Assembly (NCBI RefSeq): GCF_036345015.1
Contig: NZ_CP084098.1
Coordinates: 248,001 to 312,000, forward strand
Direction of reading: 5' to 3'
Source of the DNA: Cyanobacterium sp. Dongsha4
GTDB taxonomy: Bacteria > Cyanobacteriota > Cyanobacteriia > Cyanobacteriales > Cyanobacteriaceae
Length of the DNA stretch: 64,000 nucleotides
In this document: piece after piece, positions 1-64,000 of the stretch
Numbering within the stretch: position 1 is the first letter of the stretch
Layout of the letters: every line of letters begins with the position of its first letter
Translations under genes and position numbers: made by a program
The notes under the pieces: generated by a model
The model's input: the letters and a program-made list of their open reading frames with translations, nothing else
The model's database searches: none
What the model was told of the DNA's origin: nothing

Positions 1-388
1 GATATTCTATGTTTTCACAGATGCGATCGATTAACTCTGGTTCTAGCTCATTCCCTTGAGATTCTGAGGCGTTAGATACTGTTTGAGCATCTTCTGTATA
101 TAACTTTGACATTCTCTTATATACATACTGAGCAATTTTTACATAGACTCCCTTACGATTAAGAGTATTAACCGCTTGATAAAGTAATGCTTTGAGATCT
201 TCTATGGTAGGATTACTTTCGTATAATACTTCTAGCAACGATTCAAAAGAATAGTTATTGACGATTGAAAAATCTGACTCCCAGTATCTTTGACTTACGT
301 AAAAAATTAATTTTTTTGCCCTTTTTGCTTCTGGTAAACGACTTAAATCATCGGCAATACTCGCAATTATGTCTGACGATGCGATCAT
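1..388 (-). CDS. Conserved cyanobacterial hypothetical protein, 3' end outside the window
   Basis: An open frame on the minus strand starts with ATG at 388 and runs off the left edge without a stop (129 codons visible). The protein begins MIASSDIIASIADDLSRLPE and continues with a lysine-rich stretch and a YVSQRYWE segment. It looks like a small helical soluble protein that I associate only with cyanobacterial hypotheticals. No catalytic motif, signal peptide or membrane segment is visible. The gene points the same way as the next genes but is separated from them by about 180 bases, so it is probably an independent unit. Function unknown. Confidence 0.6.
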   Translation of the reverse strand, partial: MIASSDIIASIADDLSRLPEAKRAKKLIFYVSQRYWESDFSIVNNYSFESLLEVLYESNPTIEDLKALLYQAVNTLNRKGVYVKIAQYVYKRMSKLYTEDAQTVSNASESQGNELEPELIDRICENIEY

Positions 389-566
389 AGAACTTCGTCT
401 GGGATAATTTATTTTAACACTTTGAAATTATAACTAATACCGTTAATCCTAGCACAGTATGCTTTAATTATAACCTCTATTGTTCTCAAGAATATCGTTT
501 TAGGAGTTCGGGGTTCTGAGTTAAAATTTATTAGTTATTAATTGTTCACTGTTCACTATCAACTAT

Positions 567-1037
567 TTACTCTAATTTTTGCCAGTGAGAAAAAGTGGCC
601 GCTTGACCGCAATATTCATCTCTATTATCAAATAAGTTCCAAAGAGTAATATTTTGTATCAAATATCTTTTACCTGTACTAGAGATTCTTATACCTCCAT
701 AGTTAGTAATGTAGCCTTTTAAGTTAGCTTCTTTGAGTAGTGCTTCTCTTTCTTCTCTTGAGATGGGTTCTGTGGTATTTCGAGAGGGAGTTTGTATTAA
801 TTGTTCCCAATTCATTTCCCATAAATCTAGGGCTTTTTGATTTCCATAATTATAAATGGGATCAGCTTTATTGTTATGGGATAAAACCACGAAATTAGCG
901 TTATATAAGTTTTTAGAGTCTATTAATAAGTCCTTATTTCTTTCTATTAATTCTTTATTTAAAAGACGTTTATAACTATTTAAAATTATTTGTGTCCAAG
1001 ATATTATTTCTGGTGTTTCCCAAATTTGATTATTCAT
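567..1037 (-). CDS. MEKHLA domain-containing protein
   Basis: A 156-residue soluble protein matching the MEKHLA family, a PAS-like fold found as stand-alone proteins in cyanobacteria and at the C-terminus of plant HD-ZIP III factors. Typical features are the ALDLWEMNWEQLIQTPSR segment near residues 70-87, the following RE.REALL helix, and the C-terminal ITLWNL..E..GQAATFSHW stretch. The family's function is unclear; a sensory role is often proposed from the PAS-like fold. It is about 50 bases downstream of hisC on the same strand and could be co-transcribed with it. No membrane segment is present. Confidence 0.8.
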   Translation of the reverse strand: MNNQIWETPEIISWTQIILNSYKRLLNKELIERNKDLLIDSKNLYNANFVVLSHNNKADPIYNYGNQKALDLWEMNWEQLIQTPSRNTTEPISREEREALLKEANLKGYITNYGGIRISSTGKRYLIQNITLWNLFDNRDEYCGQAATFSHWQKLE

Positions 1038-1088
1038 TATTTATATTTTGTTTTAGAAAAAAAGTTAATGTGAATATTGAAACTCTCT

Positions 1089-2216
1089 TTATTTATTGAA
1101 TAACGATTGAATTGTGGAAAGTAAATAGTCATTTTCTTCGGGTGTGCCAATGGAAATTCTTAAACCCCCTCCTGTATGTCTAATGAAAATATTTTTTTCT
1201 TTTAATTGATTAAGAATATTTTGATGATTTTCATAATTGCTATTTTCCCCTAAACGGCAATAGATAAAATTGGCATCGCTACGCCAAATTTTTAGATTTT
1301 TTATCTTATTTAGTTCCAGAAAAACTCTCTCTTTTTCCTTTATGGTTTCTTCCATCGCCAGTAAAATTAATTGACGATTTTCCATGGCGAATTGAGCCGC
1401 TAATTGAGAAAAAGTTGGTAAGTTATAAGGTAGTCTTAATTTCTCTAATACATTGATAATAGCAGAAGATGCGATCGCATATCCAACTCGATGGGCGGCT
1501 AAACGAAAGGCTTTAGAAAATGTCCTTAATACTAACCAATTAGGATAGTTTTTTAATTCAGTGGCGAGGGTTTTTTGACTAAATTCATAATATGCCTCAT
1601 CAATAACAACTAAAATATCAGAGGGCAAACTTTTCAACCATGCAATCTCTGAATCATTTAAGCAATTGGCAGTGGGGGAATTAGGATGAACCACAAAAAT
1701 AACTTTTATGGGAGGATTATTCGTTTCTCTAATCGCCTGATTTGCCTTATCTATATCCCATGAAAAATCTATCTCATTTCTCTCAATAGAAATAGTATTT
1801 ATTCCCAAACTTTCCGCAAGAATTTTATACATGGAAAAGGTAGGATTAGCTACTAAAATAGAACCCTGATTATTCAAACAAGTAGCCATTAAAATTGAGC
1901 GAATTAACTCATCTGAACCATTACCTATAGAGATATTATTAACATTAAATAAACCTTCTTTGTTTATAGATTCATTTATATAGTTAACAATCAAATCTTT
2001 CAACACAGAGTGACTACCATCAGGATAACGATTAGTTTCTATTTCTTGTTCATAAAAATTAGCTAATTTTATTCTTAATTCTGAGGGTAAATTATAAGGG
2101 CTTTCATTTGCATCTAAACGGGTTAATTGTTTCTGATTATCACTAATAGGAGTGGGGATATAAGCAGATAATTTTAATAAATCTTCTCTAATAAAACTAG
2201 GAATGAAATCTGTCAT
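1089..2216 (-). CDS. hisC: Histidinol-phosphate aminotransferase
   Basis: A 375-residue fold-type I PLP aminotransferase that converts imidazole-acetol phosphate and glutamate to histidinol phosphate in histidine biosynthesis; cytosolic. Visible hallmarks are LDANESPYNLP near the N-terminus (substrate binding), GNGSDELI (PLP phosphate contact), HPNSPTAN, VVIDEAYYEF, and the Schiff-base lysine in RTFSKAFRLAAHRVGYA. RLSI-type arginines near the C-terminus (GGGLRISIG) bind the substrate. The length is normal. A second aminotransferase of this superfamily at 16.4 kb is cobD-like and not a paralogous hisC. There is no his operon around it, as is usual in cyanobacteria. Confidence 0.93.
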   Translation of the reverse strand: MTDFIPSFIREDLLKLSAYIPTPISDNQKQLTRLDANESPYNLPSELRIKLANFYEQEIETNRYPDGSHSVLKDLIVNYINESINKEGLFNVNNISIGNGSDELIRSILMATCLNNQGSILVANPTFSMYKILAESLGINTISIERNEIDFSWDIDKANQAIRETNNPPIKVIFVVHPNSPTANCLNDSEIAWLKSLPSDILVVIDEAYYEFSQKTLATELKNYPNWLVLRTFSKAFRLAAHRVGYAIASSAIINVLEKLRLPYNLPTFSQLAAQFAMENRQLILLAMEETIKEKERVFLELNKIKNLKIWRSDANFIYCRLGENSNYENHQNILNQLKEKNIFIRHTGGGLRISIGTPEENDYLLSTIQSLFNK

Positions 2217-2339
2217 TTTTCTCTTGAAGCTAATATAATAAATGTATTTTACAGATATAAAATCTACTAAATAATTAATTTTAGATAATAATATTAAAAA
2301 CTATTTTATCTATTTTTTTATCAAAATCTCTAGGTTTTA

Positions 2340-2400
2340 ACTCCTAAATCATAACCCAGAATTGTGAACTCCGAACTCTAAACTCAGGTATAATTAACTA
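2340..2400. repeat. Word-repeat patch next to glyQ
   Basis: The sequence between hisC and glyQ includes GAACTCCGAACTCTAAACTC followed by an AACTCAGGTATAATTAACTA phrase. These 7-base words (GAACTCC, GAACTCT) recur in many intergenic gaps of this window. No coding frame is apparent. Confidence 0.6.
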
Positions 2401-3302
2401 TTTATTAATTGTTTTTCTTCGGTTTTTACCTGTTTATTTAAAGGGAAATTTAATGATTCTCTTTGAGCTAAATATTGTTCTGCTACTTGACGGGCTAAGT
2501 GTCTAATTCTTCCAATATAGCGAGTTCTTTCCGCTACTGCAATCACCCCTCTAGCATCTAATAAGTTAAAGCAGTGGGAGCATTTTAAGACATAATCAAG
2601 ACTAGGTAAAACTAAGTTTTTCTCAATTAATTGTTTTGCTTCTTCCTCGTATAAAGTAAATAATTGGAATAGTAAATCTGGGTTAGAGGCTTCAAAATTA
2701 TAAGTACATTGCTCGATTTCTCCTTGCAGGAAAATATCTCCGTATTTAATCTCATTATTCCACTGAATATCATAGATGCTATCCACATCCTGAAGATACA
2801 TGGCTAGTCTCTCTAAACCGTAAGTAATTTCAATGGAAACGGGTTTACAGTCAATCCCCCCACACTGTTGAAAGTAGGTAAATTGAGTAATTTCCATGCC
2901 GTCTAACCACACTTCCCAACCCACACCCCAAGCACCGAGAGTAGGTGATTCCCAGTTATCCTCCACGAAGCGAATATCATGATCTTCTGGGTGTATTCCC
3001 AATGCTTTCAATGAGTCTAAATAGATTTCTTGGATATTGTCAGGGGATGGTTTAATTAATACTTGGTATTGATAATAATGTTGTACACGGTTAGGATTTT
3101 CCCCGTAACGTCCGTCAGTGGGTCTTCTACAAGGTTCTATATATGCTACTGACCAAGGCTCAGGTCCGATCGCGCGTAAAAATGTATTATGACTCATAGT
3201 ACCTGCCCCCTTCTCCGTGTCGTAGGGTTGAGCTATAAGACAATTTCTTTCACTCCAAAATTGGTTAAGAGTAGCAACAATATCTTGAAAATTAATAGTC
3301 AT
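2394..3302 (-). CDS. glyQ: Glycyl-tRNA synthetase alpha subunit
   Basis: A 302-residue class II synthetase alpha chain of the bacterial alpha2beta2 glycyl-tRNA synthetase, which holds the adenylation site and works with the separately encoded beta subunit GlyS. The protein begins [20 protein letters not shown] and contains the characteristic [27 protein letters not shown] and [20 protein letters not shown] segments, followed by YQVLIKPSP and [19 protein letters not shown]. The length matches the family. glyS is not adjacent, which is common in cyanobacteria. Its 5' flank is followed by the IS-rich region starting at 3408. Confidence 0.95.
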
Positions 3303-3423
3303 GAATTAAGCAGATGTTATGTCTAGGTTTACTATAGAAGTTGAGGAAAAGGCAAAGGCGATTGAGTTCAAATAAGCGGTTTTACTCTCTATTAATTATA
3401 GCGATTGCAGGGCAAACGGATAC

Positions 3424-3660
3424 TCAAGCAGACAAAATCTTAAGTAAATAATCGTTATCCCATCCAGCCTTAAGTCGTTTTGCCTTTTTACCTCGAGAGC
3501 AACTCTTTTCCTTATTCAACAAATTTAAAGCAATATGTCTAATAACTGCCATGTTTTCACTACCCTGACTTTTTCTGATTTGACTCTCATCCTCTCTAAA
3601 CCCTACACGTTTCATATTTTTCCTTGATAATTTCTTGATAGTTATTTTTGAGAGTATCAA
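3424..3660 (-). pseudogene. ISAs1-family transposase, C-terminal remnant
   Basis: The reading frame ends GWDNDYLLKILSA, identical to the end of the intact transposase at 36743-37870. The last 58 or so residues match (VGFREDESQIRKSQGSEN..., two changes against the intact copy). The first residues of the frame come from the IS1 end and a displaced internal piece, so this is not a functional gene. The catalytic core is gone. Confidence 0.85.
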
Positions 3661-3708
3661 TTAAGTAATGTGATGATATAGACTGATCCTAATCATCATT
3701 AATTAACC

Positions 3709-4146
3709 ATGTCTCATCAATGCCCTCGATGTCATAATACTAAAATCATCAAAAACGGTTTTGGTTTTGCTCGTGGTCAACAAAGGTTTAAATGTAAGCA
3801 CTGTAACTATCAGTTCACTACTGATAAGATCGAGCGAGGTAAACCTATGTGGATGAAACTAGAAACAGTAATTCTGTATTGCAGTGGAATGTCTATGAAT
3901 TCGATCGCAAAGCTTCTCAATGTTTCTGCTCAGACTATTTTAAATTGGATTAGAGCTTTGGCACTAGAAAATTATGAAAAGCCTGAACCCTGCGAAGCGG
4001 TGGTTGTGGAACTAGATGAACTTTGGCATTTTATAGAGTCAAAAAAAACAAGTTATGGATCTGGAAAGCTTATGACCGTAACACTAACAGACTTATCGAC
4101 CGGGAATTGGGAAACCGTGATAGTGAAACCCTCAAAAAACTTTTAA
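3709..4146 (+). CDS. IS1-family InsA-like protein (zinc-ribbon DNA binding), frameshift partner of insB
   Basis: The N-terminus has a C-x2-C...C-x2-C zinc ribbon (CPRCHNTKIIKNG...KCKHC, residues 4-32). A helix-turn-helix follows (MSMNSIAKLLNVSAQTILNWI). The frame then reads VVELDELWHF, which supplies the first Asp of the transposase active site. At 4041-4049 the run AAAAAAAAC lies where IS1 uses a -1 ribosomal shift. Slipping there joins this frame to the frame at 4023-4439, giving a transposase of about 240 residues. The unshifted product is InsA-like and in IS1 acts as a repressor; that role is transferred from the family. Confidence 0.85.
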   Translation: MSHQCPRCHNTKIIKNGFGFARGQQRFKCKHCNYQFTTDKIERGKPMWMKLETVILYCSGMSMNSIAKLLNVSAQTILNWIRALALENYEKPEPCEAVVVELDELWHFIESKKTSYGSGKLMTVTLTDLSTGNWETVIVKPSKNF

Positions 4147-4439
4147 TTAGATTACTAAAATGGGATGTAACAGTCTATTGTACTGATGATTGGAAGCCGT
4201 ACCAAGAGTTATTATCTCAACATCCAGATGCTGATCATGTGATTACAAAAAGCGAAACTATAGCCATAGAAAGAAACAATTCGGATAATCGTCATTGGTT
4301 TGCTCCCTTTCATAGAAAAACAAAAGTAGTATCAAAATCAAAAGAAATGGTGGATTTAACAATGGGACTATTTGCAAAATTTAGAGAAAATGGAACGATC
4401 AATTCATTAATAAATCAAAGATTAACATTACTTAGTTGA
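4023..4439 (+). CDS. IS1-family InsB-like transposase frame (expressed by -1 frameshift)
   Basis: The coding part starts at the A8C slip site near 4041. Read from there it gives KKNKLWIWKAYDRNTNRLID, then CTDDWKPYQELL (second Asp) and ETIAIERNNSDNRHWFAPFHRKTKVVSKS (catalytic Glu in IERNN), as in IS1 InsB. With the Asp in DELWHF from the upstream frame this completes the DDE triad. An ATG at 4023 exists but, as in IS1, a fusion product is the likelier active form. No internal stop is seen, so the element may be mobile. Confidence 0.8.
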   Translation: MAFYRVKKNKLWIWKAYDRNTNRLIDRELGNRDSETLKKLLIRLLKWDVTVYCTDDWKPYQELLSQHPDADHVITKSETIAIERNNSDNRHWFAPFHRKTKVVSKSKEMVDLTMGLFAKFRENGTINSLINQRLTLLS

Positions 4440-4444
4440 AGCTC

Positions 4445-4681
4445 TCAACGAGCGATAGTATCATGAGAAGGAATACCATTGGGCAGTTCAAGAAAACTTT
4501 CGAGCCAAGATTGTTTACTTTTACCATATTCTTCAATTTCTACCCAAGAGTCTGCTCCACAAATTACCGCCAGAATTGTTAATGCTACAATGTCAACTAA
4601 TTTATGTTCAATTAAGTAACTGGTTCGTGGATCTTCAATATTTTCAAAATGTTTCCACCGGTATGATTTCTCAGAAATCAC
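4445..4681 (-). pseudogene. ISAs1-family transposase, N-terminal remnant
   Basis: Starts MISEKSYRWKHFENIEDPRT and matches residues 1-78 of the intact transposase at 36743 with two substitutions (R for L at residue 8, S for R at residue 62). It is cut at IPSHDTIAR by the IS1-type end. Only the ISAs1 N-terminal domain remains; the DDE core is absent. Confidence 0.85.
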
Positions 4682-4760
4682 GGCTATTAATTCCCTCTAT
4701 AATCTTTACTATATTACTTTCTCATAAATTTTTAGTATGCGTTTGCCCTGGTTTCAGGTT

Positions 4761-5456
4761 TTACTCATTTCCTAATTTTCCGATGATGTGATGAAGTTGC
4801 TTAATATTAGGTAAAAATAAACTATTAGTTTCAGATTCAATCACTAATAAGCCTTTGGTTTCTAGTTTTTCAACAATATAACCTAATTCTTCTAAATTGA
4901 GTTGAGCTAAATCGGCTAAATCTTTGCGACCAAAATTAAATAATTTGATGCCTTTTTCTGTGGCTTTACCATATCTATCAGCTAAAGAAATTAATATTGT
5001 TGTCAATCTAACTTTTGGGGTTTGACGATGAAATTGACAATATTTTTGATATTCTGCCACTCGTTTAACCATCATTTTCAGTAAACGATTTTGAATTTGA
5101 GTATCCCGATAGAGAATTTGTAAAAATCTTTGGGCAGAAATACTTAATAATTCCACATCGGAAATGCAAGTGATACGACTATTGGTATTGACACTATCTA
5201 AAATACCCGCCTCTCCTACTAAACCGCCTTTACCTGTAACTTCTACGGTGATACTTTCTTGATGATGATAAATATTCTCTAGTTTTACCCATCCTGAGAC
5301 AATAAGATAAATTGCTTTACCCCAATCATCCTCGGAAATGATTACTTCGTTAGCACTGTAACTTTCATTTTCTGTCATGGATAAAACCCATTCGAGAGTT
5401 TCTGTGTTGAGATTGTGAAATAAGGAGAAAGTGTCGCTAAATTCCTGCGTCTCCAT
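4761..5456 (-). CDS. Crp/Fnr-family transcriptional regulator
   Basis: A 231-residue regulator. The first half (about residues 10-125) is a cyclic-nucleotide-binding-type beta barrel with GKAIYLIVSGWVKLENIY and GGLVGEAGILDS. The second half is a winged helix with the Crp-type recognition region FGRKDLADLAQLNLEELGYIVEKLETKGLLVIE. The cNMP pocket lacks the canonical arginine-serine signature of a cAMP binder, so the ligand is unknown. The 3' end lies just beside the decayed ISAs1 end at 4750. The gene diverges from the Mrp cluster starting at 5702, which makes control of that cluster possible but unproven. Confidence 0.85.
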   Translation of the reverse strand: METQEFSDTFSLFHNLNTETLEWVLSMTENESYSANEVIISEDDWGKAIYLIVSGWVKLENIYHHQESITVEVTGKGGLVGEAGILDSVNTNSRITCISDVELLSISAQRFLQILYRDTQIQNRLLKMMVKRVAEYQKYCQFHRQTPKVRLTTILISLADRYGKATEKGIKLFNFGRKDLADLAQLNLEELGYIVEKLETKGLLVIESETNSLFLPNIKQLHHIIGKLGNE

Positions 5457-5701
5457 GAATTATTAACTTAAGAATTGCTTGATTTCATATTTTAGATTAC
5501 TGCATTCTACTTGATCCTGTCATGATTTTCAATTAATTTTTGAAAATGAGAACACACAAAGACACATATAAATCCTAAAAAGACATATATAAAGCAAACT
5601 TTAATTCTTTTTCTCGGCGATTTAATTATAGACTATTTTCTATTTCATGATATATAATGATTGACTATTAACTATAAAACTTTTTTTCTTAACAAAGATC
5701 A

Positions 5702-6091
5702 ATGATACTGCATCTTATATTTCGGCTAGGAATATGGTTTTTACTGACTTCTGATTTGAGTCCAGCAAATATTATGATTGGAGTTGCGATCGCATTTATC
5801 TTACCAAAGCCGAGAATTGGTTTAGCAGATATAAAAGAATGGTTAAAGATATTAGCGAAAATGTTAATTATTTTTCCTCAAGCCTATTGGGAAGCATTGG
5901 AAATTATGTTTTTTCCCCACCGCTATGAGGTGTTAAATATGGAAAAAGTACCTGCAGGGCGATCGCCTTTACTAATTTTTTTGGATATATTTTTTATTAC
6001 TTTTACTCCCAAAACTGTTGTTGTCAAATATCATAAAGAAGGATGGTATGAAGTTCACAGAATTGACAGAAAACAATTATTAACTGATTAA
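5702..6091 (+). CDS. Na+/H+ antiporter subunit E (MnhE/MrpE family)
   Basis: A 129-residue membrane protein with two hydrophobic N-terminal segments (LIFRLGIWFLLTSDL and NIMIGVAIAFILPKP) and a soluble C-terminal part with FLDIFFITFTPKTVVVKYHKEGWYEVHRID, the usual MrpE tail. MrpE is a small accessory subunit of multisubunit cation/proton antiporters and does not itself carry the ion path. It opens a plus-strand run of five genes of the same complex (5702-8178). The start is ATG; the 245-base upstream gap separates it from the divergent Crp/Fnr gene. Confidence 0.85.
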   Translation: MILHLIFRLGIWFLLTSDLSPANIMIGVAIAFILPKPRIGLADIKEWLKILAKMLIIFPQAYWEALEIMFFPHRYEVLNMEKVPAGRSPLLIFLDIFFITFTPKTVVVKYHKEGWYEVHRIDRKQLLTD

Positions 6092-6122
6092 TATTTACTC
6101 AATTTATTATTTTATTTAAGAG

Positions 6123-6371
6123 ATGAATATTGTTATTATTTCGATGTTTTTAATCCTATTAATACCCATTTATCAAGCATGGCAAAATGAGGATATATGG
6201 CAAAGAATGTTAGCAGTTAGTAGCATTTCCACTAAAGCATCTATCATGATTTTAGCTATTTCTGTGTTCAAAGATGATTGGATGATGGGAGTTGTGGGCG
6301 TTCTTATTTTAACTATAGGTAATGCTGGTTTAATGTTATTGGCTCATCTTTTAAAACGTTTGAAATTATAA
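6123..6371 (+). CDS. Antiporter subunit F-like membrane protein (MnhF/MrpF family)
   Basis: An 82-residue protein that is almost entirely three transmembrane helices: residues 2-18, 30-48 and 53-75. The region QRMLAVSSISTKASIMILAISVF corresponds to the conserved part of MrpF. It follows MrpE by about 30 bases and precedes MrpG, the normal E-F-G order. Identity as F rests mainly on size, topology and order. Confidence 0.75.
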   Translation: MNIVIISMFLILLIPIYQAWQNEDIWQRMLAVSSISTKASIMILAISVFKDDWMMGVVGVLILTIGNAGLMLLAHLLKRLKL

Positions 6372-6617
6372 AAAAACAAAATCTATTAGCTAACATTGAA
6401 GAGTCTAACTAAATAAGTTATCTTTAATATTAAATTTACATTTAACCAATTACTTTTTATTTTCTTTATCTTCAATTAATGTATTTAAAATTATTTTAAT
6501 TTTTGCATCTATTTGAGTAATTTAATTTCCTGATTATTTCAATCAATTATTCCTATTTTTCATAGTTACTTAATTCATTTAAACTATATTTAAAATCTGT
6601 ATATTTATCAATAAATT

Positions 6618-6902
6618 ATGGACTTTCTTACGTATTTTTTTATATTAATTGGTTTAGTTTTTTGGTTATGGGGGACAATTCAAATATTAGATAAACGTTC
6701 AGTTTTATATAAATTACATAGTTTATCTGTTGCTGACACTTTGGGTTCAATTTTAATTGTTTTCGCCTTAGCCTTGAAAATTCCTAGCGAATTACCATTA
6801 TTAATTTTGGCAATAATTTCTTTAACTTTATGGAACACAATGCTCGGTTATGTCTTAGCTTATTGTAGTCGAAATCAAGAGGGGAAAAAGTTAAATGGAT
6901 AA
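6618..6902 (+). CDS. Antiporter subunit G (MnhG/MrpG family)
   Basis: A 94-residue protein with three membrane helices. The central segment RSVLYKLHSLSVADTLGSILIVFALAL matches the MrpG signature (Y.+LH..s..dTlG). It overlaps the start of the next gene by eight bases (ATG at 6895, stop ending 6902), so the two are probably translationally coupled. A 246-base AT-rich gap with no frame separates it from the F subunit. Confidence 0.85.
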   Translation: MDFLTYFFILIGLVFWLWGTIQILDKRSVLYKLHSLSVADTLGSILIVFALALKIPSELPLLILAIISLTLWNTMLGYVLAYCSRNQEGKKLNG

Positions 6903-7479
6903 TTTATATATTTACTTAATTATGGCTTTACTGCCCATTTCTGCATTAATGTTAATGATTCAAGTTAATCCTTATCAAGCCTTAGTAATTAGAGGAATTT
7001 TAGGTGCGATCGCAGTTTTAAGTTATATCATTTTAGGGGCGGCAGATGTAGCTTTAACAGAAGGTTTAATGGGAACAATGTTAGGGGTTGCTTTATATAT
7101 TATTGCTGTTAGATCATCTTTTGTGATGCGTTTAGGAGTAATTCAGGAGGATGAAAAAAATACGGAAGAAGACCCCAACTTTGATAATATAAAAAATCAA
7201 ATTAAACAAGTTATTAATAATTTCTACTTACGCTTAGAATTAATTTATTTTTCTGAACAAGAACTATTAAAAAAATCCTTTAATGATAAGCAAATTCATG
7301 GCTATGTTTTAAAAAATAATCAATTGGATAATAAATATTTACTCAATATAAGAACAAAAAGACTGTTTGATATTCTTCAGGAAGGAATAAAATCAGACCA
7401 ATTATTTATCGGCTATCAAATAGACGCAAAAGAGAATCAAGATCAATATTTAGAATATGTAAAAAATAATGCTAATTAG
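6895..7479 (+). CDS. DUF4040/MbhD-type antiporter subunit with a soluble C-terminal extension
   Basis: Residues 1-80 form three membrane helices and carry the DUF4040 (MbhD, C-terminal MrpA-type) signature: RGILGAIAVLSYIILGAADVALTEGLMGTML. This module is normally the tail of MrpA or a separate hydrogenase-type subunit. About 110 residues follow (from IQEDEKNTEEDPNF on) that are charged, lysine- and asparagine-rich and predicted soluble; I do not recognise them. It overlaps mnhG and is followed 36 bases later by mnhB, consistent with one operon. Confidence 0.75.
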   Translation: MDNLYIYLIMALLPISALMLMIQVNPYQALVIRGILGAIAVLSYIILGAADVALTEGLMGTMLGVALYIIAVRSSFVMRLGVIQEDEKNTEEDPNFDNIKNQIKQVINNFYLRLELIYFSEQELLKKSFNDKQIHGYVLKNNQLDNKYLLNIRTKRLFDILQEGIKSDQLFIGYQIDAKENQDQYLEYVKNNAN

Positions 7480-7515
7480 TATTAATTATAACTATCTTAA
7501 ACAAGAGGAAAAACC

Positions 7516-8178
7516 ATGAAAATACTATATATAATTGCTAGTTTGGCAATGTTTATAAAAATCTTAGTTATGCCCAATACCATGGCGGAATTGTCAGAAA
7601 TGTCCATTGTAGAAATGGTTGTTGAAGATACAGGCGTACCCAATGCTGTGTCAGGAATTATATTTCGCAACCGTCTTTATGACACTATTTTTGAGGTAAT
7701 TGTATTTACTATCGCTATTTTAGGGGTTGGGTTTTTGCTTTCTAATGAACAGCCTACCCCTGTAGTTTATCAATTTACAGATCAACCATCCATCGTTTTA
7801 GCCAGATTAGGGGCGACTATAACCGCTCTTGTTACCATAGAATTAGCGATAAGAGGCCATTTAAGTCCGGGAGGAGGATTCGCCGCAGGAGTAGCAGGAG
7901 GCACAGCTATCGGCTTAATAGCGATTACATCTTCTTCTCAAATGATGGAGAAAGTTTATCAACGGTTTTCTGCCGCAATCTTGGAAAAAGTATCTGTTTT
8001 ATTATTTATTGTTCTTGCGATCGCAACTTTAACTGGTATAGAATTACCTCATGGTAACTTAGGTTATCTTATTAGTGGAGGTTCGATTCCTCTTTTGAAT
8101 ATTATTGTAGCTTTAAAAGTTGCTTTAGGTTCATGGGCAGCTATTCTCTTATTTGTACGTTATCGGGGGCTTTTTTGA
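7516..8178 (+). CDS. Antiporter subunit B (MnhB/MrpB family) with an MbhE-like N-terminal part
   Basis: A 220-residue membrane protein. The C-terminal half (residues 93-220) carries the MnhB signature TIELAIRGHLSPGGGFAAGVAGG and four hydrophobic helices. The N-terminal half includes VSGIIFRNRLYDTIFEVIVFTIAILGV, like the MbhE/C-terminal MrpA module, so the protein combines two small subunits. It closes the E-F-G-DUF4040-B run. The proton-pumping NuoL/N-like MrpA and MrpD and the C subunit are not in the window and must be encoded elsewhere if the complex works. Confidence 0.82.
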   Translation: MKILYIIASLAMFIKILVMPNTMAELSEMSIVEMVVEDTGVPNAVSGIIFRNRLYDTIFEVIVFTIAILGVGFLLSNEQPTPVVYQFTDQPSIVLARLGATITALVTIELAIRGHLSPGGGFAAGVAGGTAIGLIAITSSSQMMEKVYQRFSAAILEKVSVLLFIVLAIATLTGIELPHGNLGYLISGGSIPLLNIIVALKVALGSWAAILLFVRYRGLF

Positions 8179-8189
8179 TTTCAAAAGGG

Positions 8190-8290
8190 CAAAGGAGAGG
8201 GCAAAAGTGTTTAATTAATTTGCCCCTAACACCCCAATACCCCAATAACCTAATCCCCCAATCCATAATAAATTGAATCCAGTTATCAGA
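8190..8290. repeat. Word-repeat patch upstream of lipB
   Basis: About 100 bases between mnhB and lipB contain GGGCAAAGG and CCCCAATACCCCAAT words of the heptamer type dispersed through this window. No coding signal is seen. Confidence 0.6.
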
Positions 8291-8295
8291 CAAAG

Positions 8296-8925
8296 ATGGC
8301 TCATTTGGAAATAGAAGATTTAGGTTTATTACCTTACAAAATTGCATGGGAATATCAACAAAATATTGTCCAACAAAAATTAAATCATCCTTCCTTCCCT
8401 GATAAGCTAATTTTAGTAGAACATCCCCCTGTATATACATTAGGAACGGGTGCAACCATAGAAAACCTCAAATTTGACCTAAATTCTTTTTCAGGGGAAA
8501 TACATCGCATCGAAAGGGGCGGAGAAGTAACATATCACTATCCGGGTCAAATAGTGGCTTATCCTATTTTAAATTTACGTTCTTATCAACAAGATTTACA
8601 TTGGTATTTAAGGCAATTAGAAGAAGTTATTATTTGTTTATTGGCAAAGTATGATGTAAAAGCAGAAAGAATAAAAGGTTTGACAGGAGTTTGGGTTAAT
8701 AATACAAAAATAGCTGCGATCGGAATTAAAGTCAAACGTTGGGTTACGATGCACGGTTTCGCATTAAATGTTAACGGAGATTTATCGGGATTTAATCAGA
8801 TTATTCCCTGTGGTATTAAGGATAAAGGAGTAACCAAATTAAGTAATTTTCTGCCCAGTATTTCCGTTGAAGATGTTAAACCAGAATTAGTTAAAACTTT
8901 TATCAGTGTTTTTGAATGTTCGTGA
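8296..8925 (+). CDS. lipB: Octanoyl-[acyl carrier protein]:protein N-octanoyltransferase
   Basis: A 209-residue LipB that transfers octanoyl from ACP to lipoyl domains of 2-oxoacid dehydrogenases and GcvH, before sulfur insertion by LipA. Signature segments are HPPVYTLGTGA, the RGGEVTYHYPGQIVAYPIL loop, the catalytic lysine in AAIGIKVKRWVTMHGFALNV and the acyl-accepting cysteine in QIIPCGI. Length is typical. An intergenic word-repeat patch lies just upstream (8180-8290). Confidence 0.94.
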   Translation: MAHLEIEDLGLLPYKIAWEYQQNIVQQKLNHPSFPDKLILVEHPPVYTLGTGATIENLKFDLNSFSGEIHRIERGGEVTYHYPGQIVAYPILNLRSYQQDLHWYLRQLEEVIICLLAKYDVKAERIKGLTGVWVNNTKIAAIGIKVKRWVTMHGFALNVNGDLSGFNQIIPCGIKDKGVTKLSNFLPSISVEDVKPELVKTFISVFECS

Positions 8926-9050
8926 CAACTCTTAACTCAAGTTTGTAATGAGTGCAAGTTGAAAAACTGTCACTATAGCAGTTTAAAAGTTTGATAAATA
9001 CCTTTAAGCTAGAAATATAAGAAGTTTAGCATTTAATTACATAAAGTTCC

Positions 9051-9758
9051 ATGGTGACAAAAACAGAATCCCCCATAACTAAAAATGAAAATCAGCATAT
9101 TATTAAATCTGAAATTTCTCCTTGGTTAATTAGGTTAGTTTATCCTTTAGCTAACAGAATAATTTTTCCTTTCTTTTTTAAGAATATCCATATTGAAGGC
9201 AAAGAGAATATCCCAAAAAGTGGGGCGGTAATCATTGCACCAACTCATCGCTCTCGGTGGGATGCTTTAATTGTGCCTTATGCCACTGGTAGAATGGCAA
9301 CAAATAGAGATCCTTTTTTTATGGTATCAGCAAACGAAATGAAAGGGTTTCAAGGTTGGTTTATTCGTCGCTTGGGGGGGTTTCCTGTTGACACGGAACG
9401 CCCCGGGTTAGAAAGTTTATATCATAGTGGGAAATTATTATCTGAAGGTAAGATGGTGGTTATTTTCCCTGAAGGAAATATTTATCGCACTGTTAATACA
9501 GTTAATCCACTGAAAAGAGGTATTGCAAAAATAGCTTTGGAAGTGGAGGCTAGTAACCCAGAAGTAGAAGTAAAAATTTTACCTGTTGCGATTAAGTATA
9601 GTGAGGTGATTCCTAGTCGTGGCTGTAGTGTTAATGTGAAAATTGGTTCTTGTTTAAGGGTTAATGAATATCTTAATGGTTCAATTAGGGAAAATAGTAT
9701 TCGTTTAACTGCAGATTTAAAGACTTCTTTACAAAATGAATTAAATTCATTATCTTAA
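9051..9758 (+). CDS. plsC: 1-acyl-sn-glycerol-3-phosphate acyltransferase
   Basis: A 235-residue PlsC-type acyltransferase that makes phosphatidic acid for membrane lipids. The HX4D catalytic motif is APTHRSRWDAL, and the substrate-binding motif is VVIFPEGNIYR with the downstream LKRGIAKIALE stretch. A hydrophobic segment near residues 28-47 would anchor it at the membrane. The start ATG lies in TCCATGGTGAC. plsC is used as a family name; cyanobacteria have several paralogues and the acyl preference cannot be read from the sequence. Confidence 0.85.
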   Translation: MVTKTESPITKNENQHIIKSEISPWLIRLVYPLANRIIFPFFFKNIHIEGKENIPKSGAVIIAPTHRSRWDALIVPYATGRMATNRDPFFMVSANEMKGFQGWFIRRLGGFPVDTERPGLESLYHSGKLLSEGKMVVIFPEGNIYRTVNTVNPLKRGIAKIALEVEASNPEVEVKILPVAIKYSEVIPSRGCSVNVKIGSCLRVNEYLNGSIRENSIRLTADLKTSLQNELNSLS

Positions 9759-9886
9759 ATTGGCGTTGTTTAATCATGGTATGAAATGTGCTGAAATTAT
9801 GTAAAAAATTAATGAATGATTAGATAATATGATTAAAATCTTTTGATCTCTAAAATATATATAATTTCTGATGAAAGGGAAACGTT

Positions 9887-10429
9887 ATGGGAATAGCCTT
9901 AAAAATATCGAAAATAATAGACAATATCAGTGAATGGTGTGGCAAGATTAGCTATGGGCTAGTATTAGTAATGATTGCTTTGGGAGTGTGGAATGTTTTA
10001 GGTAGATATATTGGTAAGATTTTGGGTGAAAATTTGAGTTCTAATAGCTTTATTGAATTGCAATGGTATGTATTTGATATTGTCTTTTTTTTAGGAGCGG
10101 CTTATGCTTTAAAGGTAGATAGCCATGTTCGAGTTGATCTTTTTTATAAGGATTTTTCTCCTAAATTAAAGGCTTTAGTCAATATTTTAGGGGTTGTTTT
10201 ATTTGTTTTTCCTTTCTGTGGGGTAGTAATTTATTTTTCTTGGCAATATGTAGCTAATTCTTGGCAGATATGGGAGATTTCTGCTGATGAGGGGGGTTTA
10301 CCTCGTTATCCCATCAAAACAATGATTCTGGTTAGTCCTTTTTTGCTTATTCTACAAGGGATTTCCGAAATTATTAAAAATTTGGATATTTTTCTCAATA
10401 ATTCTTCGGTTAAAGTCAATGAATCATGA
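9887..10429 (+). CDS. TRAP transporter small permease subunit (DctQ family)
   Basis: A 180-residue protein with four membrane helices and the DctQ core ELQWYVFDIVFFLGAAYALKVDSHVRVDLFY. TRAP transporters use a periplasmic binding protein (DctP) and a large permease (DctM) to import carboxylates in a sodium-dependent way; DctQ is the small partner. Neither partner is adjacent: the next gene is a prepilin. The partner genes must be elsewhere. An SD-like AAAGGGAAACG lies before the ATG. Confidence 0.85.
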   Translation: MGIALKISKIIDNISEWCGKISYGLVLVMIALGVWNVLGRYIGKILGENLSSNSFIELQWYVFDIVFFLGAAYALKVDSHVRVDLFYKDFSPKLKALVNILGVVLFVFPFCGVVIYFSWQYVANSWQIWEISADEGGLPRYPIKTMILVSPFLLILQGISEIIKNLDIFLNNSSVKVNES

Positions 10430-10613
10430 CACGAATTTGGTGTAGGGCGTATTATTTTGCTATTTTATCGGTCTTCTACAGTAAGTTATAGTAATTTAAT
10501 AGAAAATAAGAGCTTCAAAATTTTCAAACTTAATATTTTTTAGCAAAAATTTGTCATAGTTAAGATTCTATTTGGGTAGTCTTGAAATACAGAGGCACAA
10601 AGTGGGAGCTAAG

Positions 10614-11138
10614 ATGATGAAAGACTACTATCATTCACCGTCGAAGAACATAATCTCGAATTTACTGGTAAATTATCGCTATTTTCAACAAAAAGGCTTT
10701 AATTTGCTCGAATTGTTAATTGTAATTTTTATTCTCGGCATTTTAGTTGCGATCGCAGTTCCTAATTTATTAAAACAAGTAGATAAAGCCCGTTATACTC
10801 AAGCAATAATGGATATGGACTGTATAGCAGACGATGTCAGGATGTATCACCTAGAAAACGGAGTTTTTCCGAAAGACGTGGGCAGTAACACGAAACCATC
10901 TGGGGTTAATTGTTTTCCCCGTCGGAATATTGATAAAATTCCTTTTAATTCTCGCTACGATTATGAGAGTTGGAATGGTGGTTCGCAAAAATGTTATATT
11001 CAAATAACTTTTTTTGGTAAAGATGGAGTGCGCAACAGTCCCACAAATCGGGTTGTTTTTTCTGAACCCGGTCTATATTATGACTATGATGATGACTTAA
11101 TTTTAACTTTGGGTATATTTGATACTCCCTGTCAGTAA
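10614..11138 (+). CDS. Prepilin-like protein (type IV pilin/pseudopilin)
   Basis: ATG at 10614 is preferred over upstream TTG codons because TGGGAGCTAAG precedes it. The prepilin peptidase site is QQKG|FNLLELLIVIFILGIL, with Phe at +1 and Glu at +5 and a leader of 28 residues, followed by a hydrophobic helix of about 20 residues and IAVPNLLKQVDKARYTQA. The mature head has three cysteines (MDCIADD, VNCFPRR, QKCYIQI) plus a fourth at TPCQ, which could form disulfides. Assembly into a pilus or a secretion pseudopilus is inferred from the family. No pil or gsp genes are adjacent. Confidence 0.8.
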   Translation: MMKDYYHSPSKNIISNLLVNYRYFQQKGFNLLELLIVIFILGILVAIAVPNLLKQVDKARYTQAIMDMDCIADDVRMYHLENGVFPKDVGSNTKPSGVNCFPRRNIDKIPFNSRYDYESWNGGSQKCYIQITFFGKDGVRNSPTNRVVFSEPGLYYDYDDDLILTLGIFDTPCQ

Positions 11139-11333
11139 AATCATTAGACTTTGTACCAAGTCTGGCAATGGGCAAAATCTACTTTATCCCTTGCAAGAAT
11201 AATTTGTGAGCAATTATATAAGCATCTGAAAATTCTGACTCTTGACTTGTGATTTCTACTCGACTGCCATATCTTGATATATTTTATTTTTCACTTTACT
11301 TCTCGCTCTAATATTTTCTTAAATTCATGTTAA

Positions 11334-11543
11334 CTATTCTTTCCTTTTTTAGTAAATGCGATCGCATCTTTGCTGATACTTGTCGGGATATTTATTGCGT
11401 GGGTGAAATTTGCACGGGAAGAATTAACCTTAACGACACTAATGAAAATTCCTCTATATATACTTTGGAAAGTACCTCTTTATTTTAAGTTTTTATTTAA
11501 GCGAGAAAATCAATGGATTCGCACGGAAAGAGATGACATTTAG
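11334..11543 (+). pseudogene. Possible C-terminal relic of a membrane glycosyltransferase
   Basis: A frame open from 11334 to the TAG at 11541-11543 reads FLVNAIASLLILVGIFIAWV, then KIPLYILWKVPLYFKFLFKR and QWIRTERD. I recognise this as the C-terminal tail of cyanobacterial family 2 glycosyltransferases, which end in a membrane helix and a W(I/V)RT+RD segment. The catalytic part is absent and there is no credible start codon, so this looks like a leftover. The call rests on recall of the tail motif. Confidence 0.45.
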
Positions 11544-11547
11544 TTAT

Positions 11548-11868
11548 CAGTAATGAGTAATTAGGGCGTTAGGGAGAAACAAGTAATGAGTTAGGAGTTA
11601 TTAATTAACCTCAGTTCGGTTTAAGAATATCCGATAAGGTTAGGTGTCAGGTTTCAGGTTGCAGGTTGCAGGTGTTGAATATATTTTTAACGTTAGTTCG
11701 GGTTAAGGCAATTTTATCGTTATTTCTAGGAAGCTATAAGGTTTTCTGACTACGAGTTGGTTTCAGCTTTCAGCTTATCCAAAACTCAGGTTAATTATGA
11801 ACTATTTACCTTTGCCCTTTGCCCCTTGCCCCTTGCCCCTTGCCCTTTCTCTTGCCCTTTCACTATAA
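11548..11868. repeat. Dense word-repeat region downstream of the prepilin gene
   Basis: It holds TTAGGAGTTATTAATTAACC, runs such as CAGGTTTCAGGTTGCAGG (CAGGTTG units), AACTCAGGTTAATTATGAAC, and three tandem CCCCTTG units at about 11822-11848. A copy of the roughly 32-base dispersed repeat lies at 11607-11639. The 720-base gap between prepilin and TPR genes otherwise shows only the glycosyltransferase relic. Confidence 0.7.
11607..11639 (+). repeat. 32-base dispersed repeat, copy 1
   Basis: AACCTCAGTTCGGTTTAAGA followed by ATATCCGATAAGG. The reverse complement of 13965-13996 matches it at about 29 of 32 positions, so the two copies form an inverted pair around the TPR gene and the D1 variant gene. 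Weaker copies lie near 43351 and 49298. Confidence 0.65.
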
Positions 11869-12369
11869 AAACAATAATCCTGTAAGAGTTAAACCAGAAA
11901 CAATTAAACTTAACCAAATAAAACGATTATCTTTAGTATTTATTTGGCTGAAATCTTCCAAAATAATCTGGGGCGGAGGTTTAATTTTTTTCCCGTTACT
12001 AGGAGGATTATATTTAATTAAATTATTAGTATCAGCGTTTAAGTCTGGAATTTTTGTCATCCATTTTTCTGGTCTTTTCAATTGAGGTGCTTTCAGGATA
12101 TACAATAATCTTAGAGCCTGTTTCTTTGTTTCTAAATGAGGATGTGCTGTTAATTCCTCACAAAGTGCGATCGCTTTTTCTGTCTCTTGTCCTGCTTCAT
12201 AGGCATTTACTAACCAAATTCTTGCTTCTCCTCCCACACGAGTATAAAAAGAAGCTAATTGACAGGCTTTTTCTAAATTTTCAATACTGAGACGATAGCA
12301 CCCTTTTTCAAAAGCTAATTTTCCCGTTTGATATAAATTGTTAAATTCTGACTCAGAAATCGGCTTCAC
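11863..12369 (-). CDS. TPR-like protein with a C-terminal membrane anchor
   Basis: A 168-residue protein. Residues 10-95 are helical repeats of the tetratricopeptide type (LYQTGKLAFEKGCYRLSIENLEKACQL and the EARIWLVNAYEAGQETEKAIALCEEL pair). A proline-rich linker follows (KYNPPSNGKKIKPPPQ), then a hydrophobic C-terminal helix FIWLSLIVSGLTLTGLLFL, which would make it tail-anchored with the repeats facing the cytosol. I associate this arrangement with a conserved cyanobacterial hypothetical. Its partner is unknown. The stop codon lies at the edge of the word-repeat region. Confidence 0.7.
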   Translation of the reverse strand: MKPISESEFNNLYQTGKLAFEKGCYRLSIENLEKACQLASFYTRVGGEARIWLVNAYEAGQETEKAIALCEELTAHPHLETKKQALRLLYILKAPQLKRPEKWMTKIPDLNADTNNLIKYNPPSNGKKIKPPPQIILEDFSQINTKDNRFIWLSLIVSGLTLTGLLFL

Positions 12370-12668
12370 GATCGAATTTTTGACTATTTAATAATTTCTT
12401 TACTATTCATCATATCTCAAAAGACTTCTATCTTTTTGAGCAAACTACCTCCCCTAAGAATAAACACTTATTGACTATATTCCTTTTTAGTTATAAAATA
12501 GCATTTAAAGTTACTTGAAATATTTGCAGTCATTCTACAAAACGTGGTGTATTTCCTTGTATTAAGTGTATTGTGTCCTGTTAGATAATGTAGGAAAGAT
12601 TGTGAGTTGATAGGTGATAAATACATAACTCATTAGACAACAAGATAAAGTTGTAGGAGTTCTAAATT
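12370..12668. other. Intergenic region between the TPR gene and the D1 variant
   Basis: This 299-base gap separates divergent genes and must contain both promoters. The D1 variant has a good ribosome site (GTAGGAGTT, 8 bases before ATG 12669). A candidate -10 hexamer is TAGATAATG near 12583, but no -35 is convincing. No frame or RNA structure was recognised. Confidence 0.4.
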
Positions 12669-13712
12669 ATGGCAAACATAGCTCAAAATAGTTCCAGTGT
12701 AAACTACGATTCTCTTTGGGATCGTTTTTGTCGATGGATTACTAGCACTAATAACCGTATTTATTTAGGATGGTTTAGTGTGTTAATGATTCCCACTGCC
12801 TTCGTAGCTGCGATCGCATTTATCATAGCCTTTATTGCCGCCCCCGGAGTAGATGTAGATGGCATTCGTGAACCTGTTATGGGTTCGCTTTTAAGTGGTA
12901 ATAATATTGCAACTGCCGCTGTTGTGCCTACTTCAGCCGCCATTGGGCTACACTTTTACCCTTTATGGGAAGCTGGTTCAATTGATGAATGGCTTTATAA
13001 TGGTGGTACTTACCAGATGATTATATTTCACTTCTTAATCGCTGTCTGGGCTTATTTAGGCAGACTTTGGGAATTGAGTGAGCGTCTTGGTATGCGCCCT
13101 TGGATTGCCATCGCATTTTCTGCCCCTGCGGCCGCTGTAACCTCAGTGTTATTAGTTTATCCCATTGGACAAGGTAGTTTTTCTCAAGGGATGCCTTTAG
13201 GAATCGTGGGGACATTTAATTTCATGATTGTGCTACAAGCAGAGCATAATATTTTAATGCACCCATTTCATATGTTAGGAGTTGCAGGAGTTTTAGGTGG
13301 TGCTTTATTGAGCGTCATGCACGGCTCATTAGTAACTTCTAGTCTAATTCGGGAAACCACAGAAGATATATCTCAGAATGAAGGTTATCAATTTGGTCAA
13401 CAGGAAATGACTTATAATCTGATAGCTAGTCATGTGGGTTATTTAGGAAGATTATTAATTCCCTCTCTTGCTTTTAATAATAGTCGTTCCGTTCATTTCC
13501 TCTTAGCGATTTTCCCCACTATTGGCATTTGGTTTGCGAGTTTAGGTATCAGTAGCGTTGCTTTTAACCTTAACGGATTTAACTTTAACCATTCTATTTT
13601 AGATAGTAACAATCATGTGATTCCTACCGATGCAGATATGATTAACCGTGCCAATTTAGGCTTTGAAGCTATGAATGCACCAAATACTCATAACTTCCCA
13701 AATTTGATGTAA
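12669..13712 (+). CDS. psbA4: Rogue (sentinel) D1 protein, photosystem II reaction centre variant lacking Mn ligands
   Basis: The 347-residue protein is clearly D1: [38 protein letters not shown] and NSRSVHF are conserved. TyrZ (Y164), the P680 histidine (H201) and the iron ligands H218 and H276 are kept. The oxygen-evolving ligands are not: D1-Asp170 is Gln173, His332 is Asn336, Glu333 is Ala337, Asp342 is Leu346, and the chain ends at residue 347 without Ala344 or a processed tail. One residue is inserted beside His252 and Ser264 is Ala268. Glu189 (E192) and His190 (H193) remain. This is the known rogue/sentinel D1 class, thought to make non-oxygen-evolving PSII in the dark in some unicellular diazotrophs. 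ChlF is less likely: D1-130 is Leu133. The symbol psbA4 follows naming in other species. Confidence 0.9.
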
Positions 13713-13745
13713 CTACATCTTAACTTAAATTACTACTCAATTCTT

Positions 13746-13791
13746 ATCAGACTAGGATGTTTCAAGTTTTATTCTTAGTCTGATTTTTTTA
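13746..13791 (+). terminator. Rho-independent terminator of the D1 variant gene
   Basis: A 9-base-pair stem ATCAGACTA (13746-13754) with TAGTCTGAT (13776-13784) closes a 21-base loop and is followed by six more T residues. It lies 34 bases after the stop codon. Confidence 0.75.
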
Positions 13792-13964
13792 TGGCGTTTA
13801 TCTAAATGCTGAGGTATATCACTTATTTGTATTCGGAGTTAACAGTTAGAATGTAGGAGTTAAAATTAACAGATTTTGACAAAAACAGTGAATAAATCGA
13901 TTTTCTTATTTTCAATTTTTGACTAATGATTCAAGATTAAAAAAATCAAACTGTCAAACCTGCT

Positions 13965-13996
13965 CTTATCCGATATTCTTAAACTTAACTGAGGTT
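13965..13996 (-). repeat. 32-base dispersed repeat, copy 2 (inverted)
   Basis: CTTATCCGATATTCTTAAAC followed by TTAACTGAGGTT. Its reverse complement matches 11607-11639 with about three mismatches, so the copies are inverted relative to each other. Confidence 0.65.
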
Positions 13997-14040
13997 ATCT
14001 TTTAATTTGCCCATTATTGATAACAAATATATACACCAAA

Positions 14041-15534
14041 ATGTCTCAAGAAAAACTAATCCAAAGAATGCAACAGGCTAATTTTTATCATCACCCCGTA
14101 AAAGAGCCTATAGAAATAATACAAACTCACTGCTCGATCGTATTTTTAACGGGAAACTACGCCTATAAAATGAAGAAAATGGTTGATTTTGGTTTTCTTG
14201 ACTATTCTACCTTGGCAAAACGTCAACATTTCCTAAGTGTCGAGTTAGAAATGAATAAGCAGATTGCCCCTGATTTATATTTAGAAGTCTTACCCATCTA
14301 CGAAGAAAATAACAATTTTTACTGGCAAGAGCAAGGGCAAATAAAAGAATACGTCTTAAAAATGAATCAGTTTCCCCAAGAAAATCTGTTACTAAACATC
14401 TATCAACAGGGAAATCTAACCTCTCAACACATGAAGGAATTAGGAAAATTAGTGGCAAAATTCCATCGAAATACCTTCACCAACGATTATATAACCAGTT
14501 TTGGTACTCCTGAAAAAATAGGCGAATCCATCAGTCAAAATTATGAGCAAACGCAAAAATATATCGGCATTGCCCAAAATCAAAAACAATATGAACAAAC
14601 TAAAGCATTTACAGATAATTTCCTCCACAATTATCGAGATGTCTTAGAAAAGCGTCAAATTGATCATAAAATCAAAGAATGTCACGGGGATTTACACCTT
14701 AAAAATATTTGCATATGGCAGGATAAAATTCAACTTTTCGATCGCATCGAATTTAATGAACCTTTCCGCTTTGTGGATGTTATGTATGATGTTGCCTTTA
14801 CGGTGATGGATTTAGACTCTAAAGGAGAAAAAACCCTTGCTAACGTCTTTTTAAATACTTATTTAGAAGAAACGGGGGATTGGGAAGGAGTGCAGGTTTT
14901 ACCATTATATTTGAGTCGTCAGGCTTATGTGAGGGCAAAAGTCACCTCTTTACTGTTAGATGATAAAGCCATATCGGAGGAAGAAAAAGTAAAAGCTAAA
15001 GAAACCGCCGCCGCCTATTATCATTTAGCTTGGCAATATACCCAACCATCTCAAGGGAAAATTATAATGATGTCGGGGTTATCAGGCTCAGGAAAGACAA
15101 CCATTGCCACCAAAAAAGCACGGGGGTTAAATGCTATCCATATCCGCACTGATGCAGTGAGAAAACATCTTGCAAATATTCCCTTACAAGATAAAGGCAA
15201 GAAAGAAATTTATTCTCAGGCAATGACAGCAAAAACCTATCAAAAACTCCTAGATTTAGCTCAAATTCTTACCATTCAAGGATTTACAGTGATTCTGGAT
15301 GGAAAATTCGATCGCATCTGTTGGCGACAACCCGTACTTGAATTTGCTTTAAACCATAACATCGAGTTTGAAATTATCTATTGCCATGCACCATTAGATG
15401 TTTTACAACATCGCCTTCGCCAGAGAAATAACGATATATCCGATGCCACACCAGAATTATTAAAACAGCAACAGAAACAGCAAGAAGACTTTACGGACAA
15501 AGAAAAACCTTTCTTAAAACGTGGGTTAACCTGA
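14041..15534 (+). CDS. Bifunctional aminoglycoside phosphotransferase-like / P-loop kinase-like protein
   Basis: Start at ATG 14041 (MSQEKLIQRMQQ) is preferred to a TTG 24 bases upstream. The first 330 residues are an APH-like kinase fold, with KECHGDLHLKNICIWQDKIQLFDRIEF (catalytic HGDLHxxN and metal-binding Asp) and RFVDVMYDVAF. The last 150 residues are a P-loop domain (MMSGLSGSGKTTIATKKARG, with IRTDAVRKHL and VILDGKFDR) of the AAA_33/zeta-toxin-like kinase group. This two-kinase fusion is common in proteobacteria and cyanobacteria. Substrates are unknown and the APH label does not imply drug resistance. It follows the D1 terminator region and has no operon partner. Confidence 0.82.
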   Translation: MSQEKLIQRMQQANFYHHPVKEPIEIIQTHCSIVFLTGNYAYKMKKMVDFGFLDYSTLAKRQHFLSVELEMNKQIAPDLYLEVLPIYEENNNFYWQEQGQIKEYVLKMNQFPQENLLLNIYQQGNLTSQHMKELGKLVAKFHRNTFTNDYITSFGTPEKIGESISQNYEQTQKYIGIAQNQKQYEQTKAFTDNFLHNYRDVLEKRQIDHKIKECHGDLHLKNICIWQDKIQLFDRIEFNEPFRFVDVMYDVAFTVMDLDSKGEKTLANVFLNTYLEETGDWEGVQVLPLYLSRQAYVRAKVTSLLLDDKAISEEEKVKAKETAAAYYHLAWQYTQPSQGKIIMMSGLSGSGKTTIATKKARGLNAIHIRTDAVRKHLANIPLQDKGKKEIYSQAMTAKTYQKLLDLAQILTIQGFTVILDGKFDRICWRQPVLEFALNHNIEFEIIYCHAPLDVLQHRLRQRNNDISDATPELLKQQQKQQEDFTDKEKPFLKRGLT

Positions 15535-15926
15535 GTTTGAAATAAAAATATCTGCTAAACGGCAGGTTTTAGGTGTCAGGCATCGAGTAAAGATTCTCTG
15601 AATACTTGCTGATGAATTGAAAATAAAAAATCAATTTATCCCATTTTTCTCTTCATATTTCCTTATTTTAACTCTGAAATCTGAACTCAGAACTCAGAAC
15701 TCTGATCAATATTTAACTGAGAAAAAGTAACAAATCTTTACACAAAAGCAAAAAAATGTAAAAAATTCGATAAAAACTATAATTTTTCGACATTTCAGCG
15801 TTGAATCATGTAATATCAGATCTAGTGTCAAAACACGAAAACACTTAGTGAGTGGTAATTTGAGCAAATCTTTACCATAAACTTTGTTTTATGACAATCA
15901 TTTTCAATCAATTAGGAGATTATTTT
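15535..15926. other. Intergenic region before the HU gene
   Basis: The proximal part holds word repeats (AGGTGTCAGGCATCGAG; CTGAACTCAGAACTCAGAAC, heptamer-like). The distal part (from about 15715) is A-rich and is likely the HU promoter. An AATGTAAAAAATTCGATAAAA stretch near 15765 is the type seen at strong cyanobacterial promoters, but I cannot place a -35/-10. Confidence 0.4.
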
Positions 15927-16211
15927 ATGAACAAAGGTGAATTAGTTGATGCAGTAGCGGCAAAGGCAGAAGTAACCAAAAAACAAGCTGATTCCGTAAT
16001 CAGTGCTACCATTGAGGCAATTATGGAAGCAGTATCCTCTGGCGACAAGGTAACTTTAGTTGGTTTTGGTTCTTTTGAAAGCCGTCACAGAAAAGCAAGA
16101 GAAGGGCGTAATCCGAAAACTGGGGAAAAAATGGAAATTCCTGCTACCAATGTTCCTGCGTTTTCTGCGGGTAAACTATTTAAAGAAAGTGTAGCAAAAA
16201 ATAACAAGTAA
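15927..16211 (+). CDS. hup: HU-family DNA-binding protein
   Basis: Starts at ATG 15927, behind TTAGGAGAT, not at the upstream in-frame ATG at 15891. The 94-residue protein begins MNKGELVDAVAAKAEVTKKQ and has the HU beta arm GFGSFESRHRKAREGRNPKTGEKMEIPATNVPAFSAGK with the conserved NP and the RNPKTG tip. HU compacts the nucleoid and bends DNA, and cyanobacteria usually have one essential copy. A strong hairpin follows at 16232-16263. Confidence 0.93.
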   Translation: MNKGELVDAVAAKAEVTKKQADSVISATIEAIMEAVSSGDKVTLVGFGSFESRHRKAREGRNPKTGEKMEIPATNVPAFSAGKLFKESVAKNNK

Positions 16212-16231
16212 TTTGGCGAGATTCATCCGTA

Positions 16232-16263
16232 GCAAAGATCGACCTTTTTGGGTTGGTTTTTGC
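16232..16263 (+). terminator. Hairpin terminator after the HU gene
   Basis: GCAAAGATCGACC (16232-16244) pairs with GGTTGGTTTTTGC (16251-16263) over 13 positions, including G-U pairs, with a six-base loop. The 3' arm is T-rich, but the tail (CTTGTATTTTTG) is a weak U-tract. It lies 21 bases after the HU stop. Confidence 0.6.
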
Positions 16264-16396
16264 CTTGTATTTTTGTCAAAGAATACTGGGTTTAAAGCCC
16301 TGTTTTTTAGAAAAGTAATTTTTGGTGTATAACCCGTGCAAAAATAACCTTTGCCTTGTACATCGTTTTACTTTGCCCCTTTTATCTTATCTTTGG

Positions 16397-17455
16397 GTGA
16401 TTGATTTGAAGCGACCAATTCACGGAGGAAATCTTGATTGGGCTATGAGCCTTGTAAACTATACTGCTACTACTCAAGTAGTGGATTTTTCTGCTAGTAT
16501 CAATCCTTTAGGTCCTCCCCAAAGTGCGATCGCATCTTTAAAAGCTAGTATAGTAGAGTTAAATCGCTATCCGAATCCTGACTATCCTCAATTTCGCCTT
16601 GGGGTGGCAAATCATCACCATCTTGACGAGAAATATATCTTACCAAGTAATGGGGCGGCGGAATTACTCACTTGGATAGCATGGGAATGTCACGAGTTAG
16701 AGGGAGTTTTACTTCCTTCTCCTTGCTTTGCAGACTATAAAAGGGCATTAAAGACATTTGGGGTGAAATATCAATATTATCCTTTGGATGATTTAGAAAA
16801 GGGTATTAATTCCCCTCAATCATCCCGTGTGGCAATCTTGATTAATAACCCCCATAATCCTACGGGAAAACTTTGGACTCGTCTTAGTTTACAGCCCTAT
16901 TTAGAAAAATTTGCTTTAGTTATCATTGATGAAGCCTTTATGGACTTTTTGCCACCTCAAAACCAAGAAAGTTTGATCGAATTTATCAAAGATTATGATA
17001 ATTTAGTAATATTGCGATCGCTCACTAAATTTTATTCACTCCCCGGCTTAAGAATCGGTTATGGTATTAGTAACTCCCAAAGAATTGCTAAATGGCAACA
17101 ATGGCGAGATCCTTGGAGTGTTAATAGTCTTGCCGAAATAGCCGCCGTCGCCTGTTTACAGGATAAAGGATTTCAAGAAAAAACATGGCAGTGGCTACCC
17201 CCAACCCGTGAATCATTAAAGCAAGGTTTAGATAACATTGAATTTTTACAAGTTTTACCCAGTCAAAGTAACTTTCTTTTAGTTAAAACCCAAATCCCTA
17301 GCACTCAGTTACAGCTAGAATTGCTAAGGCAAAAACAAATCCTTATCCGTGATTGTGTCAGTTTTCCTGAATTGGGAGAAAAATATTTCCGTGTCGCTGT
17401 TAAAACCCATATTGACAATCAAAAACTCATAGATGCGATCGAGCTAGTAATATAA
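16397..17455 (+). CDS. cobD: Threonine-phosphate decarboxylase-like PLP enzyme (cobalamin synthesis)
   Basis: Probable GTG start at 16397 (VIDLKRPIHGGNLDWAMSL), as family members begin near RP.HGGNL; earlier starts would add an unrelated tail. The protein has the HisC/CobD PLP fold: SASINPLGPP, SNGAAELLTWIA, NNPHNPTGKLW, LVIIDEAFMDFLP, and the Schiff-base lysine in LRSLTKFYSLPGLRIGY. The HGGN and SINPLGPP openings are characteristic of CobD, which decarboxylates L-threonine-3-phosphate to the aminopropanol linker of cobalamin, rather than HisC. No other cob genes are adjacent. A HisC-like activity cannot be excluded from sequence alone. Confidence 0.75.
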   Translation: MIDLKRPIHGGNLDWAMSLVNYTATTQVVDFSASINPLGPPQSAIASLKASIVELNRYPNPDYPQFRLGVANHHHLDEKYILPSNGAAELLTWIAWECHELEGVLLPSPCFADYKRALKTFGVKYQYYPLDDLEKGINSPQSSRVAILINNPHNPTGKLWTRLSLQPYLEKFALVIIDEAFMDFLPPQNQESLIEFIKDYDNLVILRSLTKFYSLPGLRIGYGISNSQRIAKWQQWRDPWSVNSLAEIAAVACLQDKGFQEKTWQWLPPTRESLKQGLDNIEFLQVLPSQSNFLLVKTQIPSTQLQLELLRQKQILIRDCVSFPELGEKYFRVAVKTHIDNQKLIDAIELVI

Positions 17456-17590
17456 TAATAACTTAATATATGTAAAGAGTTGATAATTAGTAATTTCAGA
17501 TGGGAGTGTCATAATTAGCAAAAATCACTAAAACTGTTACAGTAGATGAAAGTGTTAATAATTAAGGCTTATAGGCTATTTTAACGGAAA

Positions 17591-17827
17591 ATGTCTCATC
17601 TCTATTGTGACAGTATTATCAAAATTATCAAAAGAAAAAAACTCTTAGATGAATTAGGGAAACTACCTGAAGCCATTGTCGAAAACCAAGAATGTTTATA
17701 TCTGTTAGAAGAAGATACTCGACATTCACTCTCTATTGAGGGATATTTTGCCACAGAAGAAGAGTTAAAATTTAATTTTTATGATATTCAATCTTTCAAT
17801 TTAAGCAAAAATGACAACAGAAAATAA
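17591..17827 (+). CDS. Short Fic-N-like protein overlapping rsmH
   Basis: A 78-residue frame starting at ATG 17591. Its part [27 protein letters not shown]-like (residues 33-59) resembles the N-terminal helices of Fic-family proteins, where SxxIEG is the inhibitory motif seen in Fic enzymes. No HPFxxGNGR catalytic motif follows, so a complete Fic domain is absent. The end overlaps the first 17 bases of rsmH, which suggests translational coupling or a truncated remnant. The Fic resemblance is weak and short. Confidence 0.45.
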
Positions 17828-18689
17828 ATCACAATTTTACCATCAATCTGTTTTGCCTCAAGAAATTATAGACTCTTTAAATATTATTAATAATGGTCAT
17901 TACTTAGATGCAACTTTGGGAGCAGGAGGGCATACAGAATTAATTTTAAAACAGGGAGAAAATGTAAAAATAACTGCTATTGATCAGGATATAAATGCTA
18001 TTAATTTTGCCCAAGAAAAACTCAAAAATTATCAGGATAAAATCTCTTTTTTTCAAGGAAATTTTGCTGAGTTTAAACCTTTTAATACTCTGTTTGATGG
18101 AATTATAGCCGATTTAGGGGTTAGTTCTCCCCAATTAGATAATCCAGAAAGGGGCTTTAGTTTTCGCTTAGAAGGGGATTTAGATATGCGTATGAATCAA
18201 AGTCAATCTCTAAGTGCCAAGGATATTGTTAATCACTGGCAAGAAAAGCAGTTAGCAGATTTAATTTTTCTTTATGGAGAAGAAAGATTATCCCGCCGTA
18301 TTGCCCGAATGATTATCCAAAAACGTCCTTTTTACACTACTACCGCCCTTGCAGATGCGATCGCATCTTGTGTTCCTAGTAAATATCGTTATGGTAAAAT
18401 TCACCCTGCCACAAGGACTTTTCAAGCTCTAAGAATCAAAGTCAATGAAGAATTAAATTCGTTGGAAAAATTTTTACAAATAGCACCCACATGGTTAAAA
18501 CCAGAAGCAAGAATTGCGATCATCAGTTTTCATAGCCTAGAAGATCGTATCGTAAAAAATCAGTTTCGATCGCATCCTTTGTTAAAAATAGTCACCAAAA
18601 AGCCCATTATACCTAGTATAGAAGAACAAAAAATAAATCCCAGAGCGCGATCGGCTAAACTGAGAATTGCTTATCGAGAATCCACCTAA
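17811..18689 (+). CDS. rsmH: 16S rRNA (cytosine-1402 N4)-methyltransferase
   Basis: A 292-residue RsmH (MraW). Signatures are [13 protein letters not shown], the SAM-binding [44 protein letters not shown], and [19 protein letters not shown]. It methylates C1402 in the ribosomal decoding centre with SAM. The stop codon overlaps the stop of the convergent sugar kinase gene by four bases (18686-18689). In many bacteria rsmH heads the dcw cluster; here no cell-wall gene is adjacent, as is usual in cyanobacteria. Confidence 0.95.
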
Positions 18690-19669
18690 GAAGAAAAAAT
18701 AATTTCTGAACCCGGTGCATTTACCTTTATATCCAAAACTTGGCGATCGCCAAAAACCGATTTTAACGCAGGATGAACCTCTGGAGGAGCAAAAAACAAA
18801 ATAAAACCTCCAGCACCAGCCCCCAATAACTTACCACCCCATGCCCCTGCACCAATCCCTAAATTGTATATCTCATCAATCTGAGGATTAGAAATCGCCG
18901 AAGCAAGACTGCGTTTTGCCATCCATGCTTTATGTAACAATGCTCCAAAAACCGAAAAAGGCTTATTGCTAGTTAAAATATCCCATCCCTCATCCACCAT
19001 TAAACGCATCATCTTTAAAGTATCAGTATTATCCACAACTTTTTCCAACTGATGGGCAACCACCTGCGCCGCCCGTCTCTTGATGCCCGTAAAAACAATA
19101 AATAAATGCTGTTCAAACTCTGCCAACCTTTGAGGAGAAATCGGCACTTTATGGACTAGAATATCTGTTTCCGTACGAAATTCAACGAGGTTAAATCCCC
19201 CCACCGCCGCCATTAATTGATCCTGACAACCCACCCTATCCTTAACTAACTGCCTCTCTACATAAATAGCCTCATAAGCCAAATCCAAAGGGCGAACAAA
19301 CTCCCCCTTAAAACTATGTAAAGCCTGAAGCAATGCCACCGTAAAAGTAGAAGACGAACCCAACCCCGTAAAAGCAGGTAAATCCGCCACATTATGTAAC
19401 TCTATATCCCCTTCCAAACCGCAAAATTTCAAACACTCACGATAAACATTGTGTTGTATTTGCTCAACATTTTTTACTAACTCAACCTGTCGATAAGAAA
19501 GACGAATCTTGTAATCAAATAACTGACTAGGAAAAGGACTAGCCGTTAAATAACAAAACTTGTCTATTGCCGTTGCTAAAACTGCCCCTCCATGACGGAG
19601 AAAATACTCTGGATAATCAGTACCACCACCAAAGAAACTAATCCTAACAGGAGAGCGAGAAATTAACAT
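18686..19669 (-). CDS. GHMP-family sugar kinase, heptose 7-phosphate kinase (HddA)-like
   Basis: A 327-residue GHMP kinase. Near the N-terminus is [27 protein letters not shown], the substrate-proximal strand-loop of this subfamily. The ATP-binding motif is [21 protein letters not shown] (residues 98-118), and the C-terminal motif is [15 protein letters not shown]. The FGGGTDYP version is shared by D-glycero-D-manno-heptose 7-phosphate and related sugar kinases, implying a role in surface glycan precursors. The exact sugar is not deducible. Neighbours are rsmH (convergent) and tatA. Confidence 0.8.
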
Positions 19670-19706
19670 GAATAAAACTAAAAAACAAGGTTAACAAAAG
19701 AAGAAT

Positions 19707-19976
19707 TTAGGAGTTTTTTTCTGCCGAGCTAGAATTGACAACATTTTCCTCTGTTTCTTTGCTAGACTCCAATTGAGCTTTCATGGAAACGGTTTCTTCA
19801 ATTTTTTCCGCCTCCTTCTTAAATTCCTCTTGAAATTCTTTAGAAGCCTCTTGAAACCCTTTAAGAGTTTTGCCCAAACTTCTACCAATTTCTGGTAACT
19901 TTTTCGGACCAAAAATCAACAAAGCCACCACAAAAATCAAAATCATTTCGGGTAAGCCAATGCCAAATACATTCAT
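19707..19976 (-). CDS. tatA: Sec-independent translocase subunit TatA
   Basis: An 89-residue protein with one N-terminal membrane helix ([20 protein letters not shown]), the conserved [14 protein letters not shown] hinge, and an amphipathic helix rich in E and K. This is the TatA/TatE protein that forms the twin-arginine pore in thylakoid or plasma membranes. It begins about 37 bases upstream of the sugar kinase and the two may be co-transcribed. Confidence 0.9.
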
Positions 19977-20122
19977 GGGAATAAAATATTTATTTACTAT
20001 TCATTTATTATCTATTTCATACCAAACTTAATAAACACTAATTCTGTGGATTAAAGGCATGAAAAAATAATCAACAATCAACCATTAACAAGGAAACATT
20101 AACAAGGAAAAAATTTGGTGTT

Positions 20123-20323
20123 TTAACCTAAACTTCTCCAATCAACATCAATACCTTCTAATAAGATAGAGGAGTTGTAAATTTGTAAAATAATTAATAA
20201 GAAAACTAAAAATAAGACCATGAAAACTGCCATTAAAGGAGTAGTTCCCCAACCGGGTACAACTTTACCATACTCGGAGTTTAAAGGTCTGAGCAAGTTA
20301 CCTAAACCAGTACGTTGTGCCAT
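20123..20323 (-). CDS. psbH: Photosystem II reaction centre phosphoprotein H
   Basis: A 66-residue protein starting at ATG 20323 ([19 protein letters not shown]); the TTG six bases earlier is not needed. One membrane helix ([24 protein letters not shown]) and the luminal tail [10 protein letters not shown] are typical. PsbH binds CP47 and is needed for QA/QB function. psbN lies divergently 349 bases away, the usual psbH-psbN pairing on opposite strands. Confidence 0.95.
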
Positions 20324-20329
20324 ATTCAA

Positions 20330-20672
20330 CCTATTTATATAATAATGTTTTATCTAGCGAATATTATATGACAACTCACCCCGTTAAATCTTTAATTCTC
20401 TTGTTTCCGAGCCAAAAAAGATTATTTAAGGTGATTCTCCTTTTCAGCAAACCTTATAACCTAAACAGATTATAGTGCTAAGATGCCTTAAGAAGCCATA
20501 ACGATGTGTCACACCGCTAAAAACTACAGAAACTCAGTCAATTTGACTTAAAATTAGTTTTTTTTGAGTCTATAGCAACTTCGGCACGAATGCCGTTAAA
20601 ATCAGTATAACATAAGGGGACTCTTACCCTGAAAATATAATCATAAAGTCTCGCTATTAAAAATATCAAATT
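20330..20672. other. psbH-psbN divergent promoter region
   Basis: About 340 bases between the divergent psbH and psbN starts. The proximal psbN side includes an AATCATAAAGTCTCGC stretch. I see no clear -35/-10 and no small frame. Both promoters must lie here. Confidence 0.5.
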
Positions 20673-20804
20673 ATGGATACTGCTACATTAATCGGTTTTG
20701 GCATAGCGGCGGTTTTAATCGCCATTACTGGTGTTTCAATTTATACTGCTTTTGGGCCTCCATCCGCAGAATTGGGCGATCCTTTTGAGGATCATGAAGA
20801 CTAA
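20673..20804 (+). CDS. psbN: Photosystem II protein N (assembly factor)
   Basis: A 43-residue frame from ATG 20673 to TAA 20802-20804 encodes MDTATLIGFGIAAVLIAITG, a single membrane helix, then the conserved FGPPSAELGDPFEDHED tail. The length and ending match PsbN exactly. PsbN assists early assembly and repair of the PSII reaction centre and is not part of the mature complex. It lies opposite psbH as in most cyanobacteria. Confidence 0.95.
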   Translation: MDTATLIGFGIAAVLIAITGVSIYTAFGPPSAELGDPFEDHED

Positions 20805-20963
20805 TACTAATATTAATTAAAAGGACAAGGGGCAATTTGAGTTCGGAGAGTTCGCACCGAAGGCTCTTACAGTCCTTTCAGTCGTGAACGGAGTTAAGAG
20901 TTAAGATAAAAAAATTTCTCCCTAACATCTCAATAGCCCAATCCCCTACCCTAATTATTAGCC

Positions 20964-22079
20964 TTACGGAATCAATATGACACCTTCTCCTACTACCGCA
21001 TTTCTAGCTAATATTTTGCCTTCTGTATTTTCTAATTTAAACTTATAAAAATCTAAGGATTTAACTTTTTTAAAGACTTCTTCAGCAAAGTTATTTTGTT
21101 TATTGCTACTAAGTTCATCCCACTTTTCTCCAACGGTTATAATTAAGCTATTATTAGAAAAATTAGCTTTTACTCTTACAATTAAATTCTCTCCATATTG
21201 TTGGGTAATATTTTCTATTTGATTTTCAATATTTTTGATAATATATTGTTCTGGATTTAGGGTTAAGAGAGAAATGTCTTCATCCTCTTGATCGTTTTCT
21301 TCAATCTGTTGTTTTGGTTCAGATGTTTCTTGAGACTCTGTTGAGTTTAAATTAGGTGATTCTAAAGTATCTATTTGATTTTCTTTAATTAAATCAGTTT
21401 CATCCTCAGATGAGATAATTTCTGGTTCTGATGGATTATTGTTATTTTCCTCATTATTCTTATCATTTTTCTCTGATACTTTTGTGTCTAATTCTTGATT
21501 GTTTTCTTCTTCTTGAAAAATATTTTCTCCTATTTGATAAGATTCTTTTTCTTTTATTTTACTGTCTTTTTCTTCTATTTGCGGTTCTAAAAATATATTG
21601 TCTCCTATATTTATATTCTCATCATTGTCTGTTTTAGAAACTATTTCTTCATCTTTTATATTACTGGCTACAGGCACATTTTTTCTTGGAAAAATAGAAT
21701 TATTTGTTAATGCAATAATATTAAAGGATACACTAACAATTAATACTAATACCAGTAAAAAGTTTTGGTTGGTTTTAAAAAAAGATTTCTGTTTTTTATT
21801 GCTATTTCTTACTTGTTTCGGTTCTGAAGTTTCTGTTTTTTCCTCTTGACTTTGAACGGTATTCATGTTAACTTCGCCAGAAGAATTTTTCAGTTGAAGA
21901 TAGTCCACTAAAGCATTACTAGATTTAACTAGGTTTTCTACAACAGTTAAATTTGGTAAATCATCAGGAGAATTTTGATTGAGAATATCGATCGCTTTTT
22001 GTAATTGAATCATCGTTCTCTTAAGAGATTTTTTTAACTCAATTACAGAGTAAATATTTTTCTCGGAGTTATCAGTCAT
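20964..22079 (-). CDS. Conserved cyanobacterial membrane protein with an acidic linker
   Basis: A 371-residue protein. Residues 1-105 are a helical cytosolic part with a KKSLKRTMIQLQKAIDILNQ amphipathic segment. A single membrane helix follows (NFLLVLVLIVSVSFNIIAL, about 106-125), then a long disordered linker (about 130-270) dominated by Glu, Asp, Asn and Ser with QIGENIFQEEE-like repeats. The last 100 residues form a folded domain (YGENLIVRVKANFSNNSLIITVGEKWDELSSNKQNNFAEEVFKKVK) outside the membrane. I cannot name a function; the C-terminal fold suggests a periplasmic or luminal binding module. Confidence 0.6.
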   Translation of the reverse strand: MTDNSEKNIYSVIELKKSLKRTMIQLQKAIDILNQNSPDDLPNLTVVENLVKSSNALVDYLQLKNSSGEVNMNTVQSQEEKTETSEPKQVRNSNKKQKSFFKTNQNFLLVLVLIVSVSFNIIALTNNSIFPRKNVPVASNIKDEEIVSKTDNDENINIGDNIFLEPQIEEKDSKIKEKESYQIGENIFQEEENNQELDTKVSEKNDKNNEENNNNPSEPEIISSEDETDLIKENQIDTLESPNLNSTESQETSEPKQQIEENDQEDEDISLLTLNPEQYIIKNIENQIENITQQYGENLIVRVKANFSNNSLIITVGEKWDELSSNKQNNFAEEVFKKVKSLDFYKFKLENTEGKILARNAVVGEGVILIP

Positions 22080-22198
22080 TTTCTTATAAGTGCGAGGATA
22101 ATTATAATATTTTGTAAGGAATAAACCTTATATTTTATTAATTAAATTCTTCTTATTTCTATTTTCTTTTTTGTAATGGATAGAGGTTTAATAAAAAA

Positions 22199-22621
22199 AT
22201 GTTGAAAATAGCTAGAATACTTATTTGTTTTGCCCTTTATTTTATCATGACTGGTTGCTCCGTTAATCCCCCTCCCTTAGAATTTGCGCCTGATGCAACT
22301 ATAATTGAAAAAGCGATCGCACTACAAATGGACAAACAATATGGAGTTTTAAGCACACACTTAGGTACTCAAAAGCCTACCATAAAAATAGAAAAAATCA
22401 ACATTAGAAAAATTGAACCTAGCAATAAATTTAACTTACCTACGTATCACTTAACAGGAGATTATTTAGTAATCACAAAAAACAATAAAAATAAAGGGAA
22501 AAAAATTAAAAATAGTTTCACCTTAAATTTGCAAAGGCAGAATGCAGGAAAAACATGGCGTTTACTTTTACCTGATACAAATCCTTCATCGGATAAATAT
22601 TTTAGTTATCAAATACCGTAG
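22199..22621 (+). CDS. Predicted lipoprotein
   Basis: A 140-residue protein with a lipobox: hydrophobic ARILICFALYFIMTG then C20. The remaining 120 residues are soluble and basic, with a KNNKNKGKKIKN stretch. Nothing identifies the enzyme or binding role. It is transcribed divergently from the acidic membrane protein (120 bases apart), so a common regulator is possible. Confidence 0.7.
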   Translation: MLKIARILICFALYFIMTGCSVNPPPLEFAPDATIIEKAIALQMDKQYGVLSTHLGTQKPTIKIEKINIRKIEPSNKFNLPTYHLTGDYLVITKNNKNKGKKIKNSFTLNLQRQNAGKTWRLLLPDTNPSSDKYFSYQIP

Positions 22622-23000
22622 ATAAGTGAGGAGTGCTAAAAATATTTAGGTGAGGGTGGGGTGGGCAAAAGGCACAGGGTAAGGGTTTTATACTTATTTA
22701 TTTTCTGATATATTCTAACTCAAGAGTCAAGTATCTTTTTTGTAATTATTCTCTACAATACTGCACAAAATATAAAACTGTAATTATTGATCTCAATCTA
22801 TATTTTTTTGTTATTTTGACTACACTTTATTCATAAAATAAGTCAAATTAGATACTAAATTTTAGAAAAAGTAATTATTCTAAATAAATTAGTTAAAGTG
22901 TATTTTAGATTACTATTTACCCTACTTAATTACCCTAGTATTAATAACTAAGTAAAACAATATTCATCAACAAGTCCTTTATTGGAAAACATTTCTGACC
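22622..23000. other. Intergenic region before the DUF4278 gene
   Basis: About 380 bases, AT-rich in the second half. The first part has a G-rich GGTGAGGGTGGGGTGGG stretch. No frame or repeat of interest was seen. Confidence 0.4.
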
Positions 23001-23624
23001 ATGAAAATACTAACCGCCCATGAGTTAACTCAACAAGGAATCTCTCTTGCTGATGTTCAAAAATCCCTAACCATGACTTACCTGACGAAGAAATTTAGGC
23101 GCAAGTCTGATTTACCGAAAAAATTTAGGGAAAAAGCCTTAAATCTCTGTGCAGAAATAGAAGGTTTAGGAAAAGAAAGTTTTGTTATCGAAACCAATTA
23201 TTCTTATACTGTATGGGAAGAAGAAAAAGTCGTTAATGTAGAAGTCAAGAATCAGAATAATGTCTCTCCTGTAGAAGCAAACATTAATCTTCAGTCTTCT
23301 TTGATGTCAGCACTTGATGGTAATGAATCCGAAAATAATAGCCGAGTAAGCGGAGTTAAATTGTCTTCTCAAGAAACATCAAATGACAATTACTCAAAAA
23401 CAGAATATAATATTTTCCAGTATTCTTCTAATAGTGATAGTTTCGATCGCTTAAAGGCTAGAAAAAATCAAGCAGAATCAACTATCTTAGATGCTTCCGA
23501 GGATTTAGTAGTGTATCGTGGTGTAGTGATGAGTCAGTCCACAGAAGTTGCTAATCCCCCTCAAAATAAACCCTCTGCGACACCAAAAAGAAAACCTAGA
23601 ACTTATCGTGGGGTTACTTATTAA
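23001..23624 (+). CDS. DUF4278-type protein with two YRG motifs
   Basis: A 207-residue protein. The C-terminus ends RKPRTYRGVTY and an upstream copy reads VVYRGVVMSQ; YRG(V)xY is the hallmark of the short DUF4278 family found mainly in cyanobacteria. The first 80 residues are helical and basic (KKFRRKSDLPKKFREKALNLCAEIEGL). The middle is Ser/Asn-rich and probably disordered. Function unknown. The stop overlaps the end of the convergent RND permease by four bases. Confidence 0.7.
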   Translation: MKILTAHELTQQGISLADVQKSLTMTYLTKKFRRKSDLPKKFREKALNLCAEIEGLGKESFVIETNYSYTVWEEEKVVNVEVKNQNNVSPVEANINLQSSLMSALDGNESENNSRVSGVKLSSQETSNDNYSKTEYNIFQYSSNSDSFDRLKARKNQAESTILDASEDLVVYRGVVMSQSTEVANPPQNKPSATPKRKPRTYRGVTY

Positions 23625-26290
23625 GTATCGGTTTTAGCCTTAAACCAAATATCTTCCATAATGCTATAAAAAACTGGTACAAATATCAAACTAAGAAGAG
23701 AAGACGTGATTAAACCGCCAATAATTGCTACTGCCATTGGTTGTCTTAATTCCGCACCAGCCCCCAAGCCGATGGCAATGGGTAGCATTCCGAGTATCGT
23801 TGAAAGGGTTGTCATCAAAATTGGACGTAGCCTGATTGTACAACCTTTAATAATTGCTTCGTGTCGATTCATCCCTTGTTGACGCAATTGATTAATATAA
23901 TCAACCAAGAGTAAAGTATTTTTATCTAACAATCCCAATAGGAAGATAAAACCGATTAGAGAAATCATCCCAAAGTCACTTTGAGTCACTAAAAGAGCTA
24001 ACATTGCCCCTACAATAGATAAAGGTAAAGATAATCCTACTACTAAAGGCTCTCTTAAACTACCAAAAAGTAGCCATAAAACTCCCAACATTAATAAAAC
24101 GGAAAAACCTAACACAAAGCTAAATTGCCTTAATACTTCCCACATTCTGGCAGAATCACCCCCAATGGATAAAGTGACATCAGTGGGTAAAAGGGGTTGA
24201 ATGGTGTTTACTATTTGCTTGGTTAAATTTCCTAGTGCTTCTCCTTCTCCTAAATTGGCGGTAAAAGTTACAGATGGTTTTCCTTGCTGATGCTCAATTA
24301 TTTGGGGATTTTGCTCGGAAGAAATGGTAATATCGGTGGGAGACATACTTAAGTCTTGTAAACCAGATATTTGCTCTAAAACGGGTTTTATTTTTTCTGC
24401 ACCAGAATAAAGAGAAGTGATGTTTTCACTAATTAGAGAAAAAGAAAAAGGTTTAGCATCTCCCGTATCGATGAATTTTATATCTTCAACGCTGATATTT
24501 ACTCCTTTGAGAGAGGGAAGGCTATCTCTAATTTGACTTTGAATCGTAATGGTGTCAGTTTGCCTGTCGGATTTTAATTTAACATAAATTCTACCTCTGT
24601 TTGGCTGCGATCGCAATCCCACTATATTAAATACAGTTTCCACATCTGGATTAGCCAAGATAGCTTCTTGAATTTTATCCCCTGCCCGACGAGTTCGCCT
24701 TAAAATAAAACCATTGGGATTCTCGGCAATATCACCTATCCAATTAAAAGGAGAATTAGATTGGTTTTCTGTGGTGTTTGCTTCCGAATTATTCTCAAGA
24801 TTAAGAGAGAGTTTTGGTAACTCAGTGGTATAGATAACATTAAATTCCCCCCTGTCTAATTGAGGAATAAAACCTTGAGGAATGAGGGGTATTAAAGCAA
24901 TACCAATAATGAAACTAAGTAAAGCAAAAATAATTACTACTTTTCGATGCAATAATGACCAATGTAATATTTTTTGATAGCTATTCAAAAATTTATTTTC
25001 TCTTACTTCATTTTTATCTAACCCTTGTTTGGGAACAGATTTTAACCAATACATACAAAGTACAGGCGTAAGAGTTCGAGCAACCAATAGAGAAACCATG
25101 ACGGCAGTAGAGACAGTTAAAGCAAAGGGGAGAAAAAATTGTTTAACATTACCAGTAGTGAAAGCAACAGGTAAAAACACAGCCACAATGGTGAGGGTAG
25201 AGGCAGACACAGTTAAACCGATTTCATCGCTACCCTTTAAGGCGGCTTGTTTGGGGGTTTCTCCCTCGGAAATATGACGGCTAATATTTTCTACTTCGAC
25301 AATAGCATCATCTACCACTATGCCGATGACTAAAGCTAAAGCCAATAAGGTAATTGTTTCTAAATTAAAAGAAGCCGTTGCCATGACAATAAAAGTACCT
25401 AATAATGAAAGAGGTATGGCTAAAGCTGTAATAAAAGTGGCTTTAAAACTATTGAGAAAAGGAAAAATCACCAAGATTGCTAAAATAATGGCAAGAATTA
25501 GACTATCAATGGTTGCTTGAGTCGCTTCTTGAATATAATTTGCTTCCGTTTGGGCAATATTAAACTGAATATCTGCAAACTGATTTTGTAATTGATTGAT
25601 TGCTGTTTTAACTTTTTTAACTACTTCTAGGGTATTACCACTTCCTTTTTTAATTACTTGTAACCCTAATGCAGACTCTCCATTAAAATTAACAATACTG
25701 GGGTTAATATCTTGTTTAATTTCTTGGCTATCTTCACTCAAACCCAAAAGATTAACCTTGAGAATACCATCTATTTTTTCTAAGTTGGGGATAATTTCTT
25801 CTATGGCAATGGTGGCGATTTCTTCTAAATTTTGACTCTTACTGGTTAAAGCATAGCTGATGGCAGTGGATTCATTAAGATTGTAGGGGATGATTTCTAA
25901 TTTAGTGTTAGCAGGTAAATCAACCTCCGCTATGGTTTCTTTAACAATGTCTGTGGTTTCCTCTAAAGTTTTTCCTGCAAAGAAAAGAGTATTAATAACC
26001 GTTTCACGGGGATATGTTGTAGAAGTAACGGATTCTACTCCCTCAAGAGATAATAATGGTTTTTCTAAAATAGTGGTGATGCGATCGCTATTTTCGATAG
26101 GATTAACTATATCACTACTCGCCCGAATAATAACCACAGGAAAAGTAACATCAGGAAAAAGAGCATATTTAAGAGAAGAAAAAGCTAATATACCAGCAAT
26201 GGCAACTCCTAACCAAAAACTAATAGTCAAACGGGGATGATGAATTGCAAAGCGGGAAATATTCAACCGTTGACGCCATGAAAAATTCAT
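23621..26290 (-). CDS. RND-family efflux permease lacking the docking subdomains
   Basis: An 889-residue inner-membrane proton-driven exporter of the AcrB/HAE1 type. Twelve membrane helices and the proton relay in VIGIVVDDAIVEVENI (TM4 Asp pair) are present, with GFIFLLGLLDKNTLLLVDYIN for TM10-11. It is about 150 residues shorter than AcrB. The first periplasmic loop passes from ILKVNLLG straight to the region before TM2 (IDSLILAIILAILVIF, from about residue 261), and the second loop lacks the matching block after GLQDLS. The missing stretches correspond to the DN and DC subdomains that form the TolC-proximal docking funnel. No membrane-fusion partner is adjacent. Confidence 0.82.
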   Translation of the reverse strand: MNFSWRQRLNISRFAIHHPRLTISFWLGVAIAGILAFSSLKYALFPDVTFPVVIIRASSDIVNPIENSDRITTILEKPLLSLEGVESVTSTTYPRETVINTLFFAGKTLEETTDIVKETIAEVDLPANTKLEIIPYNLNESTAISYALTSKSQNLEEIATIAIEEIIPNLEKIDGILKVNLLGLSEDSQEIKQDINPSIVNFNGESALGLQVIKKGSGNTLEVVKKVKTAINQLQNQFADIQFNIAQTEANYIQEATQATIDSLILAIILAILVIFPFLNSFKATFITALAIPLSLLGTFIVMATASFNLETITLLALALVIGIVVDDAIVEVENISRHISEGETPKQAALKGSDEIGLTVSASTLTIVAVFLPVAFTTGNVKQFFLPFALTVSTAVMVSLLVARTLTPVLCMYWLKSVPKQGLDKNEVRENKFLNSYQKILHWSLLHRKVVIIFALLSFIIGIALIPLIPQGFIPQLDRGEFNVIYTTELPKLSLNLENNSEANTTENQSNSPFNWIGDIAENPNGFILRRTRRAGDKIQEAILANPDVETVFNIVGLRSQPNRGRIYVKLKSDRQTDTITIQSQIRDSLPSLKGVNISVEDIKFIDTGDAKPFSFSLISENITSLYSGAEKIKPVLEQISGLQDLSMSPTDITISSEQNPQIIEHQQGKPSVTFTANLGEGEALGNLTKQIVNTIQPLLPTDVTLSIGGDSARMWEVLRQFSFVLGFSVLLMLGVLWLLFGSLREPLVVGLSLPLSIVGAMLALLVTQSDFGMISLIGFIFLLGLLDKNTLLLVDYINQLRQQGMNRHEAIIKGCTIRLRPILMTTLSTILGMLPIAIGLGAGAELRQPMAVAIIGGLITSSLLSLIFVPVFYSIMEDIWFKAKTDT

Positions 26291-26631
26291 GAAATAGCAT
26301 TTCTCCTCGACAAAAAGATTCTTTTGGATATTCTAACCAAGCTAAGACGCATTTAACCTACATTTTCTCTTAATTCTTGAAAATAGTTCTGCTTTACTGA
26401 TTTTGGGTATGATTTCCCCCGGCAGTATAGGTGTCAGGCATCAGGTGTCAGGTGTTAAGAAAATCAACCAATTATTGTCAAAATCATTTTACATACATTT
26501 GTTCTTTTATACTTGATTCAGCAACGCCAATAATTCAAATATCTACCCATTGCAATAGTGCCTATTTCCTATTTCCTTTCTTAACCAAACAACTTCAATA
26601 CATTCCTTAGCTTAAATGATGATGATTCCAC
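26291..26631. other. Intergenic region between the RND permease and the glycosyltransferase
   Basis: About 340 bases, with a cluster of GTGTCAGG units (GTGTCAGGCATCAGGTGTCA near 26431-26450), the same heptamer words used elsewhere in the window. No frame was recognised. Confidence 0.5.
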
Positions 26632-27822
26632 TTATTCCCAAATAGTCAATTGTCTTTCTCTAGCAACAATACCATAAGTATCAATAGTTTGTTGAGCTAA
26701 TTTTGACCATTGAAAGCGAGTAAATAAATCTTGATAAGCATTTTTTATCATAGATTGGGCATAGTCAGGATTTTTTAATATTTCCAATATTCCCCACGCT
26801 AGAGAATGAGGGTTATTTACTTGGGTGACAATCCCTGTATTAGTGTGTCTTACCACTTCGGGAAGTCCTCCTGCATCTGAAACAACTACAGGTACACGAG
26901 AAGCAAAACTTTCTAAAACAACAATACCAAAAGGTTCATATAAACTGGGAAAAACAGCACAATCGGCAATGGTTGTAAATTTATTTAAGTCTTCTTCCGA
27001 CATAAAACCTGTAAAATTGCAATGTTGCCAGATACCTAAACTATGGGCTAAATCTTGATAAAAATCAGTATTACCACCACCGATAATAACTAACTTTACT
27101 TTACCATTTAAGTCTTGTAAAACTTTTCCCGCCGCTTTTAATAAGACATGGATTCCTTTTTCGTAAGTCATTCTACCCACATAGTAAATGATTTTTTCAT
27201 CATCTTGAGCAAACTTACGCCTAAATTTTTGAGAATCAAATTGGGGTAGTCTAGCTTTTTTTTCGGGACGAATGCCATTATAAATAATATCTATTTTATC
27301 TTTGGGACATCCAAGGGCTCGATGAACCTCAAAACGCATATAATCACTACACACTATTACGCGCCATGATTCGTAAATTAATGTACCTTCTTTACTGGCA
27401 ATATAGGCTTGAGTTTCATTGTGAATACCATTATGACGACCGTATTCTGTAGCATGAATAGTAGTAATCAAGGGAATTTTAAAGCGATGTTTTAGGGGAA
27501 TAGCACTATCTGCCACAAGCCAATCATGGGCATGAATTAAATCAAAACCCCCCATCTGGGAAATCAAATCTTCAGCGTAGCTACGCATAACATTATTCAT
27601 GTGGATAATCCAACGAAAAAAATCATCCTCTGGAATAACCTCTAAACGATGTACATTAATGCCTTCCACTTGTTCTAAAATGGGAGAGTCTCCTGTTCTA
27701 ACCGTAATTAAATGAACTTCATTGTTCAACTTAACGATTTCAGGGTATAATTCAGCAACATGACGAGCAATGCCCCCCACAATTCTCGGTGGAAACTCCC
27801 ATGATAATACCAGTATTCTCAC
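26632..27822 (-). CDS. Glycosyltransferase family 4 (GT-B fold)
   Basis: A 396-residue GT-B protein starting MRILVLSWEFPPRIVGGIAR, the N-terminal loop of glycogen-synthase-like GT4 enzymes. The donor-binding half has YVGRMTYEKGIHVLLKAAGKV and the catalytic E-x7-E motif in FPSLYEPFGIVVLESFASRVPVVVSDAGG. This group adds sugars to glycans; the EFPPRIVGG opening is also seen in glycogen synthases and sucrose-phosphate-type enzymes, so the acceptor is undetermined. It diverges from the KDPG aldolase gene, 91 bases apart. Confidence 0.83.
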   Translation of the reverse strand: MRILVLSWEFPPRIVGGIARHVAELYPEIVKLNNEVHLITVRTGDSPILEQVEGINVHRLEVIPEDDFFRWIIHMNNVMRSYAEDLISQMGGFDLIHAHDWLVADSAIPLKHRFKIPLITTIHATEYGRHNGIHNETQAYIASKEGTLIYESWRVIVCSDYMRFEVHRALGCPKDKIDIIYNGIRPEKKARLPQFDSQKFRRKFAQDDEKIIYYVGRMTYEKGIHVLLKAAGKVLQDLNGKVKLVIIGGGNTDFYQDLAHSLGIWQHCNFTGFMSEEDLNKFTTIADCAVFPSLYEPFGIVVLESFASRVPVVVSDAGGLPEVVRHTNTGIVTQVNNPHSLAWGILEILKNPDYAQSMIKNAYQDLFTRFQWSKLAQQTIDTYGIVARERQLTIWE

Positions 27823-27913
27823 TTTTGTTGTCCCTAAACCAATAACTACTAATCAATTATTCATTATTAGTTATGAACGAATAATTATCAATTTTATTTT
27901 CTCTTTATTACCT

Positions 27914-28549
27914 ATGTTAGATCGTTGGCTTTCTGTTTTACAAAAAAATCGTTTAATTGCGGTAATTAGGTGTAACAATTTGGAGTTAGGCAGAAAACAG
28001 GCTCATGCTATGGCAAAAGCAGGAGTTAAGTTAATTGAGGTGACGGGAAATAGTTATCAACCATTGGAGTTAATTTCCACTTTAAGAGATGAGTTACCTT
28101 CTTGTTATATCGGTGCTGGTACAATTTTAAGTCATGATTTTTTGACAAATGCGATCGCATCTGGGATACAATTTTGTTTTACCCCTCATTTTGATCCAGA
28201 TTTATTAGCTTTAGCTCATTATCATAATATTCCGATGATACCGGGTGCTTTGTCTCCCACAGAAATTATCACAGCTTTTAATTATGGTGCAAAAACCGTT
28301 AAAGTTTTCCCCATTCAGTCGGTAGGGGGTGTTACTTACCTGAAAAATATTCTTGCTCCTTTACCCCATATTCCTCTTATTCCTACGGGGGGAGTAAATA
28401 TAACTAATGCTGTTGATTATATCAAAGCAGGTGCGATCGCGATCGGATTAGCCAGTGATTTATTTCCCACTGATTTAATAATGGAGGATAACTGGCAAGA
28501 AATTACAAATCGTGCGAGACAACTATCGGAAAACCTGAGAAAACTTTAG
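27914..28549 (+). CDS. eda: 2-dehydro-3-deoxy-phosphogluconate (KDPG/KHG) aldolase
   Basis: Start at ATG 27914 (MLDRWLSVLQKNRLIAVIRC); the open frame upstream lacks family similarity. The 211-residue aldolase has the catalytic Glu in VKLIEVTGN, GAGTILS, and the Schiff-base lysine in AKTVKVFPIQSVGG. It splits KDPG to pyruvate and glyceraldehyde 3-phosphate in the Entner-Doudoroff route and also acts on 4-hydroxy-2-oxoglutarate. No edd gene is adjacent. Confidence 0.9.
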   Translation: MLDRWLSVLQKNRLIAVIRCNNLELGRKQAHAMAKAGVKLIEVTGNSYQPLELISTLRDELPSCYIGAGTILSHDFLTNAIASGIQFCFTPHFDPDLLALAHYHNIPMIPGALSPTEIITAFNYGAKTVKVFPIQSVGGVTYLKNILAPLPHIPLIPTGGVNITNAVDYIKAGAIAIGLASDLFPTDLIMEDNWQEITNRARQLSENLRKL

Positions 28550-29001
28550 AGTTAGAGCATTGGTTCGAAAGTCTATTAATACTCCATAAAATACCCATAT
28601 TCCCCATATTTGCAACTTAATTCCATTGATTGAACCAGTCCATTTATTAAGTTTTATTGGCAAGGTATTGGCTTTTTGCTCATTTATTCAACTTCTGGCT
28701 AATGACTCTATAGCAACAAATCAGCAACAAATCTATGGAGTTAAAAGGGCAAGAGGCAAGGGGCAAGGGTAAATAGTTGATAATTAATAACTTCTAACTC
28801 TTAACTCTGAACCCCTAATACCCAAACACCCTAACACCTGCAACTCGCAACCTGACATCTCTTCCCAAACTCCCCAATACCCCAATGCTCCAATCCCCTA
28901 AACTCTCAATAACTCATCTTCATCCTTAAAATATCCAAGACATAAAGTTGATTATTAGTAAAAACTCAAGTTAATATATAGCTTAGTTAAAGTAATATAT
29001 A
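28550..29001. repeat. Word-repeat region upstream of kaiA
   Basis: About 450 bases. Within 28735-28905 are AAGAGGCAAGGGGCAAGG, TCTAACTCTTAACTCTGAAC, CCCTAATACCCAAACACCC, ACACCTGCAACTCGCAACC and CCCCAATACCCCAATGC, all of the short-word classes found repeatedly in this window. The final 100 bases before kaiA are AT-rich and likely hold its promoter. Confidence 0.65.
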
Positions 29002-29964
29002 GTGATTAGTGAAAATCCCTTGTCTTCAAGATTATCAATCTGTATTTTTGCCCCCGAAACCAAAATTGTACACTCTTTAACAGAATTATTGAGTGGCGAT
29101 CGCTATGATTTGCATATACTTAATTCTGCCAGTGAATTGGGAGGCTTTGTCGTAAACAATAAAGAAAACCTCGATTGTCTTATTATCCTCAAAAACGATT
29201 TAAGTATTCCCATTATCAACGAGTTTTATGAACAGGGATTGATTTTACCTGTGATTATTCTTGAACCAGATAACCTTGAAAACCCTTCTTTGATAGAACA
29301 TAACTCTAACCCTATTCCTCTGGAATTAACCACTGATACGCCTATAGGGAATCACACTTTTCATACTGCAGAAGTTAAATTAACACTAAATAGATTAAAT
29401 CATATTAATCACTATATAGATAAGGCAATTACTCAATTTTTACATCTTGCCCCTAGTTGCTCAATTACGGAAAATCCGGGGAATCAAAATACCCATAAAA
29501 AAATAGAAGAAAAGCAGAATTTTTTACTATTACAACAGAGAAGACTAGCTGAAAAGCTAAAAGAAAGACTAGGTTATTTAGGGGTTTATTATAAGCGTAA
29601 TCCTAGTTATTTTTATCGTCATCTTTCCCAGACGGAAAAGGAAGAATTTATCACACAAATGGGGGAACAATATCGCCAAATTATTCTTGAATATTTTAAT
29701 CAGGAAAATGAAGTTAATCAAGCGATAGATCAATTTGTTAATCAGGCATTTTTTGCAGACTTATCTGTTTCTCAAATATTAGAAATTCACATGGAATTAA
29801 TGGATGAATTTGCTCAACAATTAAAATTAGAGGGAAGAAATGAAGATATTTTATTAGATTATCGTCTCGCATTAATTGACATAATTGCTCATCTTTGCGA
29901 AATGTATCGTCGTTCAATTCCTAAAGAAGATTTACCTTTTGATGTTCTCTTTACAGTAGATTAA
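29002..29964 (+). CDS. kaiA: Circadian clock protein KaiA
   Basis: A 320-residue KaiA with a probable GTG start at 29002 (MISENPLSSRLSICIFAPETK). The N-terminal pseudoreceiver-like domain is followed by the dimeric four-helix KaiA domain with LKERLGYLGVYYKRNPSYF, NQAFFADLSVSQILEIHMELMDEFAQQL and DYRLALIDIIAHLCEMYRRSIP, all characteristic. KaiA stimulates KaiC autophosphorylation. It is followed by kaiB after 66 bases and kaiC after 105 more, the standard kaiABC order. Length is within the cyanobacterial norm, so both domains are present. Confidence 0.95.
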   Translation: MISENPLSSRLSICIFAPETKIVHSLTELLSGDRYDLHILNSASELGGFVVNNKENLDCLIILKNDLSIPIINEFYEQGLILPVIILEPDNLENPSLIEHNSNPIPLELTTDTPIGNHTFHTAEVKLTLNRLNHINHYIDKAITQFLHLAPSCSITENPGNQNTHKKIEEKQNFLLLQQRRLAEKLKERLGYLGVYYKRNPSYFYRHLSQTEKEEFITQMGEQYRQIILEYFNQENEVNQAIDQFVNQAFFADLSVSQILEIHMELMDEFAQQLKLEGRNEDILLDYRLALIDIIAHLCEMYRRSIPKEDLPFDVLFTVD

Positions 29965-30030
29965 GTGTATAAGTAATTATAGAATATAAATAATAATAAA
30001 TAACCATTAATAATCTTTTAAATCACATCC

Positions 30031-30336
30031 ATGAGTCCTATCAAAAAAACCTATGTCCTCAAATTATATGTAGCGGGAAATACTCCTAATTCCGTTAGGG
30101 CTTTAAAAACTCTAAAAAATATCCTTGAAGAAGAATTTAAGGGTGTATATGCCCTGAAAGTAATTGATGTTTTGAAAAATCCTCAATTGGCGGAAGAAGA
30201 TAAAATTCTAGCCACTCCTACTTTATCAAAAGTTTTACCTCCTCCAGTGAGAAAAATTATTGGAGATTTATCGGATCGAGAAAAAGTTTTAATTGGCCTT
30301 GATTTATTATATGAAGAAATAAGAGAGAGAGAATAG
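30031..30336 (+). CDS. kaiB: Circadian clock protein KaiB
   Basis: A 101-residue Kai[21 protein letters not shown], the [23 protein letters not shown] loop and [24 protein letters not shown] are all conserved. KaiB switches fold, binds KaiC and sequesters KaiA at night. It sits between kaiA and kaiC. The 105 bases to kaiC could carry a kaiC start signal, but in other cyanobacteria kaiBC are co-transcribed. Confidence 0.97.
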
Positions 30337-30441
30337 TTAAAAATAGTAATTTCTGATAAATTACTAACAGTCTATAAAACCATTTTTAAAAAACAAAATT
30401 TAACTTTTACATAATTCAAATTAATACTCAAATTATAAAAA

Positions 30442-31986
30442 ATGAATATAAATAAGGAAGAATTAAAAGCAAAAGGAGTAAAAAAAATTCGCACTATGAT
30501 TGAAGGATTTGATGAAATCAGTCATGGTGGTTTACCAATGGGTAGGACAACTCTTGTCAGTGGTACTTCAGGTACAGGAAAAACCCTTTTTGCGATTCAA
30601 TTTCTTTATCATGGTATTAAATACTTCGACTATCCCGGATTATTTATCACCTTTGAAGAATCTCCCAATGATATAATCAAGAACGCCTACAGTTTTGGAT
30701 GGGATTTAGAAAGTCTAGTTGAACAGGGTAAACTCTTTATTTTAGATGCTTCTCCCGATCCTGAAGGGCAAGAAGTTGTTGGTAACTTTGATCTATCTGC
30801 TCTAATTGAAAGAATCCAATATGCTGTTAAAAAGTATAAGGCAAAATTAGTCTCGATCGATTCTGTTACAGCTATTTTTCAACAATATGATGCGGCCGCA
30901 GTGGTGAGACGGGAGATTTTTCGCCTAGTGGCAAGACTTAAAAGCCTTGACGTGACTTCTGTAATGACAACTGAAAGATTAGATGAATATGGTCCGATCG
31001 CACGTTTTGGGGTAGAAGAATTTGTTTCTGATAACGTGGTAATTGTACGCAACGTTTTAGAGGGAGAGAGACGTAGAAGAACTATTGAAATTTTAAAATT
31101 ACGGGGTACTACTCACATGAAGGGAGAATATCCCTTTACTATTACTATTGATGGTATCAATATCTTTCCCCTCGGTGCGATGCAACTTACCCAACGCTCA
31201 TCTAATGCCCGTATTTCCTCTGGGATTAAAACCCTTGACGAGATGTGCGGAGGAGGTTTCTTTAAAGACTCTATCATCTTGGCGACAGGGGCAACAGGTA
31301 CAGGAAAAACCCTATTGGTTAGTAAATTCCTCGAAGAAGGTTGCCGACAGGGTGAAAGGGCGATACTCTTTGCCTATGAAGAATCAAGGGCGCAATTATC
31401 CCGTAATGCTTTTTCATGGGGGATAGACTTTGAAGAAATGGAGAAAAAGGGCTTACTTAAGCTATTATGTTCTTATCCAGAATCGGCAGGATTAGAAGAT
31501 CATTTACAGATGATAAAATCAGAAATTGCTGAATTTAAACCCAGTAGAATTGCGATCGATTCTTTGTCAGCTTTAGCTAGAGGTGTTACTAATAATGCTT
31601 TCCGTCAATTCGTCATCGGCGTAACAGGCTACGCTAAACAGGAAGAAATTACAGGCTTTTTCACCAATACAACTGATCAATTTATGGGAGCTCACTCCAT
31701 AACCGAATCTCATATTTCTACCATTACCGACACCATTTTAATGTTGCAATATGTCGAAATAAAAGGAGAAATGTCACGGGCGTTAAACGTCTTCAAAATG
31801 CGCGGCTCATGGCATGATAAAGGTATTAGAGAATATACTATCAGTCGTGAAGGTCCAGACATCAAAGACTCTTTCCGCAACTATGAGCGTATTATTAGCG
31901 GTTCTCCTACTCGCATTGCAGTGGATGAAAAAAGTGAGTTATCCCGCATTGTCAAAAACGTAAAGGATAAGAGTGCTAATGAATAA
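30442..31986 (+). CDS. kaiC: Circadian clock ATPase/kinase KaiC
   Basis: A 514-residue double-domain RecA-like protein. CI has the P-loop VSGTSGTGKT (residues 40-49) and FITFEESPND. CII has GATGTGKT, FAYEESRAQL, and the phosphosites in ESHISTITDT (Ser426/Thr427, equivalent to Ser431/Thr432 of Synechococcus KaiC, offset -5). CI ATPase sets the period; CII carries the autophosphorylation cycle controlled by KaiA and KaiB. Length and all key residues are normal, so the oscillator should be functional. Confidence 0.97.
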   Translation: MNINKEELKAKGVKKIRTMIEGFDEISHGGLPMGRTTLVSGTSGTGKTLFAIQFLYHGIKYFDYPGLFITFEESPNDIIKNAYSFGWDLESLVEQGKLFILDASPDPEGQEVVGNFDLSALIERIQYAVKKYKAKLVSIDSVTAIFQQYDAAAVVRREIFRLVARLKSLDVTSVMTTERLDEYGPIARFGVEEFVSDNVVIVRNVLEGERRRRTIEILKLRGTTHMKGEYPFTITIDGINIFPLGAMQLTQRSSNARISSGIKTLDEMCGGGFFKDSIILATGATGTGKTLLVSKFLEEGCRQGERAILFAYEESRAQLSRNAFSWGIDFEEMEKKGLLKLLCSYPESAGLEDHLQMIKSEIAEFKPSRIAIDSLSALARGVTNNAFRQFVIGVTGYAKQEEITGFFTNTTDQFMGAHSITESHISTITDTILMLQYVEIKGEMSRALNVFKMRGSWHDKGIREYTISREGPDIKDSFRNYERIISGSPTRIAVDEKSELSRIVKNVKDKSANE

Positions 31987-32247
31987 AGCGATGTTGCCCA
32001 GTTAAAGTATTAGGGTAGGTTTCAAGTTTCAGGTTGCAGGTGGTAGGGGGATGAGGAGATGAGGGGAGAGGGTGAGAGGGGAAAGTAGGGGCGAATGGCC
32101 ATTCGCCCCTACAGGAGTTCGGAGTTTTTAATTCTTAATTCTTAATTTTTCCTTTGCCCCTTGCCCATTGCCCTCTGCCCTTTTACTTTGCACATTGCCC
32201 TTTTCGTCATCACTCATAGATGAAAATTTATCCCAAACTCAGGTTAA
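31987..32247. other. Intergenic region between kaiC and the next gene
   Basis: It contains word repeats of the G-rich type (GAGATGAGGGGAGAGGGTGA), a 28-base perfect palindrome at 32085-32112, and phrases of GCCCTTGCCC type. No frame was recognised. Confidence 0.5.
32085..32112. repeat. 28-base perfect palindromic repeat
   Basis: The left arm GTAGGGGCGAATGG and its exact reverse complement make a 28-base palindrome with no loop. The same outer arms (GTA-GGG/CCCCTAC) with a different core occur at 52103-52130. Such REP-like palindromes are known in several cyanobacterial genomes. Confidence 0.85.
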
Positions 32248-32736
32248 TTATGACTTTATCCTAGCGAGTAAATCTAATAATTGAATTTTGACAGACTCAT
32301 GAGTATATTCATCTTCGGGATGGGGAGGTTGCCCCGGCTTCTGAAAGTAAGGACGTTCTTGGTACATTTGACCCCATTTTAAGTCCACCTGCCTAACAAA
32401 TTCATAATATAAATTATCATTACTAATTATTTCTTCAATTATTAAGCTCAAAGCATTTAATGGATTTTCCTGATTTGAACTAATTTTGTCGTCGCTAATA
32501 TTCACCCAATCCTGTAAAACTGCTTGTAACGAACCTGATAAATCTTGTAAATTATTTTTGATGAAAAAATTGATTTCTGTTTTTAGTTGTATAATTTTAG
32601 GTACAGGTGATTCCCCTTTCAGAAAATCCCCTCCTTCTTTAGCGATGAAATCCGCCAGAGTGAATTCTCGCCCCTGAAAAATATCTCTTTGTAATTCTAA
32701 ATCTTGATCTAAATCTTGTTTTTTTTCTTCAGTCAT
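32248..32736 (-). CDS. Conserved hypothetical protein downstream of kaiC
   Basis: I prefer the ATG at 32736 (MTEEKKQDLDQDLELQRDIF) over the one ten codons earlier. It would encode 162 residues, acidic and helical, with FTLADFIAKEGGDFLKGESP and a C-terminal EDEYTHESVKIQLLDLLARI. No domain is recognised. It is convergent with kaiC and separated by the repeat region. Possible conservation next to kaiC in relatives cannot be tested here. Confidence 0.6.
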   Translation of the reverse strand: MTEEKKQDLDQDLELQRDIFQGREFTLADFIAKEGGDFLKGESPVPKIIQLKTEINFFIKNNLQDLSGSLQAVLQDWVNISDDKISSNQENPLNALSLIIEEIISNDNLYYEFVRQVDLKWGQMYQERPYFQKPGQPPHPEDEYTHESVKIQLLDLLARIKS

Positions 32737-33071
32737 GAGAATATAAATTTTCTTGGGTCGAATCAAAAATAAAGGCTTTTTACTTTGGATATGATAAGTT
32801 ATTCCTAAAAAAGGTTTCAGGATATTGGGGAAGTTGGGGCTTTTAGGGTGTTGGGATGTTAGGGTGAGTATTAATTCAATACCTTGCCTTTTGCCTCTTA
32901 CCCTGTGAATCGTTGCCCTTTTAACTTTGTCCTATTTTTCATTCCCGACCTAAAATAAAAATCACAGTTTAATTCACCAACGCCTCAAATTTTACCTAAC
33001 CCATAGATAGGATTGATATATTAGTAATTTATGGATTTTAACAAATAATTGGGATACAAATTAGTTTTAAC
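32737..33071. other. Intergenic region before gtrA
   Basis: About 335 bases with word repeats (TTAGGGTGTTGGGATGTTAG near 32847-32866; GCCTTTTGCCTCTTACCC near 32884-32901). The last 100 bases are AT-rich. No gene recognised. Confidence 0.45.
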
Positions 33072-33488
33072 ATGGAAAAAATTAGGGATTTATTAAATTT
33101 GAGGATTTTTCGATTTTTAGGGGTAGGCGGATTTTGTGCTGGATTAAGTTTGATAATAATGTATGTATTGACTTCTATCATTCATATTAATTATTTAATT
33201 TCCACTGTTATCACTATCGTTGTCACAAATTTTATCGGTTTTTATCTCAATAAATATTATACATTTCAAACTAAAAAAAAGTTATTTTGGCGTGAGCTAT
33301 GGAAATACTATAGCGTTATGTTATCTAGTTATATCCTTAACGTTTTTGCCATGTATGTCCTTGTTGATTTAGTTAATATATGGTATCTTTACGCTAATAT
33401 TTTGCTTATGGCAGTTTTAACCCCTTTTAATTATTTTTTCCATAAAAAATGGAGTTTTAAGAAAAAAGAAGCATCCTCAAATAAATAA
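33072..33488 (+). CDS. GtrA family membrane protein
   Basis: A 138-residue GtrA-type protein of four helices: RFLGVGGFCAGLSLIIMYVL, INYLISTVITIVVTNFIGFYLN, LSSYILNVFAMYVLVDL and WYLYANILLMAVLTPFNYFFHK, ending KWSFKKK as in the family. GtrA proteins move lipid-linked sugars or act as partners of glycosyltransferases in the membrane. A glycosyltransferase starts 15 bases after the stop, which fits that role. Confidence 0.85.
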   Translation: MEKIRDLLNLRIFRFLGVGGFCAGLSLIIMYVLTSIIHINYLISTVITIVVTNFIGFYLNKYYTFQTKKKLFWRELWKYYSVMLSSYILNVFAMYVLVDLVNIWYLYANILLMAVLTPFNYFFHKKWSFKKKEASSNK

Positions 33489-33503
33489 TTTATTTTTAAT
33501 TAT

Positions 33504-34640
33504 ATGAAAATATTAGTCGTTACTCATTATTTTCCTGAACATAAAGGAGGAGTAGAAGTAGTTGCTGGAGAAATTATTAATCAGTTATCTAAAAATAAAG
33601 TAGAAATCAAATGGTTTGCTAGTAATACTGACTCACCGCCTCAAAATAATCAGTTTTTAGAATGTATATCTATTCCCACTTCAAATATCATTGAAAAAAA
33701 ATTTGGTTTTGCTTATCCCCTATGGAGTTTGACTATTTATCGTCAACTATGGCGACAAATTAAGCAGGTTGATTTAGTTCATCTTCATGAATATATTTAC
33801 ATCGGCAATTTAATGGCTTTTTACATCACAAAAAAACAGGGTAAACCTGTAATTATTACTCAGCATATTGGCTTTATTCCCTTTAGTAATAAATTATTTT
33901 CTTTTCTGCTTAAATTGGTTAATAATACTCTTGGTAAATATATTTTAAGTAGATGCGATCGCACCGTATTTTGTAGTAAAGTTATAGAAGACTACTGGGA
34001 TAGTTTGAAAACAAAATATAAAAGAAAACCAGCCTTTATTCCTAATGGTGTCGATACAAATATCTTTTATCCTGTAAAATTAGAAAAAAGACTACATATT
34101 AAAAAGCAATTCAACTTAAATCCTAATAAACTAACAATTTTATTTGTAGGAAGATTTGTCGAAAAAAAAGGCTTAAAACTTCTTGAAAAATTGGCGAGAA
34201 ATTATCAAGAAATAGAATGGTTATTTGCAGGATGGGGAAATTTAAATCCAAAACAATGGAACTTAAATAATGTTCATGTCTGGGAAAATTTACAAAAATC
34301 TCAACTAACTCCCCTATATCAATGTGCAGACTTACTTATTTTGCCTAGTGTAGGAGAAGCCTTCCCTCTTGTGATTCAAGAAGCTATGGCCTGTGGTACA
34401 CCTGCTTTTGTTAGCGATGAGAGTGCCAACCAATACCCTCAATTAGAAGGATTAATCTTTTCTGCTTCCGTTAATTATTCTCACAGTGAAGATGAATGGT
34501 CGAGAAAATTAGAAGAAATTGTATCCCAAGGCGAATATCTCACAAGTTTAAGGGAAAAAGTCTCCGAATTTGCTCAAAATTATTGGTCATGGGAAAAAAC
34601 CAGTTCATCCTATTATTCTTTGTTTCAGCAAAATAATTAA
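33504..34640 (+). CDS. Glycosyltransferase family 4
   Basis: A 378-residue GT-B protein: MKILVVTHYFPEHKGGVEVVAGE, the donor half GRFVEKKGLKLLEKLARNYQEIEWLFAGWG, and E-x7-E in LPSVGEAFPLVIQEAMACGTPAFVSD. It sits 15 bases downstream of gtrA, with which it likely forms an operon for a surface polysaccharide. The flavodoxin and isiA genes that follow are separate units. Confidence 0.87.
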   Translation: MKILVVTHYFPEHKGGVEVVAGEIINQLSKNKVEIKWFASNTDSPPQNNQFLECISIPTSNIIEKKFGFAYPLWSLTIYRQLWRQIKQVDLVHLHEYIYIGNLMAFYITKKQGKPVIITQHIGFIPFSNKLFSFLLKLVNNTLGKYILSRCDRTVFCSKVIEDYWDSLKTKYKRKPAFIPNGVDTNIFYPVKLEKRLHIKKQFNLNPNKLTILFVGRFVEKKGLKLLEKLARNYQEIEWLFAGWGNLNPKQWNLNNVHVWENLQKSQLTPLYQCADLLILPSVGEAFPLVIQEAMACGTPAFVSDESANQYPQLEGLIFSASVNYSHSEDEWSRKLEEIVSQGEYLTSLREKVSEFAQNYWSWEKTSSSYYSLFQQNN

Positions 34641-34757
34641 ACTATCAATCTCTTTTATTGCTAAATATAGTCAATTAAGTTAATCTAGTCATAGACTTAT
34701 TAGTAGTTAATAGCAATAAGTCGTAATTAATAGTGTTTACATATTGGAAAAAATAAA

Positions 34758-35270
34758 ATGGCAAAAATTGGCTTATTTTTTGGTACACAAACAGGAAACA
34801 CAGAAACCATTGCAGAAAACATCTTTGAAGCCCTAGGAGGTGATAGCATTGTCGATTTATATGATGTCGCTGATGTAGATATAAATACTTTGGGTGAATA
34901 TCAATATTTAATAATTGGGTGTCCAACATGGAACGTGGGAGAATTACAAAGTGATTGGGAGGGATTATACGAAGATCTCGACAAAATCGACTTTAATGGT
35001 AAAAAAATTGCTTATTTCGGCGCTGGAGACCAAATCGGATATGCGGATAATTTTCAGGATGCTATGGGCATTTTAGAAGAGAAAATCTCTAGTTTGGGAG
35101 GTCAAACCATTGGTTATTGGTCAACCGAAGGTTATGACTTCAATGAATCTCAAGCGGTGAAAAATGGTAAATTTGTCGGTTTAGCCCTAGATGAAGATAA
35201 TCAATCCGAATTAACACAAGAAAGGATTTATTCTTGGGTTGCTCAAATAAAAAGTGAATTCGGCATCTAA
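34758..35270 (+). CDS. isiB: Flavodoxin (iron-stress electron carrier)
   Basis: A 170-residue long-chain flavodoxin: GLFFGTQTGNTETIAENI (phosphate-binding loop), YLIIGCPTWNVGELQSDWEGLYED (the W and Y that sandwich FMN are W and Y in this region) and FGAGDQIGYADNF. It replaces ferredoxin under iron starvation. Here it lies upstream of isiA on the same strand, 115 bases apart, whereas in most cyanobacteria the order is isiA then isiB. Confidence 0.93.
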   Translation: MAKIGLFFGTQTGNTETIAENIFEALGGDSIVDLYDVADVDINTLGEYQYLIIGCPTWNVGELQSDWEGLYEDLDKIDFNGKKIAYFGAGDQIGYADNFQDAMGILEEKISSLGGQTIGYWSTEGYDFNESQAVKNGKFVGLALDEDNQSELTQERIYSWVAQIKSEFGI

Positions 35271-35337
35271 AATTTGTAACAAAACTTTACCGAAAATTGT
35301 TGCAAAAGACTAGCAACTAAGATAAATTTATATTAGG

Positions 35338-35352
35338 CTTATTAAAAATAAG
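35338..35352 (+). promoter_or_regulatory. Short inverted repeat upstream of isiA
   Basis: CTTATT-AAA-AATAAG (35338-35352), followed by AGTATTAATAAGC, lies about 34 bases before the isiA ATG. It is short and AT-rich. It might be part of a Fur-type operator, since isiA is iron-controlled in relatives, but the match to the Fur consensus is weak. Confidence 0.35.
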
Positions 35353-35385
35353 TATTAATAAGCAAAGAAAGGAATAGACAATAGT

Positions 35386-36414
35386 ATGCAAACTTACGAT
35401 AATCCTGAAGTTAAATACGAATGGTGGGCAGGAAATGCCCGATTTGCTGATAAAAGTGGCTTATTTATCGCCGCTCATGTGGGACAAGCCGCCCTAACAA
35501 CTTTTTGGGCTGGAGGTTTCACTCTGTTTGAACTGTCTCGCTTTGATGCTTCCTTACCCATGGGGGAGCAAGGCTTAATTCTTTTACCACACCTTGCAAC
35601 CCTTGGTTGGGGAGTTGGTGAAGGAGGTCAAATAGTAGATACTTACCCCTATTTTGTTGTTGGTGCAATCCACTTAATTTCTTCTGCTTTTTTAGGTGCT
35701 GGAGCATTATTCCACGCTTTTAAAGCACCAGAAAACTTGAAATCTGCTCAAGGAAGAGCCAAAATGTTCGATTTTTCTTGGGAAGACCCTGCTAAATTAG
35801 GTTTAATTCTTGGTCATCACCTTCTCTTTTTAGGCATGGGAGCTTTACTTCTTGTCGGCAAGGCGATGTATTGGGGAGGACTTTATGATGCAACTACCCA
35901 AACAGTACGTCTTGTTGAACATCCTACCCTCGACTTTGCGACTATCTACGGCTATCAAACTCATTTTGCTAGTATCAGTAGTTTAGAAGACTTAGTGGGA
36001 GGACACATTTATGTTGGTTTTATGTTAATTGCTGGTGGCATTTGGCATATTCTCGTTCCCCCTCTAAAGTGGGCAAGAAAAGTCTTAATGTTTTCGGGAG
36101 AAGCAATTTTATCTTACTCTTTAGGGGGAATTGCTTTGGCTGGATTTGTTGCCGCTTATTTTTGCGCAGTGAATACCCTTGCTTATCCCGTGGAATTTTA
36201 TGGTCCTGCCTTGGAAGTCAAATTGGGAATTACACCCTATTTTGCAGATACCGTTAAGCTACCCTTTGGAGAACATACTTCTCGTTGTTGGTTAGCAAAT
36301 GCTCATTTCTTCCTTGCCTTTTTCTTCTTACAAGGACATTTATGGCACGCCTTACGGGCTTTAGGATTCGATTTCCGTCGTGTGGAAAAAGCCTTGGATT
36401 CTATCCAAGTTTAG
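35386..36414 (+). CDS. isiA: Iron-stress-induced chlorophyll-binding protein (CP43-like antenna)
   Basis: A 342-residue six-helix CP43-like protein of the Pcb family: [20 protein letters not shown], the histidines of [48 protein letters not shown], and the C-terminal [20 protein letters not shown]. Its size and lack of the large CP43 loop mark it as IsiA. It forms rings around photosystem I in iron-starved cells. Ribosome site AAAGGAAT precedes the ATG by 10 bases. The gene is followed by a terminator at 36551-36596. Confidence 0.95.
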
Positions 36415-36550
36415 AAGACGATGAGGGAAAGATTTATCTATACTGCCAATATATTTAAGCCTATCCCCTCTCGTACGTAACTACTACAAAGCAAAAATCA
36501 AGGACTAATTTGGGAAAAGTCCATAGCTTATATTCTATTTCCAATGTTAT

Positions 36551-36596
36551 AGGGAACATCTCAAGACTGTCAACTTCCGAGATGCTCCCTTTTTTC
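36551..36596 (+). terminator. Terminator downstream of isiA
   Basis: AGGGAACATCTC (36551-36562) pairs with GAGATGCTCCCT (36579-36590), with one mismatch, and is followed by TTTTTC. It lies 136 bases after the isiA stop. Confidence 0.75.
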
Positions 36597-36673
36597 TGCT
36601 TTTAACTACACAAATAATCAAAGTAGAAGGCAATAAGCAATATGTGTGATCAGAAATAAGGTAATTGCTAGTC

Positions 36674-37886
36674 CAGGGCAAACGCATACTAAAAATTTAT
36701 GAGAAAGTAATATAGTAAAGATTATAGAGGGAATTAATAGCCGTGATTTCTGAGAAATCATACCTGTGGAAACATTTTGAAAATATTGAAGACCCACGAA
36801 CCAGTTACTTAATTGAACATAAATTAGTTGACATTGTAGCATTAACAATTCTGGCGGTAATTTGTGGTGCCGACTCTTGGGTAGAAATTGAAGAATATGG
36901 TAAAAGTAAACAATCTTGGCTCGAAAGGTTTCTTGAACTGCCCAATGGTATTCCTTCTCATGATACTATCGCTCGTTTATTTGCTCGTCTATGTCCAAAG
37001 CAATTGCAATCAGCTTTCTTAGATTGGATTAACCATGTTGCTCAAATAACGCAAGGAGAAATAATAGCCATTGATGGTAAAACATTACGGAGTTCTTATG
37101 ATTGGAGTCAAAATAAAAGTGCCATTCACATGGTAAGTGCTTGGGCTAGTAATAATAACTTGGTTTTGGGGCAGTTAAAAGTGGAAGATAAATCCAATGA
37201 AATTACGGCAATTCCCAAGTTATTGGCAGTTTTAGAACTTAATGGTTGTATTGTGACCATTGATGCCATGGGGTGTCAAAAGAATATAGCCAAAAATATT
37301 ATAGAGAAAGGTGGAGACTATATTCTGAGCCTCAAAGGTAATCAAGGTAATTTATTTGAGGATGTCAAACAATTATTTGATTGGACATTAAAAAATAACT
37401 ATCAAGAAATTATCAAAGAAAAATATGAAACGATAGAAAAGAATCATGGTCGAATAGAAAAACGCCGTTATTGGCTAATAAATTCGGGTACAGATTTTAT
37501 AGACAGGGAAAAATGGGTGGGATTAAAAACGATCGGAATAGTAGAATCAGAGAGAAAACTATTAGGACAAAAAGCCACATTGGAAAGAAGGTACTACTTA
37601 ACCAGTTTAGACCAAGGAGTAGAAAAGTTCGCCCAAGGAATCAGGAGTCATTGGGGAATAGAGAATAAATTACATTGGTGCTTAGATGTCGGGTTTAGAG
37701 AGGATGAGAGTCGAATCAGAAAAGGTCAGGGTAGTGAAAACATGGCAGTTATTAGACATATTGCTTTAAATTTGTTGAATAAGGAAAAGAGTTGCTCTCG
37801 AGGTAAAAAGGCAAAACGACTTAAGGCTGGATGGGATAACGATTATTTACTTAAGATTTTGTCTGCTTGAGTATGCGTTTGCCCTG
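36674..37886 (+). mobile_element. Intact ISAs1-family insertion sequence with a 10-bp target duplication
   Basis: Perfect inverted ends CAGGGCAAACGCATAC (36674-36689) and GTATGCGTTTGCCCTG (37871-37886). The direct repeat ATTGCTAGTC occurs just outside both ends (36664-36673 and 37887-37896), so this is a recent, undamaged insertion. It carries one transposase gene and lies between the isiA terminator and the DUF3155 gene. A second, decayed copy is at 3408-4750. Confidence 0.95.
36743..37870 (+). CDS. ISAs1-family transposase
   Basis: A 375-residue transposase starting MISEKSYLWKHFENIEDPRT. The ISAs1 family is recognised by DPRxxx(I/V)EHKLVDIVALTILAVICGADSW at the N-terminus and the DDE core: IAIDGKTLRSSYD (first Asp), VTIDAMGCQKNIAKNI (second Asp) and RSHWGIENKLHWCLDVGFREDESRIRKG (third acid, E/D). 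It ends KAGWDNDYLLKILSA. The frame is complete, so the element can probably transpose. Confidence 0.93.
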   Translation: MISEKSYLWKHFENIEDPRTSYLIEHKLVDIVALTILAVICGADSWVEIEEYGKSKQSWLERFLELPNGIPSHDTIARLFARLCPKQLQSAFLDWINHVAQITQGEIIAIDGKTLRSSYDWSQNKSAIHMVSAWASNNNLVLGQLKVEDKSNEITAIPKLLAVLELNGCIVTIDAMGCQKNIAKNIIEKGGDYILSLKGNQGNLFEDVKQLFDWTLKNNYQEIIKEKYETIEKNHGRIEKRRYWLINSGTDFIDREKWVGLKTIGIVESERKLLGQKATLERRYYLTSLDQGVEKFAQGIRSHWGIENKLHWCLDVGFREDESRIRKGQGSENMAVIRHIALNLLNKEKSCSRGKKAKRLKAGWDNDYLLKILSA

Positions 37887-37970
37887 ATTGCTAGTCAAAC
37901 TGTCTTGACATTTTTAAACAAACATTATATAATTGCCCCAAAATGTAGTAAAAATAACATTTAACTTATG

Positions 37971-37985
37971 AAGGAGGACATAAGG
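37971..37985 (+). promoter_or_regulatory. Strong ribosome site that decides the DUF3155 start
   Basis: AAGGAGGA at 37971-37978 is followed by CATAAGG and TTG at 37986, a spacing of about 7 bases. This makes TTG the likely start and the ATG at 37968 unlikely. Confidence 0.75.
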
Positions 37986-38306
37986 TTGGCAAGAAAAAGA
38001 AAACGCAAAAGTCGCCGCCGCCTTGAGGGACGCAAAATATTAGAGTTAGTGCCTCACTATCATATAGAAAGTGGTGAAGATAAACCAGTCACCGCCGCTC
38101 GTAAACACATAAGGGCAAATGGAATTACACCTCCTGCTGTTTTAGTTGTCAAGAGAAATGAACACACCACTGATCGCTATTTCTGGGCAGAGAAAGGTTT
38201 GTTTGGAGCTCAATATGTTGAGGAAAATCATTTTCTTTTTCCCAGTTTGAGGATTATTAAACCCCAAGTTAAGGGAACTACTCCTATTTTATCTACCACT
38301 CATTAA
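37986..38306 (+). CDS. DUF3155 domain-containing protein
   Basis: I choose the TTG at 37986 (LARKRKRKSRRRLEGRKI). The ATG 18 bases upstream lies before the perfect SD AAGGAGGA (37971-37978), which is correctly spaced for the TTG but would be inside the gene if the ATG were used. The 106-residue protein carries the strongly basic N-terminus, IESGEDKPVTAARKHI and VKRNEHTTDRYFWAEKGLFGAQYVEENHFLFPSL that define DUF3155, a cyanobacterial and plastid family of unknown function. The basic tail suggests nucleic acid binding. The ISAs1 insertion lies 99 bases upstream. Confidence 0.85.
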   Translation: MARKRKRKSRRRLEGRKILELVPHYHIESGEDKPVTAARKHIRANGITPPAVLVVKRNEHTTDRYFWAEKGLFGAQYVEENHFLFPSLRIIKPQVKGTTPILSTTH

Positions 38307-38770
38307 GCTAATACCTTTTATTTATATAGATAGAGCTTGGAATAAATTTTAATATTAGTTTTTGGTCTTTAATTTTAGTTCACTGAATTTATTTTTAACT
38401 AATTTTTTAGACTGACTTCAACTAGCTTTAAATTTTATTTCTGAGCTTTTTTTTGTTTGACAGTCTTTTTCAATTTAGCAACTTGATTCACTTGATTGTA
38501 GCTTGTCTTAAACTTTATTTTTTTGAGGAGAAATTAAACTTTAAGATTCAATATTTACAGCTTTAGATTGGTTGGTGTTTTGATAATTATTAATTCTTAA
38601 TTGGGTTAAAAATATTATTCCATATTTTTAATAAAAGATGTTGATAAAAACAATATTTTCAATTTTTTTCACCCCTACAACCCCGGCTTATTTCTTTTTG
38701 AACCAAGCAAGAGAGGGAGGCTAGTATAAAAATAGATGTATTTTGTATTTTTAATGATGGCAGGAAAAAT
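38307..38770. other. Intergenic region between DUF3155 and nblA genes
   Basis: About 460 bases, strongly T-rich, with many TTTT runs. I see no frame, hairpin or repeat of note. Both genes point towards it, so it is a transcript end zone for each. Confidence 0.4.
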
Positions 38771-38950
38771 TTACTCTAAACCCCATTGATGTTTTAATGT
38801 GTCTTTGTAAAGATTTTCCCTAACAAGCATTTCCGCATAAAGTTTGACTAAAAAGTCTTGTGCTTGTTCTTTTGTCATTTTCTCCACCTGAGTTTCAAAA
38901 GAACGAAGATTGAATTGTTGCTCTAGAGACAAACCGACTGAATTAGACAT
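38771..38950 (-). CDS. nblA: Phycobilisome degradation protein NblA
   Basis: ATG at 38950 gives a 59-residue protein (MSNSVGLSLEQQFNLRSFET); the longer frame upstream has no family match. The rest, QVEKMTKEQAQDFLVKLYAEMLVRENLYKDTLKHQWGLE, matches NblA, which binds phycobiliproteins and directs them to Clp proteolysis during nitrogen or sulfur starvation. An AAGGAG ribosome site precedes the ATG by about 11 bases. Confidence 0.93.
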   Translation of the reverse strand: MSNSVGLSLEQQFNLRSFETQVEKMTKEQAQDFLVKLYAEMLVRENLYKDTLKHQWGLE

Positions 38951-39480
38951 AATCTCATATTCTCCTTTACTTTCAAAGTAAAAACTGCTATCCTTGATAA
39001 GGGTAAAATTTTGCGTTTTACCTAGTATCAAATCAATTATCTTAATGAGTAACATAACCAACATCGTTAAACTGCTCATCTTGAACAATAAGCATAAATA
39101 CTTATAGTAAAAAAGTTCGTCAGTTAACTGAGGTTAAAAAAGTTAAAGATATTTCCCAATTATACTTAACAGAAATTAATAACTGTGATAGGATCTAAGG
39201 GAATAAATAAGAACTGTTAGTAAAACAAATACCAATACTTCAGATTATTCTCGATAAAGATAAAATAAAGTTCTAAACTAAGTTGATAACCAATAGTCAA
39301 TGATCTTAATAGCTTCATCTGACGGACAAAATAAAATAAAACATCAGCGATTAAGAGTTAGTTGTGCCTTATGGGGTTTAACTAGCTCATTTGTTGTGAA
39401 TAGAAAGAGTTAATCTGTAGTAGTTTTATAAATTTTACGAATAATCAACCAAATATTTAATATTAATGGAGGAAATCTAA
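38951..39480. other. Intergenic region between nblA and the RRM gene
   Basis: About 530 bases that must hold both promoters. A copy of the AACTGAGGTTAAAAAAGTTAA phrase lies at 39128. A 37-codon frame at 39300-39413 (MILIASSDGQNKIKHQ...) is open but unsupported. No clear NtcA site was found upstream of nblA. Confidence 0.4.
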
Positions 39481-40011
39481 ATGTCTGTACGTCTATACGT
39501 GAAGTTGCCAAAGGCGGAAATAGAGAAGGAAGGTTTAGAAAAAATGTTTAGTGATTTTGAGCCTTCTTTTACCACTAAGTTAATTAAAGAAAGAAAAAAG
39601 AAAGAATGTCGTGGTTTTGGTTTTGTAACTGTCCCCACTGATGAAGCGGCGGAAGATTTTATTAGCAGATATAATGAGAAGCCATTGGTTTATAATGGTG
39701 AAACCTATAAGGATGAAGAAGGTAATGACTTTCTTTTAGTTATAGAAAAAGCCTTACCCCGTAATAAAGGCGGTAAGGAAGAGGGGGAACAACAGGAAGA
39801 AGCTGAAACCAATAATCAGGTAGAGGCTAACACTGATAACAAGCCTTCTCGTCGCAATAACGGCAATAAAAAACCGAAGAAAAATCGTAAAGGTGGCAAG
39901 GCTAAAACTCAAAAAGCTGTTTCTGTTTCTGAATCTATTCAACCTGATCCTCGTTGGGCGAATGAACTCAATAAGTTAAAAGAAATGTTTGCCGCTCAGG
40001 CTTCTAACTAG
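39481..40011 (+). CDS. RRM-type RNA-binding protein with a long charged C-terminal tail
   Basis: A 176-residue protein. RNP2 is VRLYVKLP (residues 3-10) and RNP1 is CRGFGFVTV (43-51), so one RRM fills residues 1-92. The tail (93-176) is Lys/Asn/Glu-rich with KPKKNRKGGKAKTQK, then a helix DPRWANELNKLKEMFAAQ. Cyanobacterial Rbp proteins are usually about 100 residues with a glycine-rich tail; this one has a different, longer tail. Rbp proteins bind mRNA and are often cold-inducible. Ribosome site TGGAGGAAATCT precedes the ATG. A terminator follows at 40046-40080. Confidence 0.88.
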   Translation: MSVRLYVKLPKAEIEKEGLEKMFSDFEPSFTTKLIKERKKKECRGFGFVTVPTDEAAEDFISRYNEKPLVYNGETYKDEEGNDFLLVIEKALPRNKGGKEEGEQQEEAETNNQVEANTDNKPSRRNNGNKKPKKNRKGGKAKTQKAVSVSESIQPDPRWANELNKLKEMFAAQASN

Positions 40012-40045
40012 GATTTGACATTGTTATAAAACAAATTCCTTCATC

Positions 40046-40080
40046 AGCTCTACTTTATTTTTTATAGTAGGGCTTTTTTC
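40046..40080 (+). terminator. Terminator of the RRM gene
   Basis: AGCTCTACT (40046-40054) pairs with AGTAGGGCT (40066-40074) over nine positions, with a T-rich tail TTTTTTC. It is 35 bases after the stop. Confidence 0.75.
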
Positions 40081-40083
40081 TTT

Positions 40084-40377
40084 TTAGAAGGGAGATATTG
40101 TTCTGATGAGGTTGAGAACTCTTAGTAAAAATATTGTTTGGCGTATATCGGAACTTATTTGAGGTGGATATTTACTCTTTGCCTGTTTTTCTGTGAGGGT
40201 TGCATATTCTTCGGTTGTAAGAGGTTCGTTATTGAGAGGCGATCGCGCTTCTGTAATAATTTCTGTTGCTAAAACTTCTTCAGGAATATCATCAGGAGGG
40301 GGTAAGGCAATAGCTGAAAAATGACTAAAAAAGAATAAAAACCACAAAAAAGAGAATCTGCCCAAAAAAGAACTCAT
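40084..40377 (-). CDS. Small secreted or periplasmic hypothetical protein
   Basis: A 97-residue protein starting MSSFLGRFSFLWFLFFFSHF, a hydrophobic signal segment ending near SAIA-L. The mature part PPPDDIPEEVLATEIITEARSPLNNEPLTTEEYATLTEKQAKS is acidic and conserved-looking. No catalytic motif is seen. It is convergent with the RRM gene and divergent from the STAS gene. Confidence 0.55.
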   Translation of the reverse strand: MSSFLGRFSFLWFLFFFSHFSAIALPPPDDIPEEVLATEIITEARSPLNNEPLTTEEYATLTEKQAKSKYPPQISSDIRQTIFLLRVLNLIRTISPF

Positions 40378-40505
40378 AAAAAAGATCCTAACGAAAAAAA
40401 TTAAGCCAATTGAGAAAAAAACAAACAGAAAAAATTAATTGACCCAAATAATAGGCTATATTATACTATTAACCGATCATCGCTATTTTAACAACTACGA
40501 GAAGT

Positions 40506-40517
40506 AAGGAGGTTGCT
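40506..40517 (+). promoter_or_regulatory. Perfect Shine-Dalgarno before an ATT start
   Basis: AAGGAGG at 40506-40512, five bases (TTGCT) before ATT 40518. The site is ideal in strength and spacing, and there is no in-frame ATG, GTG or TTG nearby. Confidence 0.75.
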
Positions 40518-40877
40518 ATTTCCGAACAACTAAACCTGACTGTTAGTCTTAGAGGGACTCGTGAAGTCAGAAATAATTGTCAAATCTTTCATCTCATTGG
40601 TCAACTAGACGCATTTTCTGAGCCAACTTTTCAGAAAATCATTTCTGGATATATTTCAGAGAAAGCTAATAAAATTGTCCTTGATTTATCTCAAATCGAT
40701 TTTATTGATAGCTCTGGACTAGGTGCGTTAGTACGCATTGCCAAACAAGTTGAGAATGTGAAAGGAAAAATGCAAATTGTTACTAATCCTAGAGTTACCC
40801 AGACTGTGAAAATGGTAAGATTAGAGAAGTTTCTTAAATTACAGAACTCTCTTGATGAGGCTTTAAAAAATGTGTAA
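40518..40877 (+). CDS. STAS-domain protein (anti-sigma factor antagonist-like), ATT start
   Basis: The frame is open from 40473 to TAA 40875-40877, and the product reads ISEQLNLTVSLRGTREVRNN then FHLIGQLDAFSEPTFQKII and IVLDLSQIDFIDSSGLGALV. This is the STAS fold with the DSSG phosphosite, as in SpoIIAA/RsbV and in conserved cyanobacterial STAS proteins whose homologues begin (M)SLTVSLRGTREV. Inside the domain there is no ATG, GTG or TTG until residue about 88. Only ATT 40518, placed 5 bases after AAGGAGG, makes sense as the start. STAS proteins bind anti-sigma kinases; the partner is not here. Confidence 0.8.
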   Translation: MSEQLNLTVSLRGTREVRNNCQIFHLIGQLDAFSEPTFQKIISGYISEKANKIVLDLSQIDFIDSSGLGALVRIAKQVENVKGKMQIVTNPRVTQTVKMVRLEKFLKLQNSLDEALKNV

Positions 40878-41092
40878 CTCATGTCTTGACTATTACAATC
40901 AAAAATGGATTTGTGAAGATAGGAGTTTGACAAGGGCGTAGAAAACTAACTACGTCCATGACTAATGGATAAGTTAAGTAATAAATATTCGAGTATGACT
41001 ACGGTTAAATCAATTAATTTTAGTCAACAGCAACATTTGTTATAACAATCAAGTGTCAAAATAAACTTAAACTATAATCTTTATTTACGGAT

Positions 41093-41575
41093 TTGTCTAA
41101 GAAAAAAACACAACTATCATTTTCTCCACCACCTCACTCTGAAACTCGGAATGAGGTAAAAGTCTTGTCTAAATTGGTATTTGAAAGTGATGACATTTCT
41201 AAAATCTTGTCGCAAGTTTCTCCTGATGCTCTAGCTTATATTGGTGATGCTGTTTATGAGCTATATGTTCGAACCTCCTACTTATTGCCGTCCAAAAAAA
41301 TAGCAGACTACCATCATGTTGTCGTCAGTAAAGTCAGGGCAGAGTCTCAGGCAACATATTTACAAACTATTTATCCTCTTCTCAACGACATAGAAAAAGA
41401 CTGGGTGCGTAGGGGTAGAAATGCGGTTAATAAATCTCCTCGTCGTTTACCGTTACAAACCTATCAAGCGGCTAGTGGTTTTGAAACGCTTTTGGGTTAT
41501 TTGTATATTTCTGAACCAGAAAGATTAGAATTTCTTTTATCTCATTTAACTGACGTTACGCAAAAATATAATTAA
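41093..41575 (+). CDS. mrnC: Mini-ribonuclease III
   Basis: A 160-residue Mini-III, a half-size RNase III lacking a dsRNA-binding domain, which trims 23S rRNA ends. It has DALAYIGDAVYELYVRTSYL (with the catalytic acidic residues), VSKVRAESQATYL, and the RRGRNAVNKSPRRLPLQTYQAASGFETLLGYLY region. The only in-frame candidate start is TTG 41093; no clear ribosome site precedes it. The length is normal for the family. Confidence 0.9.
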   Translation: MSKKKTQLSFSPPPHSETRNEVKVLSKLVFESDDISKILSQVSPDALAYIGDAVYELYVRTSYLLPSKKIADYHHVVVSKVRAESQATYLQTIYPLLNDIEKDWVRRGRNAVNKSPRRLPLQTYQAASGFETLLGYLYISEPERLEFLLSHLTDVTQKYN

Positions 41576-41841
41576 TTGTCCATAAAAGGAGTGTTACAGG
41601 TTGCAGGTGTTAGGGTGTTGAAGTATTGGGGAGAAACGAGAAACGAGTTAGGAGTTAGGAGTTAGGAGTTAGGAGTTATTAATTCTTAATTCTTAAACCA
41701 TTGCCTATTCCCTATTCTCTATTCCCTATTTACCTTTGCCCTTTGCTCCTTGCCCTTTTAAAATCTATTCATTGATTCACTATTAACTATTCACTAAAAT
41801 CGCTATACTGATTATCAATAGAGCGACATAACAAATGCTGA
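41576..41841. repeat. Tandem GTTAGGA heptamers and other word repeats
   Basis: Four tandem GTTAGGA units at about 41646-41677, flanked by AGGTGTTAGGGTGTTGAAG and GCCTATTCCCTATTCTCTATTCC. The region separates mrnC from the kinase gene. Unit length is 7 bases and no spacers are present, so it is not a CRISPR. Confidence 0.75.
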
Positions 41842-43338
41842 ATGATTCTGAGTTATTGCCTAAATCCCGATTGTTCTCTGCCACAAAATCCATCTAATTT
41901 AAAGATTTGTCAAAATTGTGGTGGTGATTTAATTTTACATGGGCGCTATCGTGCAGTTAAGAAAATTGGTAAGGGTGGATTTGGGGCAACTTTTTTGAGT
42001 ATAGATTTATCTCTGCCGGGTAATCCTTTATGTGTGGTTAAACAATTAAGACCTTCTGCAAATGACCCTGATGCTTTTGAAATGGCATTGGATTTGTTTG
42101 AGAGAGAAGCAAAAACTTTGGGGAAATTAGATCATCCTCAAATACCTAGATTGTTGGATTATTTTGAACAAGATAAAAGATTTTATTTAGTGCAAAGTTG
42201 GGTGAAGGGTAAGACGTTACAACAAGAAGTGAAAAAAGATGGGATTTTTAATGAAACTAGGGTCAAAAAATTTTTGTTAGAAGTCCTAGAAATACTTAAA
42301 TATATCCATTCCTTAAAGATTATTCATCGGGATATTAAACCCGCAAATATTATTCGTCGTGAGCAGGATGGAAGGCTTGTTTTAATCGATTTTGGAGCGG
42401 TAAAGGATCAAGTTAATACCCATTTAGCTAAAACTTATGGACAAACAGCGTTAACGGAATTTGCGGTGGGTACAATGGGATTTGCCCCTCCTGAACAATT
42501 GGCAATGCGTCCTTTTTATGCCAGTGATATTTATGCTTTGGGGGCAACTTGTCTTTACTTAATGACGGCGAAGTCTCCAAAGGATTTTCCCATTGATGAG
42601 TTAACGGGGGAATTAGCTTGGCAAAGAGAAATTAAGGTCAGTAAGGGTTTTGAAAAAGTCCTTTCTCGAATGTTAGAAATGAATTTGCGCGATCGCTATA
42701 AGTCGGCGGATGAAGTGATTAAGGATTTAGATATAATGCCCTATGCCAAGGAATTAGAAGAGGGAATGTTGAATGCTCAAATGAAAGATAAAAGAGAAAT
42801 AGACGAAAAAGATAATACTTCTCAAAATACTCATTTATCTGCAACTTCTCGTTTAGCAATGGCAATTAGGGCAAGAAAATCACGACAGGGTAGAAGTAAA
42901 TATATAACTCAAGTTAATCCTCGTACTGTCTTGAATGCTTATCTCAATGGGAGAAGAGATTTTAATGGACAAAATTTCAATCAATTTAATTTTTCTCAAG
43001 GGGAAATACCTGAAATTAATTTTCGTAACTGTCAGTTAATTAGAGTAAATTTTGAAGAGGCTAACTTAGAAGGAGCTAATTTTTATTGTGCTAATTTAGC
43101 AGGAGCAAGATTTTTTAAGGCTAATCTTACCAGAGTTTATTTTTTTAAGGCTGATTTACAGTCAGCAGATTTGCGCAATGCCAATTTAAAATCTGCAAAT
43201 TTGGAGGGGGCTAATTTAGAAGGAACTAATCTTTGTGGTGCAAACTTAACAGATGCAAATATTACAGAAGAGCAAATACAGCAAAGTATTACTAATTGGG
43301 CGACTATTTTTCCAGATGGTAAGAGACATATTTGGTGA
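41842..43338 (+). CDS. Serine/threonine kinase with pentapeptide repeats (SpkB-like)
   Basis: A 498-residue protein. Residues 6-28 carry CLNPDC...CQNCG, a zinc-ribbon-like cysteine motif. The kinase domain (about 34-290) has GKGGFGATFLSI, VVKQLRP, HRDIKPANII, LIDFGAV and APPEQLAMRPFYASDIYALG. From about residue 375 are pentapeptide repeats (ANLEGANFYCANLAGARFFKANL). This Cys motif plus kinase plus pentapeptide layout is that of Synechocystis SpkB, which acts in oxidative-stress and motility signalling. The name is by architecture only. Confidence 0.85.
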   Translation: MILSYCLNPDCSLPQNPSNLKICQNCGGDLILHGRYRAVKKIGKGGFGATFLSIDLSLPGNPLCVVKQLRPSANDPDAFEMALDLFEREAKTLGKLDHPQIPRLLDYFEQDKRFYLVQSWVKGKTLQQEVKKDGIFNETRVKKFLLEVLEILKYIHSLKIIHRDIKPANIIRREQDGRLVLIDFGAVKDQVNTHLAKTYGQTALTEFAVGTMGFAPPEQLAMRPFYASDIYALGATCLYLMTAKSPKDFPIDELTGELAWQREIKVSKGFEKVLSRMLEMNLRDRYKSADEVIKDLDIMPYAKELEEGMLNAQMKDKREIDEKDNTSQNTHLSATSRLAMAIRARKSRQGRSKYITQVNPRTVLNAYLNGRRDFNGQNFNQFNFSQGEIPEINFRNCQLIRVNFEEANLEGANFYCANLAGARFFKANLTRVYFFKADLQSADLRNANLKSANLEGANLEGTNLCGANLTDANITEEQIQQSITNWATIFPDGKRHIW

Positions 43339-43554
43339 TGCAGAAGTTAAGCTCAGTTGTTTCGCAATAATATCGGGTAAGGGCAAGTCTCAAGTTTTAT
43401 TTTTTGAATATTGACCCATTATTCACTCACATTGGACATAAGAAAATCAATTTAGGGACTGTTTTTGTCAAATATTATTACTATTATCCAGCACATCATT
43501 CCCCCCAACCCCACCTTCACAAATCCATTTTAAATGAGGTGTAAGATTTAAGTC
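43339..43554. other. Intergenic region between two convergent genes
   Basis: It includes a weak copy of the 32-base repeat at 43351-43382 (CTCAGTTGTTTCGCAATAAT...) and a CCCCCCAACCCCACC run. No gene was seen. Confidence 0.45.
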
Positions 43555-46521
43555 TTACCAAGCATAAAAATGTTGTTCATAGCGATTATCATTAAATAAT
43601 AAAAATTCATAGCAAAAATCAAAATAAGTATATTTTATTATTTTTTTTGTTTCTTTTTTATATATTTTCATATTGTTATACAAAAATAAAATTAAATATT
43701 TGTCGAGATTTTTTGTGTTATTTAACAATTCTAAAGAGATTAGAGTCTGCTGGATAATGTCAATATTTTTTTTAATAGATAAATATTTTGAGTTTGGGTA
43801 TTTTTGTTCTAAATAATGAATTATCTGCCATGCTAAATCAAAATCTGTGCTATAAGTTTCTAAAAAAGATTTGCGATAATTTAAGCAAAGTAATAATAAG
43901 TTTTCTATATCCTCAAGATTTTTTTCTCTGAAACCATATTCAATCCCGCCCAAACTACGATATACATACCATGCCCGTAAATCTTCTAATTCGGTAAAAT
44001 AGTTTTGGGTTGTGCGCTCATCTGGATAATTCCAAAATATACCCCAAACATCTTCGACTAAACTGGTTTTGATATAGGGTAACACTCTGTTTTTAAATTC
44101 TGTATCTCCTGCACCTCTGAATGTTTCATCGTAAAAACCAAATCTCTTATGAATACTTTTACGGTATAACCCTCCTACATAGGTTAAGTAACAGGTATCT
44201 AAGTAAACTAAGTTTTGATTAAAGTTAGTCCGACTATAAGTCATTACATCCTGTATCCAGTTACCTTTGTAATCAACTTCGGTGACAAGACTATTGCCTA
44301 TAACCCAATCTAATTCAGGATTAGAGTCTAATTTTGCCGCTAATTTTTCTAAGCCATCACAGGTAATCATTTCATCAACCCCCAAAAAGGTGATATAGGG
44401 GGATTGAGATAATAAAATTGCCCTATTCCAAGCACTTTGAATTGTCTCTCTTTTTTCGCTACGGGCATAGACAATGGGAATATTTAGTTGTTTTAGTTGG
44501 GGTAATAATGTTTGAAAAAGTTGATATTCATTTTGAGGAGAGGCACTATCAATAAGTATTATTTCTGCTTCTTGTTTCTGAAATAAACTTTGTTGGGTTA
44601 AAATTGATAAGAAGAATCCCAGCTTACTTTCCGCATTATACAATGAAACTGCGATCGAAACTCGATAATTTTTTTTCTGCCGATAATCTTCAATAAATTC
44701 GTAGAGTTTTTCTTGATAGTTAAGATGTTTTTGATAATTATTTAGCAAGTATTTATAACATAATTTACTGTTGTTTTGTGACGGTTGATAGAGTAAATTA
44801 ATGACTTCTGCTTCTTGATTCAAATTATAGTTATTAAAGGTTTCAGTTATGAATTGTAATTGCTGAAATTTGTCTTGATTTAAACTGCGAATAATTCTAG
44901 CTTCATAACAAGCGGATAATAAATCATTGCCCCTTAATTTTTCTAATCTAGCAATTTCTTGCCATATTTTTACCCTATTAACGAAATAACCTGTTTTCCA
45001 TTTTTGTCTATTTTCCACAGAAGTATTGAGGGAATGACTTAAATTTTTTAACTGCGTTATTTTATCATCAATATCTTTAGCTGATATTTCGGCTAAGTTG
45101 TTAATTTTATGAAATTCTGAGGAGAAAAAGAGGCTCTTTATTAATTGGGCATGAATCGGTTTTTTCTGAGTTTTTATTTTTTCTTTGACTGTTTTAATTA
45201 AGACTTTACTTTGATGATTGATAGGATTAAGAATTTGTTTAGATAGATAAACTATCGTTTCTTTTTGCCAGTATTGCTTTTTGTAACAATGATTGATAAG
45301 TTGTTGATAATATTCACTAATTTTTTTTCTTTCTTGAGCTGAATAACTATTGTCTTGATGATAAATGTCTGTTAACTGTAATCCTAGTTTTTCTAAATTA
45401 AAGCTAATATTATTGACTTGTTGAATTAGGTTATTGCGATATTGATTATAGTTAGTTAAAAGTTGGCTAATTTTATTAAGAGATTCAGAAAAGTTATTTA
45501 TATCAATAGGGATAAAAGGTAATTGGGGAAAGTTATCTTTTAAAAAGCGACAAATACCTGCTTTATCACTAATAATGGTAGGGCAACCATTTAACAATGA
45601 TTCTAAGGCAACAAAATTAAGGGTATCAAAACGAGAGGGTAAGATAGTAAGGCTATTCTCGGAAAATTTTTGATTTAATTGTTGAGGTGTTAATGAAGGT
45701 GTAAGATTAATTTCACTGTTCCTTAATTTCAGCATTTTTTGCAGATAATATTCCCCTGTTTTGTCATCAAGAGTTGGGCTATCAGCACCGATAATATTGC
45801 CATAAGAATATAGTTTTTTTTCAAGAAAAGTTAAGAGGTTAATAAATATATCTGCTCCTTTATTTTTTTCTTTTCTACCAATAAAATTTAAGATGGGTTT
45901 TTGATTAACTTCATGACAGTTTTTTATTTTTTTATGGGGTAAATCAATAAAGTTTAGAGGATGATAATAATAGTTAGAAAACTCATATTTATCTTGCCAA
46001 AATTCTAAGTAGTTTTTACTGATACCATAGCGAATATCTACTATTTGATATTGTAAGTTTTCGGCAAATTCTAGAGCGTTTATATAGTTTTTATCAATTA
46101 CCCAATCATGAATCAAACTCTGAGATACAACCCCATGTAAAGAAAGAGCTAATTTTTGATATTTTACCTGATGATAGTCACAAGCATCCCGTAAAAATAA
46201 GCCATATTGTTCATAATCTGGACAGTCAATAATATCAAAGTTTTGATAGCAAATAGAGTAGGCTATATTTGAAGCGAGTAAAAAAGGACGGGTTATTTTT
46301 TCTAGGGGTAGATTGTTTCCAATTTTTTTTAAATCAGATTTGATATATCTTTGGTAATAAGGAAAAATATGAGCATTAGCAGGACGTTGATCATTAACGT
46401 TTTCTTCTATAGTTAAATAGTAAAATTGTAGATGGGGATTTTTTTTTATTATATTACGATAAAATGTTTGTCCTCCACCAATTTTGTGAAAAAGATCAAA
46501 TTCTGCTAAAAAAATTTTCAT
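43555..46521 (-). CDS. Bifunctional glycosyltransferase (GT4 plus GT2)
   Basis: A 988-residue protein with two transferase halves. The N-terminal half (about 1-385) is GT-B: FDLFHKIGGGQTFYRNII, LNFIGRKEKNKGADIFINLL and the E-x7-E region ILPSRFDTLNFVALESLLNGCP. The middle (about 390-625) is helical. The C-terminal half (about 630-930) is a GT-A family 2 domain, VSIAVSLYNAESKLGFFLSIL, IILIDSASP, SPYITFLGVDEMITCDGLEKLAAKL, with DEM as the metal-binding DXD-like site, and a GAGDTEFKNR motif. Such two-domain enzymes build repeat units of surface glycans or glycosylate proteins. No membrane helix is seen. Confidence 0.78.
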   Translation of the reverse strand: MKIFLAEFDLFHKIGGGQTFYRNIIKKNPHLQFYYLTIEENVNDQRPANAHIFPYYQRYIKSDLKKIGNNLPLEKITRPFLLASNIAYSICYQNFDIIDCPDYEQYGLFLRDACDYHQVKYQKLALSLHGVVSQSLIHDWVIDKNYINALEFAENLQYQIVDIRYGISKNYLEFWQDKYEFSNYYYHPLNFIDLPHKKIKNCHEVNQKPILNFIGRKEKNKGADIFINLLTFLEKKLYSYGNIIGADSPTLDDKTGEYYLQKMLKLRNSEINLTPSLTPQQLNQKFSENSLTILPSRFDTLNFVALESLLNGCPTIISDKAGICRFLKDNFPQLPFIPIDINNFSESLNKISQLLTNYNQYRNNLIQQVNNISFNLEKLGLQLTDIYHQDNSYSAQERKKISEYYQQLINHCYKKQYWQKETIVYLSKQILNPINHQSKVLIKTVKEKIKTQKKPIHAQLIKSLFFSSEFHKINNLAEISAKDIDDKITQLKNLSHSLNTSVENRQKWKTGYFVNRVKIWQEIARLEKLRGNDLLSACYEARIIRSLNQDKFQQLQFITETFNNYNLNQEAEVINLLYQPSQNNSKLCYKYLLNNYQKHLNYQEKLYEFIEDYRQKKNYRVSIAVSLYNAESKLGFFLSILTQQSLFQKQEAEIILIDSASPQNEYQLFQTLLPQLKQLNIPIVYARSEKRETIQSAWNRAILLSQSPYITFLGVDEMITCDGLEKLAAKLDSNPELDWVIGNSLVTEVDYKGNWIQDVMTYSRTNFNQNLVYLDTCYLTYVGGLYRKSIHKRFGFYDETFRGAGDTEFKNRVLPYIKTSLVEDVWGIFWNYPDERTTQNYFTELEDLRAWYVYRSLGGIEYGFREKNLEDIENLLLLCLNYRKSFLETYSTDFDLAWQIIHYLEQKYPNSKYLSIKKNIDIIQQTLISLELLNNTKNLDKYLILFLYNNMKIYKKETKKIIKYTYFDFCYEFLLFNDNRYEQHFYAW

Positions 46522-46574
46522 TATTTTAAATTAACTTTTTTAATAATATCTAAAATAGTTTATTATATCTTTGT

Positions 46575-47189
46575 ATGAAAGGAAATAATATCAAATCGAA
46601 AATCATCGGTTTAACAGGGGGTATTGCTACTGGAAAATCAACAGTGTCTAATTATTTACGGGATAAATATTGTATTCCTGTTTTTGATGCGGATATTTTT
46701 GCTCGTGATGCTGTGAAAGTGGATTCTCCTATTTTTGTTTCCATTATTGAAAGATATGGAAATGATATTTTACTAGATAATAATACTTTAAATCGTTCTA
46801 AATTAGGAACTATTATTTTTAATGATATTCGAGAAAAAGAGTGGTTAGAAAGTCAAATTCATCCTTTTGTTTATAATTGTTTTCGGTCTTTAATTCCTAC
46901 ATTAACAGAAGAAATAAATATTTTTACAATCCCCCTACTTTTTGAAGCAAATATGACTGATTTAGTCTCAGAAATTTGGGTTGTTACCTGTGATTATGAA
47001 CAACAATTAACTCGTTTACAAAGCAGAAATAATTTATCAAAAAAAGATGCGATCGCACGTATTAATAGTCAAATGTCTTTAACAGAAAAAGTGCTGTTAG
47101 CTGATGTAGTAATTGATAATAGTGGTGATTTAAGTCATTTATTAATTCAAATAGACGAAATTATGTCAAGCTATTTTCATAAAAATTAA
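46575..47189 (+). CDS. coaE: Dephospho-CoA kinase
   Basis: A 204-residue P-loop kinase catalysing the last step of coenzyme A synthesis. Visible motifs are GLTGGIATGKSTVSNYL (Walker A), VFDADIFARDAV, HPFVY, IFTIPLLFEANMTDLVSEIWVV and RINSQMSLTEKVLLADVVIDNSG. The length is typical. It begins 53 bases after the start of the divergent glycosyltransferase and is followed by hemC. Confidence 0.95.
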   Translation: MKGNNIKSKIIGLTGGIATGKSTVSNYLRDKYCIPVFDADIFARDAVKVDSPIFVSIIERYGNDILLDNNTLNRSKLGTIIFNDIREKEWLESQIHPFVYNCFRSLIPTLTEEINIFTIPLLFEANMTDLVSEIWVVTCDYEQQLTRLQSRNNLSKKDAIARINSQMSLTEKVLLADVVIDNSGDLSHLLIQIDEIMSSYFHKN

Positions 47190-47290
47190 CAATCAAAATT
47201 GATCACTTCAGAACTCAGAACTCCAAACTCTTTCCCCTTTTCTGATAACCTAGATAAGGCACTAAATTTTTTATAAAAACTGTTTATAGT

Positions 47291-48253
47291 ATGAATGCAA
47301 CCGTTGATAATGAAAACACTATTGTAATTGGATCTCGGAAAAGCCAATTGGCATTAGTGCAAACTTACTGGGTAAAAAAAGAGTTAGAAAATAGTTTCCC
47401 CGATATTGAGTTTGAAGTGGAAAAAATGAGTACTCAAGGGGACAAAATCTTAGATGTGGCATTGGCAAAAATTGGAGATAAAGGTTTATTCACAAAAGAA
47501 TTAGAAGTAGGGATGCTTAATGGCGATGTAGATTTTGCCGTGCATTCTCTGAAAGATTTACCCACCAATCTTCCTGAAGGCTTAATGTTAGGTTGTGTTA
47601 CTCAAAGAGTTAACCCTGCGGATGCTTTGGTAGTTCATGAAAAACATAAAGATAAACAATTAGAAACTTTACCAGAAGGCTCTGTAATTGGGACTTCTTC
47701 CCTCAGACGTTTAGCACAATTGCGTCATCACTTCCCCCATTTAACCTTTAAGGATGTTAGGGGTAATGTTAACACTCGTTTAGCAAAATTAGACGCAGGA
47801 GAATATGATGCTATCATCCTAGCAGTGGCAGGACTAGAAAGATTAGGAATGGGCGATCGCATCCATCAAGTAATACCAGCAGAAATATCCCTTCATGCAG
47901 TAGGACAAGGGGCTTTAGGTATCGAATGCCGTACTGGAGATGAAAAAGTATTACAAATAATTAAATCCATTGAAGACCCTGATACCCGTGATTGTACCCT
48001 AGCCGAGCGCTCTTTTTTAAGAGTATTAGAGGGTGGTTGTCAAATTCCTATCGGTGTTAATAGTTCTTTAGAAGGAGACAATTTAACTTTAATTGGTATG
48101 GTTGCCAGTTTAGACGGAAAAAAATTACTAAAAGATAGTGTAACAGGCGATCGCACCCAAGCAGAAAAGCTAGGAGCAGATTTGGCAGATAAACTGAAGC
48201 AACAGGGTGCAGGAGAAATCTTAGCCGAAATTTTAGCGGAAATTGAAAGATAA
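47291..48253 (+). CDS. hemC: Hydroxymethylbilane synthase (porphobilinogen deaminase)
   Basis: A 320-residue enzyme that links four porphobilinogens for haem and chlorophyll synthesis. Visible motifs are [75 protein letters not shown] and the dipyrromethane-binding cysteine in [15 protein letters not shown]. The length is typical. It is about 100 bases downstream of coaE, with a word-repeat patch between. Confidence 0.96.
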
Positions 48254-48459
48254 TTATATTAATTAGGAATTAGTAATTAAGACAAGGCAATAGGGAAACC
48301 CCTCTATGTCTCCCCTAAAAAGAAACCCCTCTTTATCCCCCATCTCTAGGGGGGAGGGCAAAAGTGTTTAATTAACCCCCTCCTTATACCCCAATACCCC
48401 AACACTTTCATTACCTCATCTTCCTTTGCCCCGAACTCATCCTCCCCTTTCTCAAATAA
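48254..48459. repeat. Word-repeat patch between hemC and the ABC permease
   Basis: CCCCTCTATGTCTCCCCTAA, ATCTCTAGGGGGGAGGGC and CCCCAATACCCCAACAC occur within about 200 bases. No gene recognised. Confidence 0.55.
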
Positions 48460-49299
48460 ATGCTCAAACTATTTTGGAGTAAACTGATAAGAGATAAAAC
48501 AGCTATCTTCGCTTTAATCATTTTAAGTTTTATCATCATTGCGATTATTTTTTTTCCTCTGTTTTATACTACTCCTATCGATATGATTGATTTTAGTCAG
48601 TCATCTTTACCCCCTAATTGGCAACACCCATTTGGAACAAATGATCTAGGTCAAGATCAATTAGCGAGAATTTTATTTGGTGGCAGAGTATCCCTAACAG
48701 TGGGTATTACTTCCATGATAGTCGCTATTAGCGTCGGAACAATGGTAGGTGCGATCGCAGGTTATTATGGCGGAGTTATAGATAATATCTTGATGCGTAT
48801 TACAGATATTTGTCTTTCCCTTCCGCAATTACCTATTTTATTATTAGTGATTTATCTTTTTCGAGATCCAGTAAAATCCTTATTAGGAGCAGAATTAGGG
48901 ATTTTTACCCTAGTAGTTTTAATTATTGGCTTATTAAATTGGATGTCCGTAGCAAGATTAGTCAGAAGTTCATTCTTGCAAATTAAAGAAAGAGAATTTA
49001 TCAGTGCCGCCCGTAGCTTAGGTGCAAATTCTTGGCGCATTATGTGGCAACATATTCTCCCCAACGTTATTAATATAATTATTGTTGCCGCTACCCTTGC
49101 CGTTGGAAACGGGATTATAGTTGAATCAACTCTGAGTTTTTTAGGTCTAGGATTTCCCCCAGATATTCCCACTTGGGGAAGAATGTTATATGAAGCTCAA
49201 GAATATTTGCCCACATCTCCTCACATGGCAATTTTCCCCGGCTTGGCAATTTTTCTCACCGTTTTGAGCATTAATTATCTGGGAGATAAGTTTAATTAA
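48460..49299 (+). CDS. ABC transporter permease (DppC/OppC family)
   Basis: A 279-residue permease of the peptide/nickel type. The N-terminal helix is AIFALIILSFIIIAIIFFPLF. The substrate-binding-protein-dependent loop is DFSQSSLPPNWQHPFGTNDLGQD, and the EAA-type motif is RSLGANSWRIMWQHILPNVINI, with GLGFPPDIPTWGRMLYEAQEYL near the end. It imports peptides or similar ligands with partners (binding protein, DppB, two ATPases) that are not adjacent. Confidence 0.87.
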   Translation: MLKLFWSKLIRDKTAIFALIILSFIIIAIIFFPLFYTTPIDMIDFSQSSLPPNWQHPFGTNDLGQDQLARILFGGRVSLTVGITSMIVAISVGTMVGAIAGYYGGVIDNILMRITDICLSLPQLPILLLVIYLFRDPVKSLLGAELGIFTLVVLIIGLLNWMSVARLVRSSFLQIKEREFISAARSLGANSWRIMWQHILPNVINIIIVAATLAVGNGIIVESTLSFLGLGFPPDIPTWGRMLYEAQEYLPTSPHMAIFPGLAIFLTVLSINYLGDKFN

Positions 49300-49330
49300 C
49301 CTCCGTTTGGCACAATAATATCGGATTTAG
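49298..49330 (+). repeat. 32-base dispersed repeat, weak copy
   Basis: AACCTCCGTTTGGCACAATA followed by ATATCGGATTTAG lies at the end of the permease gene. It resembles the copies at 11607 and 13965 in outline but with several mismatches. Confidence 0.45.
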
Positions 49331-49382
49331 ACAAGTTGCAGGTAAGTGCTTTTCTTTTTCTAACATGGTAATGAGTCAGGTG

Positions 49383-50730
49383 AACTACTCACATTCGCTA
49401 CGCTGAAATGTGAGCTTCTTACCCAACAGAATGCGTTATAGTAGATTTCTTGCGTCCTCTGCTATCTCGTCTTACATCTGGGCAGTAAGCTGAAACTCCA
49501 GTTCCTGAAGCCAAAATTCGCAGTCCTTCATCTCTGATATTTTTTGATGCGTTTATATCTCTATCGTGTTTTTCTTTACATCTAGGACACTCCCATTGTC
49601 TAATATCTAACGGTAAGCTATCAACTACATTCAAACAATGATTACAAGTTTTAGAACTAGGAAAAAATCTATCTATCTCAATATAAATCTTACCTTCTTG
49701 TTCACACTTGTATTTGAGCATTGTCTGAAATTGCCCCCAACCTACTTGTTGTATTGACTTAGCTAGACAATGATTTTTTACCATCCCTTTGATGTTTAGA
49801 TTTTCGCATACCACAACTTGATTCTCGTTTACTATCCTGCGTGATAGTTTATGCTGAAAATCTTCCCGACACCGAGATATTTTATTATGAACTTTTGCTA
49901 CCTTGATTCTGGCTTTATTTCGGTTATTTGAACCTTTCCGTTTACGAGATAAATCTTTCTGTTTATTCTTTAGATTACGTTCATGTTTTTCTAACCATCT
50001 AGGGTTATCAAACTTAGAACCATCACTGGTTACACAAAAATGTTTTATTCCCATATCCAAGCCGATTGCTTTACCTTCTGTATTTGGTAATGGTTGTTCC
50101 TTTCCATTTTCAAATAAAATAGACGCATAATACTGCTCTGCTTTATTTTTAGAGATAGTTACAGTCTTGATCTCACCGTCAATAGGGCGATGAACTTTAG
50201 CATAAATCTCTCCCAACTTAGGAAAAGTAATTATGTCCCCTTTGATTTTGACATTTTGAGGATAGCTAAGAGCTTGTTTCCCATGCTTAGACTTGAATCT
50301 AGGAAAGGAGCTTCGTTTCTCAAAGAAGTTGATAAAAGAACGACTTAGATTGAGACATACCACCTGTAAACATTGGGAATAAGTCTCTGTTAGCCATTCA
50401 TATTCTTTCTTGAGAGAAGGTAATTGTTTTTGTAAATCATAACGGGATAATCCTTTACCTGTTTGCTTGTATGTTTCGTTAGTCAAGGCTAAAAACCTAT
50501 TCCAAAGCCATCTGCACGAGCCAAAAGCTGATTCTAACGACTCTTTCTGCTGATTTGTTGGATACAAGCGAACTTTGACTATTTTTAGCATATCAAGAAA
50601 CTTTTTTATGATAAATTAATTCTAACATAGATTTTTGGTATTGTGTGGAATCAATCCTACGGATATTTTTTTTTGTTGGGCAAAATTCATCCTCTAATCC
50701 GCTTTGCTGAAATTAGGGACTTCTTTTGCC
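49383..50730 (-). mobile_element. Solitary tnpB element (IS200/IS605 superfamily) with end hairpins
   Basis: A minus-strand tnpB flanked by stem-loops with near-identical loops. The right end (downstream of tnpB) has CTCACATT pairing with AATGTGAG (49388-49414), loop CGCTACGCTGA. The left end (upstream) has CTAAT pairing with ATTAG (about 50694-50716), loop CCGCTTTGCTGA. No tnpA is present. Subterminal hairpins mark IS200/IS605-type ends. The exact end points are approximate. Confidence 0.75.
49419..50591 (-). CDS. tnpB: RNA-guided endonuclease TnpB
   Basis: A 390-residue TnpB. The N-terminal OrfB-HTH part begins MLKIVKVRLYPTNQQKESLE with AFGSCRWLWNRFLA. The RuvC-like domain has GKAIGLDMGIKHFCVTSDGS (first Asp), VVVCENLNIKGM (Glu) and KHDRDINASKNIRDEG (last Asp). 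Four cysteines (CNHC...CPRC) form the zinc ribbon, and all catalytic residues are present. TnpB uses an RNA from the transposon right end to cut target DNA and help transposon retention. Orphan copies without TnpA are common in cyanobacteria. Confidence 0.92.
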   Translation of the reverse strand: MLKIVKVRLYPTNQQKESLESAFGSCRWLWNRFLALTNETYKQTGKGLSRYDLQKQLPSLKKEYEWLTETYSQCLQVVCLNLSRSFINFFEKRSSFPRFKSKHGKQALSYPQNVKIKGDIITFPKLGEIYAKVHRPIDGEIKTVTISKNKAEQYYASILFENGKEQPLPNTEGKAIGLDMGIKHFCVTSDGSKFDNPRWLEKHERNLKNKQKDLSRKRKGSNNRNKARIKVAKVHNKISRCREDFQHKLSRRIVNENQVVVCENLNIKGMVKNHCLAKSIQQVGWGQFQTMLKYKCEQEGKIYIEIDRFFPSSKTCNHCLNVVDSLPLDIRQWECPRCKEKHDRDINASKNIRDEGLRILASGTGVSAYCPDVRRDSRGRKKSTITHSVG

Positions 50731-50997
50731 ATTTACGTTAAAAAATTGAAAGTAAAAAAATCAATAAATATAAGTTTTTTGTAAATTCTTATAACTTTTG
50801 CCTGTTCCCTGTTGCTCATCTCCCTGACACCACCAAGAATTTTATGTGGAACTCAGGTTCATTATGAAATCGTATATTCGTACAAACCGAACTTGTCAAG
50901 ACTTATTAACCATAAAAATCCATTTTGTAAAGCTATTGCAATAAAACTTTACATAAGTTAATATAAAAGTGTAGTCAAGCAAAGGAGCTTGAACATT
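50592..50997. other. Region between the TnpB element and the small membrane protein gene
   Basis: The first part is the left end of the TnpB element (hairpin near 50694-50716). Further on is AACTCAGGTTCATTATGAAA, a dispersed phrase, at about 50850, and a probable promoter before the next gene. Confidence 0.45.
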
Positions 50998-51222
50998 ATG
51001 GCAATTTTAATCACTTTATTTGTAATTGGTTGGTTAGCAGTATCTATTATTGGTACTCAGGCTTATTTCCGAGGAGAACAAACTAAAGCTATTCATGAAC
51101 GTAACTGGAACTCTGAATCTTTTGATCAGTTAGCACAATCCATTACAGGTCAAGAAACAAATTATTTAGTGAGAGTACCCGCGTACTATTTTGATCCTCG
51201 TGTAACTAGACGCAATAGCTAA
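50998..51222 (+). CDS. Small single-helix membrane protein
   Basis: Start at ATG 50998 behind AAAGGAGCTT; an upstream TTG is not needed. The 74-residue protein begins MAILITLFVIGWLAVSIIGT, one membrane helix, followed by AYFRGEQTKAIHERNWNSESFDQLAQSITGQ and VRVPAYYFDPR. It resembles small proteins associated with cyanobacterial photosystem II, possibly Psb35-like, but I cannot confirm that name. A thylakoid location is inferred only. Confidence 0.55.
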   Translation: MAILITLFVIGWLAVSIIGTQAYFRGEQTKAIHERNWNSESFDQLAQSITGQETNYLVRVPAYYFDPRVTRRNS

Positions 51223-51350
51223 GATATATCTCACAATAGTTAGAAAAAATTAAAGCTATTTCCCATCGACTAAACTTTATTATTAGAAAAACGGAGGTTG
51301 AATTAAATCAGCCTCTCTTTCCTTTTCTATGATTTGATTGTTGAATTTCT

Positions 51351-51788
51351 TCACTTATGCTCTACAACAAAACCTTTTAGCTTCTGAAAACAATGAGAAA
51401 AATCCTCCACAGGATTAAAATCATTAACTGTTAAGTTTGCCTCAATATAGTTAGTCTCTTTTGTATCATAATCCCACTGCTTTGACATATTTTCTGGCGA
51501 GAATAAATCAGAAATAAAACTACCTGCAATATCTAAATATTTATTTAATTCTTCCTCAGTAAAATCAGGTTTAATCAACCTCACAAACTCATAATTAAAA
51601 CTGTGTTGAATTTTACCTTTTTTTTGCCACACATTCAGAATTTGCTCTACGGAAACAGCTTTTAATCTACCCTGATAAATAGCTTCAGTAACGGCTAAGG
51701 GTAGCCAATTATGAGGATAAATCTTTGTCCATTTAGCAATTAATTCTCTAAACTGATAGCTATTAAGATCGAAGCTATAGTATTTCAT
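51351..51788 (-). CDS. Conserved cyanobacterial hypothetical protein
   Basis: I prefer ATG 51788 (MKYYSFDLNSYQFRELIAKW) over an earlier start whose first 28 residues look random. The 145-residue protein has IYPHNWLPLAVTEAIYQGRLKAVSVEQILNVWQKKGKIQHSFNYEFVRLI, which I recall as a conserved block in cyanobacterial hypotheticals. The C-terminal half is acidic. No catalytic motif or membrane segment is seen. Function unknown. Confidence 0.6.
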   Translation of the reverse strand: MKYYSFDLNSYQFRELIAKWTKIYPHNWLPLAVTEAIYQGRLKAVSVEQILNVWQKKGKIQHSFNYEFVRLIKPDFTEEELNKYLDIAGSFISDLFSPENMSKQWDYDTKETNYIEANLTVNDFNPVEDFSHCFQKLKGFVVEHK

Positions 51789-52174
51789 TAAAATGATAGT
51801 CTGCTGAATCTGATTTAAACTGTCATTCACTTTGTTTCTGTAGAAATTGACCCAAAAATAATTGTAAATCAATTATCACAAAAATCAACTTTTAATTTCC
51901 CATAAATATAGCAACCACCAGATTAGTTAAGACATTTTTAAATCTCTAATTGTCATTTTGAACAAACGGGAAGAATCTCTGAGCGTCTTAAACAACTTGG
52001 CGACTGCTATACCTGTGAAAATGAATGATAAGGTAAAAAGAACAAAGGGCAAAAGGTAAATAGTTGATAATTAATAACTTCTAACTTGTCTCTCCCAACA
52101 CCGTAAGGGTTAAATATGTTCAACCCCTACTACCTGCAACCTTAAACCTGACTATATCTTATGGCGAACAGGGG
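51789..52174. other. Intergenic region downstream of nirA
   Basis: It contains the second 28-base palindrome (52103-52130), word repeats (GGGCAAAAGGTAAATAG near 52046) and phrases such as ACCTGCAACCTTAAACC. No gene recognised. Confidence 0.45.
52103..52130. repeat. 28-base imperfect palindromic repeat
   Basis: GTAAGGGTTAAATA is mirrored by TGTTCAACCCCTAC with a few mismatches. The outer bases match the arms of the 28-base palindrome at 32085-32112; the core differs. Confidence 0.6.
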
Positions 52175-53734
52175 TTATTTAACAGTTGCCCCAAACTCGT
52201 TAATTAAAATTTCCTTCAAAACGGATTTTAAATCATCACAGGGAATACTTTTTTGTTGGAGATTGCCTAAATGAGCATCCTTGCCCACTTTTCCCCCCAT
52301 AAATAAGTTAACACCCTCTACCACCTGCCCATCTTTTTTCGCTTTAGTACCCATTAAGCCAATATCCCCTGCTTGAGCCTGTCCACAAGAGTTAGGACAA
52401 CCTGTCCAATGAATTCTGACTTTAGAAGGAATATTTAGTTCATTATCCAATTCTGTGGCTAATTTTACCGCTCTTTGCTTAGTTTCTACCAAGGCAAAAT
52501 TACAATAACGAGCTCCTGTACAGGAAATTACAGAACGGCTTAAAGGTGAAGGATTAACTCGATAGCGTTCTAAAATTGGTTCAGCAAGAAATGCCTCTAC
52601 CCTGTCATTCGGTATAAAAGGAATAATAAAATTTTGTTCCACTGTTGCCCGAATTTCTCCGTTACCGTAAACATCCGCTAAACGAGCAATTTCAAATAAG
52701 CCTTCTGCATCTAAATGCCCAACGGGGATATGAATACCGATATAACTATAACCCTCTTGCCTTTGAGGATTAACCCCTAAATGATCTCTTTTTTCTAAAG
52801 TAATTTCATCTTTCGGAGCGGCAAATTGTAAGGATTGCCCCAATTTTTTCTCCACTTCAATGCGAAAACGGTTTATACCCCATTTATCAATTAACCACAT
52901 TAAACGGGCTTTTGCTCTATTTTCCCTCAAACCTTCTTCCAATGCACATTCACTATAAACACTAAGAATAGCCGCACATAATTCCAATACTTCTTCATTC
53001 GGTCTTACCCACACATCCATCGGAATAGACTCTGCACACCTTTGAGCGGATAAGTAACCCCCTACCACAACATTAAAACCTAATTCACCATCTTTATAGG
53101 CGGGTAAAAATGCTATATCATTTAACTCGGCGTGAATAGAATTATCTTTGCTACCTTCGATCGCAATGTTTAATTTACGAGGGAGACTGCTAAATTCATA
53201 ACTACCCTGTCCATAATTAGTAATCAAATCTTGTAATTTTTGATTTAATTCTCTAGTGTCTATTAACTCGTGAGGGTCAATTCCAGCAACAGGAGAACCC
53301 GTTAAATTACGCACATTATCCATTCCTGACTGAATCGATGTCATGCCTACCGCTTCTAATTTACGAAAAATATCTGGTATATCCTGTAAATGAACTCCCC
53401 TTAATTGAATATTTTGACGGGTGGTAATATCAGCTTTTCCATCCTCCCCATAACGTTCAATAATTTCAGCAAAAGTGCGTAATTGTTGGCTGTTGAGAAT
53501 ACCATTAGGAGTGCGTAACCTAAGCATAAATTTCCCCGGTGTTACTGGGCGAAAAAAAATCCCTAACCACTTCAAACGCACAATGAGGTCATCTTCGTCC
53601 ATTGCCTCCCACCCCATTTGAGCAAACTTTTCTATTTCTTCCCTAACATCTAAACCGTGTTTTGCTTCTTTTACTTTTTCAATTTTATTTAGTTTCACTT
53701 TTTTTGTGGTGGTGGTATTTACAGCAACAACCAT
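52175..53734 (-). CDS. nirA: Ferredoxin-nitrite reductase
   Basis: A 519-residue enzyme that reduces nitrite to ammonium with six electrons from ferredoxin, using a 4Fe-4S cluster and siroheme. The siroheme/cluster cysteines are C-x5-C in SCTGARYCNFALVETK and C-x3-C in GCPNSCGQAQAGDIGLMG. The N-terminal ferrodoxin-like segment FRPVTPGKFMLRLRTPNGILNSQQLR and the second repeat (GIHIPVGHLDAEGLFEIARLAD) fit the family. An NtcA box lies upstream at 53831-53844. No nrt or nar genes are adjacent. Confidence 0.95.
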   Translation of the reverse strand: MVVAVNTTTTKKVKLNKIEKVKEAKHGLDVREEIEKFAQMGWEAMDEDDLIVRLKWLGIFFRPVTPGKFMLRLRTPNGILNSQQLRTFAEIIERYGEDGKADITTRQNIQLRGVHLQDIPDIFRKLEAVGMTSIQSGMDNVRNLTGSPVAGIDPHELIDTRELNQKLQDLITNYGQGSYEFSSLPRKLNIAIEGSKDNSIHAELNDIAFLPAYKDGELGFNVVVGGYLSAQRCAESIPMDVWVRPNEEVLELCAAILSVYSECALEEGLRENRAKARLMWLIDKWGINRFRIEVEKKLGQSLQFAAPKDEITLEKRDHLGVNPQRQEGYSYIGIHIPVGHLDAEGLFEIARLADVYGNGEIRATVEQNFIIPFIPNDRVEAFLAEPILERYRVNPSPLSRSVISCTGARYCNFALVETKQRAVKLATELDNELNIPSKVRIHWTGCPNSCGQAQAGDIGLMGTKAKKDGQVVEGVNLFMGGKVGKDAHLGNLQQKSIPCDDLKSVLKEILINEFGATVK

Positions 53735-54102
53735 AATGTGTCCTCGATTAATATATTGAATACAAATAAATATTTAAAGATTTATATACTTAACTGCCCA
53801 ATACATTATTAATTTGATTATTAACATTTTGTAACTTTGACTACTAAATAAAGGCTTATTTTCTTTTTACACATAATTTTAATTCGTTTTTTGCATCTAT
53901 TGGGGCGATCGAAGTGAGGTATTGCCTTAAGTAAATCACTAACAAAAGCATACATTATGATTTTCTTGATATTTCATCGATTGTATAGCTTTTCACTGTT
54001 TTTGGAATTATCAGAATAATCTCACAACTCAAATAGGGTGAATTTTGGTTAAGATCAGTATTTATTGAGTATTTATTAATTAATAGTTATATTATAATTT
54101 CC
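53735..54102. other. Divergent region between nirA and thrS
   Basis: It holds the nirA promoter (53803-53844). The thrS side is AT-rich; no T-box or other riboswitch was recognised and no ribosome site is obvious before ATG 54103. Confidence 0.5.
53803..53844 (-). promoter_or_regulatory. NtcA-activated promoter of nirA
   Basis: The NtcA box GTAGTCAAAGTTAC (53844 back to 53831, GTA-N8-TAC) is followed after 22 bases by TAATGT (53808-53803), which fits the TAN3T -10 of NtcA-activated promoters. It lies about 70-100 bases before the nirA start and reads on the minus strand. Confidence 0.8.
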
Positions 54103-55905
54103 ATGTCTAATCAGGAAGCAATTAAGTTACCCCGCACCAGCGAATCAGAAGAATTAAAAAAAATCCGTCACACCACCTCCCACGTTATGGCTATGGCGGT
54201 ACAAAAATTATATCCTAATGCTCAAGTTACCATCGGTCCTTGGACAGAAACAGGTTTTTATTATGATTTCGATTTACCTGAACCCTTAGCAGAAAAGGAT
54301 CTCAAGGCAATCAAAAAAGAGATGACGAAAATTATTAACAAAAAATTGCCTGTTATCCGTGAGGTTGTCACGAGAGAGGAAGCGCAAAAGAGAATTAAAG
54401 ATATTAATGAACCTTACAAATTAGAGATTTTAGATAGTATCAAAGAAGAACCTATCACCATCTATCATTTAGCGGATCAATGGTGGGATTTGTGTGCAGG
54501 TCCCCACGTTGAGACTACAGCAGATCTTAACCCAAAGGCGATCGAACTTGAAAGCGTAGCAGGGGCGTATTGGCGTGGAGATGCCAATAATAAGCAGTTA
54601 CAGAGGGTTTATGGTACGGCATGGGAAACCCCTGAACAATTAGCCGAATACAAACGCCGTAAGGAAGAAGCCTTAAAACGGGATCATCGTAAGTTAGGTA
54701 AAGAGTTGGGATTGTTCATTTTTAGCGATCCTGTAGGTCCGGGATTACCATTGTGGACTCCTAAAGGGACTTTGATTCGATCGACTCTTGAGGACTTTTT
54801 GAAACAGGAACAAATCAAAAGAGGTTATTTACAGGTAGTTAGTCCCCATATTGGTAGGGTGGATTTATTTAAAATTTCTGGTCACTGGCAAAACTACAAA
54901 GAAGATATGTTCCCCATGATGGCGGATAACGTAGAAGAAGCGGAAAAAGAGGTTGGTTTTGTCTTAAAGCCCATGAATTGTCCTTTCCATATCCAAATTT
55001 ATAAAAGTGAGTTGCGATCGTACCGTGATTTACCCATGCGTTTAGCGGAATTTGGTACGGTATATCGTTATGAACAATCAGGGGAATTAGGCGGTTTAAC
55101 CAGAGTTCGAGGCTTTACCGTTGACGATTCCCATTTATTCGTTACTCCCGATCAACTTGAAAGCGAATTTTTCAGCGTAGTTGATTTAATTCTATCAGTC
55201 TTTAAGAGTTTACAATTAAAGAACTTTAAAGCCCGTCTGAGCTTCCGAGATCCCAATTCTGACAAATATATCGGCGGTGATGAGGTGTGGGAAAAAGCCC
55301 AAAATGCCATCCGTAATGCCGTTAAACAGTTAGATATGGAATATTTTGAAGCGGAAGGGGAAGCGGCTTTTTATGGACCTAAACTCGATTTTATCTTCCA
55401 AGATGCCTTAGAAAGAGAGTGGCAATTAGGTACGGTACAGGTTGATTATAATTTACCAGAGCGTTTCGATTTAGAATATACCGCCCCCGATGGTAGCCGT
55501 CAACGTCCCATCATGATTCACCGTGCGCCCTTCGGGTCTTTAGAACGTCTGATCGGTATTTTAATCGAAGAATATGCGGGGGATTTCCCTCTCTGGTTAG
55601 CACCTATTCAAGTGCGTTTAATGCCTGTTAGCGATGATTTTTCTGGGTATGCTCAAGAGGTATGTCAAAAAATGTTAAGTCTCGGTATCCGTGCTGAGGT
55701 AGATAACAGTGGTGAAAGACTGGGTAAGATGATTCGCAATGGGGAAAAACAAAAAATCCCTGTCATGGCGGTTGTGGGAGCTAATGAAGTGGAAAATAAT
55801 ACCCTTAGTATCCGTACCCGTGCCTCTGGGGACTTAGGTGCGATCGCAGTTTCTGAGGTCATAGAAAAAGTTAAAGGTGCGATCGAATCTCACGGTAATT
55901 TCTAG
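54103..55905 (+). CDS. thrS: Threonyl-tRNA synthetase
   Basis: A 600-residue class II synthetase. It begins with the editing-domain region IRHTTSHVMAMAVQKLYP (HxxxH) and DQWWDLCAGPHVE, so the N-terminal TGS domain of longer ThrRS proteins is absent. The catalytic core has KPMNCPFHIQIY, LPMRLAEFGTVYRYEQSGELGGLTRVRGFTVDDSH and RAPFGSLERLIGILIEEYAG, followed by the anticodon-binding domain. Lack of a TGS domain is common in cyanobacterial ThrRS. Confidence 0.95.
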   Translation: MSNQEAIKLPRTSESEELKKIRHTTSHVMAMAVQKLYPNAQVTIGPWTETGFYYDFDLPEPLAEKDLKAIKKEMTKIINKKLPVIREVVTREEAQKRIKDINEPYKLEILDSIKEEPITIYHLADQWWDLCAGPHVETTADLNPKAIELESVAGAYWRGDANNKQLQRVYGTAWETPEQLAEYKRRKEEALKRDHRKLGKELGLFIFSDPVGPGLPLWTPKGTLIRSTLEDFLKQEQIKRGYLQVVSPHIGRVDLFKISGHWQNYKEDMFPMMADNVEEAEKEVGFVLKPMNCPFHIQIYKSELRSYRDLPMRLAEFGTVYRYEQSGELGGLTRVRGFTVDDSHLFVTPDQLESEFFSVVDLILSVFKSLQLKNFKARLSFRDPNSDKYIGGDEVWEKAQNAIRNAVKQLDMEYFEAEGEAAFYGPKLDFIFQDALEREWQLGTVQVDYNLPERFDLEYTAPDGSRQRPIMIHRAPFGSLERLIGILIEEYAGDFPLWLAPIQVRLMPVSDDFSGYAQEVCQKMLSLGIRAEVDNSGERLGKMIRNGEKQKIPVMAVVGANEVENNTLSIRTRASGDLGAIAVSEVIEKVKGAIESHGNF

Positions 55906-56260
55906 TTAATCTCAATTATTTGTATAAGGGCAGGTGTCGGGTATCAGGTGTTATATTTTCTGAACATTTTTTAGAGAATCAAAGAATTTAAAATAAAAAT
56001 AAATTTATTTACTTTAATATTTGTTTTTTCACTCCTAAATCTGAACTCTGAATTCACTTATAGAGGTTGTTAATGACTAATTATTCAATTACTACAAAAA
56101 TTTTTACCTGTGTGTGGGGGAAGTTTTGGGGTTAGAGCAATAGATAAAGATGAAATTATTTATTATTAATAATAAATGAAATAAAAGTATGATTATGGTG
56201 TAAAATAATTATAAAATTTGTACTTTTTAATATTAAAAAATAAGTAAGTATTTTTATCTA
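55906..56260. other. Intergenic region between thrS and the DUF4114 gene
   Basis: It contains a GGTGTCGGGTATCAGGTG word-repeat segment and a TTGTTTTTTCACTCCTAAAT phrase. The last 100 bases are AT-rich. No gene recognised. Confidence 0.4.
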
Positions 56261-59200
56261 ATGACACCGACAGTAAATACTTGGATACCCGTAGGACCTG
56301 CCCCCATACAAGATCCCATTCGTGGACGTTTAAGTTATCCAGAAATTTGGGGAGATACTCTGATTTCAGGAGCGGTTAACGGCTTGGCAATGGTTCAAGG
56401 AGAAAATGGAGATGGTTTTCTCTATATCGGTGCGGTAAATGGTGGGGTTTGGATGCGTCCTTATACTTACGCTACCGACAGTTGGGGTGAGTGGACTTGG
56501 CAGAGTAAACCTAGTAATGATACTAATTCTGGTTATCAGGGTATTCAATCCATTGCGAAAATAGCCGTTTCACCCGATAAACAATATTTAGCCGTTGGGC
56601 AAGGTAATCCTTCTAATTTTAGTGCCTATTCTTCAGGTAACAGTAAAGGATTACAAATCGCCAAAATACTTGAGGATGGAAGTTTAGAGTGGTTAATTCT
56701 TAATCCAGATATTAGTAATCTATTTGTTGAAAATACAATTAATATTCGAGATTTAGACTGGATTAGTGATAATCTCTTTATCGCCAGTCCTAATGAATTA
56801 GCGGTTGTAGATGTTGTGGAAGGAGAAGTTAGTAACTTAAGAATATTAACCCAAGATCCTCAAGAAATTTCTTTGGTACAAGTGACCAATAACAACAATG
56901 GAGATATTTACAAAATAAGTGCTGGTGGTTTTAATTACATTGATTCCACAGATACAACTACTGTATTAAATATAACGGGAGATAAACTTAGAGACTTTTA
57001 TAGTTCTTTAGGAACATTTGATAACTTACGTCTTAGTGCTTATCCTGAACTGGTTAACGGTCAAACAATATTATTTGTGGGTGCTTCTCAAGCAAATAAA
57101 ATATCTGTCATTAACAGACTTATTCTCAATGGTTCGGAATTAATAGATTTTGAGACGGTTAATGTTCAGGGTGATATTGGTAGTGGACAAGGAGCAGGAA
57201 CGTATTTTTATGGAAATTTCTCCTTTATAGCAGATCCTCAAGATCCTTTGGCTTTAAGAGTTTTGGCTGGAGGAAATCACTATGGTGGAAATAGTCTAAA
57301 TGGTCCTTATACGGGGGGAGTTGTCGCAATAGAATTTCAGGCGGATGGTTCTAATGCCCAATTAGTGGATTGGTTTGGACCTAGAAATGGGGTTATTCGA
57401 GAGGAATTTGTCGGAGGTACTGCACCCCATGCAGATAGTCGCAGTATTATTTTTTATGAAACTCCAGAAGGATTAAAACTGATACAAAGTGATGACGGAG
57501 GAATTTTCCAGAAGGGAGTTGATTCTCGATCTCCGTGGACTTCTTTAAGTGGGAAAGGTTTACAGACTTTGGAATCTAAGACGGGAGATTGGAGTAATAT
57601 TGGTAATCAGTTGATTAGTGCCATACAGGATAACTCCGTAGCTATGGGAAGTTATGGTAATTTAACATGGACTAATGTTTATGGTGGGGATGGTTCGTTA
57701 GGTTTCTTTGATGATGCTTTTTATCAGGGGGATGGTTTTAGTCGGGGATACTATGCTTCTCAGCAGTACATGAGTCGTGGAAATATTACTTTAACTACTG
57801 TTGATGAAACAGGCACTTGGCAAAGCGTTAATAGTGTTAATTTAATCACTTTTGACTATGACGGAAATGAAGTTCCTATTGCATTTTTTGAAGGAAACTG
57901 GTTTAAAAGTGTTAATCCTGATGGAAGTTATCCTTTTGGTCTTCCTGCCAATAGTAACCCTTATCGGGCAGGAGACGTTGTTTTTGCGGGTACAAGGAAT
58001 ATTTATGAGGCGGTTATTCCTCATTGGGAAGTAGATCCCAATGAAATACTTTTAATGCCTTTACTTCCAGAAAGTTTTGAGTCCAATAGTGTTAAGGATT
58101 TTACCGCTTTGGATGTGGGTTCGAGTCTGGAAGAGGTGAGTAGCTTTGATATGGCAAAACCCTACAGTTGGGATGATCTATATACAGCATATTTTGATCC
58201 AGAAACGGGAAATTCTTATCTATTAGGAAGAAATGGCTCGGAATCATCTACGATGCTTGATCCTAATAGTTACCAGTTACAGTTAATTGATTCGGTTCAA
58301 GGGCTATATATTAACGATATTACTCACCATTCAGATTCTGTATCTAATAGTGATAATCTTTATTATCTGGCAACGGAAACATCTATTTTATATTTGTTAG
58401 GAGAGAATAATCCTTCAGGGGAAAATAATCGTCTAGCGGTGAAAATCGGAAATAATGAGCCTATTTATTATACTTATCAAGAATTAGGTTTAGATCCCCA
58501 AGTTAATCTGCAAACTATTACTTTATTACCTGCAACGGATACTCACCCTCAGCAGTTAGTGGTAGGGGGTTTAGGAGGTTTATGGATTAGCAATATTGAC
58601 GGTAATGGACAACCTAGCACTTTTTCCCCTATGAATTGGGATGGTTTGCCTGAAAATATTGGTCCGGGTAGTTGGAACTTGGACTTGGAATATGATCCTG
58701 TGGATGATGTTCTTATTGCTAATATGTTAGGTCAAGGCGCTTGGATTTGGAGTCGTTCGGGAGAAATTGATACTCCTCCTGAACCTGATTTCGGTTTTTC
58801 TATTACTTCTAGTTTAGTACCTCAATCCCAGTCTAATTCGTTCGATCGCCGTGGACGTAGTATTGATGGGGCGATTAGCGTTCAATTACATCGTACTCCT
58901 GAGCAGATAAATAAAGACATTACGGCTGAATTAGTGTTAAATGATCCGAGTATTTGGCAAGAAAATATTGGCTTATATGCAGATGTTAGTCATACATTTG
59001 ATTTAACAGAAGGTGCGATATTTGATAATCAAATTCGTATTCCTCTAACCTTTGTCGCGGGGGTGGATACCTTAACCTTTGAATTTACCACCAAACGTCC
59101 AGATCTAGTTTTACCTGATATTACTGCCACAATGGAAGTGGTAAGTAACGATTTTCCCGACTCAGTAGCCGAAGGCAATATAACTTTATTTCCTAATGGG

Positions 59201-60238
59201 GTATCTCCCGGTTATTATGAAACCTCCACATCAGGAGTTTTTTATAATTTTGGTGAAATCGCAGGTTCAAGAAACATAACAGCGATGATGCCTAGTTCCT
59301 TGCCTCAAGGAACTCAAGTGGGCATTTATGGTGTAAATATTGATGGTTCATTTTCTTATAATGGGGAATTAATAAATTCTGATCATCCTGATTATATCGA
59401 TTTAGCATTAGAAAACAGCCTGTATTTAGCATTTGCCAATAATCCTCAGTCAAATTTAGCCTTGAACAGTGAAAAGGCTTTAAATGCTTTTGTAGATGCC
59501 ACCTCTTTTATCACAACTGAAGCCCAAAGATATGGTAACGTTCAACAAGCAGACATTGCGGAAGGATTTACCACAGGAGAAACTTTTGCTCTATCCCTGA
59601 GATTTCCTGATGGTAGCGGTTTAGTGTCAGTGGGAAGCGATGCTTTTGCTATTAATGAAGATGCAGATAATACTATTATTTTCGATCCCAATGAGGAAAA
59701 ATTAGAAGTAGGATTAGCACCTGCAGGAGGAGGAGTATTTGCGGCGGAGTCTTCGGAATATACTCTCAATATTGCACGTTTAGGGGAGTATAATTCTGGT
59801 TATGGTCTTTTCCGAGTAGATACTTTAACCGGAGATATAGATGGACTTTCCCCCGGTACTAACGATTATGCGGTGAAAGCCTTAGAAAGGGCTTTATCTA
59901 ATGGTGTTGATGGTTTTACAGGTCAAAATTTACCCGAATTTGGTCAAAATGGCTCGGAAATGATAGCTGGTTTATCGGAAAATAGTTACTATGCTAGCTT
60001 CATTACTCCGAATCGAACGATCAATGAAGCCTTAGAGTTGTTGCAAGATTCATCCTCTTTGCCATCAAATAATTATGTCCATTTTAGTATCCAACAAGCA
60101 AATCAGGGGATTATCTCTGCTTTACCTATGGGTACAGGGTTTTTCGCTTTTGAAGATATGGATTTAACCGGAGATAGTGATTTCAACGATATATTGCTTC
60201 AGTTTATACCAAATGATTCTTTACTTTTGTTAGCATAA
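56261..60238 (+). CDS. Very large DUF4114-containing, probably surface or secreted protein
   Basis: 1325 residues, acidic and rich in Gly, Asn, Ser and Asp. The first 900 residues have repeated beta-strand patterns with Ser/Asn turns (FLYIGAVNGGVWMRP, VSPDKQYLAVGQGNPSN, LVVGGLGGLWISNIDGNG), resembling a BNR-type beta-propeller. From about 895 (RRGRSIDGAISVQLHRTPEQ) are beta-sandwich modules. The C-terminus GTGFFAFEDMDLTGDSDFNDILLQF is the DUF4114 signature with an Asp-rich calcium site. There is no N-terminal signal, so secretion by a type I or similar route is inferred. No partner genes are adjacent. Confidence 0.75.
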   Translation: MTPTVNTWIPVGPAPIQDPIRGRLSYPEIWGDTLISGAVNGLAMVQGENGDGFLYIGAVNGGVWMRPYTYATDSWGEWTWQSKPSNDTNSGYQGIQSIAKIAVSPDKQYLAVGQGNPSNFSAYSSGNSKGLQIAKILEDGSLEWLILNPDISNLFVENTINIRDLDWISDNLFIASPNELAVVDVVEGEVSNLRILTQDPQEISLVQVTNNNNGDIYKISAGGFNYIDSTDTTTVLNITGDKLRDFYSSLGTFDNLRLSAYPELVNGQTILFVGASQANKISVINRLILNGSELIDFETVNVQGDIGSGQGAGTYFYGNFSFIADPQDPLALRVLAGGNHYGGNSLNGPYTGGVVAIEFQADGSNAQLVDWFGPRNGVIREEFVGGTAPHADSRSIIFYETPEGLKLIQSDDGGIFQKGVDSRSPWTSLSGKGLQTLESKTGDWSNIGNQLISAIQDNSVAMGSYGNLTWTNVYGGDGSLGFFDDAFYQGDGFSRGYYASQQYMSRGNITLTTVDETGTWQSVNSVNLITFDYDGNEVPIAFFEGNWFKSVNPDGSYPFGLPANSNPYRAGDVVFAGTRNIYEAVIPHWEVDPNEILLMPLLPESFESNSVKDFTALDVGSSLEEVSSFDMAKPYSWDDLYTAYFDPETGNSYLLGRNGSESSTMLDPNSYQLQLIDSVQGLYINDITHHSDSVSNSDNLYYLATETSILYLLGENNPSGENNRLAVKIGNNEPIYYTYQELGLDPQVNLQTITLLPATDTHPQQLVVGGLGGLWISNIDGNGQPSTFSPMNWDGLPENIGPGSWNLDLEYDPVDDVLIANMLGQGAWIWSRSGEIDTPPEPDFGFSITSSLVPQSQSNSFDRRGRSIDGAISVQLHRTPEQINKDITAELVLNDPSIWQENIGLYADVSHTFDLTEGAIFDNQIRIPLTFVAGVDTLTFEFTTKRPDLVLPDITATMEVVSNDFPDSVAEGNITLFPNGVSPGYYETSTSGVFYNFGEIAGSRNITAMMPSSLPQGTQVGIYGVNIDGSFSYNGELINSDHPDYIDLALENSLYLAFANNPQSNLALNSEKALNAFVDATSFITTEAQRYGNVQQADIAEGFTTGETFALSLRFPDGSGLVSVGSDAFAINEDADNTIIFDPNEEKLEVGLAPAGGGVFAAESSEYTLNIARLGEYNSGYGLFRVDTLTGDIDGLSPGTNDYAVKALERALSNGVDGFTGQNLPEFGQNGSEMIAGLSENSYYASFITPNRTINEALELLQDSSSLPSNNYVHFSIQQANQGIISALPMGTGFFAFEDMDLTGDSDFNDILLQFIPNDSLLLLA

Positions 60239-60378
60239 TCTTTTCCAATAGTTAGGGGTTGATGAAAAGTCGTGTTGCCGAGAGTAGGCAAAGGGCAAGG
60301 GGCAAAGGTGAATAGTGAATAGTTGATAATTACTCATTGCTCCCTGAAACCCCAATCCCCTAATATCCCGAACTTCAC
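60239..60378. repeat. Word-repeat patch between the DUF4114 gene and gatB
   Basis: Contains AAAGGGCAAGGGGCAAAGG and GAAACCCCAATCCCC. No gene recognised. Confidence 0.5.
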
Positions 60379-61863
60379 TTAAGCATTGAGCTTTTGATTT
60401 AGAATTTGATTAGTTAATTTAGGATCTGCCCTTCCGCTAGTGGCTTTCATAATTTGACCAACAAAGAACCCCTGTAATTTAGTTTTTCCTGCTCGATATT
60501 GTTCTAATTTATCAGGATTTTCTGCTAAGATTTTATCAATAATTGTACTTAATTCGTCAGGATTAGAAATGGCAACTAAGCCTTTATTTTCCACAATTTC
60601 TTTAGGAGAACCACCTTTTTCTAATAATTCAGGCAGGATTTCTTTTGCAATTTTGCCACTGATAGTACCTTTTTCAATTAGCTTAACTAACTCTGCTAAC
60701 ATTTCAGGTTTTAAGGCAATTTTGTTAATATCTAAATCAGGATTGCTATTGAGATAAGCGGCAATATCTTGAGTAATCCAGTTAGCCGCACCTTTAACAC
60801 TTGCACCATTAGCAACAACGGCTTCAAAGTATAAAGCAACGTCTTTATCATCGCTTAATACTCTTGCATCATAAGCCGATAAGCCAAATTCTGCTTCATA
60901 ACGACTACGTTTGTTGGCAGGTAATTCAGGTAAAGTTTTACTAATTTCCTCTAATTGAGTGTCATTGATAACTAAGGGGGGTAAATCAGGTTCAGGGAAA
61001 TAGCGGTAATCGCTTGAGCCTTCTTTACTTCTCATACTGATGGTGCGTTGACTGCCTTCTTCCCATAAACGGGTTTCTTGAACAATGGCTTCACCTTCGT
61101 TAATTGCTTCTATTTGTCTTTCTATTTCATATTCGATGGCTTTCTGAATGGCACTAAAAGAGTTCATGTTTTTGATTTCTACTTTTACTCCAAATTCTTT
61201 TTGCCCTACAGGACGCACGGATATGTTAACATCGCAACGTAGTGAACCCTCTTGCATATTGCCATCGCTAATACCTAAATAACGTACTAAGCGGCGCAAT
61301 TCCTGAGCGTATTCTGCGGCTTCCTGCCCTGTGCGTAAATCAGGCTCGGAAACTATTTCGAGTAAGGGAACGCCAGTTCTATTAAAATCAACAAGGGAAT
61401 GAGTTGAACCTGCTAATCTATCACTACCTGCATGAACTAATTTCCCTGCATCTTCTTCCATGTGTAGGCGAGTGATACCAATGATTTTTTTGGTTACTTC
61501 TTGGGTTTTGGGATCAACTATTTCTATTTCTAACTGTCCATTTTCAACAATGGGTAAGTCATACTGAGATATTTGATAGTTTTTCGGTAAATCAGGATAA
61601 AAATACTGTTTGCGATCGAATTTACTATAACGGGCAATTTTCCCTTGTAAAGCTAAACCCATTTTGATGGCGGAGTTTAAAACTTCTTGATTTAATACGG
61701 GTAAAACCCCGGGGTGTCCTAAACATACGGGACAAACATTTGTATTTGGGGGGCTATCGAAGTTAGTAGAGCAACTGCAAAAAATTTTACTGTTGGTGTT
61801 GAGTTGACAATGAGTTTCTAAACCAATAATTGCTTCATATTTGGTTTGAGTAGCTGTGGTCAT
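60379..61863 (-). CDS. gatB: Aspartyl/glutamyl-tRNA amidotransferase subunit B
   Basis: A 494-residue GatB of the GatCAB complex that converts Glu-tRNA(Gln), and Asp-tRNA(Asn) where needed, to the amidated form. It begins with [20 protein letters not shown]. The two Cys clusters are in FCSCS and [17 protein letters not shown], followed by [48 protein letters not shown] and [22 protein letters not shown]. The tail ends [16 protein letters not shown]. Length normal. Confidence 0.96.
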
Positions 61864-62205
61864 ATTATTATTTTCTATATTATTCTTTCGATCGAACCTT
61901 TATTTTTGTTTATTCTATCCTGAATCGTTGACCAATTAGAAATTGCTAGAAATCAATTTATAAGGGAAGAATAATCTAAATCATCAGGTGGTATTAGGAA
62001 ATAGGCAACGCTGATAGGCAATAGTTGAGCGTTTGAACATTCTTTAAGAATTAATAAAAAGTAAGTTTAATAGGTCTTAGCTTACTAGGAAAAATATAAC
62101 TAGAGCTAAATAGAAAAAATACCTGATTCATTTTTCAGTAATCATAAATTATTAGTTATAGTAAAAACCAAGAAACTTTTAATGGGCAGATGAAGAAAAA
62201 TAAAG
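61864..62205. other. Intergenic region between gatB and the CHAT gene
   Basis: About 340 bases between divergent genes, AT-rich. Nothing structured was seen. Both promoters must be here. Confidence 0.4.
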
Positions 62206-63642
62206 ATGAAAACCGTAAAAACGTTACTAAAATTTATAAAAAATAACTTATCTTCGAGTTACAGAAAAATTACTATACTATTCATTTTTACACTATTATT
62301 AGTTCTAGCAACACCTCAATCTCGACAAATAATTCAAGCTAAAGCAATAAACGGTATCGAACAGAGAATTAAAAGTCAGAAAATGGGAATTATGGAAGAT
62401 AGTTTCCGTAATGAATATGAAGAATATTTTGGGAGAATAATTAACACCGAACAATTTAATCCTGTCAATGTTCGTATTACTTCATCTCACAATCGACAAA
62501 ACGCTTCAGAAATAGCTCGAAAAATTGCGATCGCCGATCGTCTTGCTCAAACCACATCAGCCGTTATGTGGGTAGTGCCAGAAAAAGAATATTTACATTT
62601 AGTTTTAATAACTTCCAGAGGTATTATTACCGTTAAAGATCTTTATGAAGTACCCTTTGATACAATTAACCGAACAGTTACAGATTTTTACAAGCAAATA
62701 AATCAACTAGAAACCCCTTTTGACCTAACTCTATCCCAAAAATTATATCAATGGATTATTAGCCCTTTTGAAAAAGAAATCCTAGAACCAGAAAAAATCA
62801 ATAACATCTTATTTTGTATGGGAGAAGGTGTACGTTTATTGCCCTTTGCCGCCCTCCATGATGGAGAAAAATTCCTAGTGCAAAAATACAATTTAAGTCG
62901 CATACCTGCATTTGACTTAATTAACCCTGAATATAAACCCTTCAATAATCCCACAGTTTTAGCAATGGGAGCATCTAATTTTACAGATAATACCCCCTTA
63001 CCAGGAGTTTTAGTGGAATTACAAGAAGTTGCTCAAAAAGTTCAAAAAAAATCTTCTCAAAATCAAGAAGAAATACTTTTTAATCAAGAATTTACCCTTG
63101 CGAATATGCAACAACGGCTAAAAGAAAAACCCTTTGAAATTATCCATCTAGCCACCCATGCAGACTTTAAGCCCGGAAGCCCAAATAATTCTTATATTCA
63201 ATTCTGGGACAAAAAATTAACCCTTGATAAAATGTACGAACTTCCTTGGCAAACACCCCCAGATTTATTAATTCTCAGTGCTTGTAATACTGCAGTTGGT
63301 GACAATAATTCTGAATTGGGATTTACAGGTATTGCCCTACAATCGGGAGTTAAGTCCGCACTAGGTAGTTTATGGTATGTCAGTGACTTAGGTACTTTAG
63401 CTTTAATTACTGAATTTTACGAGCAGTTAATTAATCAATCAGAGAAAAATCCGACGAAAGTACAGGCTTTAACAAAGGCTCAAAATCTTTTGCTTGAGGA
63501 TAAAGTCTATTTTGAAGATAATCGCTTAATCACTCCTGAAGGAGATATTTACCTACCCGACAATTTAAAATTAAAAGGAAAATTAGATTTATCTCATCCT
63601 TTTTATTGGTCTGCATTTACTTTAATTAGTAGTCCTTGGTAA
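62206..63642 (+). CDS. Membrane-anchored CHAT-domain protein
   Basis: A 478-residue protein. Residues 24-40 (ITILFIFTLLLVLATPQ) are a signal anchor. The middle (60-240) is a charged helical part. The CHAT (caspase-HetF-associated with TPR) protease domain covers about 240-470, with the dyad His in IHLATHADFKPG and Cys in LILSACNTAVGDNNSELGFTG, then SALGSLWYVSD and the closing FYWSAFTLISSPW. CHAT peptidases are typical of cyanobacterial regulatory and cell-death-like systems. No TPR array and no partner are visible nearby. The riboswitch that follows belongs to the next gene. Confidence 0.85.
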   Translation: MKTVKTLLKFIKNNLSSSYRKITILFIFTLLLVLATPQSRQIIQAKAINGIEQRIKSQKMGIMEDSFRNEYEEYFGRIINTEQFNPVNVRITSSHNRQNASEIARKIAIADRLAQTTSAVMWVVPEKEYLHLVLITSRGIITVKDLYEVPFDTINRTVTDFYKQINQLETPFDLTLSQKLYQWIISPFEKEILEPEKINNILFCMGEGVRLLPFAALHDGEKFLVQKYNLSRIPAFDLINPEYKPFNNPTVLAMGASNFTDNTPLPGVLVELQEVAQKVQKKSSQNQEEILFNQEFTLANMQQRLKEKPFEIIHLATHADFKPGSPNNSYIQFWDKKLTLDKMYELPWQTPPDLLILSACNTAVGDNNSELGFTGIALQSGVKSALGSLWYVSDLGTLALITEFYEQLINQSEKNPTKVQALTKAQNLLLEDKVYFEDNRLITPEGDIYLPDNLKLKGKLDLSHPFYWSAFTLISSPW

Positions 63643-63816
63643 ACCTAAGTTCAATGAAAAAAGTATTGAAAAATAAGGAGTAGAGACTTATTGTTAATTA
63701 CCTTTGCCCCTTGTCCCTTTTTTTATTGCGAATTTTCTCTTTCGTATTTTTTTATACAGTATCCCCCCCAGAGGTTTGTTATGTTTAACCACAACAAAAG
63801 CAATAAAAGAAAGAAG

Positions 63817-63937
63817 GTTTCTAGGGTTCCGATGCTTAGGGCGTGACTGGTCCGAGAGAAACAAGCTACTATAAAAGATTTCCTAATTGATTGACGACGA
63901 ATTAAGTAGCTACACGGAGGGAGAAAAGCCCGGGAGG
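63817..63937 (+). ncRNA. Guanidine-I (ykkC) riboswitch aptamer
   Basis: Matches the ykkC consensus in order: GGTTTCTAGGGTTCCG (63817-63832), ACTGGTCCGAGAG (63846-63858), then after a variable hairpin CACGGAGGGAGAAAAGCCCG and GGAGG (63913-63936). These are the conserved binding-core blocks of guanidine-I riboswitches, which sense guanidinium and switch on detoxification, transport or hydrolysis genes. The regulated gene begins beyond the right edge. In cyanobacteria such switches usually precede guanidine hydrolase or guanidine/urea-type ABC transporter genes. Confidence 0.92.
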
Positions 63938-63957
63938 ATGTGATGGTTCTCACTGTC

Positions 63958-63987
63958 ACCCTTCTGGGTTTTGTTGTTTTTTGGCAA
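63958..63987 (+). terminator. Possible terminator arm of the riboswitch
   Basis: ACCC-TTCT-GGGT (63958-63969) followed by TTTGTTGTTTTTT. The stem is only four base pairs, so this is weak, but its place after the aptamer fits a terminator-type expression platform. Confidence 0.3.
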
Positions 63988-64000
63988 CAGTTGATTATAT

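Follow-up and report, generated by a model that had tools for sequence, protein, structure and literature searches.

A short-chain rogue D1 protein with few manganese ligands in Cyanobacterium sp. Dongsha4 and its links to sulfide and nitrogen fixation genes

Rogue D1 proteins received their name in 2012 (Murray, cited in PMC4582080), and their role is disputed. The closest described system to the protein studied here is the group 2 D1, including PsbA4 of Cyanothece ATCC 51142, which shares with it lost manganese ligands, a C-terminus that cannot be processed and an altered QB pocket. Group 2 D1s have been described with Glu or Asp at position 170 (PMC4773611), whereas our protein has Gln and its chain ends at position 343; the comparison was made with group 2 as a class. 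ChlF (super-rogue or group 1 D1) is likewise a D1 paralogue with lost Mn ligands, but it differs in its QD motif at positions 127-128 (PMC10535343), where our protein has LG, and in the dominant H252Q replacement, since our protein keeps His252 (as His255). The low-oxygen D1' (group 3) and ordinary D1 (group 4) resemble our protein in homology, TyrZ, the P680 histidine and the iron ligands, but they carry the full Mn ligand set (PMC4773611), of which it has two of seven. The C-terminal cleavage site was described as seemingly lost in atypical D1s in a 2025 structural survey (PMC12096807), and Synechocystis 6803 with PsbA4 of Cyanothece 51142 as its sole D1 had no photosynthesis, according to earlier work related in PMC9640542. 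As for gene context, psbA genes of groups 2 and 3 were reported near sqr in 2016 (PMC5061849), and petC2 beside sqr, with induction at low oxygen, is cited in PMC11304991 (2024).

The window, i.e., the whole stretch of DNA that was analysed, comprised 64,000 nucleotides of Cyanobacterium sp. Dongsha4 (contig NZ_CP084098.1, positions 248,001 to 312,000). A complete ORF encoding a 347-residue D1 paralogue was confirmed at the position given by an earlier, sequence-only reading. The best matches of the protein in the solved-chain search were D1 chains, its score against the NCBIfam psbA model TIGR01151 was 577.3 bits, slightly below the equivalog cut-off of 596.05, and its identity to ordinary D1 was approximately 70%. 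The genome (4.32 Mb, 5 contigs) contains three other intact psbA genes, one shortened psbA and two psbD genes. The shortened psbA, of the ordinary type (contig C1, approximately 3459600-3460300), ends after about 233 matched codons and is followed by a transposase-like ORF. The features of the locus are given below in window coordinates; D1 positions follow the numbering of the ordinary D1 encoded in the same genome (offset 0), to which the protein was aligned.

12471..12499, forward strand: promoter-like TTGACT-17-TAAAAT, 10 of 12 matches, weak
12653..12659, forward strand: ribosome-binding-like GTAGGAG before the ATG, also found in the G012 orthologue
12669..13712, forward strand: rogue/sentinel-type psbA (D1), 347 aa, stop included, assigned by D1 chain matches and the TIGR01151 score
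13158..13160, forward strand: TyrZ kept, Y164 = Tyr161 (alignment to own ordinary D1)
13185..13187, forward strand: Q173 replacing Asp170 (high-affinity Mn site), Gln in five of five family members
13242..13247, forward strand: E192 and H193 (= Glu189 and His190) kept (alignment)
13407..13409, forward strand: M247 replacing Glu244 in the stromal loop (alignment)
13434..13436, forward strand: V256, one-residue insertion directly after His252 (H255), a rogue D1 marker (55/55 rogue, 0/22 ordinary)
13470..13472, forward strand: A268 replacing Ser264 in the QB pocket (alignment)
13674..13679, forward strand: N336 and A337 replacing the ligands His332 and Glu333 (alignment)
13689..13691, forward strand: H341 (= His337) kept, His in 55 of 55 rogue D1s
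13704..13712, forward strand: L346 replacing Asp342, then M347 (L343M) and the stop; chain end at position 343 (alignment)
13746..13790, forward strand: terminator-like hairpin followed by a T run just 3' of the stop, 12-pair stem, 15-nt loop

The promoter-like site was rated as weak because nine such sites were found in the region against 6.2 expected (sd 2.5), which is not clearly above chance. The aligned upstream regions of eight sequences had little in common except the ribosome-binding region, and no recognised regulatory site was found upstream of the gene by this alignment or by the promoter scan. The 88-nt stretch containing the hairpin folds at -15.1 kcal/mol, which suggests that transcription may end after the gene; the consensus terminator scan covers loops of 3-8 nt and does not list this hairpin.

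Of the seven Mn4CaO5 ligands that D1 normally provides, the protein has lost five, and Glu189 and His337 survive. Residue 344 and the C-terminal tail are absent, with no LDLA motif at the C-terminus, while His198, His118 and the iron ligands His215 and His272 are kept. The alignment agreed with all the residue calls of the sequence-only reading, which had listed TyrZ, the P680 histidine and the iron ligands as kept, Gln173, Asn336, Ala337 and Leu346 as the equivalents of Asp170, His332, Glu333 and Asp342, Ala344 and the C-terminal extension as missing (the stop follows M347), and Ser264 as replaced by Ala (A268). The insertion V256 and the E244M replacement were additional to that reading. A shifted register restoring the ligands was ruled out, as the sole gap against two solved D1 chains is the insertion near His252, and also because the five family orthologues all share Q170, A333, L342 and the lack of residue 344. 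Residue 332 in the same orthologue group is Asn in three and His in two (n = 5). The lost ligands support the further claim that PSII built with this D1 would be unable to split water.

The rogue D1 set was defined as profile matches of at least 199.9 bits in 310 genomes of the order, which gave 55 genes from 54 genomes; in the same search, ordinary D1s appear from 197.7 bits downwards, and the list of matches stops below that score. Two of the genes, in G072 and G277 (the latter split by an insertion), are incomplete at the 5' side. The one-residue insertion after His252 was present in all 55 rogue D1s and absent from the 22 ordinary D1s, each of which has the full Mn ligand set (groups 3 and 4 taken together). 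As the profile was built from insertion-bearing sequences, divergent rogues or ChlF may be missed, and the count of 55 out of 55 reflects the consistency of the group and is not proof that every rogue has the insertion. Similarly, 22 named loci were chosen by a motif that includes the insertion, and its occurrence in 15 out of 15 of them, seven partial reads having been left out, is therefore no test of the marker. In quick trees (64 or 70 rogue rows and 14 or 22 ordinary rows), rogue and ordinary D1s were placed on opposite sides of a branch with an SH-aLRT support of 99, and this split persisted when the trait columns were excluded. The root of the D1 tree is unsure because the D2 root sits on a very long branch that joins the tree among the rogues. 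The five D1s from the family of the window genome formed one group with a support of 99. The earlier assignment to the rogue/sentinel type was borne out, with the protein grouping with group 2 D1s (support 99); neither a register shift nor clustering with ordinary D1s was found in the alignments and the tree. Ordinary D1 identity was rejected because of the incomplete seven-ligand Mn set and the position outside the ordinary D1s in the tree. ChlF identity was rejected on L127, G128 and His252, a comparison made by motif. Judged from its residues and its place in the tree, the window protein is an extra-reduced subtype of group 2 (rogue/sentinel) D1.

Some members of the set were unusual in other ways. 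The D1 of G106 (C1:788630-789001) has the rogue insertion, E170 and Leu at position 61, keeps E189, H332, E333, H337, D342 and A344, and adjoins the ordinary D1s in the tree (98); it is possibly an intermediate form. The rogue D1s of G164 and G098 carry Tyr instead of His215, Phe instead of His252 and Gly instead of Glu189, so that even an iron ligand is gone.

Tyr161, His118, His190 and His198 were found in 55 of 55 rogue D1s, and His215 and His272 in 52 of 55. These kept residues and the strong constraint on the gene would fit a PSII that, with the window D1, catalyses some other light-driven reaction (as ChlF does in making chlorophyll f) or oxidises another donor such as Mn(II) or sulfide, and an unidentified enzymatic function has been suggested for PsbA4 complexes (cited in PMC9640542). 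We consider this explanation decidedly improbable for the window D1: the ChlF signature is absent at positions 127-128 and at His252, no substrate site was identified in the protein, and the lost 170 acid and residue 344 argue against Mn oxidation by this subtype.

The five family members share not only Q170 and the chain end at 343 but also the retained Glu189 and His337. Residue 170 among the 55 rogue D1s is Glu or Asp in 46, Gln in five, Ala in three and Ser in one. The acid is absent from nine of the 11 rogue chains ending at 343 (the short chains of G109 and G169 still have E170) and from none of the 44 chains that possess residue 344. The tail beyond 344 is lacking in 13 of the 55 rogue D1s, i.e., the 11 short chains together with G263 and G292, which end at 344. 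The tree label "truncated" was given to 10 genes and excludes G169, which ends at 343 with E170; these 10 genes lie on one side of a branch with a support of only 86, and the short-chain form (11 genes) probably arose more than once. The acid and non-acid states require two changes on the tree, and the pattern thus rests on one or two events and not on nine.

Comparison of the rogue psbA of the window genome with that of its sister species, G001, revealed 42 synonymous and three non-synonymous changes (dN/dS of 0.018), and the pair G004 and G007 gave a dN/dS of 0.029. The values for G012 against the window genome and G001 were 0.08-0.09, and other family pairs were saturated at synonymous sites. 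The identity to the window D1 was 99% for G001, of the same genus, 82% for G012 and 81% for G007 and G004. The open frame, the substitution pattern and the three relatives at 81-82% identity argue that the window gene is not a product of chance or decay, and a pseudogene reading was rejected on the dN/dS values. That the gene is a decaying, functionless copy is in our view highly improbable. The scattered distribution (54 of 310 genomes), the ordinary psbA already cut in the window genome and the disruptions in G001 and G277 would be expected of decay, but the intact frame, the dN/dS of 0.018-0.029, the functional residues conserved across 55 rogue D1s, the ribosome-binding site in common with G012 and the terminator-like hairpin oppose it. 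In G001, a TnpB-type element (Pfam OrfB_IS605) of approximately 1.65 kb (upstream of position 9294, minus strand) separates the promoter region of rogue psbA from its leader and lies about 45 nt ahead of the start codon. With this element ahead of its start, the G001 gene may be falling silent; G001 lacks both a nifD match and a type I SQR match, and its copy looks like one whose use is lapsing where the nif and SQR functions are gone. In G277 (L139:6818-8951), transposase-like ORFs divide the rogue psbA into two open frames, and a Rieske gene still adjoins it.

The expectation of the sequence-only reading that the genome may hold nif genes was met at the level of genes, as nifH, nifD and a large nif cluster were found (gene names beyond nifH and nifD were assigned by likeness). 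The cluster includes a 926-residue NifE-NifN-like fusion ORF (L103:16026-18806). Nitrogen fixation status was scored by a nifD match at E 1e-150, which gave 136 nif-plus genomes, 123 of them above the curated cut-off. By this measure nifD was present in 35 of the 54 rogue carriers and in 101 of the 256 non-carriers among the 310 genomes, and absent in 19 of the 54 carriers. Within the family, 14 other genomes were searched, two of which are only 63-67% complete; nifD did not exceed the cut-off in any of them, and a rogue D1 is carried by four. Nif is therefore associated with rogue D1 and is not required for it. These results bear on the view that the protein is a sentinel D1 serving nitrogen fixation, with night-time expression keeping PSII from releasing oxygen during nitrogenase activity. 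The nif genes of the window genome and the enrichment of rogue D1 with nif (Mantel-Haenszel OR of 5.0) are consistent with it, as is the element before the start codon in G001, where nif was lost or never present. It also agrees with the night-time transcription of rD1 genes in Cyanothece and Crocosphaera (cited in PMC4582080) and with the correlation of rD1 expression with nitrogenase (cited in PMC11304991). Deletion of psbA4 in Cyanothece 51142 caused faster dark charge recombination and an altered PSII titre at dawn under nitrogen-fixing conditions only (PMC9640542), a limitation that leaves room for a role in diazotrophy. On the other hand, the deletion strain grew slightly faster without added nitrogen, and psbA4 also occurs in non-diazotrophs (both PMC9640542), nifD is missing from the four other family carriers and from the 19 carriers counted above, and the dN/dS of 0.029 was obtained between two nif-minus carriers. 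We consider it unlikely that nitrogen fixation is the dedicated purpose of the protein. Of the earlier proposal that such D1s stop oxygen release in dark nitrogen fixation, the link to nif stood as an enrichment, and the general purpose was not supported, given the four nif-minus carriers in the family.

Sulfide and low-oxygen genes were also considered as partners of rogue psbA. At the window locus, none of petC2, sqr or the partner genes is found next to rogue psbA. The same genome carries ArsR, SQR, DUF302, rhodanese and SBF permease genes approximately 50 kb from the rogue psbA, and petC2 lies 446 kb from it. The SQR of the window genome aligns with the solved SQR 3SZ0 along almost its entire length (E 6.5e-89), with three cysteines kept that we take to be the catalytic ones. 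In G012, a petC-type Rieske gene is located directly upstream of rogue psbA, with a YgaP-like membrane gene beyond it, and iron-sulfur genes, HdrA-like and HdrB-like genes (the latter two below the model cut-offs) and a mitochondrial-type SQR gene are found downstream (L098:1933-8044); these downstream genes could possibly constitute a sulfur-oxidising set in a cyanobacterium. The gene order in G209 and G162 is SQR, DUF302, Rieske, rogue psbA, NifX-like, rhodanese, DUF4079 and SBF permease, several of these names being assigned by likeness to scanned relatives; G162 has two additional ORFs, one of which separates Rieske from psbA. In G209, the SQR gene contains a stop codon. A NrdG-like radical SAM gene (below the model cut-off) recurs near the SQR cluster or rogue psbA (L134:8355-8981 in the window genome itself, L137 and L140).

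A Rieske gene within 2.2 kb of rogue psbA was found in G012, G093, G162, G209 and G277, i.e., in five of the 28 genomes carrying both genes; petC2 is on another contig in 13 of the 28, and adjacency can thus be missed in fragmented assemblies. All five petC2-adjacent rogue psbA genes encode the short-chain form (five of 11 genomes, with G012 belonging to the family of the window genome). The pair was also present in the fetched slice of eight of the 22 named loci (four Pseudanabaena, three Acaryochloris MAG contigs and one Oscillatoriales MAG). Neither the petC2-rogue psbA pairing nor the short-chain/170 pattern was found in those parts of the literature available to us.

Across the 310 genomes, petC2 was present in 28 of 54 rogue carriers versus 62 of 256 others, and type I SQR in 18 of 54 versus 31 of 256. 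Matches of at least 243.5 bits and one fragment (G008, 88% over 93 residues) were counted as petC2; the scores of other PetC proteins start at 209.8 bits. We use the names petC2 and type I SQR by resemblance and following PMC11304991 and PMC5061849, and not from a tree. A test stratified by family, and not by a species tree, gave an OR of 5.0 for SQR (p 3e-4), 3.2 for petC2 (p 0.006) and 5.0 for nif (p 3e-4); it covered 206 of the 310 genomes in 12 families, with the carriers G017 and G019 falling outside. The enrichment of nif is as strong as that of SQR, which makes a nif-specific use possible where nif is present. Among nif-minus genomes, petC2 was found in 12 of 19 rogue carriers versus 22 of 155 others (p 1e-5), and SQR in six of 19 versus 11 of 155 (p 0.004). 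Among nif-plus genomes, neither link was significant (petC2, 16/35 versus 40/101, p 0.55; SQR, 12/35 versus 20/101, p 0.11). Nif, petC2 and type I SQR are all missing from seven of the 54 carriers, including G004 and G007.

The charge-separating core of the window D1 (TyrZ, the P680 histidine and the iron ligands) is kept, the 170 acid and the C-terminal carboxylate at 344 are lost, and there is no tail to process. From these features and the gene associations, we consider it probable, with moderate confidence, that the protein is a manganese-dead placeholder belonging to a toolkit for low oxygen and sulfide, of which nitrogen fixation also makes use. In darkness, low oxygen or sulfide, some of the PSII centres would contain it instead of ordinary D1, and these centres would neither assemble a Mn cluster nor release oxygen. 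The altered QB pocket (S264A, the insertion after His252 and E244M) would probably also slow plastoquinone reduction. Acting with SQR and the petC2-type Rieske protein, it would have been selected to keep water oxidation off in any situation where oxygen has to be kept low, and nitrogen fixation would be one user of this oxygen-free state and not its sole reason.

More tentatively, rogue D1s may fall into two grades. Most of them, with the 170 acid and residue 344, may still bind or oxidise some Mn, and the subtype of the window protein, without either, would be manganese-dead. It is conceivable, and we offer it as a conjecture, that this dead grade arose in a petC2-psbA-sqr module for an oxygen-free, sulfide-fed PSII/b6f chain, with its use in nitrogen fixation being secondary. 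If true, the two-grade pattern would separate D1s that possibly handle Mn from those unable to do so, and would have consequences for studies that model the origin of water oxidation on rogue D1s. The family of the window genome itself offers a natural contrast, as it holds near-identical D1s in nif-plus and nif-minus sister species and constrained orthologues in nif-minus relatives, and this contrast makes the nitrogen-fixation hypothesis testable against the low-oxygen/sulfide hypothesis.
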